Assembly (NCBI RefSeq): GCF_900090285.1
Contig: NZ_LT607754.1
Span: 3,684,001-3,748,000, forward strand
Length of the DNA: 64,000 nucleotides
From: Micromonospora inositola
GTDB lineage: Bacteria; Actinomycetota; Actinomycetes; Mycobacteriales; Micromonosporaceae
Direction: 5' to 3'
A program made the translations under genes and the position numbers. Shown one piece after another: positions 1 through 64,000 of the stretch; the first letter of the stretch is position 1, and every line of letters starts with the position of its first letter. Under the pieces are notes generated by a model, which was not told the origin of the DNA, did no database searches, and saw nothing but the letters and a program-made list of their open reading frames with translations.

Positions 1-19
1 CGGTGGCCGCGGGGGCCCG

Positions 20-811
20 TCAGCGGACGGTGCGGCGGGCGTAGAGCCGCCTCGCCCAGAGGTAGCTGACCAGCGCGATGCCGGCGCACCAGGCGGTGGC
101 GACGATGGCGTTCGACCCCACCGGGCCGCCGGTCAGCAGAGCGCGCAGGGTCTCGATGATCGGGGTGAACGGCTGGTACTCGGCGAACTGGCGCAGCCCG
201 GCCGGCATCGACTCGGTGGGCACGAAACCGCTGCCGAGGAACGGCAGGAGCGTCAGCGGCATCGGCAGGTTGCTGGCCGTCTCGACGCTCTCGCTGACCA
301 GGCCGAGAGCCACCGCCAGCCAGGTGAGGGCGAAGGCCGTCATGGCCAGCACCCCGGCGGTGGCGAGCCAGGCGAGCGGGTCGGCGTCGGACCGGAAACC
401 GACCAGCAGCGCGACACCGACGACCACGACCAGGCTGAGCATCGTCTGGATCAGGCTGCCGACCACGTGACCGGTCAGCACCGAAGCGCGGGCGATCGCC
501 ATGGTGCGGAACCGGGAAATGATCCCCTCGGTCATGTCGGTGGCGACCGACACCGCTGTGCCGGTGGCCGCGCCGGCCACGCCCATCAGCAGGATGCCGG
601 GCACGACGTAGGTGAGGTACGCGGCCCGCCCGCCGGAGGGGCCGCCGAGGCCGTTGCCCAGGGTCCCGCCGAAGACGTAGACGAAGAGCAGCAGGAACAC
701 CACCGGCAGGCCGGCGAGCATCAGCGTCATCGAGGGGTAACGCCGCATGTGCCGCAGGTTGCGGCGCAGCATCGTGCTCGAGTCGCGGACGGCGTGGGAG
801 AGCGTGGTCAT
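20..811 (-). CDS. ABC-2 type transporter permease (DrrB family)
   Basis: This is the membrane subunit of a drug or lipid exporter that pairs with the ATPase encoded just upstream. The 263-residue protein has about six hydrophobic segments, beginning near residue 30, and the family pattern of conserved Gly/Pro residues near the C-terminal helices. The ATG at 811 is preferred over upstream starts because it overlaps the ATPase stop codon as ATGA, which implies translational coupling. Upstream extension gives only Arg/Pro-rich shadow sequence. The substrate cannot be read from the sequence. Confidence 0.9.
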   Translation of the reverse strand: MTTLSHAVRDSSTMLRRNLRHMRRYPSMTLMLAGLPVVFLLLFVYVFGGTLGNGLGGPSGGRAAYLTYVVPGILLMGVAGAATGTAVSVATDMTEGIISRFRTMAIARASVLTGHVVGSLIQTMLSLVVVVGVALLVGFRSDADPLAWLATAGVLAMTAFALTWLAVALGLVSESVETASNLPMPLTLLPFLGSGFVPTESMPAGLRQFAEYQPFTPIIETLRALLTGGPVGSNAIVATAWCAGIALVSYLWARRLYARRTVR

Positions 812-1761
812 GGCAGCGGAACCCTCTCTGCGGTGGGCTGGCCGGTGAGCGCCAGGAAGACGTCGTCGAGGTCGGGGGTGTGCACCGCGAGCGACTCGAC
901 GCCGATCGCGGCGCCGTCGAGGCGGTCGAGCAGCGCCCGCAGCGACGCGACCCCGCCGTCGCCGGGGACCTGCAGGGTGAGCTCGTCGGTGCCCGGGGCG
1001 CCGCCGACCAGGGACGCCGCCGCGGCGCACTCCGCCGGATCGGTGAACCGCAGGGCGATGTGCCCGCCCGGGACCAGGCGCTTGAGTTCGTCCGGGGTGC
1101 CCTCGGCGACCAGCCGGCCGTGATCGAGCACGGCCACCCGGTCCGCGAGCTGGTCCGCCTCCTCCAGGTACTGGGTGGTGAGGAAGACGGTCACCCCGTC
1201 GGTGACGAGGTCGCGGACGATCCGCCACACCGCGCGCCGGCTGCGCGGGTCGAGGCCGGTGGTCGGCTCGTCGAGGAAGAGCACGCGCGGCGCGCCGATC
1301 AGCCCCATCGCCAGGTCGAGACGGCGGCGCATGCCGCCGGAGTAGGTGGCGGCGACCTTGCCGGCCGCCTCGACGAGGTCGAAGCGCGCCAGCAGCTCGC
1401 GGGTGCGTCGCCGGCCCTCCGGACGGTCGAGGTGGTGCAGGTCGGCCATCAGGAGCAGGTTCTCCTCGCCGGTGAGCAGGCCGTCGACGGCGGCGAACTG
1501 ACCCGTCACGCCGATCGCCGCGCGCACCGCGTCGGGTTCCCGGGTCACGTCGTGGCCGGCGACCCGGGCCTCGCCGTCACCGGCCGGGATGAGCGTGGAC
1601 AGGATCTGCACGGTGGTGGTCTTGCCGGCGCCGTTCGGACCGAGCAGCGCGAAGATCGTTCCCGGGGCCACGGCGAGGTCGATGCCGTCGAGCACCACCT
1701 GGTCGCCGTAGGACTTGCGGAGCCCGGTGGCCGCGATCGCGGGTGGGGCCGAGGTGATCAT
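808..1761 (-). CDS. ABC transporter ATP-binding protein, daunorubicin-resistance (DrrA) family
   Basis: This 317-residue nucleotide-binding subunit powers the permease that follows. The Walker A motif GPNGAGKTT lies near residue 40, the signature YSGGMRRRLDLA near 140 and Walker B LFLDEPTTGLD near 160. A C-terminal extension of the DUF4162 type follows, which is usual for DrrA proteins. The gene starts 26 bp after the DUF4097 gene and its stop overlaps the permease start, so the genes form one operon. DrrAB systems export antibiotics, but many homologues have other, unknown substrates. The specific cargo is not predictable. Confidence 0.93.
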   Translation of the reverse strand: MITSAPPAIAATGLRKSYGDQVVLDGIDLAVAPGTIFALLGPNGAGKTTTVQILSTLIPAGDGEARVAGHDVTREPDAVRAAIGVTGQFAAVDGLLTGEENLLLMADLHHLDRPEGRRRTRELLARFDLVEAAGKVAATYSGGMRRRLDLAMGLIGAPRVLFLDEPTTGLDPRSRRAVWRIVRDLVTDGVTVFLTTQYLEEADQLADRVAVLDHGRLVAEGTPDELKRLVPGGHIALRFTDPAECAAAASLVGGAPGTDELTLQVPGDGGVASLRALLDRLDGAAIGVESLAVHTPDLDDVFLALTGQPTAERVPLP

Positions 1762-1787
1762 CGTTTCTCCTCTGGGATGGGGCGGGA

Positions 1788-2633
1788 TCAGCTGCGCCGG
1801 ATGACGATGTCGCCGTACGAGGTGCGGGCCCGGACCTCGACGGTCCGCTCGTGCTGCGGCGGGGCGTCCGACGGCTCGATCTGGTTGCGCACGGTGCCGA
1901 ACTGGGTGTGCAGGTCCAGGAAGGCCGCGGTGTCGCCGTGGATGCCGACCTCGAGTTCGCCCATCGCGGTCTTCACCGACACCGATCCACGGAGGACCTC
2001 GCCGATCCGGATGTCGCCGTTGGCCGTGGTGGCGGTGACGCCGGCCCGGGCACGGTCGACGGAGATGTCACCGTTGGCCGCGTTCACCCGCAGGTCGCCT
2101 GCGACCGTGCCGACCCAGCTGTTGCCGTTGGAATTCTTGATCACCGCGTTTCCGTCGATCTCGCCCAGCCGGAGCCGGCCGGAGCCGGTGCTGACCTCGG
2201 CGCGACCGGCGACGGAGGCCACCTCCACCGCGCCGGCGGAGGTGGACAGGTCCAGCGGGCCGGTGTGGTCGGCGTGGATGTCGCCGACGGAGGTCTTCAG
2301 CCGGCACTCGCCGAGGTGACCGGTGCAGCGGAATCCGGCGACCGAGGCGCTGCCCTGCACCCGCGAGTCTGTCGGCAGGTCGATCGTCACGTCGATCGAC
2401 CCGACCTTGCCGAACATGCCCAGCACCTTCTGCCGCGGCCCCTTGATCAGCAGCCTGCCGTCGGCGTATTCGACGCGGGTCTGCTGTGCGGCCTGGACGT
2501 CGGCCTCCGCGGTGCCGTCGGTCGGGCGTACCTCGACGACGGTGGTCTCGCGGTCGCCGGCCGCGATGCGGACGTCGCCGACGGCGACGTCCACGGTGAC
2601 CTGGATCGGTTCCGGGGTGTCGAAGGTGGGCAT
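1788..2633 (-). CDS. DUF4097 beta-strand repeat protein
   Basis: The 281-residue protein is built of repeated short beta strands with recurrent G-D-I/V motifs (such as VGDIHAD, NGDISVD and YGDIVIRRS), the pattern of the DUF4097 adhesin-like beta-solenoid family. It has no signal peptide or membrane segment, so it is probably cytoplasmic. The ATG at 2633 has a good GGGAGGA ribosome site. It lies between a ribbon-helix-helix protein gene and a DrrAB-type exporter, an arrangement seen in other actinomycetes. Its biochemical role is unknown. Confidence 0.85.
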   Translation of the reverse strand: MPTFDTPEPIQVTVDVAVGDVRIAAGDRETTVVEVRPTDGTAEADVQAAQQTRVEYADGRLLIKGPRQKVLGMFGKVGSIDVTIDLPTDSRVQGSASVAGFRCTGHLGECRLKTSVGDIHADHTGPLDLSTSAGAVEVASVAGRAEVSTGSGRLRLGEIDGNAVIKNSNGNSWVGTVAGDLRVNAANGDISVDRARAGVTATTANGDIRIGEVLRGSVSVKTAMGELEVGIHGDTAAFLDLHTQFGTVRNQIEPSDAPPQHERTVEVRARTSYGDIVIRRS

Positions 2634-2702
2634 GGCCGGGTCCTCCCGTGTTCGGGTCGATGGGGGTGTTCTGTGGTGGAGGGTGCTGGCGGCGCCGGGC
2701 GG

Positions 2703-3215
2703 TCAGCGGACCCAGCCGGTGTAGCGCTGGCCGCCGCGGGGGGCCCGCGTCGCCGGTCGGGTCGGGGGAGTGGACTGCACCGCGGCCGTGGCGGCCCGGA
2801 CGAGCCAGGCGTTGACCGACAGCCCCTCCCGGCCCGCGGCCTCCTCGATCCGGCTCTTGAGCTGGTCGGGCAGCCGGAAGCTGATCCGCGACACCGCGCC
2901 GTCCTCGGCGTCGGGCACCGCCGAGGCGTCGGCGCCGGAGTCGGCGGGGCCGGCCTCGAACTGCGGCTCGACCGGCGGTGGCGTCACCACGAAGCTGGGC
3001 TCCCGGCCGTGCAGTCGCAGCTCGACCGACCCCGGAGCGAGGTCCCGGGTGATCTCGTTGGCCGCTGCGGACAGCGCCTCCAGCAGCGCCAGCCGGAAGG
3101 CTGACTCCATCGGCCCGGTGAGCCGCCCGGCCAGCGTGCGAGCCTCCTCGCCGCCGAGTTCGGCGACATCGGCCAGTTCCCGACGGAGGCTGTCGACATA
3201 CGACGTCAGATCCAT
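2703..3215 (-). CDS. Ribbon-helix-helix domain protein, probable autoregulator of the exporter operon
   Basis: In this 170-residue protein, roughly residues 108-145 form an Arc/HicB-like ribbon-helix-helix unit: an ISFRLPDQL strand, then helices containing KSRIEEAA and SVNAWLVRAA. The N-terminal 60 residues are helical and a Pro/Ala-rich linker joins the two parts. Such domains bind DNA as dimers. The repeated TGGCGTCAT elements around the start codon are its likely operator. It heads the operon containing the DUF4097 protein and the ABC exporter. No adjacent toxin gene is visible, so a toxin-antitoxin role is not supported. Confidence 0.75.
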   Translation of the reverse strand: MDLTSYVDSLRRELADVAELGGEEARTLAGRLTGPMESAFRLALLEALSAAANEITRDLAPGSVELRLHGREPSFVVTPPPVEPQFEAGPADSGADASAVPDAEDGAVSRISFRLPDQLKSRIEEAAGREGLSVNAWLVRAATAAVQSTPPTRPATRAPRGGQRYTGWVR

Positions 3216-3274
3216 GACGCCATCATGGCATCACTATGACGCCATATCAAGTCTGATTGGCATCAGATGGCGTC
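3214..3274. promoter_or_regulatory. Repeated TGGCGTCAT operator elements upstream of the RHH gene
   Basis: ATGACGCCAT occurs at 3214-3223 and again at 3236-3245, 22 bp apart (about two helical turns), and an inverted ATGGCGTC lies at 3267-3274. The first copy covers the start codon of the RHH gene. Repeated short sites at two-turn spacing fit ribbon-helix-helix dimers, so autoregulation is inferred. Confidence 0.55.
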
Positions 3275-3446
3275 TCCTTGGCGCCTCGCGGTGCTGGGGG
3301 CCGCCGTTCTACCGCCCGTCCCGGCGCGCGGAGGCCGTGCGGGCGGCGGCCGGGCGGGCAATAGGATGGGCGCTCACGGCGGGAGGGAGCGGCGGCATGA
3401 CGCGGTTACGGCGTGGTGGCGGCGGACCGGCGCGCGAGGTGTCGGT

Positions 3447-4706
3447 ATGACCGCCCGCGGCTGGGCGGTGCTGACCCTGGCCGGGCTGGTCGTGGCGCTG
3501 CTCGTCGCCGGCGCCCTGCTGATCCCCTGGCACCGCCCGCCGGCGCCCCGCGCCGACCAGCTCGCCGCGCTGCGGTCCCTCCCGGTCGACCAGGTGACCC
3601 GCGGCCGGGCTTTCCACGCCGCGCTGCGCCCCGGCGGGTACGGCGCCCTGGCCGTCGGCCTGGCGGTGGCCCTCCTGCTCGGGCTGACCCCGCTCGGCAG
3701 CCGCCTGGTCGAGCTGGCCGGCCGGCCGTTCGGCGGCCACTGGACCGCCCGGGCGGTGCTCGGCGGGCTGGCCGTGATGCTCCTCGCCGACCTGCTCACC
3801 CTGCCCTTCGCCGCCTGGCGGCAGACCGTGCTGACCCGCTACGGGTTGAGCACCCAGGGCTGGGGCGGCTGGGCGGTCGACCTGCTCAAGTCGTACGCGG
3901 TCAGCGCGGTCATCGGCGGGCTCGCGCTGCTCGGCTTCTACACCGTCATCCGGATCGCGCCGCGCTGGTGGTGGGCGTTCGGGGCGGCGGGCGCGGCCGG
4001 ACTGGTGGTGCTGCTGTCGTTCGTGCTCCCGGTGCTGGTCGAGCCGGTGTTCAACCGGTTCACCCCGATGGAGCAGGGCCCGCTGCGCAGCGAGCTGATC
4101 ACGTTGGCCGCCCGGGACGGCGTGCCGGTGCGCGACGTGCTGGTCGCCGACGCGTCCCGGCGTACCAAGGCGGTCAACGCGTACGTCTCGGGGCTGGGGC
4201 CGACCCGGCGGGTGGTGGTCTACGACACCCTGCTGCGCGAGGCGACCCCGGCCGAGGTGACCAGCGTGGTCGCCCACGAGCTGGGGCACGCGAAGGACCG
4301 GGATGTCTGGGTCGGCACCCTGACCGGGGCGCTGGGCGCCGCGGCCGCGGTGGTCGCGCTCTACCTGATCGGCTCCTGGGCGCCGCTGCTGCGGCTGGCC
4401 GGGGTCGACTCCGTGGCCGAGCCGCGCGCCTTCCCGCTGCTGATCGCGCTGGTCACGGTCGTCGGGCTGGTCGCCGCGCCGGTCCAGGCGCTGGTCTCCC
4501 GGCGGGTGGAGGCCCGGGCCGACGCGCACGCGCTCGCCCTGACCGGCGATCCCGCGACCTTCGAGGCGATGCAGCGCCGGCTGGCCGGGGTGAACCTGGC
4601 GGACCCCGACCCGCCCCGCTGGGAGTACCTCTGGTCGGCCTCGCATCCGTCCACCGTGGAGCGGATGGCCGCCGCCCGCGCCTACGCCAGGGAGAGCGGC
4701 CGATGA
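3447..4706 (+). CDS. M48 family metalloprotease (Ste24/HtpX-like)
   Basis: This is an integral-membrane zinc endopeptidase of the CAAX-protease-1 type. The zinc motif HELGH lies in VVAHELGHAKDRD, with a downstream glutamate-containing helix (RRVEARADAHAL) as third ligand. About six membrane helices surround it. The ATG at 3447 follows a GAGGTG ribosome site and gives 419 residues, matching Ste24 homologues. An upstream in-frame start at 3267 would add 60 Arg/Gly-rich residues and is unlikely. The stop overlaps the pimB start. Likely roles are membrane-protein quality control or peptide processing; the substrate is unknown. Confidence 0.88.
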   Translation: MTARGWAVLTLAGLVVALLVAGALLIPWHRPPAPRADQLAALRSLPVDQVTRGRAFHAALRPGGYGALAVGLAVALLLGLTPLGSRLVELAGRPFGGHWTARAVLGGLAVMLLADLLTLPFAAWRQTVLTRYGLSTQGWGGWAVDLLKSYAVSAVIGGLALLGFYTVIRIAPRWWWAFGAAGAAGLVVLLSFVLPVLVEPVFNRFTPMEQGPLRSELITLAARDGVPVRDVLVADASRRTKAVNAYVSGLGPTRRVVVYDTLLREATPAEVTSVVAHELGHAKDRDVWVGTLTGALGAAAAVVALYLIGSWAPLLRLAGVDSVAEPRAFPLLIALVTVVGLVAAPVQALVSRRVEARADAHALALTGDPATFEAMQRRLAGVNLADPDPPRWEYLWSASHPSTVERMAAARAYARESGR

Positions 4707-5827
4707 GCCGGACGTTGCTGGTCACCAATGACTTCCCGCCCCGCCCCGGCGGCATCCAGTCCTTCGTGCACCAGCTCGCGGTGCGCCAGCCCGCCGGCTC
4801 GGTGGTGGTGTACGCGTCGAGCTGGCGGGGCGCCGAGAAGTTCGACGCCGACCAGCCCTTCGAGGTGGTCCGGGAACGCACCCGCGTGCTGCTGCCCACC
4901 CCGCTGATCGCCCGGCGGGCGGCGAAACTGGCCCGCGCGTACGACTGCGACACGGTCTGGTTCGGCGCGGCGGCCCCGCTGGGGCTGCTCGCGGCGGGGC
5001 TGCGCCGGCGGGCCGGGATCCGGCGGGCGGTGGCCCTGACCCACGGCCACGAGGTCGGCTGGGCGGCGCTGCCCGGCGCCCGCGCCGCGCTGCGCCGGAT
5101 CGGCCGGGGCGTGGACGTCACCACCTACCTGGGGGAGTACACCCGGGTGCGGCTGGCCCGGGTGCTGGACGGGGTGACCGAGCTGCGCCGGCTGGCGCCG
5201 GGGGTGGACGTGGACACCTACCACCCGTCCGTCGACGGGGAGCCGGTCCGGGTCCGGCTGGGCCTGGCCGACCGGCCGGTGGTGGTCTGCGTGTCCCGGC
5301 TGGTGCCGCGCAAGGGCCAGGACATGCTGATCCGGGCGATGCCGGAGATCCGCCGGCGGGTGCCCGACGCCGCACTGCTGATCGTCGGCGGGGGTCCCTA
5401 CCGGGCGTACCTGGAGAAGCTGGCCCGCCAGACGGGAGTGGAGCGGGACGTGGTCTTCACCGGCTCGGTGCCGTCGGCGGAACTGCCGGCGCACTACGCG
5501 GCCGGCGACGTGTACGCCATGCCGTGCCGCACCCGCAACCGCGGCCTGGACGTCGAAGGCCTGGGGATCGTCTACCTGGAGGCCAGCGCGACCGGGCTGC
5601 CGGTGGTGGCCGGCGACTCCGGCGGCGCGCCGGACGCGGTCCGTGAGGGGGAGACCGGCTACGTGGTCCGGGGTCGGGACGTCGCCCAGCTCGCCGACCG
5701 GGTGGCGACGCTGCTCGCCGACCGGGACCTGGCCCGCCAGCTCGGCGCGGCCGGCCGGGCCTGGGTGGAGCGCGAGTGGCGCTGGGAGACCCAGGCGCAG
5801 CGGATGGCCGCCCTGCTCGCCGGCTGA
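4703..5827 (+). CDS. pimB: GT4-family glycosyltransferase, PimB-type phosphatidylinositol mannosyltransferase
   Basis: The 374-residue enzyme is the probable GDP-mannose-dependent alpha-1,6-mannosyltransferase that adds the second mannose to phosphatidylinositol mannosides at the inner membrane face. The N-terminus LLVTNDFPPRPGGIQSF is characteristic of PimB orthologues. The GT-B C-domain has CVSRLVPRKGQDMLI and the EX7E-like stretch EGLGIVYLEAS followed by GLPVVAGDSGGAPD. The ATG overlaps the protease stop codon (ATGA). Proximity to the fadD15 homologue matches the Rv2188c-Rv2187 neighbourhood of mycobacteria. Donor and acceptor are inferred from orthology. Confidence 0.86.
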   Translation: MSRTLLVTNDFPPRPGGIQSFVHQLAVRQPAGSVVVYASSWRGAEKFDADQPFEVVRERTRVLLPTPLIARRAAKLARAYDCDTVWFGAAAPLGLLAAGLRRRAGIRRAVALTHGHEVGWAALPGARAALRRIGRGVDVTTYLGEYTRVRLARVLDGVTELRRLAPGVDVDTYHPSVDGEPVRVRLGLADRPVVVCVSRLVPRKGQDMLIRAMPEIRRRVPDAALLIVGGGPYRAYLEKLARQTGVERDVVFTGSVPSAELPAHYAAGDVYAMPCRTRNRGLDVEGLGIVYLEASATGLPVVAGDSGGAPDAVREGETGYVVRGRDVAQLADRVATLLADRDLARQLGAAGRAWVEREWRWETQAQRMAALLAG

Positions 5828-5853
5828 CCTCCGGCGCGCCGCCTCCCGCGGGA

Positions 5854-7638
5854 TCACCGACCGCCAGGGGCGTCCGCGGTCAGGCCAAGGTGGGCGAGGG
5901 TACGGTCGGCGGGGGCCGGGCGCCCGAAGTGCCAGCCCTGGCCGGCGTCGCAGCCGATCGTCCGCAGCCGGTCGGCCTGGTCGGCGGTCTCCACGCCCTC
6001 GGCGGTGACGGTCAGGTCCAGGGCGTGCGCCAGGGACACCAGCGAGGCGAGGATCCGCTCGTCGGTACGGCAGCCCGGGTCGCCGGCCGGGGCGCGTAGG
6101 CCGGCCACGAACTCGCCGGCCACCTTCAGCTCGGTCACCGGCAGGTCCCGCAGGTAGGCGAGGTTGCAGTAGCCGGTGCCGAAGTCGTCGATGGCGATCC
6201 GCACCCCGAGGCCGGCCAGCACCCGCAGGGCCCGTACCGGCTCCTCGGCCGCGCTCATCATGGTGCTCTCGGTGATCTCCAGCTGAAGCCGTTCCGGGGG
6301 CAGTCCGGTCTGCCGGAGCACGCCCCGCACCTCCTGCACCAGGCCGGGGCGGCGCACCTGGCGGACGGCGAGGTTGACGCTGACGAACGGCGGGTCGTCG
6401 TGCCCCGCCGACCAGCGCTCCGCCTCCCGGCAGGCCTCGGCCAGCACCCAACCGCCGAGCCGGACGATCAACCCGGTCTCCTCGGCCAGCCCGATGAAGC
6501 TGTCCGGCCGGAGCACACCCAGCTCGGGGTGGCGCCAGCGGACCAGCGCCTCCATGCCGAGCACCCGCCCGTTCCGTAGCGAGGTCAGGGGTTGGTAGTC
6601 CAGATAGAACTCGCCCCGGTCGAGGGCGGCGGGGATGGCCGCCGACAGGGCGTACCGGGCCAGCTCGCGACGGTTGCGGTCGGCGTCGAACAGGGCCCAG
6701 CGGGCGCCGCCGGCCGCCTTGGCCCAGTGCAGCGTGCTGTCGGCGGCCCGCATCAGCTCACCCGGCGAGGTGCCGGCCACCTGCCGTTCGACGATGCCGA
6801 TGCTCGCCGACACGGTCAGCTCGTGACCGTCCACCAGGGCCGGTTCGCTCACCGCCGCGAGGGCCGCCTCGGCGACCTTGACCGCGTCGTCGGTGCCGGC
6901 GGTCCGCTCGACCAGGATCACGAACTCGTCCCCGCCGAGCCGGGCGACCAGGCGCTCGCCGACGGCCCGGCGCAGCCGCTGCGCCACCGACACCAGCAGC
7001 GAGTCGCCGACCTGGTGGCCGAGGGAGTCGTTGACCACCTTGAACCGGTCCAGGTCGAGGAAGCAGACGCCGATCCGGTCGGCGCCCCGGCCGGGCTCGT
7101 CGATGGCGGCGGAGAGCCGTTCGGTGAACAGGGTGCGGTTGGGCAGGTCGGTGAGGGGGTCGTGGGTGGCCTGGTGCCGGAACCGGGCCTCGCTGTCCCG
7201 CAGCGCCCGTTCGGCCTGCGCCCGGGCCACCATCGCGGCCCGCCGGATGGATTCCTGCTCGTCCAGCGTCCGGTCCCGCACTGCGCGGGCGTACCCGGTG
7301 GCCACGGTGGCCAGCAGCCGGGCCATCCGGTCCTCGACGTCGTCTGCGACCAGCCCGAGGTCGCGGACCAGGCGGAGCTGGATGACCTCGATGGTCCGGC
7401 CGAGCCCCTCCGCCGAGGCGATGTGCGCCGACACCAGCTCGGCGCCGACCTGCTGGCCGATCCGCAGGTCGAACGGCTCGGCCTGGATCGCCACGGCCAG
7501 CCGCTCGGTGAGCCGTTGCAGCAGGGCCTCCAGCTGGGCCTGGGTCATCGGCAGGTAGCTCGTCCCGGAGACCGCCTTGGCCCAGGCCCGGGCGAAGGCG
7601 CCGGGGCAGGAGCGGGCCCCGGAGGCCCCGTCACCCAC
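5854..7638 (-). CDS. GGDEF-EAL cyclic-di-GMP signalling protein
   Basis: The 594-residue protein has an N-terminal helical region of about 170 residues, a GGDEF diguanylate cyclase domain with an intact RLGGDEF loop, and a C-terminal EAL phosphodiesterase domain. No RxxD inhibitory site precedes GGDEF. In the EAL domain the EAL, VNLA, ITES, IDDFG and AEGVE motifs are present, but the usual K-x-D in LKIDRSF is KVA here, so one acidic residue is missing. No membrane segments are seen. The GTG start at 7638 overlaps the upstream methyltransferase stop by eight bases, implying co-transcription. Confidence 0.92.
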   Translation of the reverse strand: MGDGASGARSCPGAFARAWAKAVSGTSYLPMTQAQLEALLQRLTERLAVAIQAEPFDLRIGQQVGAELVSAHIASAEGLGRTIEVIQLRLVRDLGLVADDVEDRMARLLATVATGYARAVRDRTLDEQESIRRAAMVARAQAERALRDSEARFRHQATHDPLTDLPNRTLFTERLSAAIDEPGRGADRIGVCFLDLDRFKVVNDSLGHQVGDSLLVSVAQRLRRAVGERLVARLGGDEFVILVERTAGTDDAVKVAEAALAAVSEPALVDGHELTVSASIGIVERQVAGTSPGELMRAADSTLHWAKAAGGARWALFDADRNRRELARYALSAAIPAALDRGEFYLDYQPLTSLRNGRVLGMEALVRWRHPELGVLRPDSFIGLAEETGLIVRLGGWVLAEACREAERWSAGHDDPPFVSVNLAVRQVRRPGLVQEVRGVLRQTGLPPERLQLEITESTMMSAAEEPVRALRVLAGLGVRIAIDDFGTGYCNLAYLRDLPVTELKVAGEFVAGLRAPAGDPGCRTDERILASLVSLAHALDLTVTAEGVETADQADRLRTIGCDAGQGWHFGRPAPADRTLAHLGLTADAPGGR

Positions 7639-8443
7639 CGAGACGCCCGACGCCGCCCATGAAGACCGCCTGCTCCGCGTTCTCCGCCTGCTCCGGGGAC
7701 TCCGGCCGCCACTGCGGGACCCAGACCACGCCCGGGTCGACCAGCTCGAAGCCGTCGAAGAGCGCGGTCAGTTCGGCCCGGCTGCGGATCCAGAGCTGGT
7801 TGTCGGTGCGGCGGTAGACCCGCTCCGCCTTCGCCCGCTCACCGGTCTCGCCGCGGCCGTCGTCGCTGGCCTGCGACATCACCAGGTAGCTCCCGGGCGC
7901 CAGGGCCGCCCGCAGCGTCCGCAGGATCTCCTCCGGCCGGTCGAAGTCCGGGATGAAGTGCAGCACCGCCACGATCATCACCGCGACCGGCTGGGAGAAG
8001 TCCAGCAGCTTGGTGACCTCGGGATGACCCAGGATCGCCTCCGGCCGGCGCAGGTCCTCCTGGATGACGGTGGCCCGGTCGTTGCCGTTGAGGATCTCCC
8101 GGCTGTGCGCCACCGCCACCGGGTCGACGTCGACGTAGATCACCCGCGACTCCGGGTCGATCCGCTGGGCGATCTCGTGCACGTTGCCGACGGTGGGGAT
8201 GCCGGAACCGATGTCGAGGAACTGGCGTACCCCGGCGTCGGCCAGGAACTGCACCGCGCGGCGCAGGAAGGCCCGGTTGGCCTGGGCCATCAGCGGGGCC
8301 TCGGGCACCGCGTCCACCATGGCCCGGGCCGCCGCCCGGTCGGCGGCGAAGTTGTGCGAGCCGCCGAGGTAGTAGTCGTACATGCGGGCCACGCTGGGGC
8401 GCTCGATGTCGATCGTGTCGGGTGCCCAGTCCGGCCGCTGCAT
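7631..8443 (-). CDS. DUF574-family SAM-dependent methyltransferase
   Basis: The 270-residue protein matches the actinobacterial DUF574 (Methyltransf_19) family. It has the N-terminal SVARMYDYYLGGSHNFAADR signature, the SAM-binding loop FLDIGSGIP near residue 90, and an acidic residue in YVDVDPVAV. Members are abundant in streptomycetes and Micromonospora, and their substrates are largely unknown. An AAGGGG ribosome site precedes the ATG. It is the first gene of a two-gene unit with the GGDEF-EAL protein. No specific small-molecule role can be inferred. Confidence 0.9.
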   Translation of the reverse strand: MQRPDWAPDTIDIERPSVARMYDYYLGGSHNFAADRAAARAMVDAVPEAPLMAQANRAFLRRAVQFLADAGVRQFLDIGSGIPTVGNVHEIAQRIDPESRVIYVDVDPVAVAHSREILNGNDRATVIQEDLRRPEAILGHPEVTKLLDFSQPVAVMIVAVLHFIPDFDRPEEILRTLRAALAPGSYLVMSQASDDGRGETGERAKAERVYRRTDNQLWIRSRAELTALFDGFELVDPGVVWVPQWRPESPEQAENAEQAVFMGGVGRLGG

Positions 8444-8644
8444 GCCTTGCCCCTTTGTGTCGCCAGCGCGTGAAATCCGCGGCCACGTGGGCCACCCGGG
8501 TATTCTGCCCGGCCGCTGTCGCGGTGCAAAGACCGCGGTCTCTGCGCGGTCGACCTTTCACCGTACGCAACCGCAACCGCCCGGAATGCCGCAGAGGCCC
8601 GGTCCGGGACGGACGCGGGCCGCTGCGGTGAGCTGTCGGAGCCT

Positions 8645-9313
8645 TTAGAACTTGGGGGCGTCCGGGGCCTCCAGCAGACCGAGCCGCAGCGCGGTCATCA
8701 GCGCCTGGGCCCGGTTGGCGGCGCCCAGCTTCTCGTAGAGCTTCGAGATGTGCGTCTTGGCGGTCGACTCGCTGACGAAGAGCTGCTTGGCGATGCCTGC
8801 CACGCTCATGCCGTCGGCGAGCAGCCGCAGCACCTGCCCCTCGCGCGGGGAGAGCTGCGGCCCGGACGGGGCCAGCCGGCGCTTCATCGCCTCGGCCAGG
8901 TCGGCCGCGGTGAAGGCACTGGGGGAGGAGGCGGCGTGCCGGGCGGCCGCCACCACCTCGTCGGCCGGGGCGGTCTTCGGCACGAACGCGCTCGCTCCCG
9001 CCTCCAGGGCACCGAAGAGCTGGTCGTCGCCGGCGTACATGGTGAGCACGACGATGCCCATCGACGCGCTGGACTTGCGGAGCGCTCGGGTGGCCTCCAG
9101 CCCGCTGCCGTCGGGCAGCCGCAGGTCCATGATCACCACGTCCGGCTGGAGCGCGCCGGCCTGGCGTACACCCTCCGCGGCCGTGGCGGCCTCGCCCACG
9201 ACCTCGAACTGCCGGTCCCGCTCGAACGCGTGCCGCAGGCCCTTGCGGATCAGGTCGTGATCGTCGACAAGGAGAACCTTGGTACGGGTGGCCGGTGTCG
9301 GACTAGTGGTCAT
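8645..9313 (-). CDS. LuxR/NarL-family response regulator
   Basis: The 222-residue protein has a receiver domain in which DDH near residue 18 and DVVIMDLRLPDGSG supply the acidic pocket and phospho-accepting Asp. The KTA segment gives the conserved Lys. A C-terminal NarL-type helix-turn-helix (LSPREGQVLRLLADGMSVAG, then SESTAKTHISKLYEKLGA) binds DNA. The ATG at 9313 is seven bases after the sensor-kinase stop. Together they form a cytosol/membrane two-component system of the NarL type. Its signal and targets are not evident. Confidence 0.93.
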   Translation of the reverse strand: MTTSPTPATRTKVLLVDDHDLIRKGLRHAFERDRQFEVVGEAATAAEGVRQAGALQPDVVIMDLRLPDGSGLEATRALRKSSASMGIVVLTMYAGDDQLFGALEAGASAFVPKTAPADEVVAAARHAASSPSAFTAADLAEAMKRRLAPSGPQLSPREGQVLRLLADGMSVAGIAKQLFVSESTAKTHISKLYEKLGAANRAQALMTALRLGLLEAPDAPKF

Positions 9314-9320
9314 CCTCGGG

Positions 9321-11012
9321 TTACTCCCCTTCTGCTGCTGTGCTGCCGCGCACCTTATCGCGCCGGGGTGAGGAGCCGAGTACCACCGCCACGGTCGTCC
9401 CGCTGGGTTGTCGCGGTCTGATCTCCAGCCGGCCCCGGATACGTTCCGCCCTCTCCGCCATGATCGCAAGCCCGTAGTGCCCGTCCGGGCGCTGATCACC
9501 GATGCCGTGACCATCATCCGACACTTCGATCTGGGCGTACGGGGGGTCCACCTCACAGGTGACCCACAGATTGGACGCCCCGGCGTGCTTGCGCGCGTTG
9601 GTCACCGCCTCCTGGGCGATCCGCAGCAGCTCGGCCTCGGTGGCGGCGGGCAGGCGGGCGGTCGACTCGTCCAGCGACAGGTGCACCCGCAGGCCGCCGG
9701 ACGCGCCCACCGTGCGGGCGTACTCGGCGATCGCGGCGGCCAGGCCACCGTGCCGGTCCACCTCGCTGCGCAGCTCGAACAGGCTCAGCCGCAGCTCGGT
9801 GATCACCCGGGTCACCTCCTGGCGCAGGGTCCGCAGCGAGTCGGCGGTCTCCTCCGCGTCGTCGTGCACCGTGGCCAGCGCGTTGTCGATGCCGTAGCCG
9901 ACCATCACCAGCTCCTGGGCGACCCCGTCGTGGATCTCCCGGGCCAGCCGCTGCCGCTCCTCGTTGGTGGCCAGCGACCGCACCTCGTCGAAGAGCAGGG
10001 CGGCCTCCAGCCGCAGCGCCGCCGGCCCGGTCAGCGCGGTCACCCGGGCCACCACCGGCGGCGGGTAGGCGTGCCCGGCGTCCGCCTCGAGGACCACCAG
10101 GCCGACCGTCCGGACCCCGGCGACCAGCGGCACGATCAGCGCGGAGACCTCCCCGCCGCGGTGCGAGCGGGACTGGGAGCGGGCCGAGGTCTGTGCCTGC
10201 TGGCTGGCCCAGGCGTCCGCGATCGCCGAGTCCGCGTCGAGCGTGGTCTCCCAGTCGACCCGGTCCACGCCGACCTGGGCGAGCACCACCAGCCGGCCGC
10301 CGCCGCTGGCGGAGAGCACCGCGCCACGGTCGGTCTTCGCCACCACCCGCAGCTCCTCCAGCAGGTGCTCGGAGATGCCACCCGGGTCGAGGGTGGCCCC
10401 GGGCAGCTGGCGGGCGACCGTACGGAGCTGGGTCAGCAGCCGGGTGGCCTCGGCGTACGGCTGGGGCTTGCCCTCGCCGCGGACCCGCATCACCCGCTGC
10501 AGGGTGCGGGCGGTGTACAGGCCGAGCGCGGCGAGGATCAGCCACTGCGCGCAGACCGCGAGGTAGCCGGGCTCGGTGACCTGGCGGGCGCCGTGGACCT
10601 CGGTGAGCGCCGCGGCGACCAGCAGGGTGGCCGCGGCGACCGCGAGCAGCGCCGCGCCCTCGGTGAACCGGCGGCGCAGTGCCGTCACGGTCACCGGCAC
10701 GGCGAGGTACGGCAGCACGGCCGAGGCGCCCAGCCCGCCGGTCACGCCGGTCAGGTGGGTGTCGGCGGCGACCTGGCTGGCGGCCAGCCCGAGGACGACC
10801 ACCTCGGCGAACCGGCTGAGCGGGCCGAGCAGCCGATGCTGGGGGGCGAGGACGGCCGGCAGCCCGGCGACGCCCAGCAGGGCTATCCACCAGAGCTGGG
10901 CGACGTCGCGGGTGGCGAACAGGGTGAGGACGGCGACCAGCGTGAGCAGGACCGCGCGCGCGGCCGCGGCGAGGGGTTGCGTCTGGGGCTGGCTGGGTGT
11001 GGAGGCGGGCAC
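9321..11012 (-). CDS. Sensor histidine kinase (HisKA_3 type) with membrane and GAF-like domains
   Basis: The 563-residue kinase has several N-terminal hydrophobic segments over about residues 15-150. A GAF-like sensor region follows, then a HisKA_3 helix with the phospho-accepting His in RLAREIHDGVAQELV. The C-terminal ATPase domain has the N-box EAVTNARKHA and a DDGHGIGD G-box. The GTG at 11012 sits 15 bases after the acyl-CoA ligase stop and matches the usual domain boundary. Much longer open frame continues upstream only as shadow of the ligase gene. It pairs with the downstream LuxR-type regulator. Confidence 0.88.
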   Translation of the reverse strand: MPASTPSQPQTQPLAAAARAVLLTLVAVLTLFATRDVAQLWWIALLGVAGLPAVLAPQHRLLGPLSRFAEVVVLGLAASQVAADTHLTGVTGGLGASAVLPYLAVPVTVTALRRRFTEGAALLAVAAATLLVAAALTEVHGARQVTEPGYLAVCAQWLILAALGLYTARTLQRVMRVRGEGKPQPYAEATRLLTQLRTVARQLPGATLDPGGISEHLLEELRVVAKTDRGAVLSASGGGRLVVLAQVGVDRVDWETTLDADSAIADAWASQQAQTSARSQSRSHRGGEVSALIVPLVAGVRTVGLVVLEADAGHAYPPPVVARVTALTGPAALRLEAALLFDEVRSLATNEERQRLAREIHDGVAQELVMVGYGIDNALATVHDDAEETADSLRTLRQEVTRVITELRLSLFELRSEVDRHGGLAAAIAEYARTVGASGGLRVHLSLDESTARLPAATEAELLRIAQEAVTNARKHAGASNLWVTCEVDPPYAQIEVSDDGHGIGDQRPDGHYGLAIMAERAERIRGRLEIRPRQPSGTTVAVVLGSSPRRDKVRGSTAAEGE

Positions 11013-11026
11013 GTGACGGATCGTAG

Positions 11027-12838
11027 TCAGCCTCGGTAGATGTCGGCGATCTCCGCCGCGTACGTCTTGTGCACGACCTGCCGTTTGACCTTCAGCGACG
11101 GGGTCAGCTCGCCGGTGGCCTCGGTGAAGTCCTGTGGCAGGATCCGGAAGACCTTGATCGCCTCGGCCTTGGAGACCGACTGGTTGGCCTGGTCGACCGC
11201 GTCCTGCACCTCGGCCCGCAGCGTCTCGTCGTCCCGCAGCTCGGCGACCGTGGTCGCCTCCGGCCGACCCTGCGCGGCGAGCCACTTCGGCAGCGCCTCC
11301 TCGTCGATGGTGACCAGCGCCGCGATGAACGGCTGCCGGTCGCCGACCACCACGCACTGGCTGATCAGCGAATGCGCGCGGACCTGGTCCTCCAGGATGG
11401 CCGGGGCGACGTTCTTGCCGCCGGCGGTCACGATGATCTCCTTCTTGCGGCCGGTGATGCTCAGGTAGCCGTCCTCGTCGAGCTGGCCCAGGTCGCCGGT
11501 GCGGAACCAGCCGTCGCTGGTCAGCGCCTCGGCGGTGGCCGCCTCGTTGTGCCAGTAGCCCTGGAAGACCAGGTCGCCGGAGATCAGGATCTCGCCGTCG
11601 TCGTCGATCCGGATGGTCACGCCGGGCAGCGGACGACCGACCGTGCCGATCTTGGTGCCGGTGGGCAGGTTCGCGGCGGCGGCGGGGGAGGTCTCGGTGA
11701 GCCCGTAGCCCTCGCAGATGGTCACCCCGATGCCCCGGAAGAAGTGCCCGAGCCGCGCGCCGAGCGGGGCGCCCCCGGAGATCGCGTCGCGGCAGCGGCC
11801 GCCGAGCGCGGCCCGCAGCTTGCGGTAGACCAGCTTGTCGAAGGCCGCGTGCTGGGCGCGCAACGCCAGGCCGGGCCCGTCGGCGGTCTCCAGCGCCTCG
11901 CTGTACGCGATGGCGACCTTCTCGGCCCGGTCGAAGATCTTGCCCTTGCCGTCCGCCTCGGCCTTCTGCCGGGCCCCGTTGTAGACCTTCTCGAAGACCC
12001 GGGGCACGGAGAGCACGAAGGTCGGCTTGAACTCCTGCAGCTCGCCGACCAGGTCCTTGGTGTCGGCGCAGTGCGCCATGGTGGCCCGGGCCTGCACCAC
12101 GCCGATCTGGATGAGCCGGGCGAACGCGTGCGCGAGCGGCAGGAAGAGCAGGGTGGAGGCACCCGGGCGGAACAGGTTCGGCAGCACCGGCACCGCGTTG
12201 GCGATGTCGGCGTACATGTTGCGGTGGGTCAGCACGCAGCCCTTCGGGCGGCCGGTGGTGCCGCTGGTGTAGATGATCGTCGCCACGTCGCCGGCCTTCA
12301 CCGTCTTGCGGCGTACCTGGATCTCGGCCGGGTCGACCGACTCGCCGGCGGCGACCAGCTCGTCCACCGCGCCCAGGTCGATCTGCCAGACCTGGCGCAG
12401 CTCCGGCAGGCGGTCGCGGACGCCGGCGACCAGGGTGGCGTGGCCGGTGGACTCCACCACCGCGGCGACCGCGCCGGAGTCGGCGAGGATCCAGGCGGCC
12501 TGCTCGGCGCTGGAGGTCTCGTAGATCGGCACGGTGACCGCGCCGGCCGCCCAGATGGCGTAGTCGAGCAGCGTCCACTCGTAGCGGGTGCGGCTCATCA
12601 GGGCGACCCGGCCACCGGGGGAGATGCCGGCGGCGACCAGGCCGCGGGCCACGGCGACGACCTCGTCGCGGAACTGCCGGCAGGTCACGTCCACCCAGGC
12701 CCGGCCCTCGGCGCCGGCCGGCGCCCGCCGGACGAACTGCACGCTGTCCGGGGCGACCTCGGCGTTGTCCCAGACCGGGTCGGTCAGGTTTGCCGCGTCG
12801 CCGACGGTGACGATGGGCGGAACGGAGAACTCGCGCAC
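11027..12838 (-). CDS. Long-chain acyl-CoA ligase (FadD15 type)
   Basis: This adenylate-forming enzyme of about 603 residues activates fatty acids with ATP and CoA. The P-loop IIYTSGTTGRPKG lies near residue 200, GYGLTETSPA near 370, and the hinge GWFRTGDLGQLDEDGYL plus ITGRKKE near 460-480. The GTG at 12838 is preferred over one six bases upstream because GAGGGA then has proper spacing. A TAGGTT -10-like box lies at 12893-12898 on the minus strand. It is the likely orthologue of Rv2187 (fadD15), consistent with nearby pimB and the divergent SRPBCC gene. Confidence 0.9.
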   Translation of the reverse strand: MREFSVPPIVTVGDAANLTDPVWDNAEVAPDSVQFVRRAPAGAEGRAWVDVTCRQFRDEVVAVARGLVAAGISPGGRVALMSRTRYEWTLLDYAIWAAGAVTVPIYETSSAEQAAWILADSGAVAAVVESTGHATLVAGVRDRLPELRQVWQIDLGAVDELVAAGESVDPAEIQVRRKTVKAGDVATIIYTSGTTGRPKGCVLTHRNMYADIANAVPVLPNLFRPGASTLLFLPLAHAFARLIQIGVVQARATMAHCADTKDLVGELQEFKPTFVLSVPRVFEKVYNGARQKAEADGKGKIFDRAEKVAIAYSEALETADGPGLALRAQHAAFDKLVYRKLRAALGGRCRDAISGGAPLGARLGHFFRGIGVTICEGYGLTETSPAAAANLPTGTKIGTVGRPLPGVTIRIDDDGEILISGDLVFQGYWHNEAATAEALTSDGWFRTGDLGQLDEDGYLSITGRKKEIIVTAGGKNVAPAILEDQVRAHSLISQCVVVGDRQPFIAALVTIDEEALPKWLAAQGRPEATTVAELRDDETLRAEVQDAVDQANQSVSKAEAIKVFRILPQDFTEATGELTPSLKVKRQVVHKTYAAEIADIYRG

Positions 12839-13016
12839 CTGCACTCCCTCGTGCTCGCACTGGCCGGGGCCGGCCGTGGTCGGCTCTGTCGAAACCTACC
12901 CGTCCACCCCGGCGGGTGAGGTAGGGAGGTTGCCCGCCCGGCTGGTGGGACGCCGGGCCCGCGCCGCCGACTTCGGCGGCGCGGGGTGGAGCGACGCGCG
13001 CGGGGCCGCCGCCGGG

Positions 13017-13022
13017 TAGCCT
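13017..13022 (+). promoter_or_regulatory. Leaderless promoter -10 box for the SRPBCC gene
   Basis: TAGCCT fits the TANNNT actinobacterial -10 pattern and ends exactly six bases before the ATG at 13029, with no ribosome-binding site between them. This geometry predicts transcription starting at or beside the initiation codon. Confidence 0.5.
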
Positions 13023-13028
13023 CCCCCC

Positions 13029-13484
13029 ATGGCGGACTCCTCCACCCAGTCGATCATCATCGGCGCGCCACCGGACCAGGTGGCGGCGGTCATCTGCGAC
13101 TTCCCCAGCTACCCCGAGTGGACCGAAGCGGTGCGGCGGGCGGAGGTGGTCGAGGAGTACGAGGACGGGTACGCCAGCCAGGTCCGGTTCACCATCGACG
13201 CCGGCGTGCTGGCCGACGAGTACGTGCTGGCCTACGAGTACGCCGAGGACGTCTCCCGGATCGAGTGGCACCTGGTCGAGCCCTCGAAGATGCAGAAGGC
13301 CCAGCGCGGCTCGTACGACCTGGTCGGCAACCCGGACGGCACCACGACCGTGACGTACACGCTCGAGGTGGAGCTCTCCGTGGCGATGCTCGGCATGTTT
13401 CGGCGCAAGGCCGAGAAAATGATCATGGATACCGCGTTGAAGCAGCTCAAGCGCCGGGTAGAAGCACCCGGTGCGGCCCACTGA
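13029..13484 (+). CDS. SRPBCC (START-like polyketide cyclase/dehydrase) family protein
   Basis: The 151-residue single-domain protein has the helix-grip fold pattern: an N-terminal strand (QSIIIGAPPDQVAAVI), the FPSYPEW motif, a run of beta strands and a long C-terminal amphipathic helix. Such proteins bind hydrophobic ligands. The location beside fadD15 matches mycobacterial Rv2185c (TB16.3), a START-like protein, so a lipid-related role is plausible but unproven. The start is supported by a leaderless promoter. Confidence 0.85.
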   Translation: MADSSTQSIIIGAPPDQVAAVICDFPSYPEWTEAVRRAEVVEEYEDGYASQVRFTIDAGVLADEYVLAYEYAEDVSRIEWHLVEPSKMQKAQRGSYDLVGNPDGTTTVTYTLEVELSVAMLGMFRRKAEKMIMDTALKQLKRRVEAPGAAH

Positions 13485-13524
13485 CCCGACCGGCGACCCG
13501 GTCTGCACGGTAGAGGAGCCGACC

Positions 13525-14208
13525 ATGGGGAGTACGGATCCGGGTTCGGCCCGGGAAGAGGCGGAACGTCTGGTCGCCATGCTGCTGGCGACCGCCCGGC
13601 TGACCGGTTCGAATCCCGGGGCCGGGCCCTGGGGTCCGCTCGGTGGGATCCTCTCGGGTGTCCTCGGTCACAGTGCCGGCACCGGCCGGACCGGCGGCGG
13701 GGACGGCCCGCCGTCCGGCGCCGGCTCCGGGGCCGCCGGTTTCGCCACCGGCTCGGCCGAGTGCTGCGTCTGCCCGGTCTGCCGGGGTATCGCCGCGTTG
13801 CGCGATCCGAGTCCCGAATTCGCCGAGCGGCTGGCGACCGGAGCCGGGGACCTGGCCGCGGGGGTGGCCAGCCTGCTGCGCGCCTTCGCCCCGGCCGAGC
13901 CCACCCGCCCGACCTCACCGGCCGCCGCCGGTGGGTCGGCCGGACCGGCCGCCGGCGCAGCGGCGGGGGACCACGTGTGGCGCGAGGCCACCCGTACCGG
14001 GCATGATTCTCAGCCGGCACCCGAGCAGGACGTGTGGTCCGCCGCCACCCGGGGGGAGGGCGCGACCGATCCGGGTGCCGTCGTGCCGCCCGCCGATGCT
14101 GGCGGGCCGGACGTGCCGGTGACCCGGCCGCCGGCCGGCCGTCCCGTGGTGCCCGCCTCGCGGGCGTCCGGCGAGGTGGGCGAGGACGCACCAGGCGACG
14201 GGGCCTGA
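13525..14208 (+). CDS. Hypothetical protein with a CxxC motif pair
   Basis: I do not recognise a named family for this 227-residue protein. An N-terminal helix (REEAERLVAMLLATARL) is followed by a Gly/Ser-rich stretch. A cysteine cluster CCVCPVCRG near residue 75 resembles half a zinc ribbon, then comes a helical segment (residues about 85-120), and a long Pro/Ala/Gly-rich tail with no predicted fold. The ATG at 13525 follows a GAGGAG ribosome site. Its position just after the SRPBCC gene and before glucokinase suggests co-transcription. Confidence 0.7.
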   Translation: MGSTDPGSAREEAERLVAMLLATARLTGSNPGAGPWGPLGGILSGVLGHSAGTGRTGGGDGPPSGAGSGAAGFATGSAECCVCPVCRGIAALRDPSPEFAERLATGAGDLAAGVASLLRAFAPAEPTRPTSPAAAGGSAGPAAGAAAGDHVWREATRTGHDSQPAPEQDVWSAATRGEGATDPGAVVPPADAGGPDVPVTRPPAGRPVVPASRASGEVGEDAPGDGA

Positions 14209-14269
14209 CCACCGGACATCCCGACCTTGCACGGCGGTTCGGGCAGCACAGCAGAGGGGAGTGGCAGCG

Positions 14270-15217
14270 GTGACGCTGACCATTGGAGTCGACGTCGGTG
14301 GCACGAAGGTGGCCGGCGGTGTCGTTGACGACACCGGCAAGGTTCTCGTGCAGGCCCGACGGGACACCCCCGCCGACGACGTGGCCAAGACCCGGGACGT
14401 CATCATCGAGCTGGTCACCGAGCTGGCCACCGGCCACACCGTCGAGGGGGTCGGCATCGGCGCGGCCGGCTGGATCGACGCCAGCCGCTCCACCGTCCTC
14501 TTCGCCCCCAACCTGGCCTGGCGGGACGAGCCGCTGCGCGAGTACGTCAGCACCGCCACCGGCCTGCCGGTGATCGTGGAGAACGACGCCAACGTGGCCG
14601 CCTGGGCGGAGTTCCGCTACGGCGCCGCCCGGGACGCCGAGGACTCGATGGTCATGTTCACCATCGGCACCGGGGTGGGCGGCGGCATCGTGCTCGGCGG
14701 CGAGCTGGTCCGTGGCGCGCACGGCATTGCGGCCGAGCTGGGGCACATGCTCACCGTGCCGGACGGTCACCAGTGTGGCTGCGGCCGGCTGGGCTGCATC
14801 GAGCAGTACGCCAGCGGCAGCGCCCTGGTCCGCTTCGCCCGCGCCGCCGCCCGCCAGGAACCGCACCGGGCCACCGCGCTCCTGGAGCTGGCCGGCGGTG
14901 AGGCCGAGGCGATCACCGGGCCGATGGTGACCGCGGCCGCCAAGGGCGGCGACCCGGTCTCCGCCGAGGCGTTCGCCCAGGTCGGGCGCTGGCTCGGCAC
15001 GAGCCTCGCGGACATGGCGCAGATCCTCGACCCGCAGCTGCTCGTCGTCGGCGGTGGCGTCATCGACGCCGGCGACCTGCTGATGGGCCCGACCCGCCGG
15101 TCGTACACCGACGCCCTCGCCCAGCGCAGCCGGCTCCCGGTGGCCGAGATCCGCCCGGCCGAGCTCGGCAACACCGCCGGCGTCATCGGCGCTGCCGATC
15201 TCGCCCGCCGGCGCTGA
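14270..15217 (+). CDS. glk: ROK-family glucokinase
   Basis: The enzyme phosphorylates glucose with ATP at the head of glycolysis and, in actinomycetes, participates in carbon-catabolite control. The 315-residue product has the ATP-binding GVDVGGTKVAGG motif, the sugar-binding ENDAN segment and GHM, and the ROK zinc motif CGCGRLGCIEQYASG. The GTG at 14270 has GAGGGGA at proper spacing; a GTG at 14261 is the alternative. The EEP hydrolase gene follows one base after the stop. Confidence 0.93.
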   Translation: MTLTIGVDVGGTKVAGGVVDDTGKVLVQARRDTPADDVAKTRDVIIELVTELATGHTVEGVGIGAAGWIDASRSTVLFAPNLAWRDEPLREYVSTATGLPVIVENDANVAAWAEFRYGAARDAEDSMVMFTIGTGVGGGIVLGGELVRGAHGIAAELGHMLTVPDGHQCGCGRLGCIEQYASGSALVRFARAAARQEPHRATALLELAGGEAEAITGPMVTAAAKGGDPVSAEAFAQVGRWLGTSLADMAQILDPQLLVVGGGVIDAGDLLMGPTRRSYTDALAQRSRLPVAEIRPAELGNTAGVIGAADLARRR

Positions 15218-15218
15218 G

Positions 15219-15917
15219 GTGCCGGGCCAGGGCGTGCCGCTGCGGGTGGTGTCGTACAACATCCACAGCCAGCGCGACGACGCGGCCGCGCTGGCCGTGG
15301 TGGTGCGGGCGGCCGCGCCGGACGTGGTGATCGTGCAGGAGGCGCCGCGGCGGTTCCGGTGGCGGCAGAAGTCGGCCACGCTGGCCGAGTCGTTCGGGCT
15401 GGTGGTCGCCGCCGGCGGCCTGCCGTCGCTGGGCAACCTGCTGCTGACCAGCCTCCGGGTCCGGGTGCGCGGCACCCGCTGCCAGCGCTACCCGCTGACC
15501 CCGGGCCGGCACCTGCGCGGCGCCGCGTACGCCGAATGCCAGGTCGGCGCGGCGCGGTTCCTGCTGGCCGGCTCGCACCTGTCCACCGACCCGGCGGAGC
15601 GGCCGGCCCAGGCGGCGGCGTTCAAGCGGGAGCTGGCCGCCGCCACGCTGCCGGTGATCGCCGGCGCCGACCTCAACGAGGGGCCGGACGGGCCCGCCTG
15701 GCGGACCGTCGCGGCGGGACTGACCGACGCCGCGGTCGCCGCCGACCGGGCCGACCGGCACACCTACCCCTGTGTCGACCCGCGCCGCCGGATCGACGCC
15801 CTCTTCGTCGACCCGCGGGTCACCGTGGTCGACTACGACGTGGTGGACACGCCGCTGACCCGCCGGGCGAGCGACCACTTCCCGGTCCTGGTGGACCTGC
15901 TGCTGCCCGCCGGCTGA
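15219..15917 (+). CDS. Endonuclease/exonuclease/phosphatase family hydrolase
   Basis: The 232-residue protein has the EEP-superfamily order: VVSYNIHS at the N-terminus, an acidic metal ligand in VIVQEAPRR, the GSHLSTDPAERP histidine region, AGADLNEGPDGPAW and C-terminal SDHFPVLVDL. These supply the metal-binding and catalytic Glu, His, Asp and Asn residues. It has no signal peptide. The GTG start is one base after the glucokinase stop, so translation is coupled. Substrate (nucleic acid, phosphodiester or phospholipid) is undetermined. Confidence 0.85.
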   Translation: MPGQGVPLRVVSYNIHSQRDDAAALAVVVRAAAPDVVIVQEAPRRFRWRQKSATLAESFGLVVAAGGLPSLGNLLLTSLRVRVRGTRCQRYPLTPGRHLRGAAYAECQVGAARFLLAGSHLSTDPAERPAQAAAFKRELAAATLPVIAGADLNEGPDGPAWRTVAAGLTDAAVAADRADRHTYPCVDPRRRIDALFVDPRVTVVDYDVVDTPLTRRASDHFPVLVDLLLPAG

Positions 15918-15953
15918 GTCGCCGGTCACCCGGCTGCTCGACGCCTGCCGTGC

Positions 15954-15981
15954 GGCCCCGCCGGCCGCGGCCGGCGGGGCC
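15954..15981 (+). terminator. GC hairpin terminator after the EEP gene
   Basis: A near-continuous inverted repeat (GGCCCCGCCGGCC and GGCCGGCGGGGCC around a tiny loop) lies 36 bases past the stop codon. There is no T tract, which is common for actinobacterial terminators. Confidence 0.55.
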
Positions 15982-16060
15982 GGGCTGGACAACGGCGGGA
16001 GTTGTCGGCAGGATTTCGCAGCGACCCGGCACGCCGTGCCGTACATAAGGAGATTCCCCG

Positions 16061-17467
16061 GTGTCCTCCTCCACCGACCTCGGCCGCCCCGATCCTCCGG
16101 CGGCGACGTCCGCCCTCACCCGGGACGGCCGCCCGGTCTCGGACCGGGGTGACACGGTCTGCGTCATCGGGGCCGGGGCCAGTGGCCTCACCGCGGTGAA
16201 GAACCTCGCCGAGCACGGCTTCGGCGTGGACTGCTACGAGCGGGAGACCGGCGTCGGCGGGGCCTGGAACTGGCGGCACGACCGCAGCCCGGTCTACGCC
16301 AGCACCCACCTCATCTCGTCTCGGCCGTTCACCCAGTTCCCCGACTTCCCGATGCCGGACGACTGGCCGGACTACCCGCACCACAGCCAGCTGCTCTCCT
16401 ATTTCGAGCGGTACGCCGACCACTTCGACCTGCGCCGGCACATCTGGTTCGGCACCGAGGTGGTCCGGGTGGAGCCGGTCGAGGGGGACCGCTGGGACGT
16501 CACCACCCGCAGCACCGGCGGGTACGGCCCGGAGCGCACCTCCCGGTACGCGGCGGTGGTCGTCGCAAACGGGCACAACTGGTCGCCCAAGCTGCCCCGC
16601 TACGAGGGGCTGGAGGGGTTCCGCGGCGAGGTGATGCACGCCTCGTCCTACAAGGACCCGGCGCAGCTGCGCGGCAAGCGGGTGCTGGTGGTCGGCGCCG
16701 GCAACACCGGCTGCGACATCGCGGTCGAGGCCGCCCAGCAGGCCTCCCGCTGCTGGCACTCCACCCGCCGCGGCTACTGGTACGCGCCGAAGTACGTCCT
16801 CGGCCGCCCCGCCGACCAGGTCAACGACACCCTGGTCGCGCTGCGGGTGCCGCTGCGGGTCCGCCAGTGGCTCTACCACTGGACGCTGCGGCTGACCGTC
16901 GGCGACCTCACCCGGTTCGGCCTGCCCGAGCCGGACCACCGGGTCTACGAGACCCACCCGATCGCCAACAGCCAGCTCGTCTACTACGTCGGGCACGGCG
17001 AGATCACCCCGGTGCCGGAGCTGGCCCGCTTCCACGACCGGTCGGTCGAGCTGACCGACGGCCGGGAGATCGATCCCGAACTGGTCATCTTCGCCACCGG
17101 CTACCTGCCGCGCTTCGAGTTCCTGGAGGCGAAGGTGCTGGGCGACGACGAGGGCGTCGGCCGGCCCCGACTCTGGCTGAACGAGTTCACCGCCGGGCAT
17201 CCCACCCTGGCGGTGGTCGGCCTGGTGCAGCCGGACTCCGGCGTCTTCACCATCTCGCACTGGCAGAGCGTGCTCTTCGCCCGGCTGCTGCGGCTGCGGG
17301 CCACCCGGCCGGACCGGGCCGCGGCGTTCCACCGGAGGGTCGCCGCCGGCATCGGCGAGCGCTACTCCGGCGCGGTCAAGGACAGCACCCGGCACTGGTT
17401 CGAGGTGGGCCACGCCGACTACCTGCGCGCCGTCCAGCGCGCCCTGGACGAGCTGGAGGCCAAGTGA
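16061..17467 (+). CDS. Flavin-containing monooxygenase (class B FMO type)
   Basis: The 468-residue NADPH/FAD enzyme has an FAD-binding motif VIGAGASGLTA near residue 30, a second nucleotide site VVGAGNTGCDIAVE near 215, and the fingerprint FRGEVMHASSY, which fits the FxGxxxHxxxY/F FMO signature rather than the Baeyer-Villiger form ending in W. FATGY marks the C-terminal region. The GTG start is preceded by AAGGAGA. It probably oxygenates a soft nucleophile (N or S) or an unknown metabolite. The hydrolase-fold gene follows 25 bases later. Confidence 0.88.
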   Translation: MSSSTDLGRPDPPAATSALTRDGRPVSDRGDTVCVIGAGASGLTAVKNLAEHGFGVDCYERETGVGGAWNWRHDRSPVYASTHLISSRPFTQFPDFPMPDDWPDYPHHSQLLSYFERYADHFDLRRHIWFGTEVVRVEPVEGDRWDVTTRSTGGYGPERTSRYAAVVVANGHNWSPKLPRYEGLEGFRGEVMHASSYKDPAQLRGKRVLVVGAGNTGCDIAVEAAQQASRCWHSTRRGYWYAPKYVLGRPADQVNDTLVALRVPLRVRQWLYHWTLRLTVGDLTRFGLPEPDHRVYETHPIANSQLVYYVGHGEITPVPELARFHDRSVELTDGREIDPELVIFATGYLPRFEFLEAKVLGDDEGVGRPRLWLNEFTAGHPTLAVVGLVQPDSGVFTISHWQSVLFARLLRLRATRPDRAAAFHRRVAAGIGERYSGAVKDSTRHWFEVGHADYLRAVQRALDELEAK

Positions 17468-17492
17468 GCGCGGGCACCGAGGGAGACCGGCA

Positions 17493-18317
17493 GTGAGCGC
17501 CGATCGGGTGCGGATCATGCGGGCCCGGGAATGGGCCCGGCCGGAGCGCCCGGCCCGTCGCGAGGTGCTCAGCGCCGTGCCGGAGCTGGAGGAGGGACGG
17601 CCACCGCTGCTCTTCGTGCCCGGGTTCGGGCACGGGGCGTGGGCGTTCGCCGAGCACTGGCTGGAGCACGCCGCGTCCCGCGGTTTCCCGGCGTACGCGC
17701 TCAGCCTGCGCGGCCACGGCGGCAGCGAGCCGGCGCCGGCGGCGACGCTGCGGTCGTACACCCATGACGTGACCCAGGCGGCGGCGGCCCTGCCGCGGCG
17801 GGCGGTGCTGGTGGGGCACGGTGCGGGGGCCCGGGTGGTGGCGCACGCGCTGGCCCGTTACCCGGCCCGGGCCGCGGTGCTGGTGGCGCCGGTGCTCGGC
17901 GGCTGGGGGACGTTCGGCAACGCGCTGCGGCGCAATCCCGCTGGCACCCTGCCGGCGGTCTTCGGCGGCGGCCTCCGGCTGAGCCGCCGGCAGCTGTTCA
18001 GCCGCGAGTTGCCGGACGGCGAGGCCCGCCGCCACGTCGCCCGGCTGGGCCGGGCCGGTCGGCGCGCGCAGTGGCAGCTGCTGACCGGCCGGGAGCCCGA
18101 GCCGGCGGTGGGCCGCCCGCCGGTGCTGGTGCTGGGCAGTCCCGACGACCGGGTGGTGCCGGCCGCCGCGCTGAGCCGGGCCGCCCGCCGGTACGCCTCG
18201 GCCCCGCTGCTCTTTCCCGGCATGGGGCACGACCTGATGCTCGACGCCCGCTGGCGGGAGCCGATCGACGCGATCCTCGACTGGCTGGAGAAGGACCCCG
18301 CGCCGGCGGCCGGCTGA
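17493..18317 (+). CDS. Alpha/beta-hydrolase-fold protein lacking the serine nucleophile
   Basis: The 274-residue protein has the fold's hallmarks: LLFVPGFGHGAW oxyanion region, SLRGHGGS, an acid in GSPDDRVVP and a C-terminal MGHDLM histidine. At the nucleophile elbow the sequence reads VGHGAGAR, so the usual Ser of GHSxG is Gly. It may therefore be a non-hydrolytic binding protein or use another chemistry. The GTG start has GAGGGAGA upstream. Co-orientation with the flavin monooxygenase suggests a shared pathway. Confidence 0.82.
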   Translation: MSADRVRIMRAREWARPERPARREVLSAVPELEEGRPPLLFVPGFGHGAWAFAEHWLEHAASRGFPAYALSLRGHGGSEPAPAATLRSYTHDVTQAAAALPRRAVLVGHGAGARVVAHALARYPARAAVLVAPVLGGWGTFGNALRRNPAGTLPAVFGGGLRLSRRQLFSRELPDGEARRHVARLGRAGRRAQWQLLTGREPEPAVGRPPVLVLGSPDDRVVPAAALSRAARRYASAPLLFPGMGHDLMLDARWREPIDAILDWLEKDPAPAAG

Positions 18318-18328
18318 GCGTTCGGGTC

Positions 18329-19756
18329 TCAGTCGGTCCCGGCGAGCCGGGTGAGCAGGGAGCTGCTCTCGTTCAGGGCGCTCAGATAGGACCGCGCCCA
18401 GGCGTGGATGTCGTTGCGGTGCAGGTACTCCCGCATCGCGCGCATCCGGGCGGCCACGTCGGCCGGTGCCGCCCGCAGCGCGGCGAGCAGCTCCTGCTTG
18501 AGCCCCTCCAGGTCGTGCGGGTTCACCAGGAACGCCCGGGACAGCTCGGTGGCCGCCCCGGCGAACTCGCTGAGCAGCAGGGCGCCGGTGTCGTCCACCC
18601 GGGCGGCGACGTACTCCTTGGCGACCAGGTTCATCCCGTCCCGCAGCGGGGTCACCGCCATCACGTCGGCGACCCGGTACAGGGCGGCCAGTTCGGCCCG
18701 GTCGAAGGTCTGGGTGAGGTAGTGGATCGCCGGCTCACCGACCCGCCCGAACTCGCCGTTGATCCGCCCGACCTCGCGTTCCACCCGTTCCCGCAGGATC
18801 TGGTACTGGCCGACCCGCTCCCGGCTCGGCACCGCCACCTGGACCAGCACCGTGTCCCGGACCTTGACGTCGCCGCTGGCCAGCAGCTCGCTGTACGCCT
18901 TGAGCCGCTGCTCGATGCCCTTGGTGTAGTCCATCCGGTCGACGCTGAGGATGACGTGCTCGGGGTTGCCGAGGTCCTGGCGCAGCCGGCGCGCCCGGTC
19001 GGCGACGTCCGGCCGGGCGGCGAGCGCGGCCATCTCGGCCGTGTCGATGGAAACGGGGAAGGCGCCGATCCGCACGACCCGGCCGTCGACGCCGATCCGC
19101 CGGTCGGTCGCCGGCAGGTCGAGCACCTTCGTCGCCAGCTGGGCGAAGTTGTGCGCCGCCTGGGCCCGCTGGAAGCCGATCAGGTCGGCGCCGAGCATCC
19201 CGCGCAGCAGCTCGGCCCGGCGCGGGAGCTGCATGAACAGCTCCGGTGGCGGGAACGGCACGTGCAGGAAGAAACCGATCCGCAGGTCGGGGCGGAGCGC
19301 CCGGAGCAGGCCGGGGACCAGTTGCAGGTGGTAGTCCTGCACCCAGACCAGGGCGCCCGGCTCGGCCACCTCGGCGGCGGCGTCGGCGAACCGCTGGTTG
19401 ACCCGCTGGTACGCCTCCCACCAGCGGCGGTGGTACTCGGGCTGCTCCACCGAGTCGTGGTAGAGCGGCCAGAGGGTCGCGTTGGCGAAGCCCTCGTAGT
19501 GGTCGCGGAGGTCATGGGCGGTCAGCGGCACGGTGTGCATGCGGACGCCGTCCACCACCGGCAGGTGTGGCGCCGGGCCGGTGCCGCCCGCCCAGCCGAC
19601 CCAGGTGGCCGGGGTGTGTCGCAGCAGGGGGTGCAGTGCGCTCACCAGGCCGCCCGGGCTGCGGCGCCACTCGCAGGCGCCGTCCGGCGCCACACTGTCG
19701 TCGATGGGGAGGCGGTTGGCCACCACCACGAGGGGACTCGGTCGCATCTCGGGCAT
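18329..19756 (-). CDS. otsA: Trehalose-6-phosphate synthase (OtsA)
   Basis: This GT20 enzyme joins glucose from a nucleotide sugar to glucose-6-phosphate in trehalose synthesis. The 475-residue product shows ANRLP and SPGGLVSAL for the acceptor loop, WVQDYHLQLVP, FFLHVPFP, SVDRMDYTKGIEQRL and PLRDGMNLVAKEYVA, with the C-terminal LLLSEFAGAA. No trehalose-6-phosphatase gene lies next to it here. It ends 11 bases from the convergent hydrolase-fold gene. Start choice between the two nearby ATGs (19756 or nine bases downstream) is uncertain. Confidence 0.94.
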   Translation of the reverse strand: MPEMRPSPLVVVANRLPIDDSVAPDGACEWRRSPGGLVSALHPLLRHTPATWVGWAGGTGPAPHLPVVDGVRMHTVPLTAHDLRDHYEGFANATLWPLYHDSVEQPEYHRRWWEAYQRVNQRFADAAAEVAEPGALVWVQDYHLQLVPGLLRALRPDLRIGFFLHVPFPPPELFMQLPRRAELLRGMLGADLIGFQRAQAAHNFAQLATKVLDLPATDRRIGVDGRVVRIGAFPVSIDTAEMAALAARPDVADRARRLRQDLGNPEHVILSVDRMDYTKGIEQRLKAYSELLASGDVKVRDTVLVQVAVPSRERVGQYQILRERVEREVGRINGEFGRVGEPAIHYLTQTFDRAELAALYRVADVMAVTPLRDGMNLVAKEYVAARVDDTGALLLSEFAGAATELSRAFLVNPHDLEGLKQELLAALRAAPADVAARMRAMREYLHRNDIHAWARSYLSALNESSSLLTRLAGTD

Positions 19757-19921
19757 TCCGATCAGCAGAGGGGCCGACCGCCGCGAGCGGGGGAGGAACC
19801 GGGCAGTCAGGAGGGAAGCGACGTACAGCGGTATTCCTACTGACCGTAAGTTACACCACTGTTACGCCACCGGCCGGGCGCCGTCGCCGTCCCGGCATCC
19901 GGGCGACCGCCCGGGGCGGGG

Positions 19922-20773
19922 TCAGACGACCGCGCCGTCGTCCGGGTCGTGGTCGTCGGTGTCGTCGCCCGGACGCAGTCGCCAGACCAGGGTCACGAAG
20001 CCGGCCAGGATGCCGGTGAAGCCGAGCAGCGTCACCACCGAGGGGTCGCTGACCGGGAGCACCGTCGGGGAGAGGAAGAGCACGAACCCGACGACGATGG
20101 CCAGTACGCCGACCACCGCGTACTTCGAGAAGCGGGGCAGCGGGGGCGGCGGTGGCGGCGTGTAGTGCTCCTCGTCGGCGTCCCCCGGCAGGTCGGCGCC
20201 GAAGGTGTCCAGGCCGTCCAGGAGCGAAGGCTCGTCCTGCCGGCCGCGGCTGACCGAGATCCCGGAGATGTCGGCCGCGTACGGCAGGCGCCGGACGTCG
20301 GTGGCGGTCGGGCCGCCGGACTCCTCGGCCCCGGCGCGTGGGGCCGCCCCGCCGGCGGGCTCGGACGGGTCGACCGGGTCGTCCACGTCCTCGGCGGCGG
20401 GCCAGGGGTGGCTCCCGGGGGCCGGCGCGGTGTCGAAGGCGGCGACGATCCGGGCCCACTCGGCCTCGATGTCGGGCTCGTCCCGGGCCGGCTCGGGGGT
20501 GCCCTCGTCGGCGAGCTGGGTGAGGTAGTCCCGGGCGGTGGTCAGGTGGGAGCGGTCGACGTAGAGCCGGTCGACCGGCCGGGACGGCACGGTGGTGGTG
20601 CGGGTCACCGGGTTGAGGTCGGCGGAGGGCTGCAGGTACGCGGCGATGCCGCCGGCGGCGAGCACGTCGAGCAGATGCTCGCCGACGCGCGGATCCACAT
20701 CGCCCGCGACGGCGTACTCGCTCGCGTCGAGCCCGTTGTCCCGCCGTCCCCGGCGGGGCCCACCCGCTGACAC
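19922..20773 (-). CDS. Membrane protein with DUF2007-like N-terminal domain
   Basis: The 283-residue protein has an N-terminal domain (residues about 15-85) resembling small DUF2007-type signal-transducing proteins, with GEHLLDVLAAGGIAAYL and VDRLYVDRSHL. A variable acidic/Pro-rich middle follows, and the last 70 residues hold two membrane helices (YAVVGVLAIVVGFVLF and a second). The GTG at 20773 has AGGAGG at a spacing of seven. Its function is unknown. It sits upstream of otsA on the same strand with a 165-base gap. Confidence 0.75.
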   Translation of the reverse strand: MSAGGPRRGRRDNGLDASEYAVAGDVDPRVGEHLLDVLAAGGIAAYLQPSADLNPVTRTTTVPSRPVDRLYVDRSHLTTARDYLTQLADEGTPEPARDEPDIEAEWARIVAAFDTAPAPGSHPWPAAEDVDDPVDPSEPAGGAAPRAGAEESGGPTATDVRRLPYAADISGISVSRGRQDEPSLLDGLDTFGADLPGDADEEHYTPPPPPPLPRFSKYAVVGVLAIVVGFVLFLSPTVLPVSDPSVVTLLGFTGILAGFVTLVWRLRPGDDTDDHDPDDGAVV

Positions 20774-21017
20774 CGGACACCCTCCTCGTCGCACCTGACG
20801 GTGCTCCTCGCCGCGACGCGCCCTACGCCGTGCCCTGAATCGTGACACGTCAGGACCCGGTTCCGGGAGTGCGTTGTGGCGTGCCGCTCCCGGTTCGTAG
20901 GCTCATCCCCGACAGTCCCGCTCGCCGACGGCGTCCCGGGCGCGGTCCCGGGCGGGTGCCGGCGGCCCGGCCGGGCTCCCGGTGACGGGCGTCACCGCCC
21001 CCGCTGGAAGGACACCG

Positions 21018-21719
21018 GTGCTGTACTGGCTGATGAAGTACATCATCCTCGGCCCGCTGCTGAGGCTGATCTTCCGCCCGCAGGTGGAAGGGCTCGAGAA
21101 CGTCCCGGAGACGGGCCCGGCCATCCTGGCCAGCAACCACCTCTCCTTCTCGGACTCGATCTTCACCCCGCTCATCGTCAAGCGAAAAGTAACATTCATC
21201 GCTAAAGCGGAATACTTCCTCGGTAAGGGCATCAAGGGCTGGCTGACCAAGATGTTCTTCGTCAGCGCGGGCACCATCCCGGTCGACCGCTCCGGCGGCC
21301 GCGCCGCCCGCGCCGCGTTGGACACCCAGCTCAAGGTGCTGCGGTCCGGCGGCATCGCCGGCATCTACCCCGAGGGCACCCGATCGCCCGACGGCCGCCT
21401 CTACCGGGGCAAGACCGGGGTGGCCCGGCTGGCGTTGGAGAGCGGCGCCCCGGTGATCCCGATGGCGATGCTCAACGCCGACGAGATCCAGCCCCCCGGC
21501 CAGCTGATTCCCAACGTCAAGCGGGTGCGGATCCGCTTCGGCGCGCCGCTGGACTTCTCCCGGTACGCCGGGATGGCCGGCGACCGGTTCGTCGAGCGCG
21601 CGGTCACCGACGAGATCATGTACGAGCTGATGGAGCTCTCCGGCCGCGAGTACGTGGACATGTACGCGCAGAAGGCGAAGAGCCAGCCGGCCGTGCCGAG
21701 CGAACCCGTCCCCGTCTGA
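21018..21719 (+). CDS. 1-acylglycerol-3-phosphate O-acyltransferase (PlsC family)
   Basis: The 233-residue membrane-associated enzyme acylates lysophosphatidic acid or a related lipid. The catalytic HX4D is NHLSFSD near residue 50 and the acceptor-site motif is YPEGTRSPDG near residue 118. The GTG at 21018 follows GGAAGGA at proper spacing; an in-frame GTG at 20982 is the alternative. It likely corresponds to Rv2182c in the mycobacterial block. Codons at about 21180-21228 (including CGA, AAA, GTA, ACA, GCT, GAA) are strikingly AT-rich compared with the rest. Confidence 0.9.
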   Translation: MLYWLMKYIILGPLLRLIFRPQVEGLENVPETGPAILASNHLSFSDSIFTPLIVKRKVTFIAKAEYFLGKGIKGWLTKMFFVSAGTIPVDRSGGRAARAALDTQLKVLRSGGIAGIYPEGTRSPDGRLYRGKTGVARLALESGAPVIPMAMLNADEIQPPGQLIPNVKRVRIRFGAPLDFSRYAGMAGDRFVERAVTDEIMYELMELSGREYVDMYAQKAKSQPAVPSEPVPV

Positions 21720-21726
21720 GCGGGCC

Positions 21727-24700
21727 TCAGCAGGCCACCGCGGGCCCGGTGTCGGCGACCGGATGCCGGGCCAGGGCGAGCAGGCCGGGCGCATCGTTGC
21801 GCAGGGCGAAGGTCCGCACCTCGGCCAGCGGCGTCCCGGCCGCCGCCGGATCACCGGCCCGGTCCAGCTCCGCGGCGGCCAGGGCGAGCGCCAGCATCCG
21901 GTCGGTGACGTCCGGGATCCGCGCGTAGATCTCCGCGCCGGCCAGGTGCAGCTCACCGGCGCGCCGGTGAGCACCGTCGGCCGCCGCGACGGCCCCGGTG
22001 ACCGTCCGCAGCGCCGCCTCCGACCACGGCGTGCGGTGTCCCAGCCGGTCCAGCATCGCGCGTACCCGCACCGCCGCGTCCCGGCCGGCCAGGGTCGCCG
22101 CGTACGCCGCCGCGGCGATCCACTCGCCGCTGGCCAGCGCCGGCACCGCCGACCAGGAGTCGGCCAGCTCGTCGAGCAGCGCCGCCGCCTCGTCGGCCCG
22201 CCCCTGCAGGGCCCGGCAGAGCGCCGCCATGCCGAGCATCGTCCAGTGCGGCCGATGGAAGCCGCTGCGGCGGGCGGTGTCCAGCGCGGCGGCCACGTCG
22301 TCCCGGTGCCGTGCCGCCGCCGCGTCGGCGCCCGCCGCCGCTTCCCGCTGCCGGGGCGCCGGCGGGACCGGCTGGCCGCGCAGCACCAGCAGGCAGGAGC
22401 GCAGGCCGCGGACCTGCATGTCCCAACCGCCGGTCGGGGTGTCCACGAACGCGTCCGCCGCGGCGAGCAGGCGGGCGAAGTCTCCGTCGAAGTACGCCCG
22501 CATCGCCTCGCCGGAATAGCTGGTGGTCAGCGTCTGCCCGCTGGCCGTACGCGCCGGCGCGGCCGACAGCAGGGCGTCCGAGCGCAGCCAGTCGCCCTCC
22601 TCGCGGACCGCGTACGCGAGGTTCTGCATCGCCCGGGGCAGCGCCAGCAGTTGCTGGGCCCGGCTGAACTCCACGATCGCGTGCAGCTCGTCCAGGCCGA
22701 CCCGGTCGCCGGCCTGGTACCGGGCGGTGGCCGCGGTGATCCGGGCGTTGGTGCGGGTCTCCGCCAGCCCCAGCCGCTCGCCGATCTCGGCCGCCGTCTC
22801 GGCCGCCGCGACCGCCGCGTCCCGCTCGTAGTTGAGCATGTGCAGCCGGCCCAGTTCGGCGTGCGCGTCCGCCTTCTGGGCGCTGTCCGGCAGCGGCTCG
22901 AACAGCGCCACCGCACGGTCCAGACAGGCCACCGCCGCACCACGGTCGGCGCGCAGCCAGGCCGCCTGGCCGAGCAGCGTCCACGCCCGGGCGGCGCAGG
23001 CGTCGTCGCCGTGGGCGAGCAGCCGTTCGGCGAGCGTGTGCAGCTGCTCCGGCCCGCCCCCGGACAGGAAGGCGTTGCCGTCCCGGTAGAACGAGATCTC
23101 GGTGCTCAGCAGCTCCAGCTGGAGCCGGCCGACCGGGTCGCCGTCGTCGGCCAGGCCGAGCGCGCGGCCCGCGTGGCCGGCGGCCGCGTCCAGGCCGTGC
23201 AGCGCGTACGCCCGGCGGGCCGCCCGGTGCAGTGCCGCGCGGGCCGGGCCGGCGTACCGGTGGGTGTCCATGCCCAGCGACCGGGCGATCTCGTGCGCCG
23301 CCCACCGGTGGTGCGCGAGAACCTCCGCCAGGTCGGTGTCCCGGCTCTGCGACAGCGCGTCCAGCCAGTCCGCGGTCCGCTCGTGCCGGGCCACCCGTTC
23401 GGTGCGCGGCAGCCGCTGGTAGCAGACGTCGCGGACCAGCACGTGCCGGAACCGGAACTCCGGCTGCCCGGCCATCGTGGACGCCGCCTGCTCGTGCACG
23501 AAGTCGCGCTGCTCCAGCCGGCGCAGCGCCCGTTCCACCGACTCCACCGCCAGGCCCAGGGCGGCGGCCACCGCGCCCGGCCAGAACTGGACCCCCACCA
23601 CCGAGGCGGCCAGCAGCACCGCACGGTCCTTGGCGTCGAGTAGGTCCACCCGGTTGGCGATGACCGCGTGCACGCTCTCCGGCATCGGCAGGTCGAGGTG
23701 CTTCTCCAGCGACCAGCCGCGCCCGGACTGGCGCAGCGCGCCCTGCTCGATCAGCATCCGGACGTACTCGTGGGCGTAGAGCGGGTTGCCGCCGGCCACC
23801 TCGATCAGCGGGCTGAGCATGTCGGCGGAGAAGGCCGCCTGGCCGAACATGTGCGCGTAGAGCGAGGCGATGCCGGTGTCCCGCAGCGGCGGCAGGGTGA
23901 TGGTGACCGAGCCGGTGATCGTCCCCGCCCAGCTCGGGTCCCGGTCGACCAGCTCCGGCCGGGCCGTGCAGAGCAGCAGCAGCGGCACGTCCCGGGCGGC
24001 CGCGCCGAGCAGCTCGACGAAGCGCAGCATCGCGTCGTCGGCCCAGTGCAGGTCCTCGAAGACCAGCACGGTGGGGCGGCGCGCGGCCACCGCCAGCAGG
24101 AACCGCCGCCACGCCGACTCGGCCTCCTCCGCCGGCAGCGCGGTGCCGGTCAGTCCGACCAGCGGGCGCAGGGCGTCGACGATCCGGTCCCGCTCCCCGG
24201 GGCCGACCAGCTCGGTCACCGCCGACGCCAGCCGCTGCGCCGCGGTCGGCGCCGGGTCGGTGTCCAGGATGCCCGCCTCGGTCTTCACCACGTCGGCCAG
24301 CGCCGCGAAGGTGACGTTCTCGCCGAACGGCGGGCACCGCCCGGTACGCCAGGTCAGCGGCTCGTCGACCAGCCGCCCGGCGTGCCGGTACAGCTCGCGG
24401 ACCAGCCGGCTCTTGCCGATGCCGGCCCGCCCGAAGACGGTCACCACCTGCGGCGTCCGGTCCCGCAGAGACCGGTGCAGGGCGTTGACCAGTAGCCCCA
24501 GCTCGTGCTCGCGGTCGATCAGCGGGGTGGTGTCCGGCTCCCGGTCGGTCGGCTGCCGGCGGACCGGGGACAGCGCCAGCCAGACCTCGGTCGGCGAGGA
24601 GCGCCCGCGCAGGGTGACTGGCGGCTGCTCGGAGTAGCGGATGGCGTCCTTGGTCAGCGCGTGGGTGGTGCCGCAGACCAGCACCCCGCCGGGCGGCGCC

Positions 24701-25362
24701 ACCGACTGCATCCGGGACGCGGTGGTGACCACGTCACCGGCCACGATGGCCTGCCCGCCGTCCCGGGCGGCGGCCACGTCGACCAGCGCCTCGCCGGTCG
24801 CCACGCCCACCCGGAACCGCAGCTTGTCGGCGCCGGTCGGGGCGAACCGGGTCAGCACCCGCTGCAGCTCCAACCCGGCCCGTACGCAGCGCAACGCGTC
24901 GGTCTCGGTGGCCACCGGGGCGCCGAAGAGCGCCATCACCGCGTCGCCGATGTACTTCTCGACCACGCCGCCGTACTGGCCGACCACCCGCTTCGCGGCG
25001 GAGAAGAAGCCGGTCTGCATGCCGCGGACCTGCTCCGGGTCGGCCCGCTCGACGTACGGCGTGAAGTCGATCAGGTCGACGAAGAGCACGCTGACCCGGC
25101 GGCGGTCCTCCTGCGGCGCCGCGGCGGGGCGCTGCGCCCCGCTCCGGGCCGCCCCGCACGAGGTGCAGAACGCCACGTCGGCGGCGAGCGGGCGCAGGCA
25201 GTGCGGGCAGACGGCGCCCAGCTCCGCGCCGCAGCCACCGCAGAAGCGGTCGCCGTCGGCGGCGGTACGTCCACAACGGTCACACTGCGCGGAGATGACA
25301 CCCTCCACTGGCGGATCTGCCGGCCGCCCCGCGGCCGGGCGCCGCGCCCCCGCGGCGTCCAC
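21727..25362 (-). CDS. Class III nucleotide cyclase fused to AAA/TPR-type regulatory ATPase
   Basis: This 1211-residue multidomain regulator begins with two zinc ribbons (CDRCG/FCGGCG and CPHC/FCTSCG). A class III adenylate/guanylate cyclase domain follows, with the metal Asp residues in LFVDLIDFT and YIGDAVMALFG. Then comes a STAND-like AAA ATPase with P-loop VFGRAGIGKSRLVREL and Walker B-like VLVFEDLHWAD. The C-terminal half is helical, TPR-like repeats. The start may be up to 18 codons downstream (GTG at 25308), just before the zinc ribbons. It ends seven bases from the convergent acyltransferase gene. Signal and output are unknown. Confidence 0.9.
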   Translation of the reverse strand: MDAAGARRPAAGRPADPPVEGVISAQCDRCGRTAADGDRFCGGCGAELGAVCPHCLRPLAADVAFCTSCGAARSGAQRPAAAPQEDRRRVSVLFVDLIDFTPYVERADPEQVRGMQTGFFSAAKRVVGQYGGVVEKYIGDAVMALFGAPVATETDALRCVRAGLELQRVLTRFAPTGADKLRFRVGVATGEALVDVAAARDGGQAIVAGDVVTTASRMQSVAPPGGVLVCGTTHALTKDAIRYSEQPPVTLRGRSSPTEVWLALSPVRRQPTDREPDTTPLIDREHELGLLVNALHRSLRDRTPQVVTVFGRAGIGKSRLVRELYRHAGRLVDEPLTWRTGRCPPFGENVTFAALADVVKTEAGILDTDPAPTAAQRLASAVTELVGPGERDRIVDALRPLVGLTGTALPAEEAESAWRRFLLAVAARRPTVLVFEDLHWADDAMLRFVELLGAAARDVPLLLLCTARPELVDRDPSWAGTITGSVTITLPPLRDTGIASLYAHMFGQAAFSADMLSPLIEVAGGNPLYAHEYVRMLIEQGALRQSGRGWSLEKHLDLPMPESVHAVIANRVDLLDAKDRAVLLAASVVGVQFWPGAVAAALGLAVESVERALRRLEQRDFVHEQAASTMAGQPEFRFRHVLVRDVCYQRLPRTERVARHERTADWLDALSQSRDTDLAEVLAHHRWAAHEIARSLGMDTHRYAGPARAALHRAARRAYALHGLDAAAGHAGRALGLADDGDPVGRLQLELLSTEISFYRDGNAFLSGGGPEQLHTLAERLLAHGDDACAARAWTLLGQAAWLRADRGAAVACLDRAVALFEPLPDSAQKADAHAELGRLHMLNYERDAAVAAAETAAEIGERLGLAETRTNARITAATARYQAGDRVGLDELHAIVEFSRAQQLLALPRAMQNLAYAVREEGDWLRSDALLSAAPARTASGQTLTTSYSGEAMRAYFDGDFARLLAAADAFVDTPTGGWDMQVRGLRSCLLVLRGQPVPPAPRQREAAAGADAAAARHRDDVAAALDTARRSGFHRPHWTMLGMAALCRALQGRADEAAALLDELADSWSAVPALASGEWIAAAAYAATLAGRDAAVRVRAMLDRLGHRTPWSEAALRTVTGAVAAADGAHRRAGELHLAGAEIYARIPDVTDRMLALALAAAELDRAGDPAAAGTPLAEVRTFALRNDAPGLLALARHPVADTGPAVAC

Positions 25363-25486
25363 CGTGAGTATCGCCGTTGGCGACGGTGTCAGGTACCGGG
25401 CTGTTGGCTTGCGGACAGTTCTCCGGACGGCGTCAAGAGCTACATTCAGGCGGCCGAATGCGGACTGCGATCAAGGGGGATACGCC

Positions 25487-25696
25487 ATGGTGTACGTGAA
25501 GCTGGAGAGCGACTGGACCGACGCCGACGGGATCAACCACTCGGCGGGCGAGTCGGTCGACGTGGACGCCGCCATGCTCGCCGCGCTGCAGGCCGACGGG
25601 ATCGTCAGCGAGGGGTCCAGCGGCAAGGACACCACCGACTGGGCCGGCCCGGGCAGCACCACGGCCTGGGCGGGGCCGGGCAGCGCCGGCGTCTGA
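25487..25696 (+). CDS. Small acidic hypothetical protein
   Basis: This 69-residue protein starts MVYVKLESDW and has an acidic N-terminal half (GESVDVDAAMLAALQADGI) and a Gly/Thr/Ser-rich tail with the repeated AGPGS motif. An AAGGGGGA ribosome site precedes the ATG. A TTGCGG / TACATT promoter-like pair lies at about 25410-25445. It is followed by a strong bidirectional hairpin. I do not recognise a named family, and the function is unknown. Confidence 0.65.
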   Translation: MVYVKLESDWTDADGINHSAGESVDVDAAMLAALQADGIVSEGSSGKDTTDWAGPGSTTAWAGPGSAGV

Positions 25697-25708
25697 GGCC
25701 ACCGCCGA

Positions 25709-25745
25709 CGAGGGGCCGGGGTGGCGACGCCCTCCCGGCCCCTCG
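25709..25745. terminator. Bidirectional hairpin terminator
   Basis: CGAGGGGCCGGG at 25709-25720 pairs with CCCGGCCCCTCG at 25734-25745 (12 bp, 13-base loop). It lies between the convergent small-protein gene and the Crp/Fnr gene. Confidence 0.7.
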
Positions 25746-25781
25746 CGTACGTCCCGACGCCGTCGCCGCCCGCGCGGCGGC

Positions 25782-26474
25782 TCAGCGATCGTTCATGCCG
25801 GCCCGGCGGCGCAGCGCGGCCACATCGGTCACCACGATCCGGCGTCCCTCGGTACGCAGCCAGCCGCGGCTGGCGAACGAGCCGATCGCCTGGTTGACGC
25901 TCTGCCGGGACCCGCCGGCCATCTCGGCGAGCTGGCTCTGGTTGAGCTCGATCGTGATCATCGGGGCCTGGCTCTCGCCGGCCAGCCGGACCAGCGTCTT
26001 GGCCACCCGGCCGGGCAGGTCGAGGAAGACGTGGTCGGCGTTCTGCTCGGTGAGCCGGCGGATCAGCCCGCCGAGCGAGCGCATCACCGCGTCGAGGATC
26101 CGCGGGTTGGAGTGCACCAGCTCCATGAAGGCCGGGCGGGACAGCGCGAGCGCGGCGCAGTCCTCGATGGCCTCGGCGGAGAGGGACCGGGTGGAGGCGT
26201 CCAGCAGGGAGACCTCGCCCAGCACGTCCGGTGGACGGATCACCGACAGCATGGCCCGCTCACCGGTCGGCGCGGTGCGGAAGACGGCCACCGCCCCCCG
26301 GCGCAGCACGATCAGCGACTCGCCGGGATCGTTCTCCACGAACAGCAGCTGGCCCTTGCGGTAGGTGCGCGGCACCGCCGCGGCGATGACCCGCTGCCGG
26401 ACCTCCGGCTCCAGCCCGGCGAACATCGCCACGCCAGTGAGCGCGTCACCCGGCTCCGGCAGGCGAACCTCCAC
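25782..26474 (-). CDS. Crp/Fnr-family transcriptional regulator
   Basis: The 230-residue protein has an N-terminal cyclic-nucleotide-binding-type beta barrel (LLFVENDPGESLIVLRRGAV and LGEVSLLD), a dimer helix, and a C-terminal winged helix-turn-helix (QSQLAEMAGGSRQSVNQAIG). The barrel loop around LGEVSLLDAST lacks the full GExxxxxxxxRSA consensus, so whether it binds cAMP, c-di-GMP or another ligand is unclear. The genome neighbourhood includes a nucleotide cyclase gene. The region upstream of its start has overlapping palindromes that may be its own operator. Confidence 0.9.
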   Translation of the reverse strand: MEVRLPEPGDALTGVAMFAGLEPEVRQRVIAAAVPRTYRKGQLLFVENDPGESLIVLRRGAVAVFRTAPTGERAMLSVIRPPDVLGEVSLLDASTRSLSAEAIEDCAALALSRPAFMELVHSNPRILDAVMRSLGGLIRRLTEQNADHVFLDLPGRVAKTLVRLAGESQAPMITIELNQSQLAEMAGGSRQSVNQAIGSFASRGWLRTEGRRIVVTDVAALRRRAGMNDR

Positions 26475-26541
26475 GGCCCAACCCCTCCCCGGTCAAGGAA
26501 CACAACTCGCAGCCGGGTGAACCTGACAGCCCCCGGTACGA

Positions 26542-26557
26542 GGTTCTGAACCGGTTC
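26542..26557. promoter_or_regulatory. Overlapping GGTTC/GAACC palindromes upstream of the Crp/Fnr gene
   Basis: GGTTCTGAACC (26542-26552) overlaps GAACCGGTTC (26548-26557), giving three phased half-sites about 70-80 bases upstream of the regulator start. Autoregulation or control of RNase AS is possible. In the same 26475-26722 gap nothing else gene-like is evident. Confidence 0.35.
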
Positions 26558-26722
26558 GGCGTCCGGTAGCGGTACACATCAGATCATGACGGGCCGGTCG
26601 CTTGCTGTACACCCCTGGAAACACTTCCGTGACCCTGCCGAGCTGCGGCGCGGGGGCGCCGGCCAGCTCGTCCGGTGCCCCCGCCGGCCGGCGTCCGGCG
26701 GCCGTGGGCGAGGATGGCGGGG

Positions 26723-27220
26723 ATGGTCTACCGCTACTTCTACGACTGCGAGTTCATCGAGGACGGCCGGATCGTCGACCTCGTGTCGATCGGCGTCGTC
26801 GACGAGTACGGCCGCGAGTTCTACGCGGTCTCCACCGAGTTCGACGACTCCCGGGCGATCCCCTGGGTGCGCCGCAACGTCCTCGACAAGCTCCCCTCGC
26901 CGGCCGACCGGGCCTGGCGCTCACGGGAGCGCATCCGCGACGAGCTGTACGACTTCCTGATGGAGCCGATCCGGGACCGGCCGGGCGAGCAGCTCGAGCT
27001 GTGGGCCTGGTACGCCGCGTACGACCACCTGGTGCTGGCCCAGCTCTGGGGCGCGATGCCGGCGCTGCCCCGGGAGATCCCCCGGTTCACCAAGGAGCTG
27101 CGCCAGCTCTGGGACGACCGGGGCCGCCCGAAGCTGCCGGACGCCGAGGCGGACCGGCACGACGCCCTGGTCGACGCCCGGCACAACCTGGCCCGGTGGC
27201 GGGCGATGAGCCGCCGGTAA
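26723..27220 (+). CDS. 3'-to-5' exoribonuclease AS-type (RNase AS)
   Basis: The 165-residue DEDDh exonuclease matches mycobacterial Rv2179c, a polyadenylate-specific ribonuclease. The catalytic residues are visible: Asp and Glu in YDCEFIEDGR, Asp in WYAAYDHLVL and the HDALVDARHNL His-Asp pair. It is the usual length for the family. It probably trims 3' tails of RNA. The ATG at 26723 has only a loose purine-rich region upstream (AGGATGGCGGGG). No other gene seems co-transcribed upstream. Confidence 0.9.
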   Translation: MVYRYFYDCEFIEDGRIVDLVSIGVVDEYGREFYAVSTEFDDSRAIPWVRRNVLDKLPSPADRAWRSRERIRDELYDFLMEPIRDRPGEQLELWAWYAAYDHLVLAQLWGAMPALPREIPRFTKELRQLWDDRGRPKLPDAEADRHDALVDARHNLARWRAMSRR

Positions 27221-27305
27221 TCTGTCCGGAGGTCGAGTCCCGCAGGTTTGACCGATTCTGTCCCGGGCACGGTTCGACATCGAGCCGATGCGAGGGAGTG
27301 TCGCC

Positions 27306-27809
27306 ATGAGCAAGGAGCCGACCACCGCCGAGGAGTCCCGGGGGCGGGTCACCGAGCTGATCAGGGACGCCCGGATCTGCCTGCTGACCACGACCGCCGT
27401 GGACGGCCGGCTGGTCAGCCGGCCGATGGGCCTGCAGGCCGCGGAGTTCGACGGCGATCTGTGGTTCTTCGCCTACGCCAGCTCTGCAAAGGTCCGCCAG
27501 ATCCGGGTGAACCCACAGGTCAACGTCGGTTTCTCCGACCAGCGCCAGCACGCCTGGGTCTCCGTCGCGGGCACCGCGCAGGAGGGCTGGGACCGGGCCC
27601 GCGCCGAGGAGTTGTGGAACCCGCTGCTCAAGACCTGGTTCCCGGACGGGCTGGACACCCCGGGCATCACGCTGATCAAGGTGCACGCCAGCTCGGCCGA
27701 GTACTGGGACTCGCCCGGCAGCACCGTGGTGAACCTGCTCGGCTTCGCCAAGGCAACGGTGACCGGGCAGCCGCCGGAGGCGGGGCAGAACCACGCGGTC
27801 AGCTACTGA
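27306..27809 (+). CDS. FMN-binding split-barrel (pyridoxamine 5'-phosphate oxidase-like) stress protein
   Basis: The 167-residue protein has the general-stress-protein form of the split barrel: an N-terminal helix (ESRGRVTELIRDARICLLTT), the RPMGLQ strand and WFFAYASSAKVRQIRVNPQV. The family binds flavin. The ATG at 27306 follows GAGGGAG at a proper distance, and an in-frame ATG at 27288 is less likely. Substrate and redox partner are unknown. It is a single gene between RNase AS and phosphofructokinase. Confidence 0.85.
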   Translation: MSKEPTTAEESRGRVTELIRDARICLLTTTAVDGRLVSRPMGLQAAEFDGDLWFFAYASSAKVRQIRVNPQVNVGFSDQRQHAWVSVAGTAQEGWDRARAEELWNPLLKTWFPDGLDTPGITLIKVHASSAEYWDSPGSTVVNLLGFAKATVTGQPPEAGQNHAVSY

Positions 27810-27987
27810 CGGGTAGCCGGCCGAGCGGGCGGGGCCGGCCGGGGCGCGGTGTCGGCGTACCCCCACGGCGACTACAGTTCGCACTGACGGCCCGCCCCGG
27901 GCCGGCAACGGCGCCGATGGTCTGATCTGACGCATATCCTGGGGCTTATCCGGGCTTCACCTGATGCTCCAGGAGGATGAGCAGATC

Positions 27988-29016
27988 ATGCGTATCGGCG
28001 TGCTCACCGGCGGCGGCGACTGCCCAGGTCTCAACGCGGTCATTCGGGCGGTGGTCCGCAAGGGCGTCGCCACCTACGGTCACGAGTTCGTGGGCTTTCA
28101 GGACGGCTGGAAGGGCCCGCTGGAGGGACTGTCCAGGCCACTCGGCATCGCGGAGGTCCGCGGCATCCTGCCGCGCGGCGGCACCATCCTCGGCTCGTCC
28201 CGCACCAACCCGTTCAAGATCGAGAACGGGGTGGAACGGATCAGGGAGAACCTGGCCGCGCAGGGCGTGGACGCGCTGATCGCGATCGGCGGCGAGGACA
28301 CCCTCGGCGTGGCCACCAAGCTGCACGAGCTGGGCGTCAACGTCGTCGGCGTGCCGAAGACCATCGACAACGACCTCGGCGCCACCGACTACACGTTCGG
28401 CTTCGACACGGCGGTCAACATCGCCATGGAGGCGATCGACCGGCTGCACACCACGGCGGAGAGTCACCACCGCACCCTGGTCGTCGAGGTGATGGGCCGG
28501 CACGCCGGCTGGATCGCCCTGCACGCCGGCCTTGCCGGCGGCGCCAACGTGATCCTGCTGCCGGAGCGGCAGTTCGACGTCGAGCAGGTCGCCGGCTACG
28601 TCGAGAAGCGCTTCCAGCACCAGTACGCCCCGATCGTCGTGGTCGCCGAGGGCGCCCAGCCGCTGGACGGCCAGATGGTGCTGCACAACCAGGAGCTGGA
28701 CTCGTTCGGCCACGTCCGCCTCGGCGGCATCGGCCAGTGGCTCGCCGAGCAGCTGGAGGCGAAGACCGGCAAGGAGGCCCGCACGGTCGTCCTCGGCCAC
28801 ATCCAGCGCGGTGGCACCCCGACCGCGTTCGACCGGGTGCTCGCCACCCGGCTCGGACTCCAGGCCATCGACGCGGTGCACGAGGGCGACTGGGGCAAGA
28901 TGGTGGCGATGCAGAGCACGGACATCGTCCGGGTCCCCCTCGCGGAGGCCACCCGTGAGCTGAAGACCGTGCCGCTGGAGCGGTACGCCGAGGCCGAGGT
29001 CTTCTTCGGCAGCTGA
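27988..29016 (+). CDS. pfkA: 6-phosphofructokinase, PPi-type signature
   Basis: The 342-residue enzyme phosphorylates fructose-6-phosphate in glycolysis. The N-terminal GVLTGGGDCPGLNAVIR, PKTIDNDL, MGRHAGWIA and GHIQRGGTPTAFDR motifs are present. At the phosphoryl-donor positions the sequence has GGEDT (Asp, where ATP enzymes have Gly) and Lys in PKTIDND, the combination known from PPi-dependent enzymes such as that of Amycolatopsis methanolica. AGGAGG lies 11 bases before the ATG at 27988. A strong hairpin follows the gene. Donor specificity is inferred only. Confidence 0.92.
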   Translation: MRIGVLTGGGDCPGLNAVIRAVVRKGVATYGHEFVGFQDGWKGPLEGLSRPLGIAEVRGILPRGGTILGSSRTNPFKIENGVERIRENLAAQGVDALIAIGGEDTLGVATKLHELGVNVVGVPKTIDNDLGATDYTFGFDTAVNIAMEAIDRLHTTAESHHRTLVVEVMGRHAGWIALHAGLAGGANVILLPERQFDVEQVAGYVEKRFQHQYAPIVVVAEGAQPLDGQMVLHNQELDSFGHVRLGGIGQWLAEQLEAKTGKEARTVVLGHIQRGGTPTAFDRVLATRLGLQAIDAVHEGDWGKMVAMQSTDIVRVPLAEATRELKTVPLERYAEAEVFFGS

Positions 29017-29028
29017 TCGACGGCAGGC

Positions 29029-29060
29029 GGCGCGGCGGTCCCGCGGGGGACCGCCGCGCC
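29029..29060 (+). terminator. GC-rich hairpin terminator after phosphofructokinase
   Basis: GGCGCGGCGGTCCC (29029-29042) pairs with GGGACCGCCGCGCC (29047-29060) around a four-base loop, directly after the gene and before proC. There is no T tract. Confidence 0.7.
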
Positions 29061-29090
29061 GCGGCTCCGAGGCGAGAGGGGTACGGCGGA

Positions 29091-29909
29091 ATGGCACCCG
29101 GGGTGCACACGGTCGCGGTGATCGGCGCGGGCAAGATCGGTGAGCTGATGCTCTCCGGCCTGCTCCGCTCGGGCTGGCCGGTGGAGCGACTGCTCGCCAC
29201 CGCCCGGCGGCCCAGTCGCGCCGAGGAGCTGACCGCCCGGTACGGTGTCCGGGTGGTGGACAACCTGGCCGCGGTGGACGAGGCGGCGGTGCTGGCCATC
29301 TCGGTCAAGCCGCAGGACGCCGCGGCGCTGCTCGACGAGATCGGCCCCAAGGTCCCGGCCGACAAGCTGGTGATCTCGCTCTGCGCCGGCCTGCCCACCA
29401 CTTTCTTCAGCCGCCGGCTGCCCGAGGGCACCCCGGTGGTCCGGGTGATGACCAACACCCCGGCCCTGGTCGATCAGGCGATGAGCGCCATCTCGGCCGG
29501 CGCCCACGCCACCGGTGCGCACCTGGCGCTCGCCGAGGAGATGTTCTCCCCGCTCGGCGCGACCCTGCGGGTCCCCGAGTCCCAGCAGGACGCGGTGACC
29601 GCCCTCTCCGGCTCCGGCCCGGCCTACTTCTACCTGCTGGTCGAGGCCATGATCGACGCCGGCATCCTGCTCGGCCTGCCCCGGCAGGTGGCGCACGAGC
29701 TGATCGTGCAGACCGCGATCGGCTCGGCGGTGATGCTGCGCGACTCCGGCGAGCACCCGGTCAAGCTCCGCGAGGCGGTCACCTCACCGGCCGGCACCAC
29801 CATCTCGGCGATCCGCGAGCTGGAGAACCACGGCGTCCGCGCGGCCATGCTCGCCGCGCTGGAAGCCGCCCGCGACCGGGCCCGCGAACTGGCCGCCCAG
29901 GCGGACTGA
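29091..29909 (+). CDS. proC: Pyrroline-5-carboxylate reductase
   Basis: This enzyme makes proline from pyrroline-5-carboxylate with NAD(P)H. The 272-residue protein has the Rossmann GxGxxG form VIGAGKIGELM at the N-terminus, SVKPQD near residue 65, VRVMTNTPALVDQ near 115 and the catalytic C-terminal ALSGSGPAYFYLLVEAM, then SPAGTT. GAGAGGGG lies before the ATG. It is of normal length with all family motifs, so activity is expected. Confidence 0.94.
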   Translation: MAPGVHTVAVIGAGKIGELMLSGLLRSGWPVERLLATARRPSRAEELTARYGVRVVDNLAAVDEAAVLAISVKPQDAAALLDEIGPKVPADKLVISLCAGLPTTFFSRRLPEGTPVVRVMTNTPALVDQAMSAISAGAHATGAHLALAEEMFSPLGATLRVPESQQDAVTALSGSGPAYFYLLVEAMIDAGILLGLPRQVAHELIVQTAIGSAVMLRDSGEHPVKLREAVTSPAGTTISAIRELENHGVRAAMLAALEAARDRARELAAQAD

Positions 29910-29984
29910 GTCGCCCCGCCCCGCCTGGCCGGCCCCCGCACTGCCCGCCCGGTCCGTCCCGTCCCGGCCTGCCCCGCCGTGCCG

Positions 29985-29990
29985 CATACT
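29985..29990 (+). promoter_or_regulatory. Leaderless -10 box for the DUF2203 gene
   Basis: CATACT ends six bases before the GTG start at 29997, with no ribosome-binding site. This matches the leaderless geometry seen at several genes here. Confidence 0.4.
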
Positions 29991-29996
29991 GGCGGC

Positions 29997-30347
29997 GTGT
30001 TCACTCTCGCCCAGACGCGTCATCTGGTGGCCACCCTGCGGCCCCGCGTCGAGGAGCTGATCCGGCTCCGGGCCGACCTGGCCGAGCTGCGGGTCGACCT
30101 GGCCGACCACGGGGCCAGCGTGCTCGGCGGGCTGGCCGAGGTCAAGGCCCTCGAAGCCCGGCTGCACGCCATCGTGGACGAGTTCCACACCCACGAGATC
30201 CAGGTCAAGGGGATCGCGCCGGTGCTGCTGGACTTCCCCGGCGAGCGGGACGGCCGTCAGGTGCTCTGGTGCTGGTTGGAGGGCGACTCCGACGTGCGCT
30301 GGTACCACCGGGTGGAGTGCGGCTTCGCCGGCCGCCGCCCGGTCTGA
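29997..30347 (+). CDS. DUF2203 family protein
   Basis: The 116-residue protein begins VFTLAQTRHLVATLRPRVEE, has a central helix and the C-terminal DFPGERDGRQVLWCW / FAGRRPV stretch typical of DUF2203. The family's function is unknown. The GTG start at 29997 fits the family N-terminus and the leaderless promoter. No co-transcribed neighbour is evident. Confidence 0.8.
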   Translation: MFTLAQTRHLVATLRPRVEELIRLRADLAELRVDLADHGASVLGGLAEVKALEARLHAIVDEFHTHEIQVKGIAPVLLDFPGERDGRQVLWCWLEGDSDVRWYHRVECGFAGRRPV

Positions 30348-30424
30348 CCGGCCGCCGCCCAGCCTGAGTCGGGACCGGTCCGAAGCGACGTCCGCCGAGG
30401 GTGGGCAGGCGGGATGGACCGGCG

Positions 30425-31372
30425 TCAGCCGAGGGTGGTGAGACGGGACAGGGCGACGTTGCCGCCGCTCAGGACCAGAACGGTCCGGTCGCCGGGGGCC
30501 ACCTCGACCAGGCCCGCCCGCAGCGCCGCCAGGGTCACCGCGGCGGCCGGCTCGACCAGCAGCTTCGTCGCGTCCACCAGGTCCGACCAGGCGGGGAGGA
30601 TCGACTCCTCCGGCACCTCCACCACGTCGTCGACCAGCGCCCGGACGTGGGCCAGCGTGTGCCGTCCGGCGAACGGGGCGGCCAGGCCGTCGGCGACCGA
30701 GGCCGGTCGTACCGGCGGGGTGGGCGTGCCGGTGCGCAGGGCGTACGACATGGCGTTCGCGCCGTCCGGCTCCACCCCGACGATCCGGGTGGCGGGGAAG
30801 GCCTCCTTCACCGCCGCCGCGATACCGCTGATCAGGCCCCCGCCGCCGACCGGCACCAGCACCACGGCCGGGACCGGACCGTCGGCCAGCAACTCCCGGC
30901 CGATGGTGGCCTGGCCGGCGATCACGTCGGGGTCGTCGAAGGGTGGCAGCAGGTGGTAGCCGCGGTCGGCCGCGAGGCCCCGCGCGGTGTCCAGCAGGTC
31001 GTGGGTGAGGACCACCTCGGCGCCGAGCCGGCGGACCGTGTCGACCTTGGTGGGCACCGCGCCCGGCGGCATGCAGACCACGGTGGGCAGTGCGAAGGCT
31101 CGGCCGACGAAGGCCACCGCGATCGCGTGGTTGCCGGCGGAGAAGGCCACCAGCCCGGCCGGCATGCCCTCGCGTTCGGCGCGGGCGAGCAGCGCGTTCA
31201 TCGCGCCCCGGGCCTTGAAGCTGCCGGTGTGCTGGAGGTTCTCCGCCTTCACCGAGATCCGGAGGCCCAGCTCCGCGCTGAGCGGGGGAGCCGCCAGCAG
31301 CGGGGTTCGGACCACCCGCCCGTCGAGGCGCTTCTCGGCCGCCGTGATCTCGTCGCCCGTCACCAGCCGCAT
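30425..31372 (-). CDS. PLP-dependent threonine/serine dehydratase
   Basis: The 315-residue fold-type II PLP enzyme deaminates threonine or serine to the 2-oxo acid. The Schiff-base Lys lies in TGSFKARGAMNALL near residue 50, the phosphate cradle is VPVGGGGLISGIAAA near 170, and FSAGNHAIAVAF contacts the substrate. It is short and lacks the C-terminal ACT domain of biosynthetic IlvA, so a catabolic role or a broader specificity is likely. ATG at 31372 is supported by a TAGGCT -10-like box at 31380-31385; an ATG six bases upstream is possible. Confidence 0.9.
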   Translation of the reverse strand: MRLVTGDEITAAEKRLDGRVVRTPLLAAPPLSAELGLRISVKAENLQHTGSFKARGAMNALLARAEREGMPAGLVAFSAGNHAIAVAFVGRAFALPTVVCMPPGAVPTKVDTVRRLGAEVVLTHDLLDTARGLAADRGYHLLPPFDDPDVIAGQATIGRELLADGPVPAVVLVPVGGGGLISGIAAAVKEAFPATRIVGVEPDGANAMSYALRTGTPTPPVRPASVADGLAAPFAGRHTLAHVRALVDDVVEVPEESILPAWSDLVDATKLLVEPAAAVTLAALRAGLVEVAPGDRTVLVLSGGNVALSRLTTLG

Positions 31373-31521
31373 GCGCATGAGCCTAGTGCGCCCGGACGCG
31401 GCGGCGTCCGGAGCACCGGGTCAGCCGGCCGCGGAGCTGGGCGGCAGGTCGGCCGGGGACACACCGGACTTCTGTCCAGCCCGACGGTGGACCGTGGCGA
31501 GGACGGCCCAGCGCTCCTCGG

Positions 31522-31527
31522 TACCGT
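31522..31527 (+). promoter_or_regulatory. Leaderless -10 box for the GNAT gene
   Basis: TACCGT ends six bases before the ATG at 31534 with no ribosome-binding site between, fitting a leaderless transcript. Confidence 0.45.
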
Positions 31528-31533
31528 GCCGCC

Positions 31534-32025
31534 ATGATCGATGCACGCCGCGCGACCGTCGACGACGCCGCCGAGCTGGTCCGACTGCGCGGGCTGATGC
31601 TCGCGTCGATGGCGGGGACGGAACCGCCGCCGGGCCCGTGGCAGGACGCCGCGCGGGAGACCCTGCGGGAACGCCTGTGCGATCCCGACGAGCCGATGGC
31701 CGCGTTCGTGGTCGACGCGCCGGAGGCGCCGGGAACGCTGGCTGCCTGCGCCGTCGGCACGATCGAGCGGCGGCTCGGTGGTCCGGCCAATCCGAGCGGG
31801 CGGGTCGGCTACGTCTTCAACGTCTGCACCGACCCGCGCCACCGCCGACGCGGCTACTCCCGGGCCTGCATGACGGCGTTGCTGGACTGGTATCGCCGAC
31901 GCGAGGTGCGCACGGTCGACCTGCGCACCTCCGAGCCGGGGCAGCCCCTCTACCGTTCGCTCGGCTTCCACCTCACCCGGGACCCGGCGATGCGGCTGGC
32001 GCTCCCGGCCGATCCGCTGGACTGA
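31534..32025 (+). CDS. GNAT family N-acetyltransferase
   Basis: The 163-residue protein has the GNAT fold order with the acetyl-CoA pyrophosphate loop in VCTDPRHRRRGYSRACMTALL (Arg/Gly-rich motif A) and the terminal PLYRSLGFH motif B region. Its substrate is not predictable. It has no obvious operon partner and ends 60 bases from the convergent oxidoreductase gene. Confidence 0.85.
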   Translation: MIDARRATVDDAAELVRLRGLMLASMAGTEPPPGPWQDAARETLRERLCDPDEPMAAFVVDAPEAPGTLAACAVGTIERRLGGPANPSGRVGYVFNVCTDPRHRRRGYSRACMTALLDWYRRREVRTVDLRTSEPGQPLYRSLGFHLTRDPAMRLALPADPLD

Positions 32026-32085
32026 CCGCCGGGTGCGGTGACTGTCCGGCGGGCCGGGGAGCGGACCGCTCCCCGGCCCAGCTGG

Positions 32086-32775
32086 TCAGCTGTCGGCGTA
32101 GCGGCGGGCGGCGGCGAGGGCGGCGCGCAGCCGTTCCGCGTCGACCGGGGCCGGTCGCTCCCAGTCGTTGGCCGGATCGGCCGAGTAGAGCGCGGCGTAG
32201 GCGGTGGTGTCGCGCTGGAAGCGCCACCCCTCGGCGAGCGCACCGACGTCCACCGCGTCGTACCCGAGTGAGTCGAGGAACGCGGTGACCGTGGCCTTGG
32301 CGGCCGCGTCGTCGCCCGCGACGGGCAGGGCGGTCCGGTCGGCCGCGCCGGCCGGCCGGGCCAGGGCGAGCAGGTGCCGGAAGTAGATGTTGTTGAAGCC
32401 CTTGACCACCCGCGACTCCGGCAGGTGCCGCTGCAGCAGCTCGCTGGTGGTGGTCGATTCGTCGTCCAGCTCCGGGAACCGCCCGTCCCGCTCCGGGTAG
32501 TAGTTGTTCGTGTCGATGACGATCTTGCCGGCGAGCGGCTCGACGGGCACCTCGCGGTAGGCCCGCAGCGGGATGGTGACCACCACCAGGTCGCCGGCCG
32601 CCGCCGCCTCGGCGGGGGTGGCCGCGCGGGCCTGGGGGCCCAGCTCGTCCACCAGCTCCTTGAGGGTCTCGGGTCCGCGAGAGTTGCTGAGCACCACGTC
32701 GTGACCGGCGGCGACCGCCAGTCGGGCCACGGTGCCGCCGATGTTGCCGCTGCCGATCAGTCCCACAGTTGTCAT
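32086..32775 (-). CDS. NADPH-dependent F420-reductase-like / NAD(P)-binding oxidoreductase
   Basis: The 229-residue protein starts with a Rossmann motif, TVGLIGSGNIGGTVARLA, followed by the VLSNSRGPETL specificity segment, DLVVVTIPL and the KIVIDTNNYYPERDG stretch typical of F420:NADPH oxidoreductase-like proteins. The ATG at 32775 is preferred because upstream sequence is Pro/Gly-rich. It may use NADPH, with F420 as a possible partner since actinomycetes make F420. Physiological substrate is unknown. Confidence 0.82.
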   Translation of the reverse strand: MTTVGLIGSGNIGGTVARLAVAAGHDVVLSNSRGPETLKELVDELGPQARAATPAEAAAAGDLVVVTIPLRAYREVPVEPLAGKIVIDTNNYYPERDGRFPELDDESTTTSELLQRHLPESRVVKGFNNIYFRHLLALARPAGAADRTALPVAGDDAAAKATVTAFLDSLGYDAVDVGALAEGWRFQRDTTAYAALYSADPANDWERPAPVDAERLRAALAAARRYADS

Positions 32776-32902
32776 GTCCGTTGCCAACCCGGCGCCCGGC
32801 GGCGGCATTCCCGACCATCGCGGTTGGTTATCCGGCGGAGCCCCACCGGGGCCGCATTGGCGAAATCCTTCACGCCACAGCATACGACTGACGATGGTTT
32901 GT

Positions 32903-32974
32903 ATCTATAAGTTTCTATGGGCATCTCTTGCGAATCGACGATCTTCCGCCGGGTGTCGATCTATTGATATCTAT
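32903..32974 (+). promoter_or_regulatory. AT-rich region with phased ATCTAT repeats upstream of the SGNH gene
   Basis: ATCTAT-like hexamers occur at 32903-32908, 32913-32918 (TTCTAT), 32959-32964 and 32969-32974. They form two pairs with 10-bp phasing, 56 bp apart, in a locally AT-rich stretch. This is the layout typical of direct-repeat binding by OmpR-type regulators, so regulation of the secreted SGNH hydrolase is inferred. Confidence 0.45.
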
Positions 32975-33009
32975 CTCGCACCACCACTTCCCACCCCCAG
33001 GAGTGCGAC

Positions 33010-33813
33010 GTGCGGAGAACCCGTCTCGTAACCCTCGCCCTCAGCCTGGCGACGTCCCTCGGCGCCACGCTCGCCCTGGCCGTCCCGGCCCAGGCCGCCC
33101 CCACCGACCGGTACATCGCCCTCGGCGACTCGTACGCCTCCGGCGTGGGCGCCGGCAGCTACACCACCGAGAGTGGCTCCTGCCAGCGCAGTACCAACGC
33201 CTATCCCGCCCTCTACAACACCAACATCCACCCGGCCTCGTACCGCTCGGTGGCCTGCTCGGGCGCGCGCACCACGGACGTGGTCAACAGTCAGCTCGCC
33301 GCCCTCGGCTCGACGACCACGCTGGTCAGCGTCACGGTCGGCGGCAACGACGTCGGCTTCGCCAACATCATGACCACCTGCGTGCTCTACGGCACCACCG
33401 AGTGCGTGGCCGCCGTCCAGGCAGCCGAGGACAAGGCGCGCGCCGAGCTGTCCGGGCTGCTCGCCACCGTCTACAACGGAATCAAGAGCCGCGCCCCCGC
33501 AGCCCGGGTCGTGGTCGTCGGGTACCCGGTGTTCTACCAGCTGAACACGGTCTGTGTGGGGCTGAGCGACACCTCCCGGGCGAAGATCAACGAGGGTATC
33601 AACCTGGTCGACGACATCACCCGAAGCGCCGCCCTCGCCGCCGGCTTCACCTTCGCCGACGTCCGGCCGATCTTCGTCGGCCACCAGCTCTGCAGCTACG
33701 GCGAGAAGTGGCTGCACGCGTTGAACTACACCAACATCGGCATCTCGTACCACCCGACGACCGCCGGGCAGGCCGGCGGCTACTACCCGGTCTTCCGCGG
33801 CGCGGCCGGCTGA
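33010..33813 (+). CDS. Secreted SGNH/GDSL lipase-esterase
   Basis: The 267-residue secreted protein has a Sec signal peptide (residues 1-30, ending at an AQA site). The mature enzyme shows block I ALGDSYASGVG with the catalytic Ser, the VTVGGNDVGF block III Asn, and a C-terminal SYHPTTAGQ with the catalytic His. Several cysteines could form disulfides as in Streptomyces lipases. It probably hydrolyses acyl esters or phospholipids outside the cell. The GTG start has AGGAG upstream. Confidence 0.9.
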   Translation: MRRTRLVTLALSLATSLGATLALAVPAQAAPTDRYIALGDSYASGVGAGSYTTESGSCQRSTNAYPALYNTNIHPASYRSVACSGARTTDVVNSQLAALGSTTTLVSVTVGGNDVGFANIMTTCVLYGTTECVAAVQAAEDKARAELSGLLATVYNGIKSRAPAARVVVVGYPVFYQLNTVCVGLSDTSRAKINEGINLVDDITRSAALAAGFTFADVRPIFVGHQLCSYGEKWLHALNYTNIGISYHPTTAGQAGGYYPVFRGAAG

Positions 33814-33822
33814 CCGAGCTCC

Positions 33823-33851
33823 GTCCGGGACGGACCGGTCCCGTCCCGGAC
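33823..33851 (+). terminator. Hairpin terminator after the SGNH gene
   Basis: GTCCGGGACGG (33823-33833) pairs with CCGTCCCGGAC (33841-33851), a perfect 11-bp stem with a seven-base loop. Confidence 0.65.
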
Positions 33852-33918
33852 GCGAGCCCGGTTGTCGGACCCCGCGGTTACCTTCGGTCCTCCACACGAG
33901 AGTGAAAGCGGAGGATCG

Positions 33919-34332
33919 ATGGGCACCTGGGCGGCGGGACCGTTCGACAACGACACGGCGGCGGACTGGTGCGGCGAACTGGACGACGCCGCGCCGGAGC
34001 GGCGCCCGGCGCTGGTGGAACAGGCCCTGCGGGCCGTCCTCGACGAGCCCGGCTACCTGGACTCCGACCTCGCCGTCGAGGCGGTGGCCGCGGCCGCCGT
34101 CATCGCCGCCCACCTGCCGGGCGCCGCGGCCGTCGACTCGCCGTACGCGCCGGACTTCCTCACCGGGGGCGGGCGGGCGGACCTGCCGGAACGGTTCCGG
34201 CCGGTGGCCGTCCAGGCGCTCGACCGGGTGGTGGCCGACGAGTCGGAGCTGGCCGACCTCTGGGCCGAGGCGGGCGAGCCGAACGAGTTCCTCGCCGAGC
34301 TCGCCACCCTCCGGGCCGCCCTGGCGGCCTGA
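33919..34332 (+). CDS. DUF4259 family protein
   Basis: The 137-residue protein opens with MGTWAAGPFDNDTAADW, the DUF4259 signature, followed by helices and a terminal LWAEAGEPNEFLAEL stretch. The ATG has GGAGG upstream. DUF4259 members are of unknown function and often occur as single genes in actinobacteria. It ends at a bidirectional terminator shared with the glutathione peroxidase gene. Confidence 0.85.
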   Translation: MGTWAAGPFDNDTAADWCGELDDAAPERRPALVEQALRAVLDEPGYLDSDLAVEAVAAAAVIAAHLPGAAAVDSPYAPDFLTGGGRADLPERFRPVAVQALDRVVADESELADLWAEAGEPNEFLAELATLRAALAA

Positions 34333-34414
34333 GCGCCTGGTCCGGGTCGAACCCGGCGCCCGCCGCTTTCACCCTCACGGCCGGCGCCGCGGCTGGCCTG
34401 ACCCGACCTGACCG

Positions 34415-34448
34415 ACGAGTCCGGGGCGCGGCGTCGCCCCGGACTCGT
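34415..34448. terminator. Bidirectional hairpin terminator
   Basis: ACGAGTCCGGGGCG (34415-34428) pairs perfectly with CGCCCCGGACTCGT (34435-34448), 14 bp with loop CGGCGT. It lies between two convergent genes, and TTC follows on the plus strand. Confidence 0.75.
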
Positions 34449-34500
34449 TCCCGTTCCGCTCATCCGACCCGGCCGGTGGCCCCCGCCGTGGTCGCCGACG

Positions 34501-34989
34501 TCAGGCCGGGAGGACCTTCTCGACGGTGGCGCGCAGTTCGGGGGCGTCGGGGGTCACCGTCGGGGCGAACCGGGCCGCCACCGTGCCGTCCGGGGCGACC
34601 AGGAACTTCTCGAAGTTCCACCGCACGTCGCCGGTGTGGCCCTCGGCGTCCGGGGTGGACACCAGCTCGGCGTAGAGCGGGTGCCGGTCCGGGCCGTTGA
34701 CGTCGACCTTCTCCGTGAGCGGGAACGTCACGCCGTAGTTGACCTGGCAGAACTCGTCGATCTCGGCGGCCGTGCCGGACTCCTGGCCGCCGAACTGGTT
34801 GCACGGCACCCCGAGCACCGTCAGCCCCCGGTCGGCGTACTCGTCGGCGAGGGCCTGCAGGCCGGCGTACTGGGGGGTCAGCCCGCACCGGGAGGCCACG
34901 TTGACCACCAGCAGGGCGCGGCCCCGGTACCGCGCGAGGTCGGCGGGGCCGCCGGTGAGGGCGTCGATCTGGACGTCGAAAACGGTCAT
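34501..34989 (-). CDS. Glutathione/thioredoxin peroxidase (Cys-type)
   Basis: The 162-residue peroxidase has the catalytic Cys in NVASRCGLTPQY (Cys rather than Sec), the Gln in PCNQFGGQE and the Trp in VRWNFEKF. These three give the peroxidatic triad. Actinobacteria generally lack glutathione, so thioredoxin is the likely reductant. It reduces hydrogen or lipid peroxides. The ATG at 34989 fits the family N-terminus. Confidence 0.9.
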   Translation of the reverse strand: MTVFDVQIDALTGGPADLARYRGRALLVVNVASRCGLTPQYAGLQALADEYADRGLTVLGVPCNQFGGQESGTAAEIDEFCQVNYGVTFPLTEKVDVNGPDRHPLYAELVSTPDAEGHTGDVRWNFEKFLVAPDGTVAARFAPTVTPDAPELRATVEKVLPA

Positions 34990-35055
34990 GCCGCCGAGGC
35001 TACGCGCTCCCCGGACCGGCGCGGCGAGGGCCGTAGAAATCGATGTATGCACATC

Positions 35056-35111
35056 TTGACGAAGTGATGACGGCGTGAGTAGCGTCTCAGCATTCAATCT
35101 GGAAAGTTTCC
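35056..35111 (+). promoter_or_regulatory. Chitinase promoter and downstream palindrome
   Basis: TTGACG (35056-35061) and TAGCGT (35080-35085) form a -35/-10 pair with an 18-base spacer. The palindrome GGAAAGTTTCC at 35101-35111, followed by TAAC, lies just after the predicted start of transcription, where a repressor could block elongation. A close copy precedes the LPMO remnant at about 37109. Confidence 0.55.
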
Positions 35112-35133
35112 TAACTGTTTGGGGAGACGCCAC

Positions 35134-36771
<1,638 letters not shown>

Positions 36772-36796
36772 GCCGAGCGCCGACGCATCACCCACA

Positions 36797-36832
36797 CGGC
36801 GGGGAGGGACCAGCACCGGTCCCTCCCCGCCG
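36797..36832 (+). terminator. Long perfect hairpin terminator after the chitinase
   Basis: A perfect 15-bp stem (CGGCGGGGAGGGACC and its complement) encloses the six-base loop AGCACC, 25 bases past the stop codon. The decayed LPMO gene begins just beyond it on the other strand. Confidence 0.8.
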
Positions 36833-36841
36833 GGGCGCTGC

Positions 36842-37106
36842 ACACCAGTGGCCGTCGGGGATGAGCTGCCGGTGCCGCCCGGCCGCGTTGGCGATGTTCA
36901 CCTCGTTCCAGTCGTAGAGCGCCTGGGTGCCACCGGCCGCCACCGCCGCCCGGCAGGCGTCGGAGTCCGGCGACTCCGGGCCCTCCAGGAAGCAGGCGTA
37001 CGTCCGGCTGACCCGTGACTGCGTGCTGCCGTGCGCGCCGGCCTGGCTGACCAGCGCCAGCGAGGCCAGGATAGGGATGCCGCCAAGTGCGGCGACGCTG
37101 ATTCCG
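36842..37106 (-). pseudogene. Truncated AA10 lytic polysaccharide monooxygenase remnant
   Basis: Minus-strand translation gives the end of a signal peptide (LASLALVSQAGA) and then a mature start HGSTQSRVSRTYACFLEGP, with the N-terminal His that binds copper in chitin-active AA10 enzymes. About 65 residues follow, to NAAGRHRQLIPDG, HWC. The rest of the roughly 170-200-residue domain, including the second copper His, is absent because the chitinase terminator is next. The start codon, ribosome site and first half of the signal peptide also seem deleted. Both ends are missing, so it is almost certainly non-functional. Confidence 0.75.
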
Positions 37107-37108
37107 TA

Positions 37109-37123
37109 AGGAAAGTTAACTAA
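37109..37123 (-). promoter_or_regulatory. Copy of the chitinase-type operator motif
   Basis: GGAAAGTTAACTAAA here matches GGAAAGTTTCCTAAC at the chitinase in 12 of 15 positions. It abuts the LPMO remnant, suggesting the two genes once shared a regulator. Confidence 0.45.
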
Positions 37124-37219
37124 AAGTCTTGAGCGGAGCGGGCATGACATGCAAGTGAGCCGATGTGACACACTCGCCGCTCGGCATGTCCCGATGTCCG
37201 CGCCGATGGAAGGGGACCG

Positions 37220-37711
37220 ATGGGCCTGACGCACCTGAGGGTGGCGAGCGTCGTCGCCCTGCTCGCGCTCCTGCCGCTCAGCCTGGCCGGCTGCGGCTTC
37301 GGCGGGGACGACGAGGCCCGGGCCCCGGCGACCGGGGCGCAGCGCGCGCCGGCCGAGGAGGCCGCCGCCAAGTCCCGGGAACGGGTGCAGGCGTACCTCG
37401 ACGCGATGGCGGCCAAGGACACCGACGCCGGCCGCAGCCAGCTCTGCGCCCCCATGCAGAAGCCCTTCGACGCCGCGGCCACCGGCCCGAACGGCGACTT
37501 CGCCGACCACTTCACCGTCCCGCAGGCCACCATCACCGACGTCCGGTCCAGCCCGCACGGGCAGGAGGTCAGCACTGCGGTCACCGTCACCGTCGGCAGC
37601 CGCAAGGCCACCCGGCCGCTGCTGTTCACCGTCACCCGTGGCGGCGCCGACTGGTGTATCTCCGCCGAGGTCCCGGGCGGCAACACCCCAGAGCCGGCCA
37701 TCACTCCCTGA
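37220..37711 (+). CDS. Putative lipoprotein
   Basis: The 163-residue protein has a lipoprotein signal peptide with lipobox LAGC at about residue 25 and is expected on the outer face of the membrane. The mature part has a helical segment (AKSRERVQAYLDAMAAKDTD), then a small alpha/beta region ending in GGADWCIS. Similar secreted lipoproteins in actinomycetes are of unknown function. An AAGGGGA ribosome site precedes the ATG. Confidence 0.8.
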   Translation: MGLTHLRVASVVALLALLPLSLAGCGFGGDDEARAPATGAQRAPAEEAAAKSRERVQAYLDAMAAKDTDAGRSQLCAPMQKPFDAAATGPNGDFADHFTVPQATITDVRSSPHGQEVSTAVTVTVGSRKATRPLLFTVTRGGADWCISAEVPGGNTPEPAITP

Positions 37712-40244
<2,533 letters not shown>

Positions 40245-40284
40245 CCCGCCCCACCTTGCCCTGTTCCCCGGGCCGGGGCGGGGG

Positions 40285-41145
40285 TCAGGGGTGGAGGCGC
40301 TTGAGGTTGGCGATGTCGGCCGCGTGTCCCTCGTGCTTCTCCGTGGGGGTCTCCACCACGATCGGGATGCCCGCGGTTGCCGGGTGGCGCATCAGCTCGG
40401 CGAACGCCGGCTCGCCGATGGTGCCCTTGCCGATGTTCTCGTGCCGGTCCCGGGTCGAGCCGCACAGGTCCTTCGAGTCGTTGGCGTGCACCAGCTTCAG
40501 CCGGCCCGGCCCGACCGTCGCCACCAGGGCGTCCAGCGCCGCGGTCATGCCGCCCTCGGCGGCCAGGTCGTGCCCGGCCGCCCAGGCGTGGCAGGTGTCG
40601 AAGCAGACCCCCAGCCCCGGGTGCCGGTCCACCGCGTCCAGGTAGGGGCCGAGCTGTTCCACCCGGGAGGCCAGCGACCGGCCCCCGCCCGCGCTCGGCT
40701 CGACCAGCAGCATCGGGCCGCCCATCGCCGCCGCATCGTCCAACAGCGGCAGCAGCGTCTCCCGGACCTGCCGCATCGCCGCCTCCGCGTGCCCGGCGTC
40801 CACCGCGCTGCCCGCGTGGAACACCACGCCCCGGGCGCCGATCGCCGCCCCCCGGCGCAGCGCGTGCGCCAGGGTCTGCGCCGACTTCTCGACCGTCGCC
40901 GGGGTGGGGGAGCCGAGGTTCACCAGCAGGGAAGCGTGGATGTAGACCGGCACGCCGCGCTCGGCGCAGCCGTCGCGGAACAGCGCGTCCTGGGCCGGGT
41001 CACCCGCGGGCAGCGCCCAGCCCCGGGAGTTCGAGACGTAGACCTGCACCACCTCGGAGCCGGCCGCCTCGACGTACGGCAGGGCAGCCTTCGCCAGACC
41101 GCCGGAGGTGGGGGTGTGCGAGCCGATCGGCCGGTGCGCGTTCAC
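40285..41145 (-). CDS. nfo: Deoxyribonuclease IV (AP endonuclease, Nfo)
   Basis: The 286-residue zinc enzyme cleaves abasic DNA sites in base-excision repair. It has the endonuclease IV TIM-barrel motifs: IGSHTPTSGG, YIHASLLVNL, VFHAGS, VEPSAGGG, CFDTCHAWAAGHDL and HANDSKDLCGSTRDRHENIG, which hold the metal-binding His, Glu and Asp residues. The GTG start at 41145 overlaps the pknL stop by four bases (GTGA), so it is co-transcribed with the kinase. Confidence 0.93.
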   Translation of the reverse strand: MNAHRPIGSHTPTSGGLAKAALPYVEAAGSEVVQVYVSNSRGWALPAGDPAQDALFRDGCAERGVPVYIHASLLVNLGSPTPATVEKSAQTLAHALRRGAAIGARGVVFHAGSAVDAGHAEAAMRQVRETLLPLLDDAAAMGGPMLLVEPSAGGGRSLASRVEQLGPYLDAVDRHPGLGVCFDTCHAWAAGHDLAAEGGMTAALDALVATVGPGRLKLVHANDSKDLCGSTRDRHENIGKGTIGEPAFAELMRHPATAGIPIVVETPTEKHEGHAADIANLKRLHP

Positions 41146-43127
41146 AGGCAGGTGATCGTGACCGGGGTGCCCGGAGGCACCTGCGAATTCTCGCCCGGGT
41201 TCTGGAAGCGGGCCACGCCGTTCGGGTTGAGCTGGATGTTGGTCGGGAAGCCCTGGCTCTCCAGCACCTGCTTCGCCTGCTGACAGGGCAGGTCGATCAC
41301 CCGGGGGACGACGACCGCCGGCGGGCCCTTGCTGATCTCCAGCTTGACCTGGGCGCCCTTCTCCACACCGGCGCCGTCCGCCGGGCTCTGGCCGAGGACC
41401 TCGTCCTTCGGCTTGTCCGAGTCCTTGTACGTCTCCACCGGGGTCAACCCGAGCTGCGCCAGCGTCGTTCGGGCCTCGTTGATGTTCTTGCCGACCAGGT
41501 TCGGCACCGAGACCGGCGCCTTGCCCTTGCTCAGCACGACGGTGACCTTGCTGCCGGGCTTGACCACCGTGCCCACCTTCGGGTCGGTGGTCACCACCAC
41601 CCCGGTGGGCAGGTTGTCGTCGTACCGGGCGGCGCCCTTGGCCACCACCAGCTTGGCGTCGGTCAGCTCCGCCTGGGCCAGCTCGAAGTCCTTGCCCACC
41701 ACGTCGGGCACCGGCAGCCGTTCCGGCCCCAACGACAGGGTGAGCCTGATCGTGCCGCCCTTGACGATCCGGGTCGCGGAGACCGGGTCCTGGCCGAGCA
41801 CGCTGTCCTTGGGCGCCTTCTCGTCGTACCGCGGCTCCGCGTAGGCGAGGGTGAAGCCGGCCCGGGCGGCCCGCGCCTCCGCGTCCGCCTTGCTCAGGCT
41901 CACCAACTGCGGGGCGACCGTGTACCGCCCCACCCCGAACCACCAGCCGCCGACGGCGGCCACCAGGCCGAGCACCACGGCCGCCGCGGCGATCGCCAGC
42001 CGGCCGCGGGGCGAGCCCATGACGCGGGTACGCAGCCCGGCCAGCCGGGCACCCACGTCGGCGTCCTCCGGCGCGGCCCGGCGGCGGTGCGAGCGCTGCC
42101 CGCCACCCTCGGGCAGCCGGGCCCAGGCGGGCCGCTCCGCGGGGCGGACGGCGGCCACCGCCATGGTCGGCTGGGACATCGGCGTCGTGTCGTCGCCGAG
42201 CCGCCGCAGCACGGCGGTGTGCGAGTTCGCGTTGCCCAGGTCGTCCCGGGCCACCTGGACCTCGGCCAGCAGCGCGCCGGCGTCGGCCGGCCGGGCCCCC
42301 GGATCCCGCCGGGTGGCGCGGGCGACCAGGTCGTCGAGCACCCGGGGCAGGCCGGGCACCAGCGTCGACGGGGCCGGCACGTCCCGGTCGACGTGCTGCC
42401 AGGCCACGTCCACCGGCCGGTCGCCGTCGTACGGGACCCGGCCGGTGAGCATCTCGAACAGCACGATCCCGGCCGAGTAGACGTCGGTGCGGGTGTCCGC
42501 GCGCCCCTCGGTGACCAGCTCCGGGGCGACGTACGCCACGGTGGCCATCAGCTGGTTGCCGTTCTCCTCCTCGGCGCTCGCCTCGACCGCCCGGGCCAGC
42601 CCGAAGTCGGCCACCTTGACGACGCTGTCCACCAGGTTGGCCGGGCCGCCGGTGGGCGCCTCGGCGACCAGCACGTTCTCCGGCTTGACGTCCCGGTGCA
42701 CCAGGCCGGCCCGGTGGGCGGCGGCGATCGCGGCGAGCATCTGCTCGGCGATGGCCAGCGCCTCGTCCGGGTTGAGCCGGCGCCGCTCGGCGAGGACGTC
42801 GCGCAGGGTGCGGCCGCGGACGTACTCCATGACCAGGTAGGGGAGTCCGCCGTGGGTGCCCTGGTCGTAGACCGCGACCACGTTCGGGTGGGTCAGCCGG
42901 GCGATGGTCTTCGCCTCGTCGGTGAACCGCGCCACGAAGCCCGCCATCCGGGCCCGGGCCTCGGGGGCCTGGGTCGGATGAATGATCTTGACCGCCACGG
43001 TGCGCTCGAGGCGCTCGTCCGTGGCGGTGTACACGGTCGCCATGCCGCCGCGGGCCACGCGACCGCGAATGCGGTAGCGCCCGTCGATCAGCGAGCCCAG
43101 CAACGTGTCGGCGACCTGTGTGTCCAT
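41142..43127 (-). CDS. pknL: Membrane serine/threonine kinase with four PASTA domains (PknL type)
   Basis: The 661-residue protein has a Hanks-type kinase domain (residues about 15-290): VAVKII Lys, the RD motif LVHRDVKPENVL, VADFGLA and YVAPEL. After a disordered juxtamembrane region, one membrane helix lies near residues 370-395 (AAAAVVLGLVAAVGGWWF). Four extracellular PASTA repeats follow. Adjacency to the Rv2175c-type gene and nfo fits PknL identity. Mycobacterial PknL lacks PASTA repeats, whereas here the extracellular part looks like PknB. It probably senses peptidoglycan fragments or lipid II. Confidence 0.92.
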   Translation of the reverse strand: MDTQVADTLLGSLIDGRYRIRGRVARGGMATVYTATDERLERTVAVKIIHPTQAPEARARMAGFVARFTDEAKTIARLTHPNVVAVYDQGTHGGLPYLVMEYVRGRTLRDVLAERRRLNPDEALAIAEQMLAAIAAAHRAGLVHRDVKPENVLVAEAPTGGPANLVDSVVKVADFGLARAVEASAEEENGNQLMATVAYVAPELVTEGRADTRTDVYSAGIVLFEMLTGRVPYDGDRPVDVAWQHVDRDVPAPSTLVPGLPRVLDDLVARATRRDPGARPADAGALLAEVQVARDDLGNANSHTAVLRRLGDDTTPMSQPTMAVAAVRPAERPAWARLPEGGGQRSHRRRAAPEDADVGARLAGLRTRVMGSPRGRLAIAAAAVVLGLVAAVGGWWFGVGRYTVAPQLVSLSKADAEARAARAGFTLAYAEPRYDEKAPKDSVLGQDPVSATRIVKGGTIRLTLSLGPERLPVPDVVGKDFELAQAELTDAKLVVAKGAARYDDNLPTGVVVTTDPKVGTVVKPGSKVTVVLSKGKAPVSVPNLVGKNINEARTTLAQLGLTPVETYKDSDKPKDEVLGQSPADGAGVEKGAQVKLEISKGPPAVVVPRVIDLPCQQAKQVLESQGFPTNIQLNPNGVARFQNPGENSQVPPGTPVTITCL

Positions 43128-43295
43128 CGGCAGGCAGTCTATGTGTCGGGAGGGTGAAGGTTGAACAGGATGCTACAGCCGGGTTCCGACCTGCCCTGTC
43201 CCGCCGCGCTCGCCCCGCCCGCCGGGCGCCCGGCCGCCGCGTCGGACGGGGGTGCCGTTGCCGGGTCCGCACCGGGCACGTGGCAGGGTGGTCGG

Positions 43296-43685
43296 GTGAC
43301 CGATTCCGTACCCGCCGACCAGGCCGCCACCGGCGCGGACCTGCCCGGACCGACCGACCCGGCCGCCTGGCTGACCCTGCCGGACGTCGCCGAACGGCTC
43401 GACCTGTCGATCAGCAAGGTCCACCAGATGATCCGGGACCGCGAACTTCTCGCGGTACGCCGCGACGGCGTCCGCCGGATCCCCGCCGACCTGGTGGCCA
43501 ACCGCACCGTGCTCAAGCACCTGCCCGGCGTGCTCAACCTGCTCGCCGACGCCGGCTACGACGACGAGGCGGCGCTGCGCTGGCTCTACGAGGAGGATTC
43601 CACCCTCCCCGGGACCCCCGCCGTCGCCCTCGGCGGTGACCTGGCCCGCGAGGTCAAGCGCCGCGCCCAGGCCCTCGGCTTCTGA
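43296..43685 (+). CDS. Rv2175c-family DNA-binding protein, likely PknL substrate
   Basis: This protein of about 129 residues resembles Rv2175c, a phosphoprotein with a helix-turn-helix-like fold encoded beside pknL in mycobacteria and reported as a PknL substrate. A short disordered N-terminus precedes AWLTLPDVAERLDLSISKVHQMIRDREL (about residues 25-52) and the basic wing AVRRDGVRRIPADLV. The C-terminus has a helical GDLAREVKRRAQALGF. The GTG at 43296 is preferred; upstream frame is Pro/Ala-rich and overlaps the divergent promoter region. It is transcribed divergently from pknL. Confidence 0.86.
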   Translation: MTDSVPADQAATGADLPGPTDPAAWLTLPDVAERLDLSISKVHQMIRDRELLAVRRDGVRRIPADLVANRTVLKHLPGVLNLLADAGYDDEAALRWLYEEDSTLPGTPAVALGGDLAREVKRRAQALGF

Positions 43686-43692
43686 CCCACCC

Positions 43693-43725
43693 CCGGCCCG
43701 GCCCCGGAGCGGGGCCGGGCCGGGC
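43693..43725. terminator. Bidirectional GC hairpin terminator
   Basis: CCCGGCCCGGCCCC (43693-43706) and GGGGCCGGGCCGGG (43712-43725) form a perfect 14-bp stem with loop GGAGC, between the convergent Rv2175c-type and idsA-type genes. Confidence 0.75.
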
Positions 43726-43755
43726 GCGGTGGGCGGGCCGGGGGCGGTGGGCGGG

Positions 43756-44838
43756 TCAGTCGGTGCGGCGGGTGGCGGCGATGGCGAGGTCGACGAGGGC
43801 CTGCCGGGCCTCGGTGTCCAGGTCGACCGTGGTGAGGGCGGCCAGGGCGCTCTCGGTCAGTGCGCCGATCCGCTGTTCGGTGCGGGCCAGCGCGCCGCTG
43901 TCGGTGATCAGTTCGCGCAGCCGGGCCACCCCGGCGCCGCCGAGCCCGGGGTCGCCGAGGCCGCCGAGCAGCAGCTCCCGGCCGGCGTCGTCGAGCGCCT
44001 CCAGGGCCGCCGCCACCAGGTAGGTCCGCTTCCCCTCGCGCAGGTCGTCGCCGGCCGGCTTGCCGGTCTGCGCCGGATCCCCGAAGACTCCCAGCACGTC
44101 GTCGCGGAGCTGGAACGCCTCGCCCAACGGCAGCCCGTACGCCGAGTACGCCGACCGCACCTCCGCCGGCGCGTCGGCCAGCGCGGCCCCGAGCAGCAGC
44201 GGCCGCTCGACCGTGTACTTCGCCGACTTGTAGCGGGCGACCTTGCCGGCCCGCTCCAGCGAGGTGTCCCCGGTCGCCTGGGTCAGCACGTCGAGGTACT
44301 GCCCGACGGTGACCTCGGTGCGCATCTCGTCGAAGACCGGCCGGGCCCGGGCCACCGTGCGCGGGTCGAGGCCGGCGGAGTGCAGCAGTTCGTCGGACCA
44401 GACCAGGCAGAGGTCGCCGAGGAGGATCGCGGCCGCGTCGCCGAACCCGTCCGGGTCGCCGCCCCAGCCGGCGGAGCGGTGCCGGGCGGCGAACCGCCGG
44501 TGCACCGCCGGCTCGCCGCGCCGGGTGTCCGAGCGGTCCATCAGGTCGTCGTGGATCAAGGCGCTGGCCTGCACGAACTCCAGCGCGGCGAGGGTGGTCA
44601 CCACCTGGTCGGAGTCGACGCCCCCAGCACCCCGGTAACCCCAGTAGGCGAAGGCCGGCCGCAGCCGCTTCCCACCGCCCAGCACGAACGCCTCGATCGC
44701 CTCGGCGACCGGGGCGAGGGCGTCGTCGACACCGGTCATCCAGACGCGCTGGCCGGTGAGGAACTCGGTCAGGGCCTTGTCGATCCGCTGACGCAGGCCG
44801 GCGCGGTCGACGGGGGAAACGGAAGCAGCGTGGGTCAC
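43756..44838 (-). CDS. idsA2: Polyprenyl diphosphate synthase (geranylgeranyl-type)
   Basis: This 360-residue trans-prenyltransferase elongates isoprenoid diphosphates. The first Asp-rich motif DDLMDRSDTRRG near residue 105 and the second, QLRDDVLGVFGD near 240, bind Mg-diphosphate. KYTVERP is a product-length/active-site segment. It corresponds in position to Rv2173 (idsA2). It may supply GGPP to the carotenoid operon nearby, or to other prenyl lipids. The product chain length is not certain. Confidence 0.9.
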   Translation of the reverse strand: MTHAASVSPVDRAGLRQRIDKALTEFLTGQRVWMTGVDDALAPVAEAIEAFVLGGGKRLRPAFAYWGYRGAGGVDSDQVVTTLAALEFVQASALIHDDLMDRSDTRRGEPAVHRRFAARHRSAGWGGDPDGFGDAAAILLGDLCLVWSDELLHSAGLDPRTVARARPVFDEMRTEVTVGQYLDVLTQATGDTSLERAGKVARYKSAKYTVERPLLLGAALADAPAEVRSAYSAYGLPLGEAFQLRDDVLGVFGDPAQTGKPAGDDLREGKRTYLVAAALEALDDAGRELLLGGLGDPGLGGAGVARLRELITDSGALARTEQRIGALTESALAALTTVDLDTEARQALVDLAIAATRRTD

Positions 44839-44878
44839 GCCCCGACGCTAGCCGGTCCCCGCTGGTCGCGTCGTGCCG

Positions 44879-44912
44879 CCATGTCGGCGCGCCGCGCGGC
44901 GCGCCGACATGG
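44879..44912. repeat. Perfect 34-bp palindrome upstream of idsA2
   Basis: Each 17-base arm is an exact reverse complement of the other, with no loop: the left arm is CCATGTCGGCGCGCCGC (44879-44895) and the right arm is its complement (44896-44912). The sequence contains two GGCGCGCC 8-mers. It lies 40 bases upstream of the idsA2 start on the minus strand. As RNA it would form a hairpin, as DNA a cruciform or a regulator site. Confidence 0.75.
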
Positions 44913-45067
44913 GCGGTCGGACGCGGGCCGGTCCGGGTGCGGCCGCCGCCCCGACCGGCAGGTTCGCCTGCGAAGACCTGACGAAGCTCAACCCGAACGA
45001 TGCGGACGTACGCGCCCTCTACACACGGTTCATCGGATGGCCCGACAGGTTCCGTAGGCGCGACTGA
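44913..45067 (+). pseudogene. Possible C-terminal gene remnant with atypical codons
   Basis: An open frame ends at the TGA 45065-45067 with a peptide such as CEDLTKLNPNDADVRALYTR and FIGWPDRFRRRD. Codons like GAT, ACA, GGA and AGG are unusual beside the neighbours, and a strong terminator follows immediately. I recognise no family and see no start codon with a ribosome site. It may be the tail of a deleted mobile or phage gene, but it could equally be non-coding. Confidence 0.3.
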
Positions 45068-45085
45068 TGAACAGCCCAGGCAGCA

Positions 45086-45118
45086 GGACCCCAGCGGGTG
45101 GCCGCTGGGGTCCCTTTA
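45086..45118 (+). terminator. Rho-independent terminator with T-rich tail
   Basis: GGACCCCAGCGG (45086-45097) pairs perfectly with CCGCTGGGGTCC (45102-45113), loop GTGG, followed by CTTTAT. It is directly after the possible gene remnant, which argues that a transcript ends here. Confidence 0.8.
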
Positions 45119-45126
45119 TGCGCTGG

Positions 45127-45140
45127 TCGAGCATGCTCGA
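45127..45140. repeat. 14-bp palindrome in the idsA2-metF gap
   Basis: TCGAGCATGCTCGA is a perfect palindrome lying between the terminator and the metF upstream repeats. Its role is unknown. Confidence 0.5.
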
Positions 45141-45184
45141 TGTCCGTAACGTCGAGGGCCGCTGTAGCACTCGCATCACGGTGG

Positions 45185-45251
45185 GGAAGCACCCGGGTAC
45201 GACGCTCCGCCGCGCCGTGCTCGCAGGCTGGGAAGCTCCTGGGTACGACGT
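45185..45251 (+). repeat. Imperfect 21-bp direct repeat upstream of metF
   Basis: A repeat unit beginning GGAAGC and ending in GGGTACGACG occurs at 45185-45205 and 45231-45251, 46 bp apart, with only a few differences. It sits directly upstream of the metF leaderless promoter, so it may be an operator. Together with the other elements it fills the 44839-45274 gap. Confidence 0.5.
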
Positions 45252-45262
45252 GCGCCGACCGA

Positions 45263-45268
45263 TAGAGT
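45263..45268 (+). promoter_or_regulatory. Leaderless -10 box for metF
   Basis: TAGAGT ends six bases before the GTG at 45275, matching the leaderless geometry seen elsewhere in the window. Confidence 0.5.
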
Positions 45269-45274
45269 CGGTAC

Positions 45275-46192
45275 GTGGCGCTCGGTCTCCCCTCGGTCCT
45301 CCCGAATCCCCAGCCGGCGATCGGGGAGCTGATCCGTGCCGGTCAGCCGACCTTCTCCTTCGAGTTCTTCCCGCCCAAGACGGAGCAGGGGGAGCGGCTG
45401 CTCTGGCAGGCGATCCGCGAGCTGGAGTCGCTGCGCCCCTCGTTCGTGTCGATCACCTACGGCGCCGGCGGGTCGACCCGGGACACCACGGTCGCGGTGA
45501 CCGAGCGGATCGCCACCGAGACCACCCTGCTGCCGATGGCGCACCTGACCGCGGTCAACCACTCCGTCGCCGAGTTGCGGCACGTCATCGGCCGGCTGGC
45601 CGGGGTCGGGGTGCGCAACGTGCTCGCCGTGCGGGGCGACCCGCCCGGCAACCCGGGCGGGGAGTGGGTGCCCCACCCGCAGGGCGTGCACTACGCCGAG
45701 GACCTCGTCCGGCTGGTCCGCGACGCCGGTGACTTCAGCGTCGGGGTGGCCGCCTTCCCGTACAAGCACCCGCGCTCGCCCGACGTGGCCAGCGACACCG
45801 CGCACTTCGTCCGCAAGTGCCAGGCGGGGGCCGAGTTCGCCATCACCCAGATGTTCTTCGACGCCGACGACTACCTGCGGCTGCGGGACCGGGTCTCGGC
45901 GGCCGGCTGCGACACCCCGATCCTGGCCGGGGTGATGCCGGTTACCCAGATCGGCACCATCGAGCGGTCCGTGCAGCTCTCCGGGGCGCCGTTCCCGCCC
46001 GCGCTGGCGGACCGGTTCGAGCGGGTCGCCGACGATCCGGAGGCGGTCCGCCGGCTCGGCATCGAGCAGGCCAGCGAGATGTGCGCGAAGCTGCTCGACG
46101 AGGGCGTGCCGGGGATCCACTTCATCACCCTCAATCGGTCCACCGCCACCCGCGAGGTCTGGCAGCACCTCCGGTCCAACGCTCGGGTGTGA
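45275..46192 (+). CDS. metF: 5,10-methylenetetrahydrofolate reductase
   Basis: The 305-residue flavoenzyme makes 5-methyl-THF for methionine synthesis. SFEFFPPKTEQGE near residue 28 holds the catalytic Glu, and VTYGAGGS-like ITYGAGGS, LAVRGDPP and AAFPYKHP are FAD/folate-binding stretches. It lies in the place of Rv2172c of the mycobacterial block but has canonical MetF motifs. A GTG start and leaderless promoter precede it. The repeat pair upstream may control it. Confidence 0.94.
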   Translation: MALGLPSVLPNPQPAIGELIRAGQPTFSFEFFPPKTEQGERLLWQAIRELESLRPSFVSITYGAGGSTRDTTVAVTERIATETTLLPMAHLTAVNHSVAELRHVIGRLAGVGVRNVLAVRGDPPGNPGGEWVPHPQGVHYAEDLVRLVRDAGDFSVGVAAFPYKHPRSPDVASDTAHFVRKCQAGAEFAITQMFFDADDYLRLRDRVSAAGCDTPILAGVMPVTQIGTIERSVQLSGAPFPPALADRFERVADDPEAVRRLGIEQASEMCAKLLDEGVPGIHFITLNRSTATREVWQHLRSNARV

Positions 46193-46224
46193 CCACCCGT
46201 CCGCCGACACCAGCACCGCCCTTC

Positions 46225-46230
46225 TACGGT
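46225..46230 (+). promoter_or_regulatory. Leaderless -10 box for the CDP-alcohol phosphatidyltransferase gene
   Basis: TACGGT ends six bases before the GTG at 46237 and no ribosome site is visible. Confidence 0.45.
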
Positions 46231-46236
46231 TGACCC

Positions 46237-46926
46237 GTGGTGGGTACACAGCTGAACTGGGACCAGTACGCGACGGCGTGGGCGCGGCTGCACGGCGGGT
46301 TCGACCCCCGGGTGGCGGCGCCGGTGGTCCGCGCCTGGCTGCGCTTCGCCTACCACGTCGGGTACGTGCTGGGCCGGCTGCGGGTCGGCCCGACCCCGGT
46401 CACCGTGGTCGGGGTGCTGCTCTGCTTCTGCGTCCCGCTCCTCGTCGGCCGGTCGGGGGACGGGCCGTTCCTGGGGGCGCTGTTCGTGCTGCTCGCCGCG
46501 GTGGCGGACAGCGTCGACGGTGCGGTCGCGGTGGCGACCAACCGGACCACCCGGCTCGGCTACGTCTACGACTCGGTCGCCGACCGGCTGGGCGAGGCCG
46601 CCTGGCTGACCGCGTTCTGGCTGATCGGCGCGCCGGGCGCGCTGGTCGCCGCCGCCGGTGGCCTCTCCTGGCTGCACGAGTACGTCCGGGCCCGGGCGGT
46701 CTCCGCCGGCATGCGGGAAATCGGTGCGGTGACCGTGGGGGAGCGCCCCACCCGGGTCTGCGTGGCGCTGGTCGGGCTGCTGGTCTCCGGGTTGACCGGG
46801 CTGATCGACGTGGATCTCATCGCCGGCACGATCACGATGGCCACCACGGTGTGGGTGCTGCTGGCCGGCTTCGGCCTGGGGCAGCTCCTCTCCGCCGTCC
46901 GCCGCGCCCTGATCGACGCCGGCTGA
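46237..46926 (+). CDS. CDP-alcohol phosphatidyltransferase family protein
   Basis: The 229-residue membrane enzyme, with about five or six helices, transfers an alcohol or head group from a CDP-activated donor. The motif reads ADSVDGAVAVATNRTTRLG then YDSVADR, giving all four Asp residues of DxxDGxxAR(x8)GxxxDxxxD but with Val where the Arg of AR usually stands. This unusual site makes the exact substrate uncertain. It stands alone between metF and the carotenoid operon. Confidence 0.85.
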   Translation: MVGTQLNWDQYATAWARLHGGFDPRVAAPVVRAWLRFAYHVGYVLGRLRVGPTPVTVVGVLLCFCVPLLVGRSGDGPFLGALFVLLAAVADSVDGAVAVATNRTTRLGYVYDSVADRLGEAAWLTAFWLIGAPGALVAAAGGLSWLHEYVRARAVSAGMREIGAVTVGERPTRVCVALVGLLVSGLTGLIDVDLIAGTITMATTVWVLLAGFGLGQLLSAVRRALIDAG

Positions 46927-46939
46927 CCCGGCCGCACGG

Positions 46940-48427
46940 CTACCAGGCGGGGCCGATCTGGTCGGCGACGATCTGGGCGGACATGGTGACCATGGGCAGG
47001 CCGCCGCCGGGGTGGCTGGAGCCGCCGACCAGCCAGAGCCCGTGGGCCGGTCCCCGGTTGGCGGGGCGGAGCAGCCCGCCCGCAGTGCCGTAGATCGTTC
47101 CGCCCGGGGCGCCGGTCGCCGCGTCCAGGTCGGCCGGGGTACGGATCTCCCGGAACACCAGCCGGTCCCGCACGTCCACGCCCCGCTCGGCGAGCACGTC
47201 GAGGATCCGGTCGGCGTACGCCTCGGCGAGCCCCGGCCGGCGCCAGTCGACCGCGCCCGGGGCGGTGCCGTGCCGGGCGGCGTTGACCAGCACGAACCAC
47301 GCCTCGTGCCCGTCCGGGCGGACCATCGGGTCGTCGGCGACGGTGACGAAGACGGTCGGGTCGACCGCCGGCCGGGCCCGGATCCCGCGCCCCGGGTCGC
47401 CGAAGACCGCGTCGAACTCGGCGTCGTGGTCGCGGGGGAAGAAGACGTTGTGGTGGGCCAGCCCGGAGTCGCCGCGTACGCCGAGCAGCAGCACGAAGCC
47501 GGCCAGGCTGCGGTCGGTCAGCCCGGCCAGCCGGCGGGGGTTGGGCAGCAGGTCCCGGTAGACGGTGAGCGCGTCGACGTTGGCCACCACCACGTCGGCG
47601 GGGACGGGCGCGGCGACACCGGCGAGACGTACGCCGTGGACCCGGCCACCCGTGGCGTCGATCCGGGTGACCGTGGCGCCGGTCTGCACGACCACGCCGA
47701 GGTCCAGGCAGCGGGAGAGCAGCGCGTCCGCGAGGGTGCCCAGCCCGCCGCGCAGGTACCAGCCGCCGAAGGTCAGCTCGGCGTAGGGGACGGCGACCAG
47801 CGCGGCCGGGGCCCGGCGCGGGTCGGCGCCGGTGTAGGTGGCGTACCGGTCGAGCAGCATCCGCAGCCGCGGGTCGGACAGGTGCTTGCGGCCCAGCCCG
47901 CGCAGGGTGCGGCCGGGCCCGATGGCGGCCAGGTCGCCCAGCCGCCAGGCCAGCGCGGCCAGGTCGCGGGGGGAGTCGACGGCGCGGCGCAGGATGTCCC
48001 GGTGCGACGCCTCCCAGACCCGGGCGGCGCGCCGCCAGAGCCGCTGCCAGTCGGCGGCGGCCCGGTCGTCGAGGGCGGCGCCGATCCGGGCGGCGAACTC
48101 GACCGGGTCGGCGCAGGAGTCCAGGGTGGGCCCGTCGCCGGGAAAGACGTGCCGGACGATCGGTTCCAGCGGCGTCAGGTCGAGGTACTCGTCGAGCTTG
48201 GCCCCGGTCGCCTCGAACAGGTCGTGGAAGACCTGGGGCAGGGTGAGCAGGCTCGGCCCGGTGTCGAAGTGGAACGACCCCGCCGGGGTGTCGTGGACGT
48301 ACCGGCCGAGCTTGCCGCCGACGGTGTCGGCCCGCTCGAAGACGGTGACCTCGTGCCCGGTGACGGCCAGCCGGGCGGCGGTGGCGAGGCCACCCACGCC
48401 GGCGCCGATGACCACGATCCGCGCCAT
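46940..48427 (-). CDS. crtI: Phytoene desaturase-type carotenoid oxidoreductase
   Basis: The 495-residue FAD enzyme introduces double bases in carotenoid chains. An N-terminal dinucleotide motif VVIGAGVGGLATAARLA and the desaturase-typical DTGPSLLTLP follow. The C-terminal GTIYGT and LVGGSSHPGGGLPMV match the CrtI family. It is the last gene of a six-gene operon, ten bases after the GT2 gene. Product saturation cannot be set by sequence alone: it may be the four-step desaturase, CrtD-like, or a C-1,2 desaturase. Confidence 0.88.
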   Translation of the reverse strand: MARIVVIGAGVGGLATAARLAVTGHEVTVFERADTVGGKLGRYVHDTPAGSFHFDTGPSLLTLPQVFHDLFEATGAKLDEYLDLTPLEPIVRHVFPGDGPTLDSCADPVEFAARIGAALDDRAAADWQRLWRRAARVWEASHRDILRRAVDSPRDLAALAWRLGDLAAIGPGRTLRGLGRKHLSDPRLRMLLDRYATYTGADPRRAPAALVAVPYAELTFGGWYLRGGLGTLADALLSRCLDLGVVVQTGATVTRIDATGGRVHGVRLAGVAAPVPADVVVANVDALTVYRDLLPNPRRLAGLTDRSLAGFVLLLGVRGDSGLAHHNVFFPRDHDAEFDAVFGDPGRGIRARPAVDPTVFVTVADDPMVRPDGHEAWFVLVNAARHGTAPGAVDWRRPGLAEAYADRILDVLAERGVDVRDRLVFREIRTPADLDAATGAPGGTIYGTAGGLLRPANRGPAHGLWLVGGSSHPGGGLPMVTMSAQIVADQIGPAW

Positions 48428-48437
48428 GCCGCGCCTC

Positions 48438-49565
48438 CTAGCTGACCGGGCGGCCCCGCCAGGACAGCCGGCGCCGCTTCCGCAGATGGTACGACCGAAA
48501 TGTCAGCCAACCGAGGACCCCGACCGACACGGGGTGTGCCAGCGCGTCGGGCCAGGCCCGCCCGCCGGTGGCCCGGGCGCTGGCCGCCCGCCCGGCGACG
48601 CCGAGCAGGTAGGCGAGGACCGCGAGGGCGGCCACCGCCGGCGCGCCGGCCAACACCGCTCCCACCGCGACCAGCGGGGGAGCGGTGTAGAGCAGGAGCA
48701 GCACGGTCACCACCGCGGCCGCCGCGAGCGGGTGGCCGAAGGAGGCCCAGAGCGACTTGGTGTAGCCGTCGCGCAGCTGTGGCCAGGTTTCGTACATCCG
48801 GCAGGCGGCCAGCTTCGAGCCGTCGGCGAGGGCGATCCGGCCGCCGGAGCGTTTCACCGCCCGGGCCAGCTCGATGTCCTCGAGGACCTTGTCGGCGACC
48901 GCCGCGTGCCCACCGGCCCGCAGGTAGCCGGCCCTGTCGACGACGAGGAACTGCCCGCCGGCCGCCGCGAGGGAGGGCCGCGGCGAGCGTTCCATCGCGC
49001 GCAGCGGCAGGAAGGTCAGCCACAGCCACTGCAGCAGCGGCTGCACCAGCCGGTCGGCCGCCGTCCGCACCAGGATCCGGGGGTACGGCGACAGCAGCGC
49101 CGCCCGGGCCGCGCGCAACTCGGTGACCGCGGCCGCGACGGCGTACGGGGCGAGCGCCACGTCGGCGTCGACGAAGGCCAGGACGGTGGCGGCCGGGTCG
49201 GTCCGGGTGGCGAGCTGCCAGCAGGCGTGCGGCTTGCCCAGCCAGCCGGGCGGCGGGGCGACCCCGGCGAGCAGGGTGAGTCGCGGGTCGTCACCGGCCA
49301 CCACGCGGACCACGTCGGCGGTGCCGTCGGTGGACCCGTCGTCGAGCACCACGATCCGCAGGTCGGGCACGCCCCGCTGGGCGAGCAGCGCGCGCAGGCA
49401 CGGCGCCACCCGGTCGGCCTCGTCGCGCAGCGGCAGCAGCACCGCCACCGGTTCGGTCACCTCGACCGGACCGGCGTCGGGGCGGCGCAGCCAGCGGGCG
49501 CCGTTGACCCAGGTGTGCGCAGTGAGCGCGGCGACCGTGAGGACGAGCGCGACGACGGCGGTCAT
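48438..49565 (-). CDS. Membrane-bound family 2 glycosyltransferase, probable carotenoid glycosyltransferase
   Basis: The 375-residue protein has an N-terminal membrane helix, a GT2 catalytic domain with IVVLDDGSTDGTADVV and FVDADVALA (DxD), the EDIEL acid, and three C-terminal helices. Genes of this kind next to cruF encode CruC-type glycosyltransferases that add sugar to the 2'-hydroxyl of psi-end carotenoids. The ATG overlaps the cruF stop. The acceptor is inferred from context. Confidence 0.84.
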   Translation of the reverse strand: MTAVVALVLTVAALTAHTWVNGARWLRRPDAGPVEVTEPVAVLLPLRDEADRVAPCLRALLAQRGVPDLRIVVLDDGSTDGTADVVRVVAGDDPRLTLLAGVAPPPGWLGKPHACWQLATRTDPAATVLAFVDADVALAPYAVAAAVTELRAARAALLSPYPRILVRTAADRLVQPLLQWLWLTFLPLRAMERSPRPSLAAAGGQFLVVDRAGYLRAGGHAAVADKVLEDIELARAVKRSGGRIALADGSKLAACRMYETWPQLRDGYTKSLWASFGHPLAAAAVVTVLLLLYTAPPLVAVGAVLAGAPAVAALAVLAYLLGVAGRAASARATGGRAWPDALAHPVSVGVLGWLTFRSYHLRKRRRLSWRGRPVS

Positions 49566-50380
49566 GCCGCCGCGTCGACGCCGGGGCGTGGCGCCGGGTG
49601 CGGCTGCCGGCGGTCGGCGCCGTCGCGCCGAGCGCGCCGGAGCGTCACCGCCAGGGGCACGGCGGTCACCGCCATGCCGACCGCGCCCCAGACCGCCGAG
49701 GCGGGCAGCCGGAGGAAGACGGCGTGGGCCAGCACGCTGGAGAAGTACGTCCACAGGTAGAGCGCGAACATCGGCGCGTCCCGCCCGTCGGCGCGGTCGG
49801 CGGTGGCCCCGGCGAGGGGGCGCAGCGCGGCCGTCAGCAGCACCGCGAAGAGCAGCCAGCCGAGGTAGTTGCTGACCGGGATGCCGGGCAGCCCGGGCAG
49901 CGCCGGGGTGGCGTCCCGCCACACCCAGTACCCCTCGGCCACCATCTGCGGGTCGAGGAAGAGGTCCCAGGTGGCCAGCCCGATCGCGGCCAGCGCGATC
50001 CGCCCGGGTCGGGACGGGGTGAGCCGGACCGCGGCCAGCCAGGCCGGCCAGGCCATCCAGGTCCAGGCGAGCGGGATGATCAGCGGCACCCCGGCCAGCT
50101 TCGGCCCCAGCTCCCCGGAGTAGTCGTAGCTGCCGAACGGGACGCTGGTGGCCACTCCGACCGCCTCGATCGCGAACCCGCCGCCGGTGGCCACCGCGAT
50201 CAGCGCCCCCGCCGTCCGCGCGCCCCGGGACAGCAGCGCGTGGCCGACGGAGAGCAGCCAGCCGAGCACGACGGTGGCCACGGTCAGCCCGGCCCGGGTC
50301 GCGCCGCCGGTGAGCGGGTAGCAGATCTGGGCGAGGACCAGGACGACCAGCAGCGCCCAGGGCAGTCGCCGCCGGATCAC
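49562..50380 (-). CDS. cruF: Carotenoid 1,2-hydratase-type (CruF/DUF422) membrane protein
   Basis: The 272-residue integral membrane protein has seven or eight hydrophobic segments and DUF422 landmarks: FGSYDYSGELGPKLAGVPLI, the WDLFLDPQMV stretch and PVSNYLGWLLFA. CruF homologues hydrate the psi end of acyclic carotenoids. The GTG start at 50380 overlaps the GNAT stop (GTGA). Context with CrtI and a GT2 enzyme suggests formation of glycosylated hydroxy-carotenoids like sioxanthin of Salinispora. Confidence 0.85.
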   Translation of the reverse strand: MIRRRLPWALLVVLVLAQICYPLTGGATRAGLTVATVVLGWLLSVGHALLSRGARTAGALIAVATGGGFAIEAVGVATSVPFGSYDYSGELGPKLAGVPLIIPLAWTWMAWPAWLAAVRLTPSRPGRIALAAIGLATWDLFLDPQMVAEGYWVWRDATPALPGLPGIPVSNYLGWLLFAVLLTAALRPLAGATADRADGRDAPMFALYLWTYFSSVLAHAVFLRLPASAVWGAVGMAVTAVPLAVTLRRARRDGADRRQPHPAPRPGVDAAA

Positions 50381-50955
50381 GGCGCGGGTGGGCCGGGCGC
50401 GGCGCGGGGGCCTGGCGGGGGCAGCGGCAGGTCCCGGCCGAGCACGCCGAACGCCCGCTCGTCGCCGGGAAAATGGAAGTGGCGCAGGATGTCGACGAAG
50501 CCGAACCGGCGGTACAGCCGCCACGCCCGGGACTTCTGTTCGTCGGCCTCCGGCGTGGAGAGCAGGGTGGTCGTCCCCTCCGCCATGCTGAGCAGGGCGC
50601 GCAGCTGGCCGGCGCCCAGGCCGTGCCCCTGCGCGGGCGGCCGGACGTGCAGCTCCACCACCTCGAAGCAGTGGGTCAGCCACCGGCGCCGGGCGTCGGC
50701 GTCCAGCGCCCGGTGCACCTGGTCGTGCCACCACTGGCCGGCGGCGCCGAGGTAGCCGTACCCGAAGCCGGCCAGGTGGCCCTCGGTGGTGAGGCTGGCG
50801 ACGGCCCGGAAGCCGGGGCGGCGGACGTGGGTGGCGATGTAGCCGCGCCGGGCCTCCAGCAGGTCGGCGCGGTAGCCCATGGCCTCGCCGTAGACGGCCA
50901 CCACGTCGTCCAGCCGCCGGACCAGATCGTCCGGCGTCCAGCGCACCAACCTCAT
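50377..50955 (-). CDS. GNAT family N-acetyltransferase in the carotenoid operon
   Basis: The 192-residue GNAT protein has the acetyl-CoA loop region VRPPAQGHGLGAGQLRALL and C-terminal WRLYRRFGFVDI. It overlaps its neighbours by four bases on each side, so it is a fixed member of this operon. It may acetylate or acylate a pathway product, or may simply be co-regulated. The substrate is unknown. Confidence 0.82.
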   Translation of the reverse strand: MRLVRWTPDDLVRRLDDVVAVYGEAMGYRADLLEARRGYIATHVRRPGFRAVASLTTEGHLAGFGYGYLGAAGQWWHDQVHRALDADARRRWLTHCFEVVELHVRPPAQGHGLGAGQLRALLSMAEGTTTLLSTPEADEQKSRAWRLYRRFGFVDILRHFHFPGDERAFGVLGRDLPLPPPGPRAAPGPPAP

Positions 50956-51683
50956 GCGTGTCCTCTCGCCGTTTCCGGGTCGCCCTCGGTGGCCCACCCG
51001 AGCACCGTCCGGTCGCCGATCACGTCGCGCACCTCGAACCGCGCGAAGAGTTCCTCCGCGTACCACCCCTCGGTGGGGGTGCGCGTGATCGCGGCGCGGT
51101 GCTCCGGGTGACGGTACGCGAACGCCACCAGGTCCGCCGGATCTCGCCACACGCTCACCGTGCCCTGCCAGCCCAGCGGGGCCTCGCCGACGCCGAACCG
51201 GGCGAGCAGCCCGGGCGCGGCGTGCAGGGCGGCGGCGACCGGCGGGATCGCCCGCCAGAAGGTGACCGCCCGGCGGGCCCGCAGCCGGGCCCGGGTCAGC
51301 GCCAGCACCGGCCCGTCGACCCGGTCGCCGGGCGGGTCGCCGAAGGGGCGGACGCCGGACCATTCGCCGCGGCTGGTCAGCGGGCGCAGCTCCATCCGGG
51401 CCGACCCGCGGGCGATCCGGGCCCACGAGCGGCCCACCGGCGAGTCGTCGAAGCGGGCCGCCGCGGCGGGGGAGTCCCAGACCACCAGCGCGGCCCACCG
51501 GGTCAGGTCGGCGTCGCCGGGACCGAAACCGGTGCCGGTCCCGGTGCCGAGCAGCTTGCCGAACCGTACGCCGGGGGTGCGGCGCAGCCGGAGCGGGTGC
51601 ACCGCCATCCGGGCCAGCGCCCGGGGCGCCGCGGTGCGGGGGATCCGCCACACGTGCAGCGTGACCAGTTCGGGAGTGCTCAC
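50952..51683 (-). CDS. Spheroidene-monooxygenase-like (CrtA) protein
   Basis: The 243-residue protein resembles CrtA-type carotenoid oxygenases: TLHVWRIPR at the N-terminus, GVRFGKLLGTGTG, ALVVWDSP, ELRPLTSRGEWSGVRPF, FWRAIPP, the GEAPLGWQGTVSVWRD stretch and TPTEGWYAEELFARF. CrtA oxygenases add keto groups at C-2 of acyclic carotenoids. Overlap with both neighbours by four bases gives tight coupling to cruF and crtI. Carotenoid substrate is inferred. Confidence 0.82.
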   Translation of the reverse strand: MSTPELVTLHVWRIPRTAAPRALARMAVHPLRLRRTPGVRFGKLLGTGTGTGFGPGDADLTRWAALVVWDSPAAAARFDDSPVGRSWARIARGSARMELRPLTSRGEWSGVRPFGDPPGDRVDGPVLALTRARLRARRAVTFWRAIPPVAAALHAAPGLLARFGVGEAPLGWQGTVSVWRDPADLVAFAYRHPEHRAAITRTPTEGWYAEELFARFEVRDVIGDRTVLGWATEGDPETARGHA

Positions 51684-52168
51684 GCCACCTCGGCCGGGGT
51701 CCCGGCGGTGATCCGCAGCAGCTCCGCGTACGTGGTCGGGAAGACCGCCTGCGGGACCCCGCCGGCGGCCCACACCTCGTCGTAGCCGGCAAGGTCGGTG
51801 TCGACGAGGGTGCGCAGCGGTCGCGGGTGGCCGACCGGGCCGACGCCGCCGATGACCTGGCCGGTGTGTTCCTTGACGAACTCGGGGGTGGCCCGGCGCA
51901 GCCGGGTGACCCCGATGGAGGCGGCCAGGCCGGCGACGTCCACCCGGTGCGCGCCGGAGATGAGCACCAGCAGGGGGGCGTCGTCCGCGTCGAAGATCAG
52001 CGAGTTGGCGATGGCGCCCACGCCGACGCCGAGCGCCTCGGCCGCCGCCGCGGCGGTGTGCACCGCCTCGGGCAGCAGGCGGACCTGGCTGGCGCCGCCG
52101 GTGCCGTCCCGCGCGCCCGCGTCGTCGAGCGCCCGTTGCACCGCCTGCACGTTCGGGTGTGGCTGCAT
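51680..52168 (-). CDS. YbaK/EbsC-family aminoacyl-tRNA deacylase
   Basis: The 162-residue protein has the YbaK fold order with IANSLIFDADDAPLLVLISG, KEHTGQVIGGVGPVGHP and DLAGYDEVWAAGG, which are conserved in the deacylases that clear mischarged tRNA(Pro). It heads a translationally coupled operon with carotenoid genes, but no functional link is apparent. It may be simply the first gene of the transcript. An ATG start at 52168 fits the family N-terminus. Confidence 0.85.
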   Translation of the reverse strand: MQPHPNVQAVQRALDDAGARDGTGGASQVRLLPEAVHTAAAAAEALGVGVGAIANSLIFDADDAPLLVLISGAHRVDVAGLAASIGVTRLRRATPEFVKEHTGQVIGGVGPVGHPRPLRTLVDTDLAGYDEVWAAGGVPQAVFPTTYAELLRITAGTPAEVA

Positions 52169-52257
52169 GCGGTCATTCTCCCCGGTCCACCACCCTCCGG
52201 TTCACCCGGCCACGCCGTCTGTCCCACCCCCGGGCCACCCGGGAGGGAGGGAGGGGG

Positions 52258-52989
52258 TCAGGGGTGGCGGGTTTTGATCAGGAGGTCGACGCCGTCGAGG
52301 ATGCGGGCCAGTCCGAAGTCGAGGGCCTGGTCCTGGGCGGCGTGCGCGGCCGCCGACGCCACCGCGGCGATCAGCGCGGGAAAGCGCTCCTCCCGGCCCT
52401 TGAGTAGGGCCGCCAGGCCGGATTGCAGCGCCTGCTCCGGCGCGCCGGTGTCCATCGCCGACACCTGCTGGGCCAGGTTGCGGGCGTGCCCGAGCAGGAG
52501 CACCGCGACGTCCAGCATCTCGCCGCCGTTGAGGCCGGTGCCGGTGAGGGCGGCGAGGGCCCGTTCCAGCCAGCCGAGCTCGTTCGGGCCCATGACGCGC
52601 GCGCCGACGGTGGCCGCCAGGGCCCAGGGATGCCGCCGGAAGCGGTCGAACAGCTGCCGGGCCCAGTCGTCGAGCTGGTCGCGCCAGCCGGCGCCCTCCG
52701 GTGGCGCGGGGGGTTCGCCCACCGCCGTCTCGATCATGAGGGCGACCAGCTCCGCCTTGCCGGGGACGTAGCGGTACAGCGCCATCTTGGTCACGTCCAG
52801 GGATTCGGCGACCCGCTGCATGGTCAGGCCGTCGAGCCCGTCGGCGTCGGCGATCGCGATGCCGGCCCGGGCGATCGCCGCCAGGGTGAGCGTGGGGCGC
52901 GGCCCACGTCTCGGCATGCTGGGCGTCCCCCACAGCAGCTCGATGACCTTCCGCTTGTCGGCCGCGCCGCCGGCGTCCGCCCGGTCCAT
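52258..52989 (-). CDS. TetR-family regulator of the divergent monooxygenase
   Basis: The 243-residue protein has an N-terminal TetR HTH (LTMQRVAESLDVTKMALYRYVPGKAELVALMIE) after a 25-residue extension, and a TetR_C-type ligand-binding domain. It is divergent from the flavin monooxygenase gene. The CTGTGTCC inverted repeats between them are the likely operator. It probably represses both genes until it binds a drug-like ligand. GGGAGAA precedes the ATG. Confidence 0.88.
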   Translation of the reverse strand: MDRADAGGAADKRKVIELLWGTPSMPRRGPRPTLTLAAIARAGIAIADADGLDGLTMQRVAESLDVTKMALYRYVPGKAELVALMIETAVGEPPAPPEGAGWRDQLDDWARQLFDRFRRHPWALAATVGARVMGPNELGWLERALAALTGTGLNGGEMLDVAVLLLGHARNLAQQVSAMDTGAPEQALQSGLAALLKGREERFPALIAAVASAAAHAAQDQALDFGLARILDGVDLLIKTRHP

Positions 52990-53022
52990 GGTTCTCCCGT
53001 CGATCGGTCTTGTCGGGGACGA

Positions 53023-53063
53023 AAACTGTGTCTACAGTACGCTGTGTCCAACGGACACAGTTT
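53023..53063. promoter_or_regulatory. TetR operator between tetR and the monooxygenase gene
   Basis: CTGTGTCC (53042-53049) pairs with GGACACAG (53053-53060) around AAC, and a further AAACTGTGTC at 53023-53032 mirrors GACACAGTTT at 53054-53063. The nested half-sites lie 20 bases upstream of the monooxygenase start. Confidence 0.65.
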
Positions 53064-53082
53064 AACTCCCGGGGGGAAAACC

Positions 53083-54279
53083 ATGTCTCACACCCTTCCG
53101 CTGCGCGGCCAACGCGTCCTGGTCTCCGGGGCCGGGGTCGCCGGGCCGGCGCTGGCCTGGTGGCTGGCCCGCTACGGCGCCGAGGTCACCGTGGTCGAGC
53201 TGGCCCCGGCGCTGCGCGCCAGCGGCTTCGCGGTCGACTTCCGCGGCCCCACCCACCTCGGCGTGCTGGCCGCCATGGGCGTGCTCGACGAGCTGCGCGC
53301 CGGGCAGACCCACGCCGGGGCGATCAGCTGCGTGGACGAGCACGACCGGGAGATCTTCCGGCTGCCGGCCGAGTTCGCCGGGGGCGAGCTGGAGGTCTAC
53401 CGCCGGGACCTCTCCCGGATCCTGTACGAGCACGGCGCCGACCGGGTGGAGTACCTGTTCGGGGACGTGATCACCGCCCTCGCCGAGACCGCCGACGGAG
53501 TACGCGTCGACTTCGCCCGCGCCGCGTCGCGCACCGTCGACCTGGTGGTCGGCGCGGACGGGCTGCACTCGGGCGTACGGCGGCTCGTCCTCGGCCCGGA
53601 GGCGGCGTACGTGCGGCACCTCGGCTACCACCTGGCCGGCTGGGACCTGCCCAACGAGCTGGGGGTGGGCGCCGTCCCCCGGCAGTACAACGTCCCCGGG
53701 CGGATGGCCAGCGTCGCCGCCGACCAGCGCGACCCGGACCGGGCCGGTGCCCTCGTCGTCTTCGCCGCACCCCGGCTCGACCTCGACTGGCGCGACCTCG
53801 ACCAGCAGAAGAAGCTCATCGCGGACGCCTTCGCCGGGCTGGGCTGGCACGTGCCGCACCTGCTGACCGGCCTGCGCGACGCGCCGGAACTGTACTTCGA
53901 CTCGATCAGCCGGGTGAGCGTGCCCCGTTGGCACACCGGCCGGACGGTGTTGCTCGGCGACGCGGCCTGGGGCGTCACGCTCGGCGGGATGGGCGTCGGC
54001 ACCGGCGTCGTCGGCGCGTACGTGCTGGCCGGCGAGCTGGCCCTGGCCGGCGGCGACCACCGGGTCGCCTTCCCCGCGTACGAGAGCCGGCTGCGCGGCT
54101 ACGCGATGCGCTGGCAGCGGGGCGCCAGCCCGGGCCGGTTCCTCGCCCCCGCCACCGGGTGGGGGCTGTGGCTGCGCAACCGGCTGCTGGCCACCCGGCC
54201 GGTCCAGTCGATGCTCCTGCGCAGCACCGGCTCGCTGGCCACCGATCTCGACCTGCCCGACTATCCGTCGCGGGTCTGA
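53083..54279 (+). CDS. FAD-dependent monooxygenase (TetX-like PHBH family)
   Basis: The 398-residue aromatic-hydroxylase-fold enzyme has an FAD motif VLVSGAGVAGPALAWWL, the DG motif VVGADGLHSGVRR and GDAAWGVTLGGMGVGTG. Such enzymes hydroxylate aromatic substrates or inactivate antibiotics such as tetracyclines or rifamycins. The TetR-controlled divergon layout suggests inducible detoxification. A GGGGGGAAAA ribosome site precedes the ATG. The substrate is unknown. Its end overlaps the convergent apbE remnant by 19 bases. Confidence 0.88.
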   Translation: MSHTLPLRGQRVLVSGAGVAGPALAWWLARYGAEVTVVELAPALRASGFAVDFRGPTHLGVLAAMGVLDELRAGQTHAGAISCVDEHDREIFRLPAEFAGGELEVYRRDLSRILYEHGADRVEYLFGDVITALAETADGVRVDFARAASRTVDLVVGADGLHSGVRRLVLGPEAAYVRHLGYHLAGWDLPNELGVGAVPRQYNVPGRMASVAADQRDPDRAGALVVFAAPRLDLDWRDLDQQKKLIADAFAGLGWHVPHLLTGLRDAPELYFDSISRVSVPRWHTGRTVLLGDAAWGVTLGGMGVGTGVVGAYVLAGELALAGGDHRVAFPAYESRLRGYAMRWQRGASPGRFLAPATGWGLWLRNRLLATRPVQSMLLRSTGSLATDLDLPDYPSRV

Positions 54280-55073
54280 GCCGCCGGTCGGGTTCCGGGC
54301 CAGTTCGGGGTGGCCCGGACCCGACCGGCGGCGTCCACCAGCAGGCCGGCGTACCCGTCGAGGGTGGCCAGCCAGTCGAGCGCGTCCGCGCCCCGGGCGA
54401 CGGCCGCGGTCGCGTACACGTCGGCCCAGAGCAGGTCGGGCCCGACCACGGTGACCGACCGGACGGCCTCCGCGGGCCGGCCGGCGTGCGGGTCCACGAT
54501 GTGCGCGCCGCGCCGCGAGGTCCCCGACGTGGCGACCGCGCCGCGCTCCCGCTCCAGCACGTCGAGCAGCCGCTCGGGACGCCCGGGGTCCTCCACCCCG
54601 ACCCGTCAGGTGGGCCGGCCCGGCGCGGCCCACAGCAGCACGTCCCCGCCGGCGTTGAGGCAGAGGTCGTGGTCGGGCAGGTCGGCCAGCCACCGCGCGG
54701 CCCGCTCCACCGCCCAGCCCTTGACCAGGCCGGACGGGTCGAAGCCGGTGCCGCCGGTGGGCAGCGGCAGGCGGTCGGCGTCGAACCACCCGTCGGTCCG
54801 CAGCCGGGCCAGCTCGCAGAGCTCCACCACCTCGCGTACGAGCGGCTCGGCGGTGGCCGGGTCGGGCCGTCGGCCGCCGAGCCGGCCCAGCACGCTCTCC
54901 AGCCGGTACGTGCTGAACACCGCGTCGACCTCCCGCAGCTCGGCGAAGACCCGCTCCACCCGCTCCGCCACCGGGTCCGTGCGCACCCGCGGTCCGCGCA
55001 GGTGCACGCTGACCGGCAGCCCCATCACCTGCACCACCCAGGCCCGCCGGTCCAGCTCCGCGGTCAGGTTCAT
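54261..55073 (-). pseudogene. apbE: FAD:protein FMN transferase (ApbE) interrupted by an in-frame TGA
   Basis: The product begins MNLTAELDRRAWVVQVMGLP, has VDAVFSTYR, FDPSGLVKGWAVE and LCLNAGGDVLLWA, then meets TGA at 54606-54608 after GRPT. Reading continues in the same frame with RVGVEDPGRPERLL, AVATSGTSRRGAHIVDP and the C-terminal ADVYATAAVARG. A Trp codon (TGG) is normally found there, so a single G-to-A change explains it. ApbE enzymes attach FMN to Thr of FMN-bind domains. The gene belongs with the FMN-bind and ferric-reductase genes upstream. Readthrough or a sequencing error are alternatives. Confidence 0.8.
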
Positions 55074-55087
55074 CGTCGCCACCCCGC

Positions 55088-55597
55088 TCACTTCAGGTGC
55101 GCCGCGTCGATCGCGGACTGGAGGGACTCGCGGTAGCCGTCGCTGGTGACGGTGGCCCCGGAGACGGTGTCGATCTGCGCGCTCTGCGCGGCGAGGGCCG
55201 ACTGCCGCAGGATCGGCACCGCGTAGTCGTTGATCTCCTGGTCCCGGCGGTTGCCGTCCGGCACCTGCACAGCGGTGACGTCGGTGATCTTGCCGCCGGA
55301 GACGGTGATCCGGACCTGCACCGGCCCCCACCGGGTCTGCGCCACCGACCCGGTGGCCTTCCCGTTGGCCGAGGAGCCGTTGGACGACGAGCCGTTGGAC
55401 GACGAGCCGCTCGAGTCCGAGCCGCCCGAGTCCGAGCCGCCCGAGTCGTCGGTCGCGGACCAGGAGCCCGCCGCGGAGCCGTCGGAGCGGGCGATCGCGC
55501 TGCTCTCCCCGCCGGGGCCCATCGTGCTGGTCTTGTAGCTGAACAGCAGCACCAGGGCGGCCACGGTGGAGAGCAGCCAGACGGTGATCCGTCGCAT
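55088..55597 (-). CDS. FMN-binding-domain protein (flavinylation substrate)
   Basis: The 169-residue protein has an N-terminal membrane anchor (ITVWLLSTVAALVLLFSY), a low-complexity Ser/Gly/Asn/Asp linker and an FMN_bind domain ending with DTVSGATVTSDGY. The SGATxT motif is the site where ApbE covalently attaches FMN by a phosphoester to Thr. It lies outside the membrane. The gene sits between ferric-reductase-like and apbE genes, consistent with a periplasmic-side electron-transfer chain. Confidence 0.87.
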   Translation of the reverse strand: MRRITVWLLSTVAALVLLFSYKTSTMGPGGESSAIARSDGSAAGSWSATDDSGGSDSGGSDSSGSSSNGSSSNGSSANGKATGSVAQTRWGPVQVRITVSGGKITDVTAVQVPDGNRRDQEINDYAVPILRQSALAAQSAQIDTVSGATVTSDGYRESLQSAIDAAHLK

Positions 55598-55617
55598 GGA
55601 TTCTCCCTTCGCGCCTG

Positions 55618-57015
55618 TCACCAGGCGAAGCGTTCGTGATGGGTGTGCGCGTCGGGCACCCCCGCCGCCCGGGTCGCGACGCGGGCCGCCTCGACCCAGC
55701 CGTCCGGGCCGCAGAGGAAGACGTCGTGACCGGCGATGCCGGGGGAGAGCCGGCGCAGTGCCTCCGCGTCGGGCAGCCCCTCGGCGTAGGCGGGCAGCCA
55801 CGCCGGCCGCCGGGCCCGGGGGCCGACCAGGTGGTGCACGACCACCCCGCGCTCCGCCGCGAGCCGGTCCAGCTCCGCGGGAAAGGCCAGCTCCTCGGGG
55901 GTACGCGCGCGGTAGAGCAGCACCGCCTCGCCCGGGGCGTACGGCAGCTCCCAGAGCAGCGCCAGCAGCGGGGTGATCCCGACGCCGCAGGCGAGCATGG
56001 TGACCCCGCCGCCGCGCCAGTGCTCCCCGGTCAGCCGCCCGTACGGCCCCTCCAGCAGCACCCGAGTGCCGGGGCGCAGGGTGGCCACCCGGGTGCTGTC
56101 GTCCCCGAGGTCCTTGACCGTGATCCGCATCAGGTCCCCGGACGGGGGCGCCGACAGCGAGTACGGGTGCGCCCGGGACCAGCCGGGGCCGTCCAGGAAC
56201 CGCCAGAGGAAGAACTGCCCGGCCCGGGCGGGCAGCCGGTGCAGGTCACGCCCGCGCAGCCAGACCGAGGTGATGCCGGGGGCCTCGGGGACCACCGCGG
56301 CCACCTCGACCCGGTGCCGCAGCGAGCGCCAGGCCGGCAGGCCGAGTCGGAAGACCAGCACGCTGGCCAGCGCGAGCAGGTACACCGTCCACCAGTAGGC
56401 GCGGGCGGCCGCCGAGTCGACGAAGTCGGCCCCGGTCCAGAGCTGGTGCGGCAGCGCCAGGGCGATGCCGAGGTACGCGTACAGGTGCAGCAGGTGCCAG
56501 GACTCGTAGCGCAGCCGGCGCCGGGCCGCGCGGACCGAGGTCACCACCACCAGCACCAGCAGGGCCAGCGCCGCGGTGGCCAGCAGCATCCCCGGGTACG
56601 TCGTGACCAGGTCCCAGGTCTCGACCAGCACGTTGCGCCGGGCGGTCCCGGCGTACCCGAGGGTGGTCAGCACCACGTGGGCGAGGAGCAGGTGGAACGA
56701 GGTGAAGCCGGCGAGCCGGTGCCAGCGGGCGATCCGGTCCTGACCGAAGCGCCGCTCGATCAGCGGCACCCGGGCCATCAGCACCACCTGGATGAGCATC
56801 AGGTCGGCGCTGAGCAGGCCGGTGAGCCGGCCGAGCGAGGTGAGGCCGGTGGCGAGGCCGCCGAACAGCTCCTGCACCCCCCGGTCCGCGGTCCAGAGCG
56901 CGGTGACGACCAGCAGGCTGAGCACGGCCGCGCTGCCCGCGACGTCGGCCCACCAGCCGGGGACCGCCGGGAGGGCGCGACGCGTGGCTCGCCGCTCGGC
57001 GACGGCGGCGGTCAC
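55618..57015 (-). CDS. Ferric-reductase-like membrane oxidoreductase with FAD/NAD domain
   Basis: The 465-residue protein has an N-terminal ferric-reductase-type membrane domain (about six helices) with haem-ligand-like His residues in WHRLAGFTSFHLLLAH and YESWHLLHLYAYL. A ferredoxin-NADP-reductase-type module follows, with HPYSLSAPP for FAD, ACGVGITPLLALL for NAD(P)H and a C-terminal CGPDGW. It transfers electrons from NAD(P)H across the membrane, probably to the FMN-bind protein encoded next. It is the first gene of the module. Confidence 0.9.
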   Translation of the reverse strand: MTAAVAERRATRRALPAVPGWWADVAGSAAVLSLLVVTALWTADRGVQELFGGLATGLTSLGRLTGLLSADLMLIQVVLMARVPLIERRFGQDRIARWHRLAGFTSFHLLLAHVVLTTLGYAGTARRNVLVETWDLVTTYPGMLLATAALALLVLVVVTSVRAARRRLRYESWHLLHLYAYLGIALALPHQLWTGADFVDSAAARAYWWTVYLLALASVLVFRLGLPAWRSLRHRVEVAAVVPEAPGITSVWLRGRDLHRLPARAGQFFLWRFLDGPGWSRAHPYSLSAPPSGDLMRITVKDLGDDSTRVATLRPGTRVLLEGPYGRLTGEHWRGGGVTMLACGVGITPLLALLWELPYAPGEAVLLYRARTPEELAFPAELDRLAAERGVVVHHLVGPRARRPAWLPAYAEGLPDAEALRRLSPGIAGHDVFLCGPDGWVEAARVATRAAGVPDAHTHHERFAW

Positions 57016-57227
57016 CGGACGGTCGGTTCGGTACGGCTGGCGATGTTCATGGGATCAACCCTGCGATGACCACCTCCGTACCGCCTTTGCCGTTGCTGTG
57101 CGTGGCCTGAGAATCCGCAGCGACCGACGGCATGGCGGTCGGACCCGGTGGATCCGCTCCGGTCCCGACCCGACCGCGTCGACGACGATCGCGTCCGGAG
57201 CTGGCGCACGGGGCGCCCGAACGGGTG

Positions 57228-57265
57228 GTAGACAGTGTCTACGAACCTTGGTAGACAGTGTCTAT
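57228..57265. promoter_or_regulatory. Tandem palindromic operator over the TetR gene start
   Basis: GTAGACAGTGTCTAC at 57228-57242 is a perfect 15-bp palindrome with central G. A copy at 57251-57265 differs only in the last base and overlaps the ATG at 57264. Spacing of 23 bp puts both on nearly one helix face. It may also control the divergent electron-transfer operon. The rest of the 57016-57227 gap holds nothing gene-like. Confidence 0.7.
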
Positions 57266-57845
57266 GGATGAGCGGGGCGGTGGCCTCCGCGCCCGGTTGG
57301 TCGAGGCGGGCGTCGAGCTGGTGACGCGCGAAGGCGCGGACGCCCTCTCGCTGCGCGAGATTGCCCGTCGGGCCGGTGTCTCACACGGCGCGCCGCGCCG
57401 CCACTTCCCCACCCACCGGGCGTTGCTGGCCGCGATCGCGCGGGAGGGCTACCTGGATCTCGGCCGACAGGTCGCCGGGCTGCTCGGCGAGGGTGACCGG
57501 GATCCGTACGACCAGCTGCTCGCGCTGGGCCGGCTGTACCTGGACTTCGCGCGCACCCATCGCGGCATGTTCGAGCTCATGTTCCGGCACGACCTGTTGC
57601 GGGGCAACCACGTCGGCCTGCGGGAGGCCAGCGGTCAGCTGTTCGAGGTCCTCGTCGACCTGGTCGTCCACGCCCGGCCCGAGCCGCCCGGCGCGCCGTC
57701 CCCCGCCGTCGTCGCCGGCGCGTTGTGGGCGAATCTGCACGGCATCGCCCAGCTCCGGCTCTGGGGAAGCCTGCAGATGGTGGTGGGCACCGATGACGCC
57801 GAACCGCTGCTGCGCCGCGCGGTGGAGGCGCATCTGTGGCGATGA
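57264..57845 (+). CDS. TetR-family transcriptional regulator
   Basis: This protein of about 193 residues has a TetR HTH (DALSLREIARRAGVSHGAPRRHFPTHRALLAAIA) and a helical ligand-binding domain with FARTHRGMFELMFRHDL. A GTG six bases upstream is an alternative start. The tandem palindrome overlapping its start predicts autorepression, and it lies divergent to the ferric-reductase module. The DJ-1/PfpI gene follows downstream. Its ligand is unknown. Confidence 0.88.
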   Translation: MDERGGGLRARLVEAGVELVTREGADALSLREIARRAGVSHGAPRRHFPTHRALLAAIAREGYLDLGRQVAGLLGEGDRDPYDQLLALGRLYLDFARTHRGMFELMFRHDLLRGNHVGLREASGQLFEVLVDLVVHARPEPPGAPSPAVVAGALWANLHGIAQLRLWGSLQMVVGTDDAEPLLRRAVEAHLWR

Positions 57846-57923
57846 GTCGTGGACCGCGCCTCCCGGTTCCTCGCCGAGTCGACGGGCGGACCGTTGAGCA
57901 CCGACCGCACCGAAAGGGAGCAC

Positions 57924-58559
57924 ATGCAGATCGCCATCCTTCTCTTCGACCGGTTCACCGCGCTCGATGCCGTCGGGCCCTACGACGTCCTGTCCCACCT
58001 GCCCGGCGCTGAAACCGTGTTCGTCGCGCAGCGGGTCGGGCCGGTCGTCAACGAGGTGGGAAGCCTGCACCTGACCGCCACGGCGACCTTCGCCGACGTG
58101 CCCCGACCGGACGTCGTCGTGGTGCCCGGCGGGCCCGGCTGGCACGCCCAGATGACCGACGGCCCGACCCGGCGGTGGCTGCGGGCGGCCGACGAACACA
58201 CCGCCTGGACCGCCTCGGTGTGCACCGGATCGCTCCTGCTCGCCGGGGCCGGCCTGCTCGCCAGTCGGCGGGCCACCACGCACTGGCTGGCCGCCGACGA
58301 GCTCGCCCCGCTGGGTGCCGTCCCGGTCGCCGAGCGCGTGGTGATCGACGGCAAGTACGTCACCGCCGCCGGGGTCTCCGCCGGCCTGGACATGGCGTTC
58401 ACCCTCGCCGGACGCATCGCCGGTGACGCCGTCGCCCAGACCGTCCAGCTCGCCCACGAGTACGAGCCCCAACCGCCCTACCGGGCGGGCTCTCCCGACC
58501 GGGCACCCCGCGAGATCGTGGCCGCACTGCGCGCCCGCCGTGACGCCATCCTGTACTGA
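57924..58559 (+). CDS. DJ-1/PfpI family protein
   Basis: The 211-residue protein has the DJ-1 fold features: AILLFDRFTALDAVGPYDVL, VVVPGGPGWH, and the nucleophile elbow ASVCTGSLLLAGAGLL with the reactive Cys, then AAGVSAGLDMA. It resembles isonitrile-hydratase-like or regulatory DJ-1 proteins rather than PfpI proteases. It may be a chaperone or glyoxalase-like stress enzyme. AAGGGAG lies before the ATG at 57924. It is likely co-transcribed with tetR and plsC. Confidence 0.85.
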   Translation: MQIAILLFDRFTALDAVGPYDVLSHLPGAETVFVAQRVGPVVNEVGSLHLTATATFADVPRPDVVVVPGGPGWHAQMTDGPTRRWLRAADEHTAWTASVCTGSLLLAGAGLLASRRATTHWLAADELAPLGAVPVAERVVIDGKYVTAAGVSAGLDMAFTLAGRIAGDAVAQTVQLAHEYEPQPPYRAGSPDRAPREIVAALRARRDAILY

Positions 58560-58571
58560 CGCGGAGGGAAC

Positions 58572-59243
58572 ATGTTGCTGCAAGCGGCCGTACGGCTGGT
58601 GGTCGCCCCGCTCGCCCGGCTGCTCTACCGGCCCGTGGTGACGGGGCGCGACAACGTGCCGTCACGGGGGCCGGTGATCCTCGCCGCCAATCACCTCTCC
58701 GTCATCGACAGCGTGGTGATCCCGCTGGTGGCGCCACGGCCGGTCGCCTTCCTCGCCAAGGCCGAGTACTTCCGGCGTCCCGGGCTCAGGGGGTGGCTGA
58801 CCCGCGCCTGCCTCACCGGGATCGACGCCGTACCCGTGCCGCGGGGCACCCATCGGGCCGCCCGGGCGGCACTGGACGTCGCCCTCGGTGTTCTCGCCGA
58901 CGGACGAGCCTTCGGTATCCATCCCGAAGGGAGCCGGTCGCGCGACGGGCGGCTCTATCGTGGCCGTACCGGGGTGGCCTGGCTCGCGCTCGCCTCCGGC
59001 GCTCCGGTAGTTCCCGTCGCCGTCCTCGGCACCGACCGGATCCAGCCCGTCGGCGCCCGACTGCCCGGGATCGGCCGGGTGACCGTGCGCTTCGGCGCGC
59101 CGCTTCACTTCGTGCCGCCGCCGTCGGGCAGCGCCGGTCAGGTGCGTCGCGCGGTCACCGACGAGATCATGGCCGCCATCCGGGAGCTGTCCGGCCAGGA
59201 GGCGGCCGAGGGCTACAACGAGCTGTCTTCCCCCACGCCCTGA
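58572..59243 (+). CDS. Second 1-acylglycerol-3-phosphate O-acyltransferase (PlsC family)
   Basis: The 223-residue acyltransferase is a paralogue of the one at 21018. The HX4D is NHLSVIDS and the acceptor motif is HPEGSRSRDG. It has the same AKAEYFRRPG segment as the paralogue, here with usual GC-rich codons. It begins 12 bases after the DJ-1 gene. Substrate specificity is not set. Confidence 0.88.
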   Translation: MLLQAAVRLVVAPLARLLYRPVVTGRDNVPSRGPVILAANHLSVIDSVVIPLVAPRPVAFLAKAEYFRRPGLRGWLTRACLTGIDAVPVPRGTHRAARAALDVALGVLADGRAFGIHPEGSRSRDGRLYRGRTGVAWLALASGAPVVPVAVLGTDRIQPVGARLPGIGRVTVRFGAPLHFVPPPSGSAGQVRRAVTDEIMAAIRELSGQEAAEGYNELSSPTP

Positions 59244-59323
59244 CGGCGGCCCGGACGGTCCTGGCACTCTCGCGCGTCACACGTTGCATTTTCGTCGGAG
59301 GGGAGGTGTACTGTCAGGGCAGT

Positions 59324-59339
59324 TAGAACGAGTGTTCGA
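59324..59339 (+). promoter_or_regulatory. LexA-type SOS box upstream of the mutasome
   Basis: TAGAACGAGTGTTCGA matches the actinobacterial LexA consensus TCGAAC-N4-GTTCGA with one mismatch. It lies 315 bases upstream of the HEPN gene, next to a TACTGT -10-like hexamer at 59309-59314. DNA-damage induction of the downstream operon is inferred. Confidence 0.7.
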
Positions 59340-59393
59340 TTCATTCGTACGCCCGTTTCCGGGAGAGGTGTTTCGCGGCGCCGGATCCCGGGA

Positions 59394-59550
59394 GGTGCGG
59401 TTCCGCGGACCGCACCGGGTTCCGGGCAGTCGCGAGTCCGGTCCCGTCAGGCAGGATCGTCGCCCGCCGCCCACGACCCCCGGGCGGCGGGCGACGGACC
59501 CGCCGGTACGCCGGCCGGGTGTGGTGTGGGGAAGCTCCACACCCGGCCGG
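59394..59550 (+). other. Hairpin-rich leader between SOS box and mutasome genes
   Basis: Three perfect stems occur: GGTGCGGT/ACCGCACC at 59394-59416, a 14-bp stem at 59459-59472 with 59482-59495, and a 14-bp stem at 59511-59524 with 59537-59550. The 59244-59654 gap has no convincing gene. The series could be an attenuator, a leader terminator or a small RNA. Confidence 0.55.
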
Positions 59551-59654
59551 CCCCCCACGGTGCGTCTTCCTCCGCACCACCCGCTCCAGGCGCCCGCTCG
59601 GCGGATCCGATCCGTCACGCGACGCGCCCGCCCCGGCCACGCGGAGGAGACACC

Positions 59655-60104
59655 ATGCCGACCAGTCCGGCTCAGGCACCGATGGTGCCGGCGCACGTGC
59701 TGCCGCACCGCACCCCGGCCCAGCTGCTCGCGGTGGCCCGCCACGGGCTGGCCGAGGCCGCCCGGACCCGTCCCGACGGCCTCCGGTACGCCGCCGCCCA
59801 CCTCTCGGCGCTGCGCGCCGCCGCCGCCCTGCTCGCCGCCCGGGCCCGCCCCGCGCCCACCCGCCGCAACCGGATCACCAGCGTCTGGGTCCTGCTCTCC
59901 AGCGTCGCCCCCGAGCTCGACGAGTGGGCCCGCTACTTCGCCGCCGGCGCCGGCAAGCGGGCCGCCGCCGAGGCCGGCATCCCCCGGGTGGTCACCGCCC
60001 GGGAGGCCGACGACCTGCTCCGCGCCGCCGAGCAGTTCGTGACGGTGGTGGAGACCGCGCTCGACCTGGCGCACCAACCGGCGCTCGACGGGCTCGCCGC
60101 CTGA
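59655..60104 (+). CDS. SAV_6107-family HEPN-domain protein
   Basis: The 149-residue helical protein has the HEPN-like pattern of the SAV_6107 family: LLAVARHGLAEAARTRPDGLRYAAAHLSALRAAAALL, then RRNRITSVWVLLSSVAPEL. Members neighbour imuA-imuB-dnaE2 operons in actinobacteria. A good GGAGGAG ribosome site precedes the ATG at 59655. Its role in the mutasome is unknown. Confidence 0.85.
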   Translation: MPTSPAQAPMVPAHVLPHRTPAQLLAVARHGLAEAARTRPDGLRYAAAHLSALRAAAALLAARARPAPTRRNRITSVWVLLSSVAPELDEWARYFAAGAGKRAAAEAGIPRVVTAREADDLLRAAEQFVTVVETALDLAHQPALDGLAA

Positions 60105-60238
60105 GTCGTGGCGCCCGGCCACCACCGCGGCGGGGCCCGGGTGGCCGGACGCCACCCGGCGCGGCAGCCGCCGCGCTTTCTGATCCAGCAGCACACGACG
60201 GGGTAGGTCCCCGCGCGACACGACGGGGGGTTGGTCCG

Positions 60239-61021
60239 ATGGCGGGCCGCATGGTGGTCGGTTCCGCCGCACTGGCCGGTCTGGTGCGTCCGGCGAGCGC
60301 ACCCGACCCGGCGGGCGGCCACCGGGTGCTGCCGGTCCGGCCGGAGCTGACCGGGCTGCTGCCCAATCGCGGGCTGCGCCGCGGCAGCACCATCGCCATC
60401 GGCTCCGGGCAGCCCCGGCGCGGCGGTGCGACGTCGCTGATCCTGGCGCTGCTCGCCGAGGCGTCCAGGGCCGGCTCGTGGTGCGCCGTGGTCGGGGTCC
60501 CCACCTTCGGGGCCGGCGCGGCGGCCGAGGCCGGGATCGCCCTGGACCGGCTGGCCCTGGTGCCGAACCCCGGGCCGGAGTGGCCCACCGTCATCGCCGC
60601 GCTCATCGACGGGGTGGACGTGGTGGTCACCGCCGTGCCGACCACGGTCTCCGCCTCGGTCGCCAACCGGCTGGCCGCCCGCGCCCGGCAGCGCGGCAGC
60701 GTGCTCGTCCCGTACGGCCGGTGGGACGGCGCGGACGTCACGTTGCAGGTGGTCCGGGGCGTCTGGGAGGGGCTCGGGCCGGGCCGGGGGCGGCTGCGAC
60801 GCCGGGAGGTGACCGTCTCGGCGCGCGGGCGCGGCGCGGCCGCCCGCCCGAAGGAGATCAAGGTCTGGCTGCCCGGTGACGGACTCACCCAGGTCATCCC
60901 CCGGGCGACCGGGGTGGCCGGGCCGGGCGCCGGGCGGCTCCGCCCGGTGACGCCGGCCGCCTCGGCTGCCCTCGCCATCCCGTCCCGCCGCGGCGCGCTC
61001 ACCCTGGTCGGTCCGGCATGA
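60239..61021 (+). CDS. ImuA-like (RecA-fold-related) mutasome protein
   Basis: The 260-residue protein lies just before imuB and resembles the ImuA' family, a RecA-like protein that lacks parts of the normal ATPase. The region STIAIGSGQPRRGGATSLILALL is where a Walker A motif would be, and VVVTAVPTTVSASVANRLAARARQRGSVLV is further core. The C-terminus is basic and Pro/Gly-rich. It is needed in other genera for ImuB/DnaE2 mutagenesis. It ends 46 bases before the ImuB start. Confidence 0.78.
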   Translation: MAGRMVVGSAALAGLVRPASAPDPAGGHRVLPVRPELTGLLPNRGLRRGSTIAIGSGQPRRGGATSLILALLAEASRAGSWCAVVGVPTFGAGAAAEAGIALDRLALVPNPGPEWPTVIAALIDGVDVVVTAVPTTVSASVANRLAARARQRGSVLVPYGRWDGADVTLQVVRGVWEGLGPGRGRLRRREVTVSARGRGAAARPKEIKVWLPGDGLTQVIPRATGVAGPGAGRLRPVTPAASAALAIPSRRGALTLVGPA

Positions 61022-61067
61022 CCGCCGGTGTGAGCGGTGTGCCGTGTGTCCGCCGGGGAGGGCCGGC

Positions 61068-62708
61068 ATGAGCGGTGCGCCGGTGCGGACGCTGCTGCTC
61101 TGGTGCCCGGACTGGCCGGTCCTCGCCGCCGAGATCGTCGACGGGGTGCCCGCCACCGACCCCGTCGCGGTGCTGCACGCCAACCGGGTGGTCGCCTGCT
61201 CCGAGCGGGCCCGCGCCGAAGGGGTGCGCCGGGGGCTGCGCAGGCGCGAGGCGCAGGGGCGCTGCCCGCAGCTCACCGTCGTCGAGTACGACCCCGGCCG
61301 GGACGCCCGGGCGTTCGAGCCGGTGGTCGCCGCCGTCGAGGAGGTGGCCGCCGGGGTCGAGGTGGTCCGCCCCGGGGCCTGCGCGCTGGCGGCCCGGGGC
61401 CCGAGCCGTTACCTCGGCGGTGAGGAGGCGGCGGCCGAGCGGATCGTCGAGCACGTCGCCCAGTCCTGCGCGGTGGAGAGCCAGGTCGGCATCGCCGACG
61501 GGGTCTTCGCCGCCGGGCTGGCCGCCCGGGACGGGCGGATCGTGCCGCCCGGCGGGACGCCGGAGTTCCTGGCCGCCCTGCCGGTCGAGGCGCTCGGCCG
61601 CCCGGCCCTGGCCGACCTGCTGCGCCGGCTGGGGGTGCGTACCCTCGGGGGCTTCGCCGCGCTGCCCGCCGGCGACGTGCTGGCCCGGTTCGGCTTCGAC
61701 GGGGCGCTGGCCCACCGGCTCGCCGCCGGGCAGGACCACCGGCCGCTCGCCGTCCGGCAACCCCCGGCCGACCTGACCGTCACCGCCGACCACGACGAGC
61801 CGATCGACCGGGTCGACGCCGCGGCGTTCGCCGCCCGGACGCTGGCCGAGCAACTGCACGAGCGGCTCGCCGCGTACGGGCTGGCCTGCACCCGGCTCGG
61901 CATCGAGGCGGTCACCGCGCACGGTCAGGAGCTGCACCGGGTCTGGCGGCACGACGGCCTGCTGACCGCCGGGGCCATCGCCGACCGGGTGCGCTGGCAG
62001 TTGGACGGCTGGCTCTCCGGCAGCACCGGCCGGGGCGGCGCCCGTCCGACCCGGCCGACCGCCGGGATCATCCGGCTGCGGCTCGTGCCGGACGGGGTGC
62101 TCGCCCAGGCCGGCCTGCAACCCGGGCTGTGGGGGGAGACCGGCGAGGAGCGGGAGCGGGCGCACCGCGCGTTGAGCCGGGTGCAGGGCATCCTCGGCCC
62201 CGAGGCGGTGGTCACCGCCGTGCTCGGCGGCGGCCGCTCCCCGGCCGACCAGACACGGCTGGTGCCGTGGGGCGATGAACGGCTCCCCGCCCGTCCCGGC
62301 CCGCCGGCGCTGTCGGACGAGCCGGCCACGGCTGGCGCCGCCGGCACCGACCGGGCTGCCGGTCGGGGTGGTGGTGGCACCCCGCCCTGGCCCGGCCGGC
62401 TCCCGCCGCCCGCACCGGCCGTGGTGCTGCCCAGTCCGCTCGCCGCCACCGTGCACGACGCCGCCGGCGAGCCGGTCGTGGTCAGCGCGCGCCTGGCGGT
62501 GAGCGCCGCGCCGGCCCGGCTCACCGTGGGTACGGCCCGCCCGGCGGAGATCGTCGGCTGGGCCGGTCCGTGGCCGGTGGACGAGCGCTGGTGGGCGCCG
62601 GCCGAGGCCCGGCGGCGGGCCCGGTTCCAGGTCTGCCTCGCCGACGGTGCCGCCCTGCTGCTGGCCGTCGAGGCCGGCCAGTGGCTGGTGGAGGCGATCT
62701 ATGACTGA
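61068..62708 (+). CDS. imuB: ImuB-type Y-family DNA polymerase homologue
   Basis: The 546-residue protein has a Y-family polymerase core with LLLWCPDWPVLAAE, AVEEVAAGVEVVRPGACALAARG and LRRLGVRTLGGFAALP, then an extended C-terminal part. The usual catalytic acidic DE pair of Y-family polymerases is not visible, as in other ImuB proteins that act as clamp-binding adaptors for DnaE2. GGGGAGGG precedes the ATG at 61068. It belongs to the SOS-type operon with the HEPN and ImuA-like genes. Confidence 0.88.
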   Translation: MSGAPVRTLLLWCPDWPVLAAEIVDGVPATDPVAVLHANRVVACSERARAEGVRRGLRRREAQGRCPQLTVVEYDPGRDARAFEPVVAAVEEVAAGVEVVRPGACALAARGPSRYLGGEEAAAERIVEHVAQSCAVESQVGIADGVFAAGLAARDGRIVPPGGTPEFLAALPVEALGRPALADLLRRLGVRTLGGFAALPAGDVLARFGFDGALAHRLAAGQDHRPLAVRQPPADLTVTADHDEPIDRVDAAAFAARTLAEQLHERLAAYGLACTRLGIEAVTAHGQELHRVWRHDGLLTAGAIADRVRWQLDGWLSGSTGRGGARPTRPTAGIIRLRLVPDGVLAQAGLQPGLWGETGEERERAHRALSRVQGILGPEAVVTAVLGGGRSPADQTRLVPWGDERLPARPGPPALSDEPATAGAAGTDRAAGRGGGGTPPWPGRLPPPAPAVVLPSPLAATVHDAAGEPVVVSARLAVSAAPARLTVGTARPAEIVGWAGPWPVDERWWAPAEARRRARFQVCLADGAALLLAVEAGQWLVEAIYD

Positions 62709-62774
62709 GCCGGTCCGGCCCGGCACGGGCGTGCGGGTCCGGCTGGCTCGCTCCGCGCCGGGAGCGGGTGTGCC

Positions 62775-62828
62775 GGTGAGCGATATGCCTGTCAGGCATA
62801 TATATGACTCACAGGTATATCGCTCACC
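62775..62828. repeat. Nested tandem palindromes between imuB and dnaE2
   Basis: A 54-bp AT-rich element is flanked by GGTGAGCG (62775-62782) and its exact complement CGCTCACC (62821-62828). Inside are two abutting 19-mers: ATATGCCTGTCAGGCATAT (62783-62801), a perfect palindrome about one base, and ATATGACTCACAGGTATAT (62802-62820), 15 of 19 identical to it. It lies 103 bases before dnaE2. Confidence 0.8.
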
Positions 62829-62930
62829 GACCCTCCCGTCCTCGGCCGAGCCGCGGCGGGTCAGTCGAGAGCGGGGATGCGGGAACGGGTGTCCGCCGCG
62901 GCCCGCGGTCGCTCCACCCGGAGCGGCCCG

Positions 62931-64000
62931 ATGAGCTTCCACAATCCCAACCTGCCCTGGTCCGAGCTGGAACGCGTGCTCTCCGGGCGACCCGGCGACG
63001 GCCGGTCCGGTGGCGGCCGGTCGGGCGACGGCGGGCGGCCACGGGGCGGACGGTCGCGGGACGGGCGGTCACGGGACGAGCGGCACCTGCACGTGGTGGA
63101 TCCCCTCGCCGTGGACGCCGACGGCGGGGACTCCCCGGCCTGGAGCCGCAAGCGGCAGCACTACGAGGCCCCCGAGCTGCCCCGCCCGGACGGCGCGGTG
63201 CCCTACGCCGAGCTGCACGCGCACACCAACTTCAGCTTCCTCGACGGGGCCAGCCACCCGGAGGAGCTGGCCGAGGAGGCCGCCCGGCTGGGGCTCACCG
63301 CGCTCGCCGTCACCGACCACGACGGCTTCTACGGGGTGGTCCGCTTCGCCGAGGCGGCCCGCGCGCTGCATCTGCCGACCATCTTCGGCGCCGAACTCTC
63401 CCTCGGGCTGCCCGGCCCGCAGAACGGCGAACCCGACCCGCTCGGCCGGCACCTGCTGGTGCTCGCCCACGGCCACGAGGGGTACGCCCGGCTGGCCGCC
63501 ACCATCTCCCGCGCCCAGCTGCGCGGCGGCGAGAAGGGCCGCCCGGTCTACGGCGAGCTGGAGGAGGTCGCCGCCGAGCTGCGCGACCACGTGCTGGTGC
63601 TCACCGGCTGCCGCAAGGGGCACGTGCCGGGCGCGCTGCTCACCGAGGGCGTCGACGCGGCGGCCCGGGAGCTGGACCGGCTCACCGCGCTCTTCGGCGC
63701 GGAGACGGTGGCGGTGGAGCTGGCCGACCACGGCCACCCGGTCGACGCCGATCGCAACGACGCCCTCGCCGAGCTGGCCGCGTCCGCCGGGCTGCCGACC
63801 GTGGCCACCAACAACGTGCACTACGCCACCCCGGCCCGGCGGCGGCTGGCCACCACCGTGGCCGCGGTGCGGGCCCGGCGGAGCCTCGACGAGATCGACG
63901 GCTGGCTGCCCGCCGCGGCCACCGCCCACCTGCGCAGCGGCGCGGAGATGGCGACCCGGTTCGGCGCGTACCCGGGGGCGGTGGCCCGGGCCGCCGAGTT
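62931..64000 (+). CDS. dnaE2: Error-prone DNA polymerase III alpha subunit (DnaE2), 5' part
   Basis: The frame is open to the window edge. The start MSFHNPNLPWSELERVLSG is typical of DnaE2. A low-complexity Arg/Gly/Ser/Asp stretch at about residues 20-52 precedes a PHP domain with YAELHAHTNFSFLDGAS, TALAVTDHDGFYGVVRF and IFGAELSL. The polymerase core is beyond the window. Together with ImuB it performs damage-induced mutagenic synthesis. Only a weak GGAG precedes the ATG at 62931. Confidence 0.88.
   Translation, partial: MSFHNPNLPWSELERVLSGRPGDGRSGGGRSGDGGRPRGGRSRDGRSRDERHLHVVDPLAVDADGGDSPAWSRKRQHYEAPELPRPDGAVPYAELHAHTNFSFLDGASHPEELAEEAARLGLTALAVTDHDGFYGVVRFAEAARALHLPTIFGAELSLGLPGPQNGEPDPLGRHLLVLAHGHEGYARLAATISRAQLRGGEKGRPVYGELEEVAAELRDHVLVLTGCRKGHVPGALLTEGVDAAARELDRLTALFGAETVAVELADHGHPVDADRNDALAELAASAGLPTVATNNVHYATPARRRLATTVAAVRARRSLDEIDGWLPAAATAHLRSGAEMATRFGAYPGAVARAAE

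Follow-up and report, generated by a model that had tools for sequence, protein, structure and literature searches.

The nested palindrome that lies between imuB and dnaE2 in Micromonospora inositola is one copy of a dispersed palindromic repeat family of Micromonospora and relatives. We propose that a co-inherited protein, with an XRE-type HTH and a nucleotidyltransferase-like fold, probably binds this REPIN-like repeat of Micromonosporaceae. The binding is predicted from sequence patterns, and the copy next to dnaE2 would be an orphan of the system. No description of the family was found in the literature that we searched, most subscription journals lying outside this search.

The palindrome and its neighbors

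The window analyzed here, a stretch of 64,000 nucleotides from the 6.7 Mb single-contig genome of M. inositola (G000), carries imuB (61068..62708, + strand) with a PF00817 IMS domain and, cut by the window end, dnaE2 (62931..64000, + strand). The imuB stop lies 65 nt before the palindrome. The dnaE2 start called by a codon-usage gene finder lies about 100 nt past it, with an alternative in-frame ATG further upstream at 62877. The N-terminal part of dnaE2 that falls into the window contains a PHP domain, and its top NCBIfam match is error-prone DNA polymerase. We identified imuA' by profile NF058630; immediately before it sits a gene (59682-60104) with a SAV_6107-like HEPN domain (PF18726).

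The element occupies 62774..62829 as a single near-palindrome, a feature missing from the initial annotation, with 25 of 28 positions paired about a center at 62801/62802 and an extension to 45-nt arms at 80% pairing. The nested tandem palindrome which that annotation did describe is present. Unit 1 (62783..62801, ATATGCCTG-T-CAGGCATAT) is a perfect 19-bp palindrome about 62792 and the predicted site of one dimer; unit 2 (62802..62820), the predicted site of a second dimer, abuts it with three mismatches to the pattern. The enclosing inverted repeat forms the left (CGGTGAGCG, 62774..62782) and right (CGCTCACCG, 62821..62829) feet of the hairpin, and measures 9 bp instead of the reported 8, one base longer on each side. 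A search with the 19-mer at up to three mismatches returned two matches in the window and none in 100 dinucleotide shuffles, and folding of the DNA hairpin at 62770-62835 gives -23.5 kcal/mol compared to a shuffle mean of -6.8 (z = -7.9). Rfam returned ten matches at E ≤ 1, all under the gathering scores and mostly to microRNA families, and a plasmid collection contained no match to the element. A scan of 62600-63000 for intrinsic terminators (GC-rich stem plus U run) found 0 sites.

As initially stated, the element is not a LexA box: no sequence of the GAAC-N4-GTTC type occurs within 62774-62829 at up to two mismatches. A LexA-like site with one mismatch (AGAACGAGTGTTCG, 59325-59338) is found upstream of the imuA'-imuB operon; the window holds 80 LexA-like sites at up to two mismatches compared to 38 expected, and this match is weak alone. 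A degenerate LexA-like sequence (GAACGGGTGTCC, 62883-62894, one mismatch) lies between the element and dnaE2. We rejected it as a conserved site, since a one-mismatch match occurs in 0 of the 21 other imuB-dnaE2 spacers.

A dispersed family at the 3' ends of genes

The initial annotation had seen only this copy, which is true within the window. The genome-wide motif search that it proposed turned up additional copies built of the same two units, and a first covariance model, built from five copies in G000, recovers six in this genome; one of them has diverged, with compensated changes. Of 24 sampled congeners, the same model was positive in 15, which have between 2 and 76 rows (one copy normally being counted on both strands), and gave 0 in the other nine; it returned one weak match in 16 genomes of other genera. 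These genome-wide copies bear out the alternative reading as a dispersed repeat, and the proposed control specific to dnaE2 is contradicted by a family that has six copies here and as many as 76 two-strand rows in a congener. The exact core pattern occurs in at least 120 stretches of named genomes. Among the 80 listed, 76 belong to Micromonospora (many species); the remaining four, from Treponema, Flavobacteriales, Algoriphagus and Pseudochrobactrum, lack the outer arms and were set aside as chance matches. A second covariance model, made from 42 copies, was positive in 89 of 300 genomes sampled from Micromonosporaceae, in 8 of 44 genera; at most 19 candidates were scored per genome here, so that rows are not copy numbers.

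We described the anatomy of the family on 141 copies, leaving out L020 (indel), L148 (a duplicate of L139) and L204 (too close to an end). The copies are not independent, 61 of them belonging to 20 ortholog groups; at ortholog sites they are kept in the same place in up to eight genomes. The conserved core covers 24 bp on either side of the center (48 bp). One arm reads GAGCG, half-site ATRCCT, three variable spacer positions and half-site AGKCAT; the other arm mirrors it. The core thus contains two abutting dyads of about 19 bp that can also fold as one hairpin. Among the near-invariant letters, A-17, T-16, C-13, G-7, A-4 and T-3 are symmetric about the center of each 19-bp unit, as would be expected for a dimer site, and C-5 is the exception to this dyad symmetry.

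Pair -19/+19 is complementary in 84% of copies compared to 27% expected, and local pairs show little covariation. Across 42 copies, 16 of the 22 pairs in the whole hairpin have changed on both sides, which amounts to 146 such cells compared to 44 after shuffling; none of 500 shuffles reaches the score. The local 19-bp hairpins give 26 cells compared to 18 shuffled, with a score that one of 500 shuffles reaches. Beside the whole hairpin this excess is small, and we rejected two independent 19-bp hairpins as the covarying unit. Changes on one side that keep the pair are rare (11 cells, 42 copies), and sense-direction reading of 49 tandem copies gives 12 G-U and 11 A-C mismatches. Since one-sided changes are rare and both kinds of mismatch are equally frequent, pairing looks to be maintained at the DNA level, by protein symmetry, a cruciform or template switching between the arms, and not as RNA. 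The close orthologs L161 and L183 differ by a clean double change, and flipped loops occur between the close orthologs L053/L097, L187/L218 and L122/L215. The 10 nt that follow the stem have a mean T fraction of 0.22 (49 tandem copies), or about 2 T.

Gene context was taken from a codon-usage gene finder, with gaps of 100 bp or more as background. All 143 copies lie outside called genes; convergent gaps hold 66 of 126 typed copies compared to 19 of 268 background gaps. Set 1 (68 copies) comprises 32 convergent, 28 tandem, 6 divergent and 2 untyped copies (background 10/56/44), and set 2 (75 copies from named genomes) comprises 34, 22, 4 and 15 (background 9/83/66). The copies in tandem gaps are closer to the upstream stop in 24 of 28 cases in set 1 and 19 of 22 in set 2. 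A further 22 copies fetched from other genera divide into 8 convergent, 10 tandem, 1 divergent and 3 untyped. This location at gene ends is that of REPs and terminators, not of operators. Most copies lie away from promoters, contrary to what would be expected of a plain regulator site. A likely role at these 3' ends is that of a bidirectional terminator or boundary.

The imuB-dnaE2 region was obtained from 23 of 25 genomes, and 22 spacers were compared, leaving out G005. Family A, as we call the present family, occupies this spacer in G000, G010, G013, G008 and G012 and, in degenerate form, in G020; with named species included, a family-A copy is held in the gap of eight genomes. In this comparison of relatives, which had been suggested as a check, other spacers are short or contain another hairpin. 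An unrelated 48-bp hairpin, family B (GATCTTGGWA...TWCCAAGATC; spacer copies L089, L091, L093, L095, L099 and L101, others L287-L302), fills 7 of the 22 (G018, G023, G019, G003, G011, G006 and G009). Seven of the 10 genomes tested contain family B, with 4 to 67 copies each, and G000, G008 and G013 have 0. It too lies at gene 3' ends: of 15 typed copies, 7 are convergent, 6 tandem and 2 divergent. A third long inverted repeat, CTACGAAC.TGATGACG ... CGTCATCA.GTTCGT, is found in the spacer of G022 and G009 (L083, L088). Short spacers of 35-80 nt occur in G017, G024, G016, G002, G007, G021 and G004, and no hairpin was seen in the spacer of G015, where the end of imuB is only guessed. None of the imuB-dnaE2 spacers compared shows a target duplication or a clean empty site.

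The gap downstream of leuS was retrieved from all 25 genomes and scored in 24, leaving out G001 (L262-L286). Eighteen of the 24 have a hairpin that beats all 12 shuffles and six have none by the same measure. Five of these hairpins are family A (G000, G014, G008, G004 and G024) and 13 are of other sequence, which suggests turnover of terminator-like hairpins. In gaps free of the element, hairpins occur in 15 of 27 convergent, 35 of 157 tandem and 8 of 83 divergent cases. Since hairpins of other sequence occur in the same gaps, the family palindromes share a niche with other terminator-like hairpins.

A co-inherited XRE-type protein and genome dialects

An XRE-type HTH gene, whose neighbors we take to be ung and tsaB/tsaD homologues, lies downstream of four of the six divergent copies in set 1 (L109, L123, L129 and L138) and also of L139, which sits at a contig end. 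The encoded protein of 240 aa combines an XRE-type HTH (HTH_3, HTH_31) with a nucleotidyltransferase-like C-terminal fold. By fold comparison the HTH is closest to C proteins that bind as two dimers, among others, and the C-terminus is closest to nucleotidyltransferases. The protein has 222 homologs, and among the 120 listed all named ones are from Micromonospora. A family dyad is found up to 420 nt upstream of the XRE gene match in 19 of 24 loci, with diverged letters in G005 and G071 and as an imperfect dyad in G059 and G010; it is absent in the other five (G013, G017, G144, G158 and G000).

We searched for this protein in 35 genomes. An ortholog, whole or split, is present in 15 of 25 Micromonospora, and the element occurs in 14 of these 15 compared to 2 of the 10 without (p = 0.0003). 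A sample of 300 Micromonosporaceae searched at E ≤ 1e-30, which we take as the same draw as the element sample since the listed handles agree (most negatives are unlisted), contains the protein in 86 and the element in 89 genomes: both in 75, the protein only in 11, the element only in 14 and neither in 200. Within Micromonospora the element occurs in 62 of 63 protein-positive genomes. Another 11 have the element and lack the protein; they have fewer rows (median 6 compared to 19), and only 3 of the 11 reach ten or more rows compared to 57 of the 62 protein-positive, element-bearing genomes. Row-rich genomes lacking the protein are G016, G104 and G183, with 15, 17 and 19 rows. Outside Micromonospora, 13 genomes contain both, 10 the protein only and 3 the element only. 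Fragments (G121, G143, G189) and the broken gene of G000 are counted among the protein-positives, and the Fisher values overstate the association because genomes and loci are related.

In G000 the XRE gene (C1:2727690-2728255, minus strand) is broken: its HTH part reads in one frame and its C-terminal part in another, and the 3-kb stretch showed no family dyad. In G010 a frame change splits the gene, and the imperfect dyad lies before it. A possible decay of pairing in genomes that lack an intact XRE gene was set aside as too weak a signal (p = 0.03 from eight copies, one with an indel). Since the gene is broken in G000, the imuB-dnaE2 element would most simply be an orphan relic site, and regulation through the cognate protein is unlikely in this genome now.

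Letter choice at -19, -18 and -15 is genome-dependent (z = 10.4, 13.6 and 13.2 relative to shuffled labels), in 117 copies with 22 labels, among which the possible double labels G020/M. avicenniae and G004/M. acroterricola are counted apart. These dialect letters are shared at 0.73 within a genome compared to 0.57 at the same site across genomes. The foot letters show the opposite trend, with 0.57 within a genome and 0.74 at the same site, so that the foot follows the site. For the dialect letters alone the bootstrap interval of the difference (-0.04 to 0.37) includes zero; the contrast between dialect letters and foot is 0.32 (interval 0.064 to 0.551). In other genera, for copies picked from the best matches, the dialect shift extends to all half-sites: G073 and G099 have ATTCC in both half-sites (40 of 48 arms), G118 has ATGCC twice (8 of 8), G041 has outer ATRCC and inner ATGAC (19 of 20), and G144 and G158 have outer ATGCC and inner ATGCA (26 of 30). 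Identity within each of nine genomes is 84-99% for recognition letters, 49-78% for feet, 45-100% for spacers and 32-48% for flanks. Recent copying is possible in G041 and G144 because there the spacer is constant as well. The recognition-helix groups of the protein match the dialect groups, and shared ancestry accounts for part of this match.

The two-site operator for a dimeric regulator that the initial annotation envisaged gains strong indirect support from the dyad-symmetric letters, from half-sites that shift together and from a co-inherited XRE-type HTH protein with a copy upstream of its own gene in most loci. That annotation named PadR/MarR-type regulators as candidates; the partner identified here is of XRE type. 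The copies lie at gene 3' ends, however, and not at promoters, and an operator alone does not explain the covariation of the whole hairpin.

Interpretation and known systems

By analogy with C.Esp1396I, we infer that the abutting dyads may each hold one XRE dimer. The copy that precedes the XRE gene would autoregulate that gene, and the other copies could serve at gene ends as bidirectional hairpin terminators, protein-bound roadblocks or boundaries, while persisting as semi-selfish repeats. Alternatively, copies at gene ends may merely survive there, selection removing those elsewhere. Even as an orphan, the imuB-dnaE2 copy of G000 may still function as a hairpin. More tentatively, and with some doubt on our side, this could be a new kind of repeat population in which nested palindromes at gene ends are maintained, and perhaps copied, by a self-regulating XRE-HTH/nucleotidyltransferase-fold protein that reads the dialect of its genome. 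Such a population would resemble REPIN/RAYT with wholly different proteins, and loss of the protein would leave orphans.

Could the palindromes instead be protein-independent bidirectional hairpin terminators that spread by duplication, linked to the XRE protein through shared ancestry and one copy near its gene? The 3'-end and convergent location suits this explanation, as do the mostly non-family hairpins behind leuS, the replacement by family B between imuB and dnaE2, and Streptomyces terminators, which the accessible part of PMC12207403 describes as long, stable, covarying and U-poor. We nevertheless consider it unlikely, given conserved letters with dyad symmetry, dialects that reach all half-sites, strong co-occurrence with one protein, no G-U excess and no match to a U-tract terminator. 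A non-autonomous mobile element, MITE-like or REPIN-like, with an unrecognized transposase and the XRE protein as a mere repressor, would explain the dispersed and patchy distribution (0 to 76 rows per congener) and the constant spacers of G041 and G144 that suggest recent copying. We find it very improbable: Y1 transposases are absent from 10 of 15 element-bearing congeners, the compared spacers show neither a target duplication nor a clean empty site, and copies stay at one site in up to eight genomes. Nor did a recurrent mobile gene emerge beside the copies, where 610 flanking proteins form 422 clusters and no transposase was recognized by eye in clusters of four or more. That the element is a dedicated operator separating dnaE2 control from the SOS operon can hardly be maintained. 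Its retention in eight imuB-dnaE2 spacers and the co-directional genes would fit, but the family sits at many unrelated loci, other spacers among the 22 are short or carry another hairpin, and no conserved LexA-like site follows the element.

The binding-site reading that we prefer invites comparison with REPs. According to the accessible text of PMC3733652, these palindromic units form inverted pairs, are scattered downstream of genes and in the gaps of convergent ORFs, and have an excess of G-U pairs in their stems. REPIN copy number is higher where the cognate RAYT is present, as stated in the part of PMC8049555 available to us. Our family is similar in its imperfect palindromes, which form inverted pairs dispersed over gene 3' ends, in its larger number of rows where the partner gene is present and in the copy beside that gene. 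It differs by lacking a GTAG or CGTC tag at the palindrome foot (consensus GAGCG, 141 copies), by lacking a G-U excess, by mostly lacking a Y1 transposase and by having an XRE-HTH protein as partner. The Y1 transposase PF01797 is found in 9 of 25 genomes (G000, G002, G006, G009, G010, G011, G014, G016 and G020). Among the 15 element-bearing congeners, five have it (G002, G010, G014, G016 and G020) and ten do not (G004, G005, G007, G008, G012, G013, G019, G021, G023 and G024), which led us to reject a RAYT/Y1 transposase as the partner. Because the RAYT and tag tests fail, the family is REPIN-like in behavior and we do not class it as REPIN.

Operators of C proteins (C.Esp1396I, known here from entry titles) likewise lie upstream of the regulator's own gene, as in our 19 loci. 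However, other XRE proteins tie with C proteins in the fold comparison, the partner here carries a nucleotidyltransferase-like C-terminus, and there are dozens of dispersed gene-end sites whose arms covary as one hairpin. HipB/HigA-type antitoxin regulators have a similar HTH domain by profile, below the NCBIfam cut-offs, whereas the present protein has 240 aa with an extra folded domain. Terminators of GC-rich actinobacteria share long stable stems with few U after them, downstream of stops (accessible part of PMC12207403). Unlike these, the family has a conserved sequence, near-perfect palindromes and protein-linked dialects, and about 2 T in the first 10 nt past the stem compared to the 3-4 that the same part of this source gives for Streptomyces.

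With these results a lone palindrome becomes a testable system of one uncharacterized regulator and a ready set of sites. Site letters that vary with the genome and with the recognition helix constitute a natural specificity experiment. For the mutasome, a potential roadblock separates imuB from dnaE2 in some Micromonospora species only. More generally, a regulator bound at gene ends could end or insulate transcription, and the family suggests that no RAYT transposase is needed for a REPIN-like repeat population to exist.
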